Shown here: positions 1-28,185 of the stretch, in pieces | How positions within the stretch are numbered: position 1 is the stretch's first letter | Layout of the letters: the number at the start of each line of letters is the position of its first letter | Source: a virus | DNA length: 28,185 nucleotides | Virus record (IMG/VR): IMGVR_UViG_3300032087_005496 | Span: 1-28,185 of that record | Direction: 5' to 3' (one strand) | Made by a program: the position numbers and the translations under genes | The notes under the pieces: generated by a model | Told to the model about the DNA's origin: nothing | Database searches by the model: none | Seen by the model: the letters and a program-made list of their open reading frames with translations, nothing else

Positions 1-174
1 GCCATACAGCTTAGAACATAAGTAAACAACATGAGGTTCAGGGTAGACTGTCTCACCAGTTGTCTTTTCAAATGGTTTTGGTATGTACCATTTGTAACCA
101 TTAATATGAGCATAGGAAGTACCGCCACAAAAACGGTACTCTACCCAATCACCAACTTCATATTTTCTGTCCAT
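1..174 (-). CDS. hypothetical protein, 3' end beyond left edge
   Basis: Open frame of 58 codons reading leftward with no stop before the window edge, starting with MDRKYEVGDWVEYRF. The start is supported by a GGAGGA ribosome site just upstream, lying inside the last codons of the neighbouring 213-residue gene, so the two are translationally linked. The visible part is rich in aromatic residues (YKWYIPKPF) and has no signal peptide or membrane segment. The opening phrase VGDWVEYRF is of the kind seen in small beta-barrel domains, but I do not recognise a family. Partial at its C-terminus. Confidence 0.75.
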   Translation of the reverse strand, partial: MDRKYEVGDWVEYRFCGGTSYAHINGYKWYIPKPFEKTTGETVYPEPHVVYLCSKLYG

Positions 175-176
175 GA

Positions 177-818
177 CTAGTCCTCCAATAACTTGTCAGC
201 AAGTAACACTTCACTAAGATCGTCAAGATTAGCTTGAGCTTGTTCTTTACGTTCTTGCTCTACTTTTTTACGCTCGACTTTCTCATGTACTTTTTGAATG
301 TAACTGTCGTCAACTAAGTCAGCTAAAGTCGGCACAGCTTTAAGTGCCTGATTCAATGTAGTAAAGTTAGTCAAAGTGTCTTGAATCCTAGAAAGAAAAT
401 CGAATCTTTTGTTATGAAGAGCATCATTAAAATCACCAATACGAACAGCTTCTTGATAACTAGGATCAGAAAGAGGAACTTTCAATGTAATTATTTTACT
501 CCATCTGTCACAAAGAAAGTCTGGAGCTGTACGCATAGTTGAAAGCTCAATATCAAACTTGCCTTCACTATCGTCATCGGTGTAAATTCTAACGTAACTT
601 ACTTCACTTCTTTTACCAGGTTCAACTTCGTCAAACTGCGAAAACTTTTCTTTATACAAAGCTTGGAAATCTTCAACAGAGGGTTGAACATAAGTATCAA
701 AAATCTTATCGCCAAACGTAGGGTCTACCTTTTGCTTGGGGTTTATTTTATCGAATTTATTTTTTGCAGCCTGTTCGATCTCAGCCATGAGTCGATTAGA
801 CATTCGTACGGTTGCCAT
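177..818 (-). CDS. conserved phage protein of unknown function, 213 aa
   Basis: The start is fixed by a TAAGGAGG site nine bases upstream of the ATG. The protein opens with a basic helix (MATVRMSNRLMAEIEQAAKN), has a mixed alpha/beta middle, and ends in a highly charged helical tail (about residues 175-200, rich in Lys, Glu and Gln). No membrane segment and no cysteine cluster. The N-terminal pattern, VR-hydrophobic-SN/TN-hydrophobic followed by a helix, recalls phage proteins filed as nucleotide-modification-associated domain 5. That is a memory of the family's opening only, and I see no catalytic motif to confirm it. It lies directly downstream of the MoxR ATPase gene with a 12-base gap, so it may be a partner or client of that ATPase. 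Function unknown. Confidence 0.8.
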   Translation of the reverse strand: MATVRMSNRLMAEIEQAAKNKFDKINPKQKVDPTFGDKIFDTYVQPSVEDFQALYKEKFSQFDEVEPGKRSEVSYVRIYTDDDSEGKFDIELSTMRTAPDFLCDRWSKIITLKVPLSDPSYQEAVRIGDFNDALHNKRFDFLSRIQDTLTNFTTLNQALKAVPTLADLVDDSYIQKVHEKVERKKVEQERKEQAQANLDDLSEVLLADKLLED

Positions 819-830
819 AGTAGTACCTCC

Positions 831-1859
831 TTACAGTATGACACTGGCGTTTTTGTTGATCCAATCCTTTAGATCAGCATTTGTAAGTAATGTTTTGTCT
901 TTAGCTAGACAGCCTTTGACAGCAATTACTTGATACTCAACCGGTAACTTTGTTACTAGTTGCATAATATTTTTTAGTTTAGGCGCTTCTGCACGGGCGG
1001 CAATAGCACCTGATAAAGCATACAAGATAGCTGGATTATCGTCAGCTTTTAGCTTGTAAGTTGATGGGTCGTCAATAAGTTTGTCGACATCTGGTAAATC
1101 GTCAGCAATTTCTTTGAAAGCAACGAACTCACCAGCTGGACCATCACCAACCAAGGCAGCAACACCATAGAAGAAATCTTCTTTAGTGGTTGACTTGTCA
1201 TAAGTTGCTAGTTTTTTGTCAACAAATGACCAAGACCTTGGAGTTGGAAAAGCATACTCATCAGCACTAAATGAATTTAGTAAGCCGGGTCGGTATTGCA
1301 AAAACGAAATGATGGATGAGTCAATGCCATTAGCAAATGCCCAGTCCGCCCAAGCTTCGATGGTGGGTTCTAACTCATAATGAGCAAGCCTGTTACGGAC
1401 TGGTGAGGGCATTTGATAAACTGCAGCTGAGTCAGTCAGTCTATTACCCGCTGCAAGAATTGACCACCCATCAGGTAGTGTGTAGTCGCCTACTTGTCTT
1501 GTAAGCAGTAATTGCAAAAATGCATTCTGCGTTGCTGGTGGGGCAGTTGGCAACTCGTCAATGAACAACAAGCCACGGTCCCCGTCCCGCTGTGTAATAG
1601 GAAATACATCTGGTACTGCCCATTTGGTAAAGCGCTTACCAGATTCTTTCAATGATACAATGTGTGGAATACCACGCACATCGACAGGATCAAACAAGTT
1701 TGCCCTGAAGTCTAAGATACCAATACCAAGCTCTTTAGCAACTTGGGCTGGTATGTCGGATTTACCGATACCTGGTCCACCCCATATCATGGTGTTTAGA
1801 CCAGCACGTAAATTAGCTTTGATCTCCGAGACCAAAGTCTTTGGATTTATTTGATGCAT
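831..1859 (-). CDS. MoxR-type AAA+ ATPase
   Basis: AAA+ ATPase of the MoxR group (342 aa), a chaperone-like motor that usually remodels a partner protein, often one with a von Willebrand A domain. Visible motifs: Walker A GGPGIGKSD at residues 27-35, Walker B LLFIDEL at 97-103 (Asp101, Glu102), sensor-1 Asn139 in LAAGNR, and arginine-finger candidates in SPVRNR (155-157). The PDVFP segment before Walker B is typical of MoxR proteins. The C-terminal third is probably the helical lid. The start has a perfect AAGGAGGT site. Neighbours are the 67-residue gene 5 bases upstream and the 213-residue gene 12 bases downstream. Similar ATPases occur in N4-like and other phages next to VWA-domain genes. 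No VWA protein is visible here, but it could lie beyond the left edge. Cytosolic. The family call is firm; the phage role is unknown. Confidence 0.93.
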   Translation of the reverse strand: MHQINPKTLVSEIKANLRAGLNTMIWGGPGIGKSDIPAQVAKELGIGILDFRANLFDPVDVRGIPHIVSLKESGKRFTKWAVPDVFPITQRDGDRGLLFIDELPTAPPATQNAFLQLLLTRQVGDYTLPDGWSILAAGNRLTDSAAVYQMPSPVRNRLAHYELEPTIEAWADWAFANGIDSSIISFLQYRPGLLNSFSADEYAFPTPRSWSFVDKKLATYDKSTTKEDFFYGVAALVGDGPAGEFVAFKEIADDLPDVDKLIDDPSTYKLKADDNPAILYALSGAIAARAEAPKLKNIMQLVTKLPVEYQVIAVKGCLAKDKTLLTNADLKDWINKNASVIL

Positions 1860-1864
1860 GACAA

Positions 1865-2068
1865 TTACCTCCTTTCAATTGGTTCAACATCTTTTACTTT
1901 AATTAACTCGCTTTGTTGTATTTGTTTGATAAAAGCAAGTTTAGCTTCCACATCGAAATCAATACCTTCCTGATGCTCAGGGGCTTTGAATTCAATAGTG
2001 ATTTGCATATCAGGACACTGGCTACTGTAAAAAGTAGCGCGCCAATATATTTCTTTTAGTTTACTCAT
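1865..2068 (-). CDS. small hypothetical protein, 67 aa
   Basis: Sixty-seven residues, opening MSKLKEIYWRATFYSSQCPD and continuing with alternating hydrophobic residues (MQITIEF). This suggests a small beta structure followed by a helix (EAKLAFIKQIQQSELIKVKDV). It overlaps the upstream 94-residue gene by four bases (ATGA), the usual sign of coupled translation, and a GAGGG site lies just before its start. No family recognised. It sits between the zinc-finger gene group and the MoxR ATPase in a single leftward transcript. Confidence 0.7.
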   Translation of the reverse strand: MSKLKEIYWRATFYSSQCPDMQITIEFKAPEHQEGIDFDVEAKLAFIKQIQQSELIKVKDVEPIERR

Positions 2069-2349
2069 TTAACTACCCTCAATTCTGGTGTGAAACTAAC
2101 TTCGTATTCAGGTTTATCAGAAAACCACATACCAACATAAACAGGTTGCTCATCAATCTGTTTGTCTTCTTTGTAAGCTTCCATAATATTATGTAGCTGT
2201 GTCATGACGTACTGTATCTCAGGCAAATCATCATGACACGGAAGAAAATCAGTTTTGTACGCAACTGCCTCATCAGATAAATGTGTAACATCTGAATCTT
2301 GAACATCGTATTCTTGAGTAGATACGATTATAGTTAGTCCAGTTAACAT
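2065..2349 (-). CDS. small hypothetical protein, 94 aa
   Basis: Ninety-four residues, acidic, with a beta-rich start (MLTGLTIIVSTQEYDV), a central helix (EIQYVMTQLHNIMEAYKED) and a beta-rich end (VYVGMWFSDKPEYEVSF). It overlaps the upstream 184-residue gene by seven bases and the downstream 67-residue gene by four, so all three are almost certainly translated from one message. No membrane segment, no metal-binding motif, no family recognised. Confidence 0.7.
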   Translation of the reverse strand: MLTGLTIIVSTQEYDVQDSDVTHLSDEAVAYKTDFLPCHDDLPEIQYVMTQLHNIMEAYKEDKQIDEQPVYVGMWFSDKPEYEVSFTPELRVVK

Positions 2350-2897
2350 ACTCTGAAGCCTCCACTGGCTTGAACAAACTTTTGAAAATCAACCACATTC
2401 TCAACTTCGAATGGGTAACTGGTACGATAGTCTTTGTGCTTACCTTTACCACTGCAACCATTGCAAGTACCTTGAACATACTTGTCATCACGAACTCCTG
2501 TACCATCGCAGTGGATACACTCAACTAAGTCAAGCTGCTCGAGATGAGCTTTGTAGTTAACTTCATAAGCTTTTGTTGCACCTGTCATAAGATCAATATT
2601 TAGCCTATTAGCAATCTTATCAGCTAGTTCTTTGTCGTACAAATAACCAGAGTTGCTGTGTCCTGCGTCTTTGTCTTCTTGAGATAAGAACTCATCGCAA
2701 GTATGGCACACATAATCCCATAAAGGACGCCACCACCAGACATTGTTTCTAAAATAATGTCCTGGGTTATCGGCTTCAAATTTTGCTACTGCGTCGAAAT
2801 ACTGTTGTTTTTCTTCTTCAGTAATTTTGTCAAAGTTAGGCATTACTGGTTCTTCACCAACAATGTGTGGATTCTCACCATATACATCCATTCCCAT
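2343..2897 (-). CDS. phage protein with DnaJ-like zinc-binding motifs
   Basis: The 184-residue protein begins MGMDVYGENPH and contains YFRNNVWWWRPLWDYV (residues 48-63). I recognise this combination from uncharacterised proteins in phages and bacteria. Three CxxC pairs are visible: Cys64/67 (CHTC), Cys127/130 in CIHCDGTG and Cys145/148 in CNGCSGKG. The last two are the CxxCxGxG repeats of DnaJ-type zinc fingers, so a structural zinc site and protein or nucleic-acid binding are likely. The start is set by an AAGGAGG site. A leftward terminator hairpin (2914-2947) lies directly upstream, so this gene may be made from read-through or from its own promoter. No catalytic residues are evident; the molecular role is unknown. 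Confidence 0.85.
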   Translation of the reverse strand: MGMDVYGENPHIVGEEPVMPNFDKITEEEKQQYFDAVAKFEADNPGHYFRNNVWWWRPLWDYVCHTCDEFLSQEDKDAGHSNSGYLYDKELADKIANRLNIDLMTGATKAYEVNYKAHLEQLDLVECIHCDGTGVRDDKYVQGTCNGCSGKGKHKDYRTSYPFEVENVVDFQKFVQASGGFRVC

Positions 2898-2913
2898 AGC
2901 ACACCTCCTTGTC

Positions 2914-2947
2914 TAAAAAGGGAAAATGCTCGGCTTTTCATCCGAGC
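2914..2947 (-). terminator. leftward intrinsic terminator or attenuator
   Basis: Read on the minus strand: stem GCTCGG / CCGAGC (2942-2947 with 2928-2933), an 8-base loop, then a T-rich tract ATTTTCCCTTTTT. It lies after the 248-residue gene and just before the ribosome site of the 184-residue gene. It could end or reduce transcription between the two halves of the left operon. Confidence 0.55.
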
Positions 2948-3000
2948 GCGGGCTTTTCGTAACCACCGCCTTGAGCTTTAGTACGTCCCCAAGATGACGC

Positions 3001-3043
3001 GATCTAGCTAATATTTTAAAGGGAGAATATTTTATGCTAGATC
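3001..3043. repeat. long imperfect inverted repeat
   Basis: Outer arms GATCTAGC (3001-3008) and GCTAGATC (3036-3043) are perfect complements. Inside them, AATATT occurs at 3010-3015 and again at 3026-3031, giving a second 6-bp stem around a 10-base loop, with a small asymmetric bulge between. The repeat contains the last codons and stop of the 248-residue gene. It could be an mRNA 3'-end stabiliser, a processing site or a protein-binding palindrome. Confidence 0.6.
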
Positions 3044-3778
3044 AAAAATTGACTTCGTGTGGTCTTTCGACTTCACATTCATGTCAATTGCTACTTTGAG
3101 TGACTGATCAACTACATTGGTGTAGTTCCAATCAGCCAAACGCTGCAGCCTCCTCTCCACTTCCGTTCTGACGCGCTTAGTTTCCAACGCAGTCTTGTTC
3201 AGACCAAATCTGTTGTCAACTTTAGCTACGACATCACGAAGCATACGAGCTTTACGTCCAAGACCAATCATACGTTCTTCACGTTCAATGAGCCATGTTG
3301 GTAACTCTTCATTGGGATTAGCTTGCTCAGCTTCTTCTTTGTACTCGTACGCAATAGAAGCGAACTCAGCCCATGTTCTGGTGTTGAGTTGCAAGAAACT
3401 AATACCAGTAGATTGTGGATCAGTCTCACACATGACAAGTAAGCCTTGTACAATCGTATCGACTTGATTCTCATAATACGCTTGCTCTTTGTCGGCATTA
3501 TCGCCTGCAAAAGTAACAGGTGTATCTTTCTTGTCTTCAAAGACTTGCATGATGCCATCAACGCGCAGGGCATTGAAGGTTGGTTTACCATCGACATCCA
3601 GTGCATATTTCTTGAAGAAATAGTCTGGTAATTGTATGGCGTCTGGTCGAGCACGTTCTTCCGCACCTTCTGGATCGCCCATAGTATCGTCATTGTACAT
3701 GTCGTCAGTAGTCTCGACTGCTGGGACAAGTTCCTCGCGTTCGACATCAAAGATGTCTGAAGTTTTTGCATTAGCCAT
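3032..3778 (-). CDS. hypothetical protein, 248 aa
   Basis: A soluble, acidic protein. The first 50 residues are strongly acidic and probably disordered (DDMYNDDTMGDPEGAEE), followed by a helical body with a basic C-terminal third (residues about 170-215, ERMIGLGRKARMLRD and similar). No cysteine cluster, nucleotide-binding loop or membrane segment. The start has a CAGGAGG site that lies inside the preceding 38-residue gene, which it overlaps by 8 bases. It is the first sizeable product of the left operon, immediately downstream of the TGTWACA array. An acidic head with a basic body would suit a nucleic-acid-binding or DNA-mimic protein, but this is only inference; no family is recognised. Confidence 0.8.
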   Translation of the reverse strand: MANAKTSDIFDVEREELVPAVETTDDMYNDDTMGDPEGAEERARPDAIQLPDYFFKKYALDVDGKPTFNALRVDGIMQVFEDKKDTPVTFAGDNADKEQAYYENQVDTIVQGLLVMCETDPQSTGISFLQLNTRTWAEFASIAYEYKEEAEQANPNEELPTWLIEREERMIGLGRKARMLRDVVAKVDNRFGLNKTALETKRVRTEVERRLQRLADWNYTNVVDQSLKVAIDMNVKSKDHTKSIFDLA

Positions 3779-3887
3779 TTAAACCTCCTGTTGTAGTAGC
3801 TAAATTAACACTAGTTTCAGCTTGCATATCAAGTTCAGCTTGCTCTGCAAGTTTTAGGATTTCGTAATTTACATATACTTCACTCAT
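3771..3887 (-). CDS. small peptide heading the left operon, 38 aa
   Basis: Thirty-eight residues, opening MSEVYVNYEILKLAEQAELD. The ATG at 3885-3887 is chosen because an optimal TAAGGAGG site lies five bases upstream. The frame extends further upstream to 3971, but that extension has no ribosome site and runs through a hairpin, so I reject it. The first half is a predicted helix and the second half is Thr/Gly-rich. It overlaps the 248-residue gene by eight bases, so it may serve partly as a translational lead-in for that gene. Function unknown. Confidence 0.65.
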   Translation of the reverse strand: MSEVYVNYEILKLAEQAELDMQAETSVNLATTTGGLNG

Positions 3888-3922
3888 ATAAACCTCCTTA
3901 TATAAATAAATGAAATAAATAC

Positions 3923-3959
3923 ACAAAAAAACTCCTAACACGACCGCCCCGTGGTCGTG
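3923..3959 (-). terminator. hairpin with T-run in the left operon leader
   Basis: On the minus strand: CACGACC, a 7-base loop, GGTCGTG (arms 3953-3959 and 3939-3945), a perfect 7-bp stem. Seven bases later there is a run of seven T. It sits between the TGTWACA array and the first gene of the left operon. The gap between stem and T-run makes it a weak terminator; attenuation of the left operon is possible. Confidence 0.4.
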
Positions 3960-3961
3960 AA

Positions 3962-4288
3962 AGTTACACACTGCTGTAACATTTTAACGAAAGAATGCGG
4001 GTTTCAGAGGAAATGTTACAGCTGTTACAGCTAAAAAATCACAAGTGTAACATCGGAAAGGTGCATGGATAAAGGCTTGGGGGAATTCTGTTACATGTTA
4101 CAGATAAAAACGAACTTCGTAGGCAGAACAACGAACAACGGTCGACTTTGTACAACTCAAGTTTTGAAAACCTGTAACTTTGTAACATTTTGACGTGCAA
4201 GACATCCCAAACCCTTTTGTTGGCTGCGCAAAAGCATGTTACAGAAGTAGTGTTACACATGGGCTTATGACGTGTAACATCTGTAACA
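3962..4288. repeat. cluster of TGTWACA heptamers
   Basis: Eleven exact copies of TGTAACA or its complement TGTTACA start at 3975, 4014, 4023, 4046, 4089, 4096, 4181, 4237, 4251, 4273 and 4282. One-mismatch copies are AGTTACA at 3962 and TGTAACT at 4173. Several are paired at 7, 8 or 9 base spacing. Read in one orientation, most are preceded by C or G and followed by T. The heptamer is itself an odd palindrome (TGT-W-ACA). The 513-base gap from 3888 to 4400 contains no convincing gene and consists largely of this array. Likely a multi-site binding region for a repressor or activator, or replication-origin iterons. Confidence 0.85.
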
Positions 4289-4317
4289 TTTTTTCAGCAC
4301 AGCACAACGCACATCCA

Positions 4318-4332
4318 CATCACTTCGTGATG
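4318..4332. repeat. triloop hairpin
   Basis: CATCAC-TTC-GTGATG, a perfect 6-bp inverted repeat with a three-base loop, between the heptamer array and the leftward terminator. A 10-base direct repeat, GATGATAGTA, begins within it (4329-4338) and recurs at 4352-4361. No T-run follows on either strand, so it is not a terminator. Confidence 0.5.
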
Positions 4333-4360
4333 ATAGTAGTAGCACACGCACGATGATAGT

Positions 4361-4393
4361 AATAAAAAAAAGAATGGGGGACCGAAGCCCCCC
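4361..4393 (-). terminator. strong leftward intrinsic terminator
   Basis: On the minus strand the sequence is GGGGGGC-TTCG-GTCCCCC (4387-4393 with 4376-4382) followed by ATTCTTTTTTTT. The stem has seven pairs including one G-U wobble that exists only in the minus-strand RNA (on the other strand it would be an A-C mismatch). The loop is the very stable UUCG tetraloop. It starts 8 bases beyond the stop of the 37-residue gene and ends the 4933-to-4401 transcript, separating it from the left operon. Confidence 0.9.
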
Positions 4394-4400
4394 TACGAGG

Positions 4401-4514
4401 TTACTCTTTTGGAAGAGTAAAGAAGAATTTATAGAGCATGTACCAGCTAACGAATGTGCTGATGATAAGTAACGCTACCCATACACAGAGTAGTCCAAGA
4501 AAAATGTCTAACAT
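4401..4514 (-). CDS. tiny single-span membrane protein, 37 aa
   Basis: Not previously obvious because of its size. It begins MLDIFLGLLCVWVALLIIST, and about residues 4-28 form one hydrophobic membrane helix followed by a short YKFFFTLPKE tail. The ATG has a CCGGAGG site five bases upstream, located in the last codons of the 66-residue gene, and the two genes abut with no gap. It is the last gene before a strong terminator. Size and topology suit a membrane-active phage peptide (holin partner, superinfection exclusion or inhibitor of a host membrane protein). The sequence does not decide among these. Confidence 0.72.
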   Translation of the reverse strand: MLDIFLGLLCVWVALLIISTFVSWYMLYKFFFTLPKE

Positions 4515-4715
4515 TTATTCCTCCGGGTTGTATAACAAAATGGCTTTGCCACAGATAAAAGAAACAAGCCCCATTGTGAACCAGATAAACAGTTCAAGTA
4601 TAGACTGTTGACCTACGTAGTTGAGGATGTCATGAGTAAGTAAAGCGAAAAGTACTAGTGATCCCGAGAAGACCACTAGTAAGATTACGTTAGAGAAGAA
4701 TCGCATTCTAGTCAT
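4515..4715 (-). CDS. small two-span membrane protein, 66 aa
   Basis: Two hydrophobic helices are visible: about residues 8-27 (SNVILLVVFSGSLVLFALLT) and 39-61 (ILELFIWFTMGLVSFICGKA onward), with basic residues at the N-terminus (TRMRF) and an acidic end (NPEE). It overlaps the upstream 73-residue gene by four bases (ATGA). Two-span proteins of this length include small class II holins and pinholins as well as superinfection-exclusion proteins. Being grouped with another membrane peptide and closed by a terminator fits such a cassette, but there is no endolysin next to it in this window. Confidence 0.75.
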   Translation of the reverse strand: MTRMRFFSNVILLVVFSGSLVLFALLTHDILNYVGQQSILELFIWFTMGLVSFICGKAILLYNPEE

Positions 4716-4933
4716 AAGTCCATCTCCATTTGCACGGGGTTCTTGGACCTAGTATCTTTCTTAAGTAAGAGATCAATCTCTTTACCATGGTAACCAACAG
4801 CTACTTCATTCAGAGCATTCTTACTTCCCTCGACTAAACTCGGACCTACACTCTTTACAGAATCATAAGCCTTCTTACTAACATGCTTGGTAAGAGCAAT
4901 ACCCTCACCTATTTTATAAAATAAATCTTTCAT
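4712..4933 (-). CDS. small amphipathic protein, 73 aa
   Basis: The start MKDLFYKIGEGIALTKHVSK is chosen over an in-frame ATG farther upstream because an AAGAGGT ribosome site lies seven bases before it. Lysine-rich, probably mostly helical (KHVSKKAYDSVKSV, SKNALNEVAVGYHG, KEIDLLLKKD), with no true membrane segment. It is the first gene of the three-gene leftward cassette and overlaps the 66-residue membrane gene by four bases. No family recognised; association with the membrane partners is inferred from gene order only. Confidence 0.7.
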   Translation of the reverse strand: MKDLFYKIGEGIALTKHVSKKAYDSVKSVGPSLVEGSKNALNEVAVGYHGKEIDLLLKKDTRSKNPVQMEMDL

Positions 4934-4965
4934 AATATTTACCTCTTTATATAGATTAAATAACA

Positions 4966-4985
4966 TAAGTAACACCCATTACTTA
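4966..4985. promoter_or_regulatory. perfect inverted repeat, candidate operator
   Basis: TAAGTAA-N6-TTACTTA, a perfect 7-bp dyad, 33 bases upstream of the first leftward start codon in the divergence region. Position and symmetry suit an operator for a dimeric regulator of the leftward cassette. No convincing -35/-10 pair could be assigned beside it. Confidence 0.45.
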
Positions 4986-5007
4986 CACTTGATACACCAC
5001 AATAGCG

Positions 5008-5024
5008 CGCCATGGAACATGGCG
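5008..5024. repeat. triloop hairpin in the divergence region
   Basis: CGCCATG-GAA-CATGGCG, a perfect 7-bp inverted repeat with a three-base loop. No T-run on either side. Same style as the TTC triloop hairpin at 4318-4332 (loops are complementary). Apart from this, the inverted repeat and the G-runs, the 4934-5230 gap holds a purine-rich stretch (about 5056-5085) and no gene I can support. Confidence 0.5.
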
Positions 5025-5139
5025 TGATATCCACGGACAACTAAGCCCGAGTGGCGTTTGAACGAAAAAAGAAAAGAGAAAAAACCAATACAAGGTTCCA
5101 AACGATGAAACCTGAACTGTGAATTACAGATGTCGAAAA

Positions 5140-5170
5140 GGGGGAAGGGGGTCTGTGCTGGCAGGGGGGG
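5140..5170 (+). other. G-run block with quadruplex potential
   Basis: On the plus strand: five G (5140-5144), AA, five G (5147-5151), twelve bases, seven G (5164-5170). The last run can supply two G-tracts, so a four-tract quadruplex is possible. It stands out in an otherwise A/T-rich phage and lies 60-90 bases ahead of the first rightward gene. Confidence 0.45.
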
Positions 5171-5194
5171 AGAAGATGACAACGGAATATAGAA

Positions 5195-5224
5195 TTCGCT
5201 TTTTCAAAAAAATTTTTGTAATAT
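5195..5224 (+). promoter_or_regulatory. candidate promoter of the HNH gene, leaderless
   Basis: A -10-like TAATAT at 5219-5224 ends six bases before the ATG at 5231, so transcription would begin at or within a base or two of the start codon. The -35 candidate TTCGCT (5195-5200, 18-base spacer) is poor. The intervening sequence is A- and T-tract DNA, and no ribosome site precedes the ATG. Confidence 0.35.
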
Positions 5225-5230
5225 TTTTTC

Positions 5231-5707
5231 ATGGAAAAACACCTCTGCAAAGAGTGTCGAAAGGAATTGAAAGAGGACCACTTTGAGTTCTTCAAAAAAA
5301 AGTACGGTCTTTATCGCCGAAAAGTTTGCAGAAAGTGTTACTATGAGCAAAGAAATAAAGTCCGATCTTCAACTCCCTATAACTATTTAAAAATTGTTAT
5401 TCAACAACTTAAATCGAAAAGAGTTAAAGAAGGAGTGGAGTGGGACTTAACTTGGGAAGAGCTCTGCGAAGTATGGGACGACCAAGAAGCAGTATGCGCT
5501 TTATCAGGAGTATTGATGACACATAAAAAAGGTGATGGACACCAAGAACTAAACGCGACCATTGACCGTGTAGACGGCAGCGGACCGTATACCAAGGACA
5601 ACGTTCAACTGGTTTGCCACCGCGCGAACCTTATTAAACACACTATGACCGAGGACGACTTGTACTGGTGGTGCCGCAACATAGTGACAAACAAAGATAA
5701 AATCTAA
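5231..5707 (+). CDS. HNH endonuclease with N-terminal zinc ribbon
   Basis: A 158-residue nuclease. The N-terminal zinc ribbon uses Cys6/Cys9 (CKEC) and Cys33/Cys36 (CRKC). The HNH core runs from Cys89 (CALSG) through ATIDRVDGSGPYTKDNVQLV, with Asp112, Asp115 and Asn124, to Cys129-His130 and the following LIKHTM. This is the IDR-D...Y-DN-V-C type common in free-standing phage HNH enzymes. It is the first rightward gene, directly before terS. HNH proteins in that position assist packaging in some cos phages (established for HK97-like phages), but many phage HNH genes are selfish homing endonucleases. Both readings are open here. No Shine-Dalgarno precedes the ATG; a 36-codon frame with a good site (5176-5286) overlaps its start in another frame. 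The start is kept because the first zinc-ribbon pair lies at residue 6. Confidence 0.9.
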   Translation: MEKHLCKECRKELKEDHFEFFKKKYGLYRRKVCRKCYYEQRNKVRSSTPYNYLKIVIQQLKSKRVKEGVEWDLTWEELCEVWDDQEAVCALSGVLMTHKKGDGHQELNATIDRVDGSGPYTKDNVQLVCHRANLIKHTMTEDDLYWWCRNIVTNKDKI

Positions 5708-5713
5708 TATAAT
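5684..5713 (+). promoter_or_regulatory. sigma70-type promoter of terS, leaderless
   Basis: GTGACA (5684-5689, five of six matches to the -35 consensus), an 18-base spacer, and a perfect TATAAT (5708-5713). Only eight bases separate the -10 from the terS ATG at 5722, so the transcript should start within a few bases of the start codon. The -35 lies inside the end of the HNH gene. Confidence 0.7.
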
Positions 5714-5721
5714 TCAATTTT

Positions 5722-6246
5722 ATGGCCTTACTAAAAGAAAACGAAGATGTCAATAACATAACAGAAGAGGAAAGAGAGGAGATGCGTTCTCACTTCCCTT
5801 ATGCCGGAGTTCACTTGGGTGAGCTGTCAGTACAAGAAGAGCGTCTACTTTTATTCCATCTTCGTGGTCTAAGTAAAGCGGCCGCCGGTCGAGCAGCAGG
5901 CTATCGCGACCAAGATCACGTTTATCAGTTGTTTAAGAAACCAAAAATGCAAAACGCTTTGCAGTATTTGCGTGGTCAATTGGTTGAAGAAACTAAGTTC
6001 GATCGTCAGACCGCAACCAATATGTATTTGGAAGCTCATAGAAAATCTGCGAATGCAACTGAAGAAAAAAATGTTGTCGATTCGTTGTGCAAGCTCCACG
6101 GTCTATTTATGCCAGATAGTGCAACGCAAATAAATATCAATGTTGAAAAAGTTGAACAGTTAGAAAAACTATCCGATGCCGAGCTCTTAAAACTTGCCGG
6201 CTCCGATGTTAAATATTTAGAGCCGAATGGACATAAAAAAGATTGA
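5722..6246 (+). CDS. terS: terminase small subunit
   Basis: A 174-residue protein that recognises the packaging site and recruits the large subunit. Residues about 36-80 hold the DNA-binding helix-turn-helix pattern of small terminases (LSVQEERLLLFHLRGLSKAA, then AGYRDQDHVYQLFKKPKMQN), including the typical AGY and K-P-K-x-Q phrases. A helical oligomerisation region follows, and the acidic C-terminus (EKVEQLEKLSDAELLKLAG) is of the kind that contacts TerL. It overlaps the TerL start by 20 bases. No ribosome site precedes the first ATG, which sits 8 bases behind a TATAAT. An alternative ATG at 5782 (MRSHFPYAG) has purine-rich GAGAGGAG just before it, so a shorter form is possible. Confidence 0.88.
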   Translation: MALLKENEDVNNITEEEREEMRSHFPYAGVHLGELSVQEERLLLFHLRGLSKAAAGRAAGYRDQDHVYQLFKKPKMQNALQYLRGQLVEETKFDRQTATNMYLEAHRKSANATEEKNVVDSLCKLHGLFMPDSATQININVEKVEQLEKLSDAELLKLAGSDVKYLEPNGHKKD

Positions 6247-7876
6247 GTGCGAAAAGTGCAAAGGCCTTTTCCCTGAAACTTTAATTCTTAAGGAAGGAAT
6301 TTGTGTCCACTGTCGAGCAGACGATGTAGAAAAGTTGGCCGAACCCCAGGCTCAAACTCAGGAAAGTTCGGAAAGCAAAAAGCAGATATCCGCACAAAAA
6401 AGAGCAGAGCGAGAATTAGCCAAACGTATTTTATGTCGAAAGCGTCTTTTACCATTTGTTGAACGTACCAATCCTGACTACTTAGCTGGTTGGGTCCACA
6501 AAGACATCTGTCAAAGGCTAGAAAAATTTTCAGAACAAGTCGCCAATAAAGAGTCACCAAGATTGATGCTCTTTATGCCGCCGCGTCACGGTAAATCTAC
6601 TTTAGCTAGTGTGGCCTTCCCTGCCTGGCATCTTGGTCGACACCCACATCACGAATTTATTAGCTGTTCCTATTCAGGAAGTTTAGCTATGAATTTTTCG
6701 AGAAAAGTTCGTCAGGTTTTAAGGGAGCCAGTATATAAAAATATTTTTGAAAAAACTAGACTAGATAAAGATTCTCAGTCCGTAGAATCATGGAACACGA
6801 ACCAAGGTGGTGGTTATGTAGCCGCTGGTGTTGGTGGTGGTATTACTGGTAAAGGTGCCCACGTTTTATTAATAGATGACCCGATCAAAAACCGAGAGGA
6901 TGCTGAGTCCGATAACAATAGAGATGCGACTTGGGATTGGTACACTTCAACTGCTTATACACGTTTAGCCCCGGGAGGTGGTGTGTTGGTAATTTTAACT
7001 AGATGGCACGATGACGATTTGGCTGGTAGATTGTTGCGGTTTGCTGAAGAAGGTGCCGATCAGTGGGAAGTTGTAAAGTACCCAGCTATTGCCGAACACG
7101 ATGAAGAGTTTAGACAAGAAGGCGACCCTTTGCATGAAGAGCGTTATGACTTACCAGCACTTGATCAAATAAGAAAAGCCATTGGGCCGCGCGACTGGAC
7201 GGCGCTGTATCAACAAAACCCAGTGTCCGATGAAGGGGATTATTTTTCCCGGGACATGGTGCGTTATTACGAAGAAGGTGAAGTTGATTATGACAAACTT
7301 CGGTACTACTGTGCGTGGGACTTGGCTATTGGTCAACGCGACCGTAACGACTATTCTGTTGGTATTGTTGTGGGGGTCGATGAGTACGATCAGTTGTTCG
7401 TGGTCGATGTTGTTCGGGGTAAGTACGATGGTTTTGAATTAGTAGAACGCATTTTAGATTTGTATGAACAATGGCGACCTGGTATAGTAGGAATTGAGAA
7501 AGGTCATATTGAAATGGCACTAGGGCCCTTCTTAGAAAAAAGAACGAGAGAACGAAGATTAAACGAGGCCTATTTTAAAGATTTAAAAGTAGGAAGACGT
7601 GATAAAGAAGCAAGAGCTCGTGCGATCCAGGGTAGAATGCAACAAGGTATGGTATACTTGCCAAAAGACGCAGTCTGGACTGGCCCTCTAGTTGCGGAAT
7701 TATTACGCTTTCCAAATGGGACTCACGATGACCAAGTTGACGCGTTAGCTTGGATAGGATTGATGATGACAGAATTTAGTACATTCTATGAAGCACCTGA
7801 GCATATACCTTCTTGGAGAGATAGGCTAAAATATTTAACGAAAGGAACGAAGCGTAAATCTTCGATGAGTGCTTAA
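6227..7876 (+). CDS. terL: terminase large subunit (packaging ATPase-nuclease)
   Basis: DNA-packaging motor, 549 residues. ATPase: Walker A PPRHGKST at 118-125, Walker B VLLIDD at 213-218, coupling motif LTRWH at 257-261. RNase H-like nuclease: Asp374 in CAWDLAIG, Glu424 in VGIEKG, and Asp501/Asp502/Asp505 in THDDQVDAL, so all acidic positions are present and the enzyme looks intact. The first 30 residues add an unusual zinc ribbon, Cys8/Cys11 (CEKC) and Cys26/Cys29 (CVHC), followed by a Gln/Ser-rich linker to about residue 57. The frame overlaps terS by 20 bases, there is no clear ribosome site, and no other Met occurs before residue 114, so the start is accepted. The stop overlaps the portal ATG by one base. 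Confidence 0.96.
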   Translation: MDIKKIECEKCKGLFPETLILKEGICVHCRADDVEKLAEPQAQTQESSESKKQISAQKRAERELAKRILCRKRLLPFVERTNPDYLAGWVHKDICQRLEKFSEQVANKESPRLMLFMPPRHGKSTLASVAFPAWHLGRHPHHEFISCSYSGSLAMNFSRKVRQVLREPVYKNIFEKTRLDKDSQSVESWNTNQGGGYVAAGVGGGITGKGAHVLLIDDPIKNREDAESDNNRDATWDWYTSTAYTRLAPGGGVLVILTRWHDDDLAGRLLRFAEEGADQWEVVKYPAIAEHDEEFRQEGDPLHEERYDLPALDQIRKAIGPRDWTALYQQNPVSDEGDYFSRDMVRYYEEGEVDYDKLRYYCAWDLAIGQRDRNDYSVGIVVGVDEYDQLFVVDVVRGKYDGFELVERILDLYEQWRPGIVGIEKGHIEMALGPFLEKRTRERRLNEAYFKDLKVGRRDKEARARAIQGRMQQGMVYLPKDAVWTGPLVAELLRFPNGTHDDQVDALAWIGLMMTEFSTFYEAPEHIPSWRDRLKYLTKGTKRKSSMSA

Positions 7877-9978
7877 TGGCTATACATAAAAAACCAAAAA
7901 AGAATATGAATGCTGCTGAAGAGGCAGCTCTGGCTAAATCACAATGGGATGCTTACACTCGAGCTCGAGATAATGGGCATACCGATTACATAGATATCGC
8001 AAAACAATGCGATGCCTACTATAGGGGAGAACAGTGGGACGCGGCCGACGTTGCAGCCTTAGATGACCAAGGTCGACCTGCTTTAACAATCAATACTATT
8101 TTACCAACCATCAATACGGTTATTGGTGAACAAAGTACTCGAAGAGCTAGTGTTAAATTCAAACCACGTGGCCGTGGCATGCAAGAAGTTGCTGACGTTC
8201 TAACTAAATTATATTTACAAATCTCAGACAACAATAAACTTGAATGGGTTGAATCCCAAGTTTTTTCAGATGGTCTAATTCAAGACAGAGGTTGGTTCGA
8301 TGTCCGTGTTGATTTTTCTGACAACATTATGGGCGAAATTCGCATTACTCCAAAAGACCCGCTCGATATTCTTATTGACCCAGATGCAAAAGAATATGAC
8401 CCAAGAAGTTGGAATGAAATCTTTGAAACCAAATGGATGAGTATCAATCAGATTGAAGAACAGTATGGGCAAAACAAAGCAGATAAATTAAGAACTATTG
8501 CGGAAGTTGGGTCCACACTAGGTTCAGATTCTATTGAATATGAAGAAGAGCGTTATGGTGATACCTATTCTGGTGAGTATGCTAGTGATTATCCACAGAA
8601 CCCAGATGAAGCTCGAGAAGTTAGGTCAATTCGAGTAGTAGAAAGACAATACTACAGATTAAAAGAGTGTATGTTTTATGTTGACCCAGTAACAGGTGAT
8701 GAAAGAGAAGTCCCTTACGATTGGGGTAAAAAGAAAAGAGAATCTTTTGCCGATGACTTTGGCCTACATATAGTAACTAAAAAAGTCCGAAAGGTACGTT
8801 GGACAGTAACAGCTGACACAGTAGTGCTTTTTGATGATTGGTCGCCTTACAAACATTTTACCTTAGTGCCTTACTTCCCTTACTTCAGAAGAGGTAAACC
8901 ATTCGGTATGGTAAGAAACTTATTATCACCACAAGAACAATTAAATAAAATTTCATCGCAAGAGTTACACATTGTTAACACTACAGCTAATTCAGGTTGG
9001 ATTGTAGAGTCAGGTTCTTTAACAGGTATGACGGCAGATGATTTAGAAGAGCATGGTGCGGAAACTGGTTTAGTTCTCGAATACAATCGAGGTTCCACTC
9101 CCCCTGGGAAAATCCCCCCTAACCAGATTCCCACCGGCCTTGATCGTATAGGACAAAAAGCCGCTGCTAACATAAAACAAATAAGCGGTGTTTCTGACGC
9201 TATGTTAGGGACCGATTCACCAGAAGTTTCTGGTATTGCAATTCAAGCTAAGCAGAATAGAGGCATCTTGATGATTCAAGTTCCTTTAGATAACTTAGCA
9301 AAAACTAGACAGTATTTAGCAGAAAAAGTATTAGAACTTGTACAACAGTACTACACCGAAGAAAGAATTGTACAAATAACGGATGAGTCTGATCCGTATA
9401 AACCAAGCTTACCTTTAGTTGTAAACCAAATGACACCAGAAGGTAGAATTGTTAATGACTTAACCATAGGCGAATACGATGTAGTAGTTGACACTATGCC
9501 GGCAAGAGATAGTTTTGATGAAGTTCAGTTTGCTGAAGCTATTGAACTTCGAAGAGCTGGTGTTCCAATTCCAGATGACTTAATTGTTGAGTATTCACAC
9601 CTAGCAAGAAAAGCAGACATTGCACAACGTATTAGACAAATGCAAGGTATGGAACCACCTACACCTGAACAAGCAGAACTACTTCAGTTCCAACAACAAG
9701 CTCAAATTCAAAGTGCACAACTTGAAGTGGCAAAACTGGAAGCAGAAGTTGCTAGACTTCAGTCAGAAACTCAACTTAATATGGCAAAAGCTGAAGGGGC
9801 ACAAATGGACCCACAATTGAAAATTGCTGAATTACAAAGTAAACTACAAACAAAACGTGAAGAACTTGGTTTACGTGAGCGTTTATCATCTTTAACTAAT
9901 GATATGCGTAAGAACCAAAGTGACACTGCCGCAGCTGCTAAATTAGCTGCCGCAGCAATGAAGCCAATGTCCAAATAG
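7876..9978 (+). CDS. P22-type portal protein
   Basis: Seven hundred residues, forming the dodecameric vertex ring through which DNA enters and leaves. Family signatures at the N-terminus: YYRGEQWDAAD (about 50-60), GRPALTINTILPTINTVIGE and then SVKFKPRG, the classical opening of P22-like portals. A DPLDILIDPDAKEYD stretch follows near residue 155-170. The C-terminal 110 residues form a long Gln/Ala/Glu-rich coiled coil (from about PEQAELLQFQQQAQIQSAQL to the end), equivalent to the barrel region of P22 portals. Start codon overlaps the terL stop (TAATG), so it is coupled to terL. Confidence 0.93.
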   Translation: MAIHKKPKKNMNAAEEAALAKSQWDAYTRARDNGHTDYIDIAKQCDAYYRGEQWDAADVAALDDQGRPALTINTILPTINTVIGEQSTRRASVKFKPRGRGMQEVADVLTKLYLQISDNNKLEWVESQVFSDGLIQDRGWFDVRVDFSDNIMGEIRITPKDPLDILIDPDAKEYDPRSWNEIFETKWMSINQIEEQYGQNKADKLRTIAEVGSTLGSDSIEYEEERYGDTYSGEYASDYPQNPDEAREVRSIRVVERQYYRLKECMFYVDPVTGDEREVPYDWGKKKRESFADDFGLHIVTKKVRKVRWTVTADTVVLFDDWSPYKHFTLVPYFPYFRRGKPFGMVRNLLSPQEQLNKISSQELHIVNTTANSGWIVESGSLTGMTADDLEEHGAETGLVLEYNRGSTPPGKIPPNQIPTGLDRIGQKAAANIKQISGVSDAMLGTDSPEVSGIAIQAKQNRGILMIQVPLDNLAKTRQYLAEKVLELVQQYYTEERIVQITDESDPYKPSLPLVVNQMTPEGRIVNDLTIGEYDVVVDTMPARDSFDEVQFAEAIELRRAGVPIPDDLIVEYSHLARKADIAQRIRQMQGMEPPTPEQAELLQFQQQAQIQSAQLEVAKLEAEVARLQSETQLNMAKAEGAQMDPQLKIAELQSKLQTKREELGLRERLSSLTNDMRKNQSDTAAAAKLAAAAMKPMSK

Positions 9979-9988
9979 GAGGTTAAGT

Positions 9989-11059
9989 ATGGCAAGAAAG
10001 AAGAAAGCAGCGAAAGCTGAAGAAGTAAACGAAATAATCTTAGACGGAGTGCCCGGGGCAGACCCAATAAGTGAAGAAGATACTGAGTCTTTTCAAGTAG
10101 ATTTAAACTTTGAAGATGCAGTAGAAACCGAAGAAGTCGAATTTCCAAAGGAGCAAGAAATTGAAGAAACCGAAACATCCGAACTCACAACAACTCCAGA
10201 AGAACTTCAGGAAAAAGCTGAAGAGGAAACAGAAGCAGAAGGAAGTGAAGATGGAGAAAATCCAAGCGAAGAAGTCGTGGATGCAGAAAATGACGCAAAT
10301 TCACAACCAGATGTACAACAACCTGTTGAAGAAGTTGCAGAAGTAGAGCAAAAAGCACCTATGGTGCCAAAGTCAAGGCTTGATGAAGTCCTTGCTAAAC
10401 AAAAAGCATTACAAAAACAATTAGAAGAAGTGCAAAAAGCAAACCAAGAAGTCCAAAAAGAAGCGCCAAACTATGATTTTGCGACAAAAGAAGCTGAATA
10501 TCAGCAACTTGTACTTGATGGCGAGTCTGAAAAGGCCGTTGCACTTAGAAATGAGATAAGACAGGCTGAAAAAGACCAGTTTATGTTTGAAGTTCAACAA
10601 CAAATGGGCCAAACAGTCCAACAAAGTCAAGAACAACAAGCTTTGCAGGTAAAAGCAACTGAACTTGAGCAAAAATTTCCTATTTTTGATATAAATAGTG
10701 CCGAACATGACCCAGATTTACTAAAAGATGCCTTAGAATTGCGAGATGCGTTTATGATTCAAGGTTATGAAGGCCCAGATGCCCTTGAAAAAGCAGTAAA
10801 TTTAACTCTTTTACAACAAAAGCCAACACTTTTACAAGAAAAACCAGTTGAGGCCCCTGTTGAGGTAAAAGAGATACAACAAAAACAACAAAAAGTAAAA
10901 GTAGAACAGAAATTACAAGCTGCTGAGTCTCAACCACCTCAAATGAGAGGAGAAAGTGCTAAAGCTTCAGATAAAGTTGATATTCATAAATTATCTGAGA
11001 AAGAGTTTAATGCTCTTCCTGCTGAGACTTTAAGACGGTTACGTGGTGACTTTAGTTAA
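9989..11059 (+). CDS. capsid scaffolding protein
   Basis: A 356-residue protein with a basic tip (MARKKKAAK), a very acidic, probably disordered segment to about residue 120, a coiled coil (VPKSRLDEVLAKQKALQKQL and onward, about 127-155), more Gln/Lys helices, and a short basic helix at the C-terminus (LSEKEFNALPAETLRRLRGD). Acidic, helical, no cysteine, between portal and capsid genes: this is the position and composition of a scaffold that guides shell assembly, and the basic C-terminal helix would be the capsid-binding end. Preceded by a perfect TAGGAGG site. Identity rests on position and composition rather than on a clear family motif. Confidence 0.8.
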   Translation: MARKKKAAKAEEVNEIILDGVPGADPISEEDTESFQVDLNFEDAVETEEVEFPKEQEIEETETSELTTTPEELQEKAEEETEAEGSEDGENPSEEVVDAENDANSQPDVQQPVEEVAEVEQKAPMVPKSRLDEVLAKQKALQKQLEEVQKANQEVQKEAPNYDFATKEAEYQQLVLDGESEKAVALRNEIRQAEKDQFMFEVQQQMGQTVQQSQEQQALQVKATELEQKFPIFDINSAEHDPDLLKDALELRDAFMIQGYEGPDALEKAVNLTLLQQKPTLLQEKPVEAPVEVKEIQQKQQKVKVEQKLQAAESQPPQMRGESAKASDKVDIHKLSEKEFNALPAETLRRLRGDFS

Positions 11060-11074
11060 ACTATAAGTTATCAT
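11046..11074 (+). promoter_or_regulatory. candidate sigma70 promoter of the capsid gene
   Basis: GTGACT (11046-11051, four of six at -35), a 17-base spacer and TATCAT (11069-11074, five of six at -10). The -35 is in the last codons of the scaffold gene. Predicted start near 11081, just ahead of the first stem of the leader RNA. The -35 resembles that of the terS promoter (GTGACA). Confidence 0.5.
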
Positions 11075-11080
11075 TAAAAA

Positions 11081-11276
11081 GTTCGTGTGCTACTACGATA
11101 TGTAGCCCTAGTCGCTGAGGTAAAAAAGCGTTGTAGCCTAACACGGCGTAAATCTGTTCGAGGTCGTTCTCGTTAACTTACGAAAGCGTTTCCCAACGAT
11201 AAAGGGTACACGGGAGAAACAGTTGCCCCAAAAAGTCGACTGGTTAAACTTTTTTTGTAAATTATTGGAGGCTTAA
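11081..11276 (+). ncRNA. structured 5' leader of the capsid mRNA
   Basis: The 217-base gap between scaffold and capsid genes has no frame of note but many pairings. CGTGT (11084-11088) pairs with ACACG (11141-11145) and encloses two hairpins: GCTAC/GTAGC (11089-11093 with 11102-11106) and CGCT/AGCG (11113-11116 with 11127-11130). TGTAGCC recurs at 11132-11138, so GCTAC could pair with either copy. GTTTCCC (11188-11194) pairs with GGGAGAAAC (11212-11220) with a two-base bulge. An A/T hairpin and the GGAGG site (11267-11271) follow. I do not recognise a named RNA class. Confidence 0.45.
11230..11256 (+). promoter_or_regulatory. A/T hairpin with T-run before the capsid ribosome site
   Basis: AAAAAGT (11230-11236) and ACTTTTT (11248-11254) are perfect complements around an 11-base loop, with the T-run continuing to 11256. 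It lies ten bases ahead of the capsid GGAGG. It could be a weak terminator for upstream transcripts, a stabilising 5' element, or part of the leader fold. Confidence 0.4.
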
Positions 11277-12422
11277 ATGGCTAACACAAATTTTTCATCT
11301 TTGACCAGTGAACAATTAACAATCTGGTCAAGAGATTTTTGGCGTGTTGCTCGAAACATGTCCTTCATTAACCAATTTGCAGGAAGCGGTTCAAACGCAA
11401 TGGTTCAGAGAATTACTGAACTTACTCAATCCGAAAAAGGTGCGAGAGCAGTTTTAACTCTTCTAGCAGATATGTCAGGAGATGGTGTTGTTGGTGATAA
11501 CACTCTTGAAGGTAATGAAGAGGCATTAAGAGCATATGATATCGTTGTCCAACTGGATCAACTAAGATTTGCTAACAGACTAGCAGGTAGATTAGCTGAT
11601 CAAAAATCAGTTGTGAATTTTAGAGAACATTCTAGAGATGCTCTTGCATACGCAATGGCTGATAGAATTGACCAGCTAGCATTCTTAACCCTATCTGGTA
11701 TTAACTACACTGTGGGAAATAGCGGTGCTTTAAGGTCTGTCCTAGCTTCAGGACAAAACTTAGGCGACCTATCTTTCAGTAGTGATGTTACTGCTCCAAC
11801 TTCTAACAGACATAGAAGATGGGATGCAACTTCAGGCTTAGTAGCTGGAGATGTAACTGCTGTAGATAGCGCAGATACCATTAGTTATGAAACTATTGTT
11901 GCTCTAAAAGCTTATGCTAAAGATAACTATATTAGAGGAATTAGAAGTTCCGGTAATGAAGAGATGTTCCATCTATTTGTTACTCCACAAGTTATGGCTG
12001 ATCTAAAATTAGACTCAAACTTTTTAGCTAATGTAAGAAATGCTGGAATCAGAGGACCACAAAACCAGTTGTTCTCAGGTTCATCAAGCCTAATGGTTGA
12101 TGGTGTTATGATCCACGAGTTCAGACACGTATTCAACACAGCTAATGCTACAACAGGTACTTCAGCTGAAGCCGGCGATGCTGGTTACAAATGGGGTGCT
12201 AATGCTGATATTAATGGTTCTGCATGTATTTTTGCAGGAGCACAAGCTTTAGCAATGGCTGATATTGGTCTTCCAGAAATAGTTGAAGATACATTCGACT
12301 ACGGAAACCAAAATGGTATTTCAATTGGCAAAATCTTCGGTCTTAAGAAGCCTAAGTATCAATCCGACTATAATGGTAGTGTTGAAGACTTTGGTGTTAT
12401 TAGATTAGATGTTGCATATTAA
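11277..12422 (+). CDS. major capsid protein, N4-gp56 type
   Basis: A 381-residue shell protein with the HK97 fold. The opening SEQLTIWSRDFWRVARNMSF, the NAMVQRITEL segment, and the GDNTLEGNEEAL plus DQLRFANRLAGRLADQ blocks followed by a helix ending in MADRIDQLAFLTLSG are characteristic of the N4-gp56 capsid family. The C-terminal half holds the usual VDGVMIHEFRHVF strand. It is the most abundant virion protein. The gene has its own candidate promoter, a long leader, an ideal GGAGG site five bases before ATG, and a terminator directly downstream, which suits very high and separately controlled expression. Confidence 0.94.
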   Translation: MANTNFSSLTSEQLTIWSRDFWRVARNMSFINQFAGSGSNAMVQRITELTQSEKGARAVLTLLADMSGDGVVGDNTLEGNEEALRAYDIVVQLDQLRFANRLAGRLADQKSVVNFREHSRDALAYAMADRIDQLAFLTLSGINYTVGNSGALRSVLASGQNLGDLSFSSDVTAPTSNRHRRWDATSGLVAGDVTAVDSADTISYETIVALKAYAKDNYIRGIRSSGNEEMFHLFVTPQVMADLKLDSNFLANVRNAGIRGPQNQLFSGSSSLMVDGVMIHEFRHVFNTANATTGTSAEAGDAGYKWGANADINGSACIFAGAQALAMADIGLPEIVEDTFDYGNQNGISIGKIFGLKKPKYQSDYNGSVEDFGVIRLDVAY

Positions 12423-12438
12423 TTGTGATATATTAATC

Positions 12439-12467
12439 GGGTAGCCTTTCGGGGCTACCCACTTTTA
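12439..12467 (+). terminator. intrinsic terminator after the capsid gene
   Basis: GGGTAGCC (12439-12446), loop TTTCGG, GGCTACCC (12453-12460): a perfect 8-bp GC-rich stem, followed by ACTTTTAA. It begins 17 bases after the capsid stop. The short T-run suggests partial read-through into the neck genes. Confidence 0.82.
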
Positions 12468-12480
12468 ACAAGGAGTAATA

Positions 12481-12684
12481 ATGGTAATAATTTCAGATAA
12501 AGATAGATATATTTCAACAACTTGGGGAGCTGCTGTAAGACTAAAAGCAGGAGAACCAAAGACAGTAGGAAAGAATATCGGATTACTTTGTTTACAGGAA
12601 GGTTGTAAAGAGTACATCGAACCAAAGGTTGAGGAAAAACCTGTGGTGAAAAAGAAAAAATCACCCGCTAAAAAGAGAAAATAA
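12481..12684 (+). CDS. small protein after capsid gene, 67 aa
   Basis: Residues 1-45 look like a compact beta fold (MVIISDKDRYISTTWGAAVR onward, with two cysteines in LLCLQEGCKEY). The last 20 residues are a lysine-rich tail (KKKKSPAKKRK). AAGGAG lies six bases ahead of the ATG. Small genes directly after the capsid gene often encode decoration or head-completion proteins, and the basic tail could touch packaged DNA. No family motif is seen, so this is positional inference. Confidence 0.6.
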   Translation: MVIISDKDRYISTTWGAAVRLKAGEPKTVGKNIGLLCLQEGCKEYIEPKVEEKPVVKKKKSPAKKRK

Positions 12685-12687
12685 AAA

Positions 12688-13389
12688 ATGGGAACACTTA
12701 CTGGTGCAAATTTAATAGATAGAATTCAAGATACTTTACAAGATACAACTTCTGTACGTTGGCCTGAAGCCGAACTACTTAGATATATAAATGATGCACA
12801 AAGAGAGATCGTAAACTTTCGACCAGAAGCTTCAGCAACAACAGCTACTGTTACTTTGTCTTCTGGTACTTTACAAGACTTGCCTTCTGCAGGTCTGCGT
12901 TTAATAAAAGTCACAAGAAATATGTCCGCAGCTTCTGGTGGTACAGGTAAAAGAGCTATTAGAATTGTTGACATTGATATTTTAAATACTCAAAATCCAG
13001 ACTGGCATGACCCTACCGTTACAGGAGAAGCCGCCCATGGGTCTATAGTTAAACACTATGCGTTTGACCCTGACAACCCAAGACAATTTTTTGTTTACCC
13101 TGGAATTGATTCTTCTTCTAATGGGTACGTCGAAGTTGTGTACTCCAAAGCCCCAACAGATTTAAGTGCAACGTCAGATACTATTGATGTTGATGATATT
13201 TTTGCTAACGCAATTGTTGATTTCGTTTTATATAGAGCTTACCAAAAAGACTCAGAGTATGCTGGAAATGCACAAAGAGCTGGAACACATTACCAACTAT
13301 TTACTAACAGTATAGGACAAGGTTCACAGGCGCAAAACATAGTTAATCCAAACCTTGACTATGCAGGCAATAAAGTAATCGCGCCTTAA
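12688..13389 (+). CDS. neck/head-tail adaptor protein (DUF6682-like)
   Basis: A 233-residue connector that I match from memory to the DUF6682 phage adaptor family: DTTSVRWPEAELLRYINDAQ then REIVNFRPEA near the start, LRLIKVTRNM in the middle, VDIDILNTQNPDWHD, and the closing FANAIVDFVLYRAYQKDSEY then NAQRAGTHYQLF. The helical ends and beta middle resemble the P22 gp4/HK97 gp6 adaptor fold that docks on the portal. It starts three bases after the small gene and has only a weak purine site, so it is probably coupled. Confidence 0.85.
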   Translation: MGTLTGANLIDRIQDTLQDTTSVRWPEAELLRYINDAQREIVNFRPEASATTATVTLSSGTLQDLPSAGLRLIKVTRNMSAASGGTGKRAIRIVDIDILNTQNPDWHDPTVTGEAAHGSIVKHYAFDPDNPRQFFVYPGIDSSSNGYVEVVYSKAPTDLSATSDTIDVDDIFANAIVDFVLYRAYQKDSEYAGNAQRAGTHYQLFTNSIGQGSQAQNIVNPNLDYAGNKVIAP

Positions 13390-13401
13390 GAGGAGTGATA
13401 T

Positions 13402-14085
13402 ATGGCAAGTTTTAATTCTCTAGTAAAAGAAATTTTACCTTATGTTCCTACTTGTCCTGATTCTTTAGTTGAGTCTAATATTCGTTCCGCTACTATTGAA
13501 CTATGTGAAAAGTCAAAAGCTTTTGTTTTTGATCTTGACCCTATTACAGCAATTAGTGGTGTTTATGAGTATGACTTTGACCAGCCTACTGGTACGGATG
13601 TCCATCAAATACTTTGGGCAACACATGAAGGTGAAGACCTAGACCCAATAAGCCCAAGAAGTTTAGAGTTAAATTACCCAGACTGGCGTGATAAATCTAG
13701 TATTCCTCAAGTTTACCTACAGAAAAATAAAGATACTTTTTGGTTAGTTCCCGTGCCAAACAGTACTAAGACCAATGCTATTCAACTTAGCGTAGCTTTA
13801 AAACCATCAAGAACATCAAACAATATTGATACTGCTTTTTCTAATGACTATAGAGATGGCATTATTTATGGCACTTTATATCGTTTGTTAAGAATACCAA
13901 GCAGAGAGTGGAGTGATCCAAATGCTGCTAGAGATTATTTAAGTCTTTTTAATGAAGAAGTAAAACAAGCAGAACTAAGGGCTAGAGGTGGCGACTTAGG
14001 AGTAAGGCGTCTTGTTAAGTACAAAGGGGTAGGTTTAACTCCAAGAAAAAGGTACAAGCGTTATGGTAGAGAGATTGACTATTGA
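13402..14085 (+). CDS. second neck/tail adaptor protein
   Basis: A 227-residue protein with the same general plan as its upstream neighbour. N-terminal helix FNSLVKEILPYVPTCPDSLV then IRSATIELCEKSKAF, a beta core (DLDPITAISGVYEYDFDQP; FWLVPVPN; IQLSVALKPSRT), and a C-terminal helical pair (YRDGIIYGTLYRLLRIPSRE onward). The basic end is KYKGVGLTPRKRYKRYGREI. This pattern is common in short-tailed phages directly after the DUF6682 adaptor and is likely part of the neck or tail nozzle. AGAGGAG site seven bases ahead of the ATG. The exact role is inferred from position. Confidence 0.75.
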   Translation: MASFNSLVKEILPYVPTCPDSLVESNIRSATIELCEKSKAFVFDLDPITAISGVYEYDFDQPTGTDVHQILWATHEGEDLDPISPRSLELNYPDWRDKSSIPQVYLQKNKDTFWLVPVPNSTKTNAIQLSVALKPSRTSNNIDTAFSNDYRDGIIYGTLYRLLRIPSREWSDPNAARDYLSLFNEEVKQAELRARGGDLGVRRLVKYKGVGLTPRKRYKRYGREIDY

Positions 14086-14506
14086 TGGGGTTGGGATTGA
14101 ACAGATTCCTGTCCAAGATGTCAAAACTGCTTATCAATTAATAGAATACGATTTAAAAAGAATTAGACGTAAAAGTTACTCTGATTGGATTCCTGCTGAC
14201 GTTTATGTAGCTTTGCTAAACAGACAGGCAGACCTGTTTATGTTTTACGATAGCGACAACTACGTTGGCTTTATAGTAACTTCTATTGTCCAAGACACTA
14301 ACGGGAAAGAAAACCTTTTTGTTTGGGCAAGCTACCAAAAACCAGAGTACAATTATACTGAAGTTGGTTTTAAATTTTTAGATAAACTAGCGTATAATAA
14401 AAACATTGAAGCCATTGAGTTTCACACAAGTAGACCGGGCTGGGAAAGAGTAGCGACCAAGTACGGCTTTGAATTAACAAGCTACATATATAAAAAAGAA
14501 GTATGA
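14063..14506 (+). CDS. GNAT-like protein of the internal-virion gene block (T7 gp13-like)
   Basis: A 147-residue protein with the acetyltransferase (GNAT) layout: N-terminal helix (VQDVKTAYQLIEYDLKRIRR), beta strands FMFYDSDNYVGFIVTSIVQD and ENLFVWASYQKP, a helix (EVGFKFLDKLAYNK) and the final IEAIEFHTSRPGWERVATKY-GFE segment typical of the last GNAT strand and helix. The acetyl-CoA loop (R/Q-x-x-G-x-G/A) is not evident, so activity is doubtful. T7-like phages carry a similar GNAT-fold protein at the same place before the internal core proteins. It overlaps the upstream gene by 23 bases and the downstream one by four. Confidence 0.7.
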   Translation: MVERLTIDGVGIEQIPVQDVKTAYQLIEYDLKRIRRKSYSDWIPADVYVALLNRQADLFMFYDSDNYVGFIVTSIVQDTNGKENLFVWASYQKPEYNYTEVGFKFLDKLAYNKNIEAIEFHTSRPGWERVATKYGFELTSYIYKKEV

Positions 14507-15174
14507 GTGGTAAACCAAAAGCAAGAGAGTTTAAAGCTGGAGAACAAGAGCAGTTTTTATCTGAAACAGCTAGAGCTGAAAAAGATTACTTTAACCAAAA
14601 GTATGCTCCTCTTTTAAAACAAGCAGCTCAAGAAGCAGAAACGCAAGACCTTGGTGCCCTCGCAAGAGGCACTGCACAAGCAGATACTATGCAAGCTTTG
14701 ACTGGAAGGGGCCCAACTTTAGGTTCGGTGACTTCTATAGATGCGGCTGCTGATAGAGCGATTGCGGCAGGCCAACAACAAATTAAAGGTGCTGCACAAG
14801 GTTTACAAGTACAAAGACAAAGACAACTAGGGGTTTTAGGTACAGCAAGAGGGCAACAGGCAGACACTACTGCTGGTTTAGCTCAAGCTGCTAAGATAGA
14901 AGCAACTAGGGCTTTACAAGATGCTCAAGCCCGTCAAACTATGCGTCAAGCTAGAACACAAGCCCTTTCTCAAATTGGCGCAGCAACAGCAGCCGCTGGT
15001 ATGAAGAATTTAGCCACTTACGAAGGGGCTAACTATGGTGCTAGTGTTTCCCAGGGTTATGGCGAGTTTGCTAAAGGTGGACAACCAAGCTTTTTTACAA
15101 GATTTACTACTCCTTATACAGGCTTGTATCAACAAAACCAACAAAATAAAGGTAAAGGGAGTTCAAGTTTCTAA
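14503..15174 (+). CDS. internal virion protein, Ala/Gln-rich, 223 aa
   Basis: Two hundred and twenty-three residues, dominated by Ala, Gln, Thr and Arg, almost entirely helical from residue 10 to about 170 (for example AARAIAAGQ-type stretches and QDAQARQTMRQARTQALSQI). It ends in a Gly/Phe/Gln-rich tail (GGQPSFFTRFTTPYTGLYQQ). Soluble amphipathic helices without cysteine are usual in T7 gp14-like ejection proteins that line the portal channel and enter the host with the DNA. Placed between the GNAT-like gene and further helical proteins, and coupled by ATGA upstream and TAATG downstream. Function by position and composition. Confidence 0.65.
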   Translation: MSGKPKAREFKAGEQEQFLSETARAEKDYFNQKYAPLLKQAAQEAETQDLGALARGTAQADTMQALTGRGPTLGSVTSIDAAADRAIAAGQQQIKGAAQGLQVQRQRQLGVLGTARGQQADTTAGLAQAAKIEATRALQDAQARQTMRQARTQALSQIGAATAAAGMKNLATYEGANYGASVSQGYGEFAKGGQPSFFTRFTTPYTGLYQQNQQNKGKGSSSF

Positions 15175-15731
15175 TGACACTAGGTGAAGGCGTTACAATG
15201 ATTGAAGATCGTAGGTCTAGAAGTACTAGAGGGCAAAATAATGACCCTTCTTCTACTTATACAGGCATTCTGCGAGAGGACTACAATAGGTATGTAAGAG
15301 ATTTTAGACCTTTTGAAGAGAGACTTTTAGCAAGCCTTGATGATCAGTCTTTAGTTGAACAAGCTAGAGTTGATGCAGAAAAACAAGCTAGAATTTCTAG
15401 AGACATACAAAAAAGAAATATACAAAGGTATGGCGGAGCTGGTCTTTCTGCTGCACAAATACAAGAACAAGAAAGAGCCTTACAACGAGGTAGTGCTTTA
15501 GGACTATCGGGTGGTTTAAACCAAGCAAGGCTTGCCCAAAGAGATATTAATCAAGCTGTTTTGGCTGACTTAATTAACATTGGCCAAGGGGTTAATAGAA
15601 GTGCTTTATCTAACTTACAGATTGCTTCTAGTCTACAACAACAAAGAGAAGCGGCTTATAAACAAGCCAGAGCAAACTATAGCTCAGGCCTTATTGGGTT
15701 AGGGGCAGATATCATAGGAGCGATAATATAA
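15174..15731 (+). CDS. internal virion protein with hydrophobic C-terminus, 185 aa
   Basis: A helical, Gln/Ala/Arg-rich protein, shorter relative in style of its upstream neighbour. Central sequence ISRDIQKRNIQRYGGAGLSA and LQRGSALGLSGGLNQARLAQ, closing with a hydrophobic GLIGLGADIIGAII that could insert into a membrane. Start and stop overlap both neighbours (TAATG). An internal ATG at 15198 (MIEDRRSRST) is an alternative start. Most likely an ejection protein that helps form the DNA conduit across the envelope. Confidence 0.62.
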   Translation: MTLGEGVTMIEDRRSRSTRGQNNDPSSTYTGILREDYNRYVRDFRPFEERLLASLDDQSLVEQARVDAEKQARISRDIQKRNIQRYGGAGLSAAQIQEQERALQRGSALGLSGGLNQARLAQRDINQAVLADLINIGQGVNRSALSNLQIASSLQQQREAAYKQARANYSSGLIGLGADIIGAII

Positions 15732-17911
15732 TGTCAACGTTTAGTCAGTTTTTTAATCAATACACAAATCAAATAAGAAATAGAGAAGCCGCAAAACTTC
15801 AAAGAGAACAGCTTATAGCAGCACGTGGAGCAAACTATGCCCAAGCGGCTCAGAGTAGACTTAACCAGATTACATCAAAAGGAGGCTTTACAGTAGACGG
15901 GGACGGCTACAAAGTAAAAAGCCTTGAGGCTTTACATGACGTTAATAACGCTAAAGATTTTGTTGAGTTTTTAAACTTTGATAACAACGTTAGAAAGTAC
16001 TATGACGAAGAAGGTAATGTAGTTTCTGGAACCTTACTTGGTCCGACAAAAGTTGGCGAAGACAGGTTTATTTTTAACATAGAGAAAAAAGATGGCTCTA
16101 TTGCTCCTGTTACTATAAATAGAAGTAGCGACCCCAATGATAGGATTTTAGAGTTTTCTAAAGAAGATTTAACTAATTTTTACAATGCACAGGCTAATAA
16201 TTTAGCGTCAAAAGGTGGTATATCTGGCTATGCTGCTGGTAAACTGCAGGGGCAAATTCTTGATAAAAAAGTTCAAGCGCAGCTTACTGGCGGTGAAATG
16301 TTAAGTGACTCAAATCTCGCACCAGACACTCTTATAGAGGGCATTGGTCAACTAAATGAAACTCTAAAAAGCCTTACATCGGAAGAAGAAAAAGCAGAGA
16401 TTGATGCAAAACCTGATGGTTTAGACGTCGAAACAATTGGCGCTGAAGCTGCCCCTGAAACCGTTGGACCTCAAATAGAAACCACTGAAGAAACAGAGAG
16501 TTTAATAGACCAAGCTGTAGCTGCACAGCAACAAAGGTTTAGCACTAGGGGTTCTGAGTTTAATCAATCTGGTGCTTTTGTAGAAAGTTCTAAGCTAGGA
16601 GATGAAAGTATCTTAAAAAGTATTGGAGAGGCTTGGGATAATGCTAGCACAGAAGAACGTTTGTTATGGATAAGTAACGGCTTGATTCTTGTTCCAGGGC
16701 TTGGTGCTGGCGCTGTTGCAGCAAAAGGTTTTGCCCAAATCGTAGGAAAATCTAAGTTTGCACGAGGTCTTATAGATACTATTAAAAAGACTGGAGAAAA
16801 AGCCTTTACTAAGCCTGGTAAGGAGTTAGACTCTTCTAAACTATTACCTCGCCCTGGTCCGCAACGACTGCCTGAAACCATTGAAAAAGGAAGAGCAGCT
16901 AAACCTCCAAAAATAGACCCCATAAGAGATGTACCCCCAACACCAAGAGAATTTTCTGCTACTCGAACTACGTTTACTGCCGGTGTAACTTCTAATATAG
17001 CCATTAGGTCAAGTGGTGGGCCAGAAGCAGAAGCTGCTCAACAACAGGAACTACCAGAGCTAGAGCCAGTTCCTGCTATACCAACAGATTTAAAAGGAGC
17101 TACCGAGTGGTTTAATAACCCTGATAATCAAGCTACTCTAAAACGTTTACCTCAAGAGCAAGTTGATAGTGTAAGAAAACTTTTACAAGAGAATAATATA
17201 AATAGTAAAGAAGCTTTAGTTGAAGCTAAACGAAAAAACGAGTTAAGCGAACTTGAGTATGCGAAAGCTGCTGCAATTATTGCATTTTCATACAATCGTG
17301 GAGAAGATGTTGGAGCTTCTCAAACTATATTTAACTCTTTAATGAATCTAGGACAAACAGGTAGTCCAGACGTAACTACTTACCAAGCGGGTAGTTTAGC
17401 GATTAGACAAAAGGAATTCCGACAAAAAGCAAAAGAATATAGAGAGGCGCAAAACACTAAGTTTGCGAAAGAGCTTGATGAGTTACATGATGTATTAGGG
17501 TCTGAAGGGGCCTCAAGTAAGAAATTTAAGGCTCAAATGAAATCAAAACTTATACGTTTTCTAGATAAAGCGGAAATCGGCGACCTAGATGACACTCAAA
17601 TCCTGCTAATTGATAATTTATTAGCAGAAGCTATTAGAAATAAAGCAAATAGTTTAACTAATATTGAAAATATTGGTGATTTTATTGCGGACTTCTTTAG
17701 AGGAACAGCGGAGGATACTCTAGGCAACGCTATGGACAATATTAAAATCATTAAAGATAAGGACGGCAACCCTATAAGAGTTGTAACCCTTATTACACGT
17801 GGCGGTAGACAAGTCGAAGGAAAAGGTAGTATGAGCTGGAATGACTTTACAGCCTTATTAGGGGATCGAAGATTACAGCGATACGCACTACAACGTATAA
17901 AGGATAGTTAA
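15731..17911 (+). CDS. large internal virion protein, 726 aa
   Basis: A multi-part protein I cannot assign to a named family. The N-terminus is a helical head (FSQFFNQYTNQIRNREAAKL; REQLIAARGANYAQAAQSRL). Residues about 45-140 are a beta-rich domain (GFTVDGDGYKVKSLEALHD), then comes an acidic linker. Residues 311-338 are a hydrophobic span (LLWISNGLILVPGLGAGAVA onward), followed by a Pro-rich linker (about 375-420) and a C-terminal helical domain. The hydrophobic Gly/Ala span plus helices suits a T7 gp15-like ejection protein that crosses the host membrane. Start overlaps the upstream stop (TAATG); stop is one base from the next GTG. Confidence 0.7.
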   Translation: MSTFSQFFNQYTNQIRNREAAKLQREQLIAARGANYAQAAQSRLNQITSKGGFTVDGDGYKVKSLEALHDVNNAKDFVEFLNFDNNVRKYYDEEGNVVSGTLLGPTKVGEDRFIFNIEKKDGSIAPVTINRSSDPNDRILEFSKEDLTNFYNAQANNLASKGGISGYAAGKLQGQILDKKVQAQLTGGEMLSDSNLAPDTLIEGIGQLNETLKSLTSEEEKAEIDAKPDGLDVETIGAEAAPETVGPQIETTEETESLIDQAVAAQQQRFSTRGSEFNQSGAFVESSKLGDESILKSIGEAWDNASTEERLLWISNGLILVPGLGAGAVAAKGFAQIVGKSKFARGLIDTIKKTGEKAFTKPGKELDSSKLLPRPGPQRLPETIEKGRAAKPPKIDPIRDVPPTPREFSATRTTFTAGVTSNIAIRSSGGPEAEAAQQQELPELEPVPAIPTDLKGATEWFNNPDNQATLKRLPQEQVDSVRKLLQENNINSKEALVEAKRKNELSELEYAKAAAIIAFSYNRGEDVGASQTIFNSLMNLGQTGSPDVTTYQAGSLAIRQKEFRQKAKEYREAQNTKFAKELDELHDVLGSEGASSKKFKAQMKSKLIRFLDKAEIGDLDDTQILLIDNLLAEAIRNKANSLTNIENIGDFIADFFRGTAEDTLGNAMDNIKIIKDKDGNPIRVVTLITRGGRQVEGKGSMSWNDFTALLGDRRLQRYALQRIKDS

Positions 17912-17912
17912 T

Positions 17913-20900
17913 GTGGCGAAAGATACAGAGTTCAAAGTTGGACAATTTGATGCCTCTGGTGATTTTGACGCTGTAGAACAGTTTCAATCTGGGCCCGGTG
18001 TTGACGGCGCCGAAATAACTGACCCCATACAAGCTTTTCAAACCGGGGTACAAGCAGGCGGGTTAAACCTTGTCGCTAATCTAGAATATTTTAATGCTAT
18101 TGGTAACTCCATTATGGGGGAACAAAAGGCTCGGGACCGTGCTATTGCTAGAGCGCAAAACCTGCAACAAGATTCGGCCTCTTTAATGGCAGATTTTGAA
18201 AGCTTTGAAAATTTCTTAGAAGAGCCTACTGTCGGTGGTTTTATAAATCAAGTTTTTAGTGCTACAGGGCAATTTGCTCCTTCCGCTGCTGCGAGTATGG
18301 CTGCAGCTTTGACGGGTGCAGGTGTTGGGGCTTTAATTGGAGGGGTTGCTTTAAAAGCAGGGGGACAAAGTGCTTTAACAAGTTTGGCTACTAAACGAGT
18401 TGCTCAAAAAGAAATCAAAAATATAGTCAATAAAAAACTTAGAAATGAAACCTTAGATGAAGCTGAAGAAGGTTTACTAAATGCTACTTATGATAAATTA
18501 AGAAAAGACTATTTTAATAGACAAATAGGCAGAGGGGCTATAGCTGGAGCGGTTGCTCAAGAATACCCTCAAGGCGCTGGTATTGCTTTTGGCACCTTTG
18601 CTGAGCAAGACATGGTTGATCCTGTTCAAGCTTTTCAATCTTTAGGCTTAGGAGTTCCTTTTGCTGCTGTTGGTGTTGGCTCTGAAGCTTTAATCGCTAA
18701 CAACTTTAGAAAGATACTCATGAAAGGTAAAGGGCCTTTACACAACCAAATCTTACAATCTATTGGAGTTTCAGCTACAGCTGAAGGTGTTACTGAGGCT
18801 TTACAAGAAGAGCTTACTGTGCAACAAAGGTTTGCTATTGATGACGATTATGAACAAGCTCATGCAAACTTAGATAGAGCGCAAGCTTTGTTTGCAGGTT
18901 TTTTTGGTGGTGCTGGCGTTGGTGCAGCTGGTGGTACAGTAGCCTCTGTTATTGGTAAAGCTAGAGAAGGTGTAAATGAAGGGTATGTAGCGCAAATTGA
19001 AAAGAACTTTGAATCTGAAAGATTCGGCAATACTGAAGACGGTAAAGTCGCGCCTGAGCCTAAAGGTTGGTTACTTGCTCAAATGAGAGCAATGGTAGAC
19101 CCAAGCAACAAAAAAGATTCTGTATTTATTGATGCTAATTCATACCAACAAGCACAAGAACTACAGAATGACCCTAGGTATGCAGACTTATTTGCTCAAG
19201 CTGGCGCTAAATTTGTTGATGGTGGTCGTATGGGGACTTTACTTAGTTCTAACGAAGAATCCTTAGCTAGATTTGCAGACCTTGTAAAAAATAACCCTAA
19301 TGACACTTTAGCTTTAGATGCACTTTTAGTAGACATCTTAGGTTTTACTAACAATAGAAATGTAGGACAAGATACCTCAGTAGTAGAAGTATCAGACCTC
19401 GACGGCAACTTAATTTGGTACCAAACGGTTGACCAAGAAACTAAAGCTGCTGCAGAAAGAAAAGCTCGAGAACTTTTTGGTAATGAAGCTAGGGTAGAGT
19501 CAGTTTCTATTTCTGACCATGTACTAAAAAGAAAACAAAAAGTACAAGAAGAAAAAATGGGGAGAACTAGAGGGTCTGGTGCTTTTACTTTACAAGAAGG
19601 TTTAGATGAAGTTAGACAAGACCAAGCGGCTGCTATGGAACAAGAGGACCCTTCTGCTATTTTTGCTAACCTCCCAGAACCTGGTATTGCAGAATCAACT
19701 CCACCTATTAGAGCTTCTTTACGTTCTTTAGGTAGAAAAGTAGAAGGCCGTACTAGAGAAGTTATTCCTTTCGAAGTGCAAATGCCTGAGGGTGAAGGTT
19801 GGGCAGTTGGTAAAAAAACAAACCTTAAATTTATAGAAGAAGAGGTTATTAACAAAGCCAAAGGTTTTTTTCCAGAGTTTAAAAGCCTTAATGACCAATT
19901 AAATGCAAACTTAGAAGCTGGTCGATACTCTAACGCACTTCTCAATACCTATAACGAAATAAGTGAAAAGTTTCCTAGTAATCTTTACACCATTACGGAG
20001 TTTGAAAACAATGTGGGAGAAACTAGGTATCAAATACAAGAGTTAAAAACACAAGACCTTGATACTATGCTGCCTGCTCTTATTCCAACTAAAGTTCAAC
20101 AAGCCTTAGAGATTGAGTCTAATATTGAGAATAATATTCAACAAGCTAGAGAAAAAAACATACCAATAGAAAAAGGCAAAAGAACTACTTTAACTGGGTT
20201 TAAAATAAAAACACCTGGTAGTAACCAGTTTAGACCAGTTTATATGCCAGTTTTAACTTCCTTTGGTAGAAAACTAAACGCTGCTTTAAGAATGGAGACT
20301 GCCAACCCTAAAGAACAAACCGAACAAGAACAAATTAGAGATGGGTTTGGCACTATTTATTTTTATCTTACAGACCAAGGCTATGAATTTACTTGGCCAG
20401 GAAAAGATAATTTTAACACCTCTTTAGAAAAGTCTAATGCTATTGTGTATGCTGACAAGGGTAAAAATTTAAGTTTAAAAGCTTTACAGCCCGGCAAGTT
20501 TGGGGTGCCTGGTATTGTTGGAAAGGCTTTAACTCGAGAAGAAAAGTTTAATAATTTAAAAAAACAGATTAGAGAGGCTTTTGAAGTAGGTAGATATGAT
20601 CGTCAACCTTTTGACCTTGCAACTTTGGAAGAACAGTTTACTGACCCTGAGCAACTAGAAGAACTAGAGGATTTTGTTGAAGAAGTTATTAACCCGCAAA
20701 TACCAAGCGTTGCTGCTAAGATTACAACACCATCAAGACTTGAAGCTGGAGAGTTTTTAGAGGCCGAAGCAGACACTCAAGCAGAGACTTTAGAAGGCAC
20801 TCTTGACGCCTTGACTCCTACTCAACAAAAAAACTTAGAGCTTAGAGAACTACAAAAAGAATCTTTATTAAACGGTGTTCCTGATAAGAATAACCCTTAC

Positions 20901-23762
20901 TATGGTGGGCCAAGCAAAGACAACGTAAAAATAAGTGAAGACGTTAGGGCCGTTTTGGGTACAAATTTTCCCAACTTTTTACAAAACATAGTAAAAAATA
21001 AATTTAAAATATTTAGAAATATTCGTATTCATACTCATGTAGAGGATTTAGATAAAACGTTACCATTAAATTTTGATTTAGCCCCTAAACCAAAGCTGCA
21101 GGAAGAAGGAGAAAAACAAAAGGACGGGGATATCTCAAGACTTGAATTTATAAAATCAGCACAAGCTCAGCTTAGAAATGACCCAGAGGCCCAAGGTCGT
21201 ATTGTAAGTATTGGGAACACTGACATTATTTTACTTAAGGTACCAGAGGCGCAAATTGCAGCAGGATCAACAGTAGAGAATGTAGCAGCACAGGGCCGAG
21301 CTTATTTAGCTTTAGCTCACGAACTTGGCCATGTGGTTTTTAACCAAGAAATAGACAACGTATTAGATAACAAAGCTCTTAGAGATAGGTTGTATTTAGC
21401 TTTTGAAAAAGATGCTGCAGCCGAAGGGGCACCGCGTATATACAGCGAGGAGCATGGCTTTGAAGAGTGGTACTCTGATAATCTTGCTTCTTTTCTTTTA
21501 AAAGAATTTAAACAAGAAAGGCAAAAACCTAAAAATGCGGTCGAAGGTTTTTTTGTTCGTATGGCTAAAAAGTTAAAAGCTGCTTGGGACACACTATCTC
21601 GTGAAGTTCGAAGAAGGTTTCAAATAAACCCAACTTTTGATGAGTATATTACAGAAGTAGTAGCTTCTTATAAAAAAGGTATTAGAGAGCCTAGCAGGAA
21701 AAAAATACCATTTATTCAGGTACGTAATGCACAGTTTGTAGCTGAAAAAATTGTACCAAAGTTTGCAGAAAAATATGTTGGCAAGAACTTTGCAAATAGA
21801 GTAAGAAGAGAAACTACACAGTTTTTATCTTCTGACAACCAAGTCTCAAGGATTGCTAAATATATTACGATGCCCTCTGCTAACTTTTTACGAAGTCTGG
21901 GTAAAGAAAATAAAACTGGAGATAAATTAGCTGATATTTTTGAAACTCGATCTCAAACTACTGATACAAAAGGTTTGGTACAAGCTAAACTTTTAAATAC
22001 TAATTCAGCTTTAAATGAGATAGAAGCTATCTTAGGCATTGATAGAAAAACTGGAGTCACTCAAGAAGCAATACAGGTTCTTTTAGAAACAGAAGATAAC
22101 CTTGTAAATGACAGAGACCTTCCATCAGAACAAAGCCGAGAAATAAGAAGTTGGCTAAAAGATTTTTACAACAAAAATAAACTTAGCCTTATTTTTAAAG
22201 GCGAAGCTCTAGAAAATTATTTTCCACGTCTTTTAGACCTTCAAAAACTAGACACTAGTGAAGGGGCGCAAGAACTAGCTAATATTCTTCTTCAATATAA
22301 TCCAGATTTAAAAGCAAAAGCGGCTTTAGGTATAGCTCAAGAGTTAAGAAAAGCCATTGATCCAAATGATGCTTTAATGGAAGGTAATCAACAGAATGAA
22401 GACGAGGGCCCTACTTCTTTTAACCTAGGTTTAGCTAAAAATAGAACTAAATACTTTGCGAACGTTCCTACTAAAGCTCTACGAGAGGCCGGCTTTTTAC
22501 GCCCACCAGAAGTAGCTTTAAGAACTTATATTGCTAATACTGTAAAAAGGGTTGAGTATAACAAAAGAGGCGGGGCTAAAAGAGTTCAATTTCTTTTAGA
22601 CCAATTACCAGAAAACCAAAAAGAAGCAGCTGAAAAAGCTGTTAATGCTAATTTAGGTAGAACCAATGCAGCGCTTGGTCCTATTTCAAGGTTTGTTAAT
22701 AGTTGGGGTTTAGTCTCTAATATTTTAAGTTTACTAGCTTTCTCTGTTTTTGCTTCTTTGCCTGACTTTGCAGGACCCGTGCTGCGTTCTAAGTCCTTTA
22801 ATAGTATAAAAAATGTTACTGACGTTTTGTCTAATAAAGTTAACAGAGAGGAAGCCGCACAGTTGGCAAAAGATATAGGAGTAGTATCAACTGATGCTAT
22901 TAGTAGTATGTACGTTAATGCTGCAGAGTTAGACTATATGAGTGATAACGCCAAATTTATCTCAGAAAAGTTCTTTGAGTATACTGGTTTAAACTGGTAC
23001 ACCCAGTTTACTAGAGAGTTTGCTGCTGGCATGGGTAAAAGGTTTTTAGTAGAGCACGCAAAGAAAGCCGAAAAAGGTAATGAAACTTCTATTAGGTACT
23101 TAAAAGAATTAAATTTAAATGCAAAAGAAGTAAACGCTTGGATAAAAGATAACTTTGATGTTAAAAACCATACAAAAGTTAAAGAAGGACTAGGAAGATT
23201 TGTTGAAGAGTCTATTGTTCGACCTGATGCTTCACAAAGGCCTGTTTGGGCCTCTGACCCTAGGTTTGCTTTAATTTGGCAGCTTAAGTCTTTCTTTTAT
23301 GCTTACGGTAAAAATATTATTGGTGGGGTTTCTAATGAAGTTAAAGCTCGAGCCAAAGCTGGTCAAAAAATACCGAACATTGCTTTCCCTATTTTATTGG
23401 CAGCTTCCACACTTCTGCCTTTAAGTATGTTAGGGTTAGACCTAAGAGAAAGGTTTAAAGTTGGTTTAGACTGGTTACTACCTTTCACTGGACCTAAGAA
23501 TGACAGTGGTATTTTTGATTCTTCTGGCAAAGACTACAGAAAAAGTTTAGATATGGAGCCAGGAGAGTACGTTTTTGAAATACTAGATAGGTCGGGAGTG
23601 TTTGGGCCTTTTGCTTTAGCTATGCCCTTGTTTATGCAAGAAAAGCGTTATGGCGACCCATTTTGGGTATCGCCTTTAGGTCCGAGTGTAGAGAAAGGTT
23701 TTGATTTCTTAGAAGGAGATTTAGATTTTGATGATATCATTCCTATTTGGAGTCAGTTATAA
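17913..23762 (+). CDS. giant ejection protein with zinc-metallopeptidase motif, 1949 aa
   Basis: Starts at GTG (TAA-T-GTG junction); the ATG at 17911 is out of frame. Visible parts in order: Gly/Ala-rich hydrophobic segments at about 121-150, 200-225 and 325-348; a long mixed region; a zincin motif HELGHVVF with His1136, Glu1137, His1140 and a likely third ligand in FEEWYSDN (Glu1184/Glu1185); basic linkers; and a C-terminal region with hydrophobic stretches near 1598-1625 and 1822-1842 around the conserved-looking RFALIWQLKSFFYAYGK (from Arg1784). Position after three smaller internal proteins matches T7 gp16, the largest ejected protein, which carries a transglycosylase; here a protease signature is found and no lysozyme motif. 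It also recalls polyvalent phage proteins that include zincin domains and enter the host with the DNA. The zincin call is from motif only. Confidence 0.8.
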   Translation: MAKDTEFKVGQFDASGDFDAVEQFQSGPGVDGAEITDPIQAFQTGVQAGGLNLVANLEYFNAIGNSIMGEQKARDRAIARAQNLQQDSASLMADFESFENFLEEPTVGGFINQVFSATGQFAPSAAASMAAALTGAGVGALIGGVALKAGGQSALTSLATKRVAQKEIKNIVNKKLRNETLDEAEEGLLNATYDKLRKDYFNRQIGRGAIAGAVAQEYPQGAGIAFGTFAEQDMVDPVQAFQSLGLGVPFAAVGVGSEALIANNFRKILMKGKGPLHNQILQSIGVSATAEGVTEALQEELTVQQRFAIDDDYEQAHANLDRAQALFAGFFGGAGVGAAGGTVASVIGKAREGVNEGYVAQIEKNFESERFGNTEDGKVAPEPKGWLLAQMRAMVDPSNKKDSVFIDANSYQQAQELQNDPRYADLFAQAGAKFVDGGRMGTLLSSNEESLARFADLVKNNPNDTLALDALLVDILGFTNNRNVGQDTSVVEVSDLDGNLIWYQTVDQETKAAAERKARELFGNEARVESVSISDHVLKRKQKVQEEKMGRTRGSGAFTLQEGLDEVRQDQAAAMEQEDPSAIFANLPEPGIAESTPPIRASLRSLGRKVEGRTREVIPFEVQMPEGEGWAVGKKTNLKFIEEEVINKAKGFFPEFKSLNDQLNANLEAGRYSNALLNTYNEISEKFPSNLYTITEFENNVGETRYQIQELKTQDLDTMLPALIPTKVQQALEIESNIENNIQQAREKNIPIEKGKRTTLTGFKIKTPGSNQFRPVYMPVLTSFGRKLNAALRMETANPKEQTEQEQIRDGFGTIYFYLTDQGYEFTWPGKDNFNTSLEKSNAIVYADKGKNLSLKALQPGKFGVPGIVGKALTREEKFNNLKKQIREAFEVGRYDRQPFDLATLEEQFTDPEQLEELEDFVEEVINPQIPSVAAKITTPSRLEAGEFLEAEADTQAETLEGTLDALTPTQQKNLELRELQKESLLNGVPDKNNPYYGGPSKDNVKISEDVRAVLGTNFPNFLQNIVKNKFKIFRNIRIHTHVEDLDKTLPLNFDLAPKPKLQEEGEKQKDGDISRLEFIKSAQAQLRNDPEAQGRIVSIGNTDIILLKVPEAQIAAGSTVENVAAQGRAYLALAHELGHVVFNQEIDNVLDNKALRDRLYLAFEKDAAAEGAPRIYSEEHGFEEWYSDNLASFLLKEFKQERQKPKNAVEGFFVRMAKKLKAAWDTLSREVRRRFQINPTFDEYITEVVASYKKGIREPSRKKIPFIQVRNAQFVAEKIVPKFAEKYVGKNFANRVRRETTQFLSSDNQVSRIAKYITMPSANFLRSLGKENKTGDKLADIFETRSQTTDTKGLVQAKLLNTNSALNEIEAILGIDRKTGVTQEAIQVLLETEDNLVNDRDLPSEQSREIRSWLKDFYNKNKLSLIFKGEALENYFPRLLDLQKLDTSEGAQELANILLQYNPDLKAKAALGIAQELRKAIDPNDALMEGNQQNEDEGPTSFNLGLAKNRTKYFANVPTKALREAGFLRPPEVALRTYIANTVKRVEYNKRGGAKRVQFLLDQLPENQKEAAEKAVNANLGRTNAALGPISRFVNSWGLVSNILSLLAFSVFASLPDFAGPVLRSKSFNSIKNVTDVLSNKVNREEAAQLAKDIGVVSTDAISSMYVNAAELDYMSDNAKFISEKFFEYTGLNWYTQFTREFAAGMGKRFLVEHAKKAEKGNETSIRYLKELNLNAKEVNAWIKDNFDVKNHTKVKEGLGRFVEESIVRPDASQRPVWASDPRFALIWQLKSFFYAYGKNIIGGVSNEVKARAKAGQKIPNIAFPILLAASTLLPLSMLGLDLRERFKVGLDWLLPFTGPKNDSGIFDSSGKDYRKSLDMEPGEYVFEILDRSGVFGPFALAMPLFMQEKRYGDPFWVSPLGPSVEKGFDFLEGDLDFDDIIPIWSQL

Positions 23763-23771
23763 TAAGGTACT

Positions 23772-24146
23772 ATGGCATATTCAAATACAATTAAACTAGT
23801 AGTAGGTGATACTCTTCCTGAGTTAACTTTTACTCTAAAAGACAGTAACACAGCAGCTTCTGGCCAAACTCTTGACCCAGAAGATAACTCAACTTGGGCC
23901 CCAATAGACCTAACAAGTGGTACTGTACGTTTAAGAATTAGGGAAATTGGTAAAACTACAGTATTAAGTACGATAAGCGCAACCATAAGTGATCCAACAA
24001 ATGGGGTTTGTTCCCTGTTGTTCCCTTCTGGAACTTGGACAGCTTCTGGAACTTTTGAAGGAGAAATAGAGTTTACAAAGTCAGATGGCAATATTCAGAC
24101 AGTACAAGACTTAGTTAAGTTTAAAGTACGTGATGATTTTGACTAA
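23772..24146 (+). CDS. small beta-sandwich tail/fibre protein, BppU-like
   Basis: A 124-residue all-beta protein: NTIKLVVGDTLPELTFTLKD, then PIDLTSGTVRLRIREIG, and a closing GTFEGEIEFTKSDGNIQTVQ. The order GDT-LP-hydrophobic-F-LKD, then IDLT-G-V-hydrophobic-R, resembles the N-terminal domain of BppU-type baseplate proteins and similar single-domain tail proteins. It is the first gene after the ejection proteins and overlaps the repeat protein gene (TAATG). Probably a connector between tail and fibres. AAGG before ATG. Confidence 0.55.
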   Translation: MAYSNTIKLVVGDTLPELTFTLKDSNTAASGQTLDPEDNSTWAPIDLTSGTVRLRIREIGKTTVLSTISATISDPTNGVCSLLFPSGTWTASGTFEGEIEFTKSDGNIQTVQDLVKFKVRDDFD

Positions 24147-25480
24147 TGGCATTCAAAGTTACTGTAGATTATCAGAACCTACGATTAATTATAGACAGCG
24201 ACTCAACAGAGTCCGTTAGTACTTTTGCACAAACAAAAGCCCTTGTTGATTTTGTTAATTTACAAAACTCATTACAGTACGTAAATCTAACAGCAGCCGA
24301 TGTTTTACTAGACGCTGATACTAAAAACTTATACTTTTCTTCTCAGTACGACTCTCCTCAAGCTTTAGAAGTCACTGTTTCTGATTTAATTGATACTATT
24401 GATACTGCTTTAGGCAAAAGTGATTCAACTACTTTGACAGAAAATGCTGTTAAAGCTATAGGAAAAGGGGTCTCTGACTCTGTTGCTCTTACTGAAGTTC
24501 TAGCAAAAAGCATACTTTTTGTCCGTGTTTTTTCTGATACATACTCTGTAAGTGATGCGATAGATAGCCTCGATACTGGCCTAGGTAAAACAGATAGTCT
24601 TACTTTATCAGAAGCAGAGGCAAAATTATTTGAAACATCTAAATCAGATTCTTTAAGTCTAAGCGAAGTAGATACCAAACTTTTTTCTTTAGGTAAGGCT
24701 GATACGCCTATTCTTAGTGAAAATATCGATGCTATTGATACTGCTTTAGTAAAAAGTGATACCGCAACTTTAAGTGAAGCTTTAGACAGTATTAGTACCT
24801 CACTACCAAAAGCAGATAGTTTTACATTATCTGAGAATGCTTTGTTGTTAGTGGGTTTAAACAAAACGGATTCGGTATCGCTTTCTGAGTCTTTAGCGCG
24901 GGTTGTTGCTTATGTTAGAGAGTTTTCAGATGGTTTTACTTTAGATGACCGCGCAAGTGTTACCGATGAACTACAAACAGACATAGGGCTAGTAAAAGGC
25001 AATATTGTTACTATGTTAGAAGATTCTTCTTTTGCCTTATCTAAACCCGCTATTACGGCTTCTGTTACCATGCAAGATGTTTTAACTTATGCTGGCAATT
25101 TTGTACAAACAGACAGTGTAAATGTAAGCGATGTACAAACTTTGGGTACTGGACTAGGTAAAGATGATAGTATTGCGGTTACAGAAGACCTTAATCTTGA
25201 TAATACCCTAGTAAAAAGTGAAGTCTTATCTATTCTTGAGGCTATTAGCTTAGCTCCAAGCTTAACCCAAAGCGATAGCTTTTCTCTAAGTGAGAGTTTA
25301 GTCTACAGTTCAAGTTTAAGTAAGGCAGATATAGTAACTTTAAGTGAAGCCCTGGCCCAAAGTGTTAGCAAAAGTCTATCAGATAGTGTTACAATATCTG
25401 AGTCGATCAGTGTTTTATTTGTGCCTGGCGGCACTAGTGTACTTAACACTGCGCCTTTAAACACTGGTGTATTAAATTAG
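24146..25480 (+). CDS. tandem-repeat fibre protein, 444 aa
   Basis: Residues 1-90 are a beta-containing head (FKVTVDYQNLRLIIDSDSTE onward). Residues 91-425 are about 18 tandem units of roughly 18 residues with the pattern K-S/T/A-D-S/T-x-x-L-S/T-E-x-x, for example KTDSLTLSEAEAKLF and KSDSLSLSEVDTKLF. The last 19 residues (PGGTSVLNTAPLNTGVLN) form a Thr/Asn-rich tail. No Lys-x-Cys or enzymatic motif. Regular alternation of polar and hydrophobic residues suggests an elongated beta-solenoid or fibrous rod, so a tail-fibre shaft or adhesin is likely. Position between two tail-fibre genes supports this. Confidence 0.7.
   Translation: MAFKVTVDYQNLRLIIDSDSTESVSTFAQTKALVDFVNLQNSLQYVNLTAADVLLDADTKNLYFSSQYDSPQALEVTVSDLIDTIDTALGKSDSTTLTENAVKAIGKGVSDSVALTEVLAKSILFVRVFSDTYSVSDAIDSLDTGLGKTDSLTLSEAEAKLFETSKSDSLSLSEVDTKLFSLGKADTPILSENIDAIDTALVKSDTATLSEALDSISTSLPKADSFTLSENALLLVGLNKTDSVSLSESLARVVAYVREFSDGFTLDDRASVTDELQTDIGLVKGNIVTMLEDSSFALSKPAITASVTMQDVLTYAGNFVQTDSVNVSDVQTLGTGLGKDDSIAVTEDLNLDNTLVKSEVLSILEAISLAPSLTQSDSFSLSESLVYSSSLSKADIVTLSEALAQSVSKSLSDSVTISESISVLFVPGGTSVLNTAPLNTGVLN
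24416..25420 (+). repeat. about 18 in-frame repeat units of about 54 bases
   Basis: Coding repeat inside the fibre gene. The protein pattern is kept while synonymous positions vary, so the copies are old rather than freshly duplicated. Units near the middle (about residues 260-320) are the most degenerate. Unit length is mostly 18-19 residues, with a few longer. Confidence 0.75.
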
Positions 25481-25488
25481 GAGAAAAA

Positions 25489-25914
25489 ATGATTAACGAT
25501 AATCTAAAACTTAAGGGTCGATTAAAGATCGCACTCAACGGTGAAACTGTAAAGGAAGTTGACAATATCGTTGTAACAGACGGTAAAGAATATGTCGCTT
25601 CTAGAATGAAAGATGCAACAGCAACGGCTATGTCACATATGGCCATTGGTACTGACTCAACAGCAGCATCAGCATCTGATGCAGCCTTAGGGTCTGAAGC
25701 AGGTAGAGTTTCTTTAACTTCTACTACTGTTACCTCTAACGAAGTTGAATATGTTGCAACTTTTGGTGCTGGTACTGGTACTGGAGCAATTACTGAAGCA
25801 GGTATTTTAAATGCTTCTTCTTCAGGAACATTACTTTGTAGAACAGTTTTTTCAGTTGTTAATAAAGGATCATCTGACTCAATGACAATTACTTGGACAG
25901 TTACAGTCAGCTAA
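25489..25914 (+). CDS. conserved phage tail-associated protein, 141 aa
   Basis: A 141-residue protein, mostly beta. It opens with INDNLKLKGRLKIALNGETV, then NIVVTDGKEYVASRM, AIGTDSTAASASDAALGSEA, the strongly conserved-looking VEYVATFGAGTGTGAITEAG, and LLCRTVFSVVNKGSSDSMTI ending in TWTVTVS. I recognise this pattern from many phage genomes, where it lies among tail-fibre genes and is annotated as hypothetical or fibre-associated. GGAG lies six bases ahead of the ATG. Likely an accessory part of the receptor-binding apparatus. Confidence 0.68.
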   Translation: MINDNLKLKGRLKIALNGETVKEVDNIVVTDGKEYVASRMKDATATAMSHMAIGTDSTAASASDAALGSEAGRVSLTSTTVTSNEVEYVATFGAGTGTGAITEAGILNASSSGTLLCRTVFSVVNKGSSDSMTITWTVTVS

Positions 25915-25934
25915 TAAATTAGGAGGCTATAACT

Positions 25935-28185
25935 GTGGGAATTGTTTTTAAGAACAATGCCAAGACAACTCTTGCATCGGGTATTACCGACACAGCAACA
26001 TCCGCAACCGTTGTTGATGGTAGCGTATTCCCATCTTTAGGTGCAGGCGAGTACTTTTTTTGTACATTTGATACTGGTACGCAAAATGAAATAGTAAAGG
26101 TTACTGCTAGGTCCGGTAACACCCTTACTATTGTCCGTGCTCAAGACAATACCACAGCTAGGTCTTTTTTATCCGGCCATGCCGCTGAACTCAGAGTCAC
26201 TGCCGGTGTCCTAGAAAACATCCAAGAAAACATAGCAGCTAAGTCTGCTAACCAAACTATTTACTCAACCACTACAGCAAGTAGTGCAACTTCATACGAC
26301 ATTGGTATAGACCCCGGAGTGGAGGCAAATGCTAGTGTCTTTTTAGACGGGGTTTACCAACATCACGACACATTTTCGTTTAGTGGTTCAACTTTAACTT
26401 TTGACGCAGCTCCAGTAGACGGTACCGCTTTAGAAGTAATTGTTGATAATTTAATTAATTTACAGTCTTCTAATTTAAGTGTAGATACCTTTACCGCAGC
26501 TGATGTTGGTGGCAACCCTCAAACAGACTTTACTTTATCCGATGTCCCCGGAGCAGAGACCAACTTAATTGTCTTTGTTGATGGTGTCTTTCAAAACCAA
26601 GACTCCTATACTTTTTCGAACAATACATTAACCATGACAGACGGCGTTACTGCTGATCGAGTAGTAACCGTTTATATAATCAACCCCGTCAACATTGGTA
26701 CCCCAAGCGATGGCACTATTACCAGTGCTAAATTATCTGGAGACATTACATTCCCGGGAGACATTACAGTTACAGGCGATGTTGCTTTTGACTCACCAAC
26801 CTTTGTAGTTGATAACGTTAATTCAAGAGTGGGTATTGGTACCGCCGCTCCATCAACCTTATTGGATATTGTTGGTGACGTAAAAATGTCAGCCGACCTT
26901 ACAGTAGATACTTCTACCTTACACGTAGACTCTGCTAACAACAGAGTTGGTATAGGAACTACTTCGCCAGAACAAATATTACATCTTGCTTCAAATAGTC
27001 CAATTATCAGATTAGAAGATACTGATGGTACTGACCAATATGGACAAATTAAATACAACGGAACTCTATTGGATATCATGTCAAGAAATGGAGCATCTGA
27101 TGGAGTTATTAGATTTGGTGGTCATGCTGGTGGTAACTTTACTGAGTATGCTAGATTTGCTAGCTCAGGCAACTTAATGGTAGGTAAATCATCTCAATCA
27201 GGAAATGCTGCATTAACAATTAAAAGTCCTGCTGGTGGCAATACAGGAATTATGATTGTCGAAGGTGATACCAGCGATGGTTGGGGATTATATTCTGTAA
27301 CTTCTGATGATTCTTTTAGAATTACACAATTTACAGACCCGGGCACTTATAGCGATAAAGTAACTATTGATTCCTCAGGCAACATAGGGGTTGGTACAAC
27401 CTCACCATCTACTTATGGCTTATTTACTGTAAATGGCTCTGGTATTACCAATCATATTAATTCAACTTCTGGTGCTGGTGGTATCAATTTTTATGAAGGT
27501 GGTTCTGGTAGATTTAGTCTAAGAACCCTTAATGGTTCTGCTGGTTTAGCATTTTATGACACTTTTAATGGGGCAGAACGCATGAGAATTAGTAGCTCGG
27601 GAAATGTAGGGATAAATAACACTCAAGCAAGATATCCATTAAATGTTTACAACTCAACCAACGACACTGAAACATTAAAACTAGATACAAATGGTGGTAG
27701 TGGTAGTGTGCAAGGTAGAAACCATTTAGGTATCAATCATTTTGATTCTAGTACTACAAACTCAAGCTGTAGAATTTCTGCAATCGAAGATAGTACAGGC
27801 AGTTGGAGAGCTTCTCTTGCCTTCAGCACCAGATCAGTAGATTCTGATTCAGTACCAACAGAACGCATGAGGATTACTAGTGGTGGACTACTAAATGTTA
27901 AAAGCACTACAGTTGGTGCTGGTGGTGGGCAAATAGCACTACAACCACAAGATGCTTCAACTGCAGATGACCAAGATTATGGTTTTATCTCATTTAGAAA
28001 CAATAGTGAAACTACGCTTGCTCAAATAAAAGGAATTAGTGAAGGCTCAGGCAATAATAAGTCACATTTGCAATTCTATACCAGTGATGGCTCACTTGGT
28101 ATGAGAATGAGAATAAGAGATAACGGCACAGTTCAAGTTATTGGTGCATTGTCAAAAGGCTCAGGTTCATTTGAAATTGAACACC
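25935..28185 (+). CDS. tail fibre protein, GTG start, runs off right edge
   Basis: Open for 750 codons to the window edge. The GTG start is set by a perfect AGGAGG site eight bases upstream. Residues 1-105 are an N-terminal anchor (FKNNAKTTLASGITDTATSA onward). Two tandem beta domains of about 65 residues follow, each with a VF-V/L-DGV-Y/F-Q core (VFLDGVYQHHD and VFVDGVFQNQD). From about residue 290 there are repeated shaft modules: NSRVGIGTAAP, NNRVGIGTTSP, GNIGVGTTSP, GNVGINNTQ and two ERMRI segments. The last visible residues, ALSKGSGSFEIEH, are the start of the C-terminal segment of many marine phage fibres, so a chaperone or receptor-binding tip probably follows. Recognises the host surface. 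Confidence 0.88.
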   Translation, partial: MGIVFKNNAKTTLASGITDTATSATVVDGSVFPSLGAGEYFFCTFDTGTQNEIVKVTARSGNTLTIVRAQDNTTARSFLSGHAAELRVTAGVLENIQENIAAKSANQTIYSTTTASSATSYDIGIDPGVEANASVFLDGVYQHHDTFSFSGSTLTFDAAPVDGTALEVIVDNLINLQSSNLSVDTFTAADVGGNPQTDFTLSDVPGAETNLIVFVDGVFQNQDSYTFSNNTLTMTDGVTADRVVTVYIINPVNIGTPSDGTITSAKLSGDITFPGDITVTGDVAFDSPTFVVDNVNSRVGIGTAAPSTLLDIVGDVKMSADLTVDTSTLHVDSANNRVGIGTTSPEQILHLASNSPIIRLEDTDGTDQYGQIKYNGTLLDIMSRNGASDGVIRFGGHAGGNFTEYARFASSGNLMVGKSSQSGNAALTIKSPAGGNTGIMIVEGDTSDGWGLYSVTSDDSFRITQFTDPGTYSDKVTIDSSGNIGVGTTSPSTYGLFTVNGSGITNHINSTSGAGGINFYEGGSGRFSLRTLNGSAGLAFYDTFNGAERMRISSSGNVGINNTQARYPLNVYNSTNDTETLKLDTNGGSGSVQGRNHLGINHFDSSTTNSSCRISAIEDSTGSWRASLAFSTRSVDSDSVPTERMRITSGGLLNVKSTTVGAGGGQIALQPQDASTADDQDYGFISFRNNSETTLAQIKGISEGSGNNKSHLQFYTSDGSLGMRMRIRDNGTVQVIGALSKGSGSFEIEH

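Follow-up and report, generated by a model that had tools for sequence, protein, structure and literature searches.

Mirrored TGTWACA repeats in an uncultured tailed-phage lineage: a probable replication origin of the P4/PICI working type

What is the function of a dense cluster of short, nearly identical repeats at the junction between divergent phage genes? The window analyzed here is a 28,185-base contig from an uncultured virus. It carries 11 exact copies of the heptamer TGTWACA (beginning at 3975, 4014, 4023, 4046, 4089, 4096, 4181, 4237, 4251, 4273, and 4282) and two one-mismatch copies, AGTTACA (3962-3968, minus strand) and TGTAACT (4171-4177), and only three further TGTWACA heptamers were found in the rest of the 28 kb. 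Dinucleotide shuffles of the whole window (n = 400) never gave more than 3 sites per 320 bp, and shuffles of 3962-4288 alone (n = 5,000) gave a mean of 0.23 sites and a maximum of 3. A sequence-only reading of this DNA had pointed to the density of the cluster, which is borne out by these counts, and had left the choice among a regulator-binding array, a set of partition or origin iterons, and a decoy for a host protein. We conclude, with a probability of roughly 0.87, that the array is the phage origin of DNA replication and that the heptamers are the iterons of the phage's own ~810-amino-acid (aa) primase-helicase.

The arrangement of the sites is highly ordered. Both orientations are present, as the sequence-only reading had noted, but they are not mixed at random; instead, the sites form two inverted half-arrays that flank a conserved center at 4138-4156. 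Written as TGTAAC hexamers with their gaps and orientations, the window reads < 12 > 40 < 9 < 22 > 44 < 7 < 76 > 8 > 57 < 14 < 21 > 9 >. Inward from the one-mismatch copy at 3962, the left half consists of an outer TGTAACA (3975-3981, plus strand), which is kept in 13 of 14 aligned arrays; a minus-strand pair at 4014 and 4023, 9 bp apart (4014-4029); a flipped site 22 to 23 bp from that pair (4046-4052, plus strand); and, 43 to 44 bp from 4046, a minus-strand pair at 4089 and 4096 that borders the center (4089-4102). The right half consists of a plus-strand pair made up of the TGTAACT copy at 4171 and a TGTAACA at 4181 (4171-4187), a minus-strand pair at 4237 and 4251, 14 bp apart (4237-4257), and, at its outer end, a plus-strand pair with 9-bp spacing (4273-4288). 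Exact sites are thus spaced by 7, 9, 14, 22 to 23, 39, 43, and 56 bp, which corrects the pair spacings of 7, 8, 9, and 14 given previously. The left trio (4014, 4023, and 4046) mirrors the right trio (4251, 4273, and 4282) about a dyad center near 4148, at ACGGTCGACTTTGTACAAC (in many relatives, ACGGTCGACGGTCG). This center is a candidate melting or second-factor site and is only mildly AT rich in the window. An almost perfect mirror (9, 9, 22, 45, 8, 124, 9, 44, 22, 9, and 9 bp) was found in L150, a Saprospiraceae metagenome-assembled genome (MAG) in which a VapE helicase gene adjoins the array. GC skew changes sign at the array in the window, but because the genes also diverge there, the skew is confounded with gene direction and is uninformative as an origin test.

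The position of the array with respect to the neighboring genes raises the possibility of a role in transcription. Rightward genes encode an HNH endonuclease, TerS, TerL, the portal, and the capsid, and leftward genes start at 3887 with the first small open reading frame (ORF) of the left (early/replication) operon (3771-3887, minus strand). The array had been described as framed by a terminator and a leader hairpin. The terminator, an intrinsic terminator of short leftward transcripts upstream of the array (4393-4376, minus strand), is real (z = -2.7); the hairpin that opens the left-operon leader (3939-3959, minus strand; -13.5 kcal/mol) is present but unexceptional (z = -1.2). Since the array lies between the terminator and the first gene, the left-operon promoter must be in or near it, and a phage or host regulator could bind the heptamers cooperatively and switch the left operon, with no origin role at all. 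We consider this explanation unlikely: a search of 3700-5300 detected no sigma-70 consensus promoter, the switches in motif described below track the C terminus of the helicase and not another protein, the layout matches that of the experimentally known P4 origin, and similar arrays lie beside primase-helicase genes under other gene orders. An initiator bound at an origin could also autoregulate, and with the start of the left operon adjoining the array, an additional part in controlling that operon's promoter is compatible with an origin. An Rfam search of the window found no structured RNA family. A 13-mer element, TGATGATAGTAGT, is present at 4328-4340, and it lies beside nearly every array in the family; it was also noted at 4353-4362 of the window and in L041, L060, L031, L077, L084, and L089, and its core occurs three to four times per 57- to 59-kb genome, in many cases a short distance upstream of a leftward terminator. 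In this phage family, a MoxR-type ATPase and a DUF2201 metallopeptidase/VWA protein are conserved in the early operon (831-1859, minus strand, in the window; 9416-10516 in L208), and the structural genes of the window include one for a 1,949-aa protein (17913-23762, plus strand) that exceeds 2,100 aa in the relative L211.

Relatives, gathered by means of the left-operon protein and TerL, retain the array while neighboring genes and flanks change. Among seven divergent representative arrays, pairwise identity was 92% at the sites, 82% in the center (4136-4156), 53% in the spacers, and 47% in the flanks, in agreement with the expectation that a functional cluster would be conserved as its surroundings diverged. 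Loss of the array in relatives with the same gene order would have spoken against a function; such relatives instead carry it with a changed motif. A motif-free search for clustered 7-mers in members of the TerL family that lack TGTWACA revealed an array of TGGAACA, TGGAACC, or TGGTAC at the same locus, with 8 to 13 copies (up to 13 for TGGAACA) and with gaps and flips nearly those of the TGTWACA arrays. T gives way to G at position 3 and A to C at position 7, a single genome has T in place of A at position 4, and the TG..AC core is constant. All sites of an array change together, as expected for a single reader. Because relatives carry the nonpalindromic TGGAACA at the same places, the earlier description of the heptamer as a 7-bp odd palindrome is misleading: the site, (C/G)TGTAACA(T), in effect has a direction, and its palindromic form in the window is incidental.

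These changes also bear on the proposal that the array acts as a decoy, titrating a DNA-binding protein of the host. Numerous identical short sites packed closely together would suit a decoy, but number is not all that is conserved, since spacing and orientation are conserved as well. Moreover, sister phages do not share one motif, and its changes follow those of a domain encoded by the phage rather than of a host protein; for this reason we regard a decoy as very improbable.

The left operons of the family continue to genes for a family A DNA polymerase, an ~810-aa protein with a DUF5906/D5-type core, an exonuclease, and a superfamily 2 (SF2) helicase. The ~810-aa primase-helicase is the likely reader of the repeats. 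Its gene lies outside the window, ~9 kb down the left operon, and it was read from the near-identical relative L003/L227, whose left protein is 99% identical to that of the window. We gathered the protein from 53 loci, and both array and protein were known in 16 genomes; each of the further contigs searched for such pairs held the array or the helicase alone. Across the 16 genomes, 9 of 88 alignment columns (10.2%) in helicase residues 728 to 809 separated TGTWACA carriers from all others, compared with 0.2 to 2.6% of columns in 11 other regions or proteins (the remaining parts of the helicase and nine other proteins). The split between TGGAACA and TGGAACC/TGGTAC was less clean, at 5.7% in the C terminus and 7 to 9% in two other proteins. 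Iteron type tracks the C-terminal ~80 residues of the helicase and in doing so departs from the phylogeny of the other genes examined. On trees of the polymerase, the exonuclease, the SF2 helicase, the MoxR ATPase, TerL, and helicase residues 1 to 700, the TGTWACA genomes form two separate lineages, and TGTWACA and TGGAACC each arose twice; only the tree of the C terminus unites the TGTWACA genomes.

Specific residues accompany specific letters. Helicases of TGTWACA genomes have ..LNI.T(S/A)VKR and a short wing; those of TGGAACA genomes replace that V by R and have a longer wing (for example, RKRVSADKNASIPRG); and those of TGGAACC and TGGTAC genomes have RKR.(S/T)(K/T)DR. V769R pairs with the change of TGT to TGG, and K775R pairs with the change of the last A to C. 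On the helicase tree, changes between V769 and R769 and between K775 and R775 share their branches with the changes in iteron letters, twice each. With only two independent switches per base position, a sign test cannot reach significance, so we place the weight on the localization of the signal to one domain. An AlphaFold model of the C terminus shows a helix-helix-strand-wing-strand order with V769 in the wing, at moderate confidence (pLDDT of about 70). The C terminus therefore fits a winged helix in this prediction, and the covariation points to it as the probable origin-binding domain. Comparison by hhalign of the C terminus with P4 alpha was not significant, a Foldseek search with the C-terminal model gave no match below an E value of 0.03, a search of PDB sequences with the C-terminal profile found no match, and Pfam detected no Pox_D5 domain in the phage helicase. 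The L269 helicase gene is interrupted by several stop codons in its C-terminal portion, reflecting either a decayed gene or poor assembly. The isolated distant relatives phiA008 and KPP25, whose helicases are 29 to 31% identical, have no comparable array at the operon junction.

The covariation with the helicase likewise argues against a parS-like partition centromere, the least probable of the explanations considered. Repeated odd-palindromic sites in a noncoding cluster would be in keeping with parS, but no match to the ParB_N profile, the one ParB profile used, was found in 13 family contigs. In 13 family contigs, five of which are 56 to 59 kb in length, there was likewise no match to PF00589 or PF00239 and hence no sign of a tyrosine integrase or a serine recombinase; finding neither integrase nor ParB argues against both an attP site and parS. 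In an attP, the repeats would be arm-type sites that flank a recombination core and are bound by a tyrosine integrase; the two-sided arms around a conserved core would suit this, and in two unrelated viral contigs (L094, 300-1720; L097, 664-2076), TGTWACA arrays abut tyrosine integrase genes with arm-binding domains, at distances of 19 and 57 bp. Those two arrays could be arm sites of the integrase or origins lying close to it. When genomes were scanned for the left trio, no prophage of this phage family with a split array was found, and we think it highly unlikely that the array of the window is an attP.

The layout of the proposed origin closely resembles that of satellite P4. The annotated P4 type 1 ori repeats read > 10 > 11 > 23 < 42 > 10 >, and half-arrays of the family read < 9 < 10 < 22-23 > 42-43 < 9 <, so that the order of gaps and flips over six sites agrees within 1 to 2 bp; the match in orientation depends on reading the P4 sites as CTGTTCACC, aligned with CTGTAACAT, an alignment that was our own choice. 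Agreement was within 1 bp for L060 and L031 and within 2 bp for L150, and it was equaled in 0.005 to 0.08% of trials when gaps and orientations were shuffled (P = 5e-5 to 8e-4). The window is without one of the six sites, and its other four gaps fall within 3 bp. P4 alpha and the phage helicase share PF19263 (DUF5906; 2.5e-9 and 2.3e-17, respectively), and a published account, citing Yeo 2002, states that a C-terminal winged-helix domain of alpha binds the repeats (PMC4234260). There are also clear differences. The iteron letters are CTGTTCACC in P4 and (C/G)TGTAACA here; P4 ori and crr are ~5 kb apart, whereas the two inverted halves here lie within 330 bp; and P4 is a satellite, whereas the phage described here is a full tailed phage. 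Finally, alpha has Zn-ribbon and Toprim primase domains, neither of which was found in the phage helicase, and we therefore say that the array would work like P4 ori and not that it is a P4 alpha system.

Other self-loading helicases provide further parallels. According to a figure legend (PMC6092414, Fig. 2), origins of phage-inducible chromosomal islands (PICIs) have two iteron sets flanking a putative AT-rich melting region, an arrangement that the two half-arrays around a putative melting center resemble. The helicases of SaPI and of SCCmec (Cch2) read iterons through a C-terminal domain, apparently as two hexamers in the SaPI pri-rep system (PMC7581432). In PICIs, the origin is immediately 3' of rep, whereas here the helicase gene is ~9 kb away. 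SCCmec Cch and Cch2 are self-loading initiator helicases whose C-terminal domain binds repeats (PMC7581432), but they belong to different helicase families, and the Cch2 iterons are the 5-nucleotide AAGTG. In L107 and L156, the neighbors of the TGTWACA arrays are DUF927 proteins with the Cch helix-turn-helix (HTH_56). ORF904 of pRN1 combines a primase, an SF3-type helicase, and a C-terminal winged helix, but its origin has a stem-loop and no iterons (PMC4234260). The primase of phage NrS-1 is a sequence relative of the phage helicase core.

Taken with these systems, the sequence comparisons point to a probable origin of the P4/PICI working type in a lineage of full-size phages, among which whole sets of iterons have switched in concert. 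We infer that each heptamer would be bound individually by the predicted winged-helix domain at the C terminus of the helicase and that the two inverted half-arrays would seat two helicase rings, one on each side of the center. The center would then be melted between the rings, and two forks would depart in opposite directions. Of the functions proposed at the outset, origin iterons are thus strongly supported, and a part in regulating the left operon would be an addition to this role.

In unrelated elements, arrays of the same grammar also adjoin genes for DUF927, D5, VapE, and AAA_25 primase-helicases; the gaps of 9 and 22 to 24 bp were imposed by the search pattern, whereas the gap of 42 to 46 bp and the following pair were left free. 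We tentatively propose, at somewhat less than even odds, that one geometric origin rule (gaps of ~9, 10, 22, 43, and 9 bp and fixed flips, mirrored around a melting center) is common to unrelated families of self-loading helicases in phages, satellites, and integrated elements, and that a few wing residues, exchangeable as a cassette, dictate the letters (V769R for T to G and K775R for A to C). If so, origin specificity would evolve as a separable module. The comparisons extend an origin layout described from the satellites P4 and PICIs to tailed phages of full size, and also to elements whose helicases belong to other families. For a widespread lineage of uncultured phages, the analysis identifies a candidate origin and its probable initiator. 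It also supplies a naturally occurring series of origins in which all iterons changed along with a few residues of the putative reader. Since the repeats change together with the presumed DNA-reading tip of the helicase, the protein and DNA codes can be paired one letter at a time, which makes the protein-DNA code of self-loading helicases, and the way in which a replicon can exchange its whole set of iterons at once, directly testable.

A literature search for TGTTACA with iterons and replication found no paper in the collection consulted. Bacteroidales MAGs (L136 to L195) have dense TGTTACA/TGTAACA repeats with a 9-, 14-, and 23-bp rhythm in many intergenic places beside housekeeping genes, at up to about 10 places in a single genome; these chromosomal repeats, which came from the scan of a genome collection, were not counted as origin evidence. 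In L145, L154, and L196, iterons spaced by 9 bp run in frame into predicted ORFs, where they appear as VTPVTP or CNKCNK repeats and are a likely source of spurious protein predictions.
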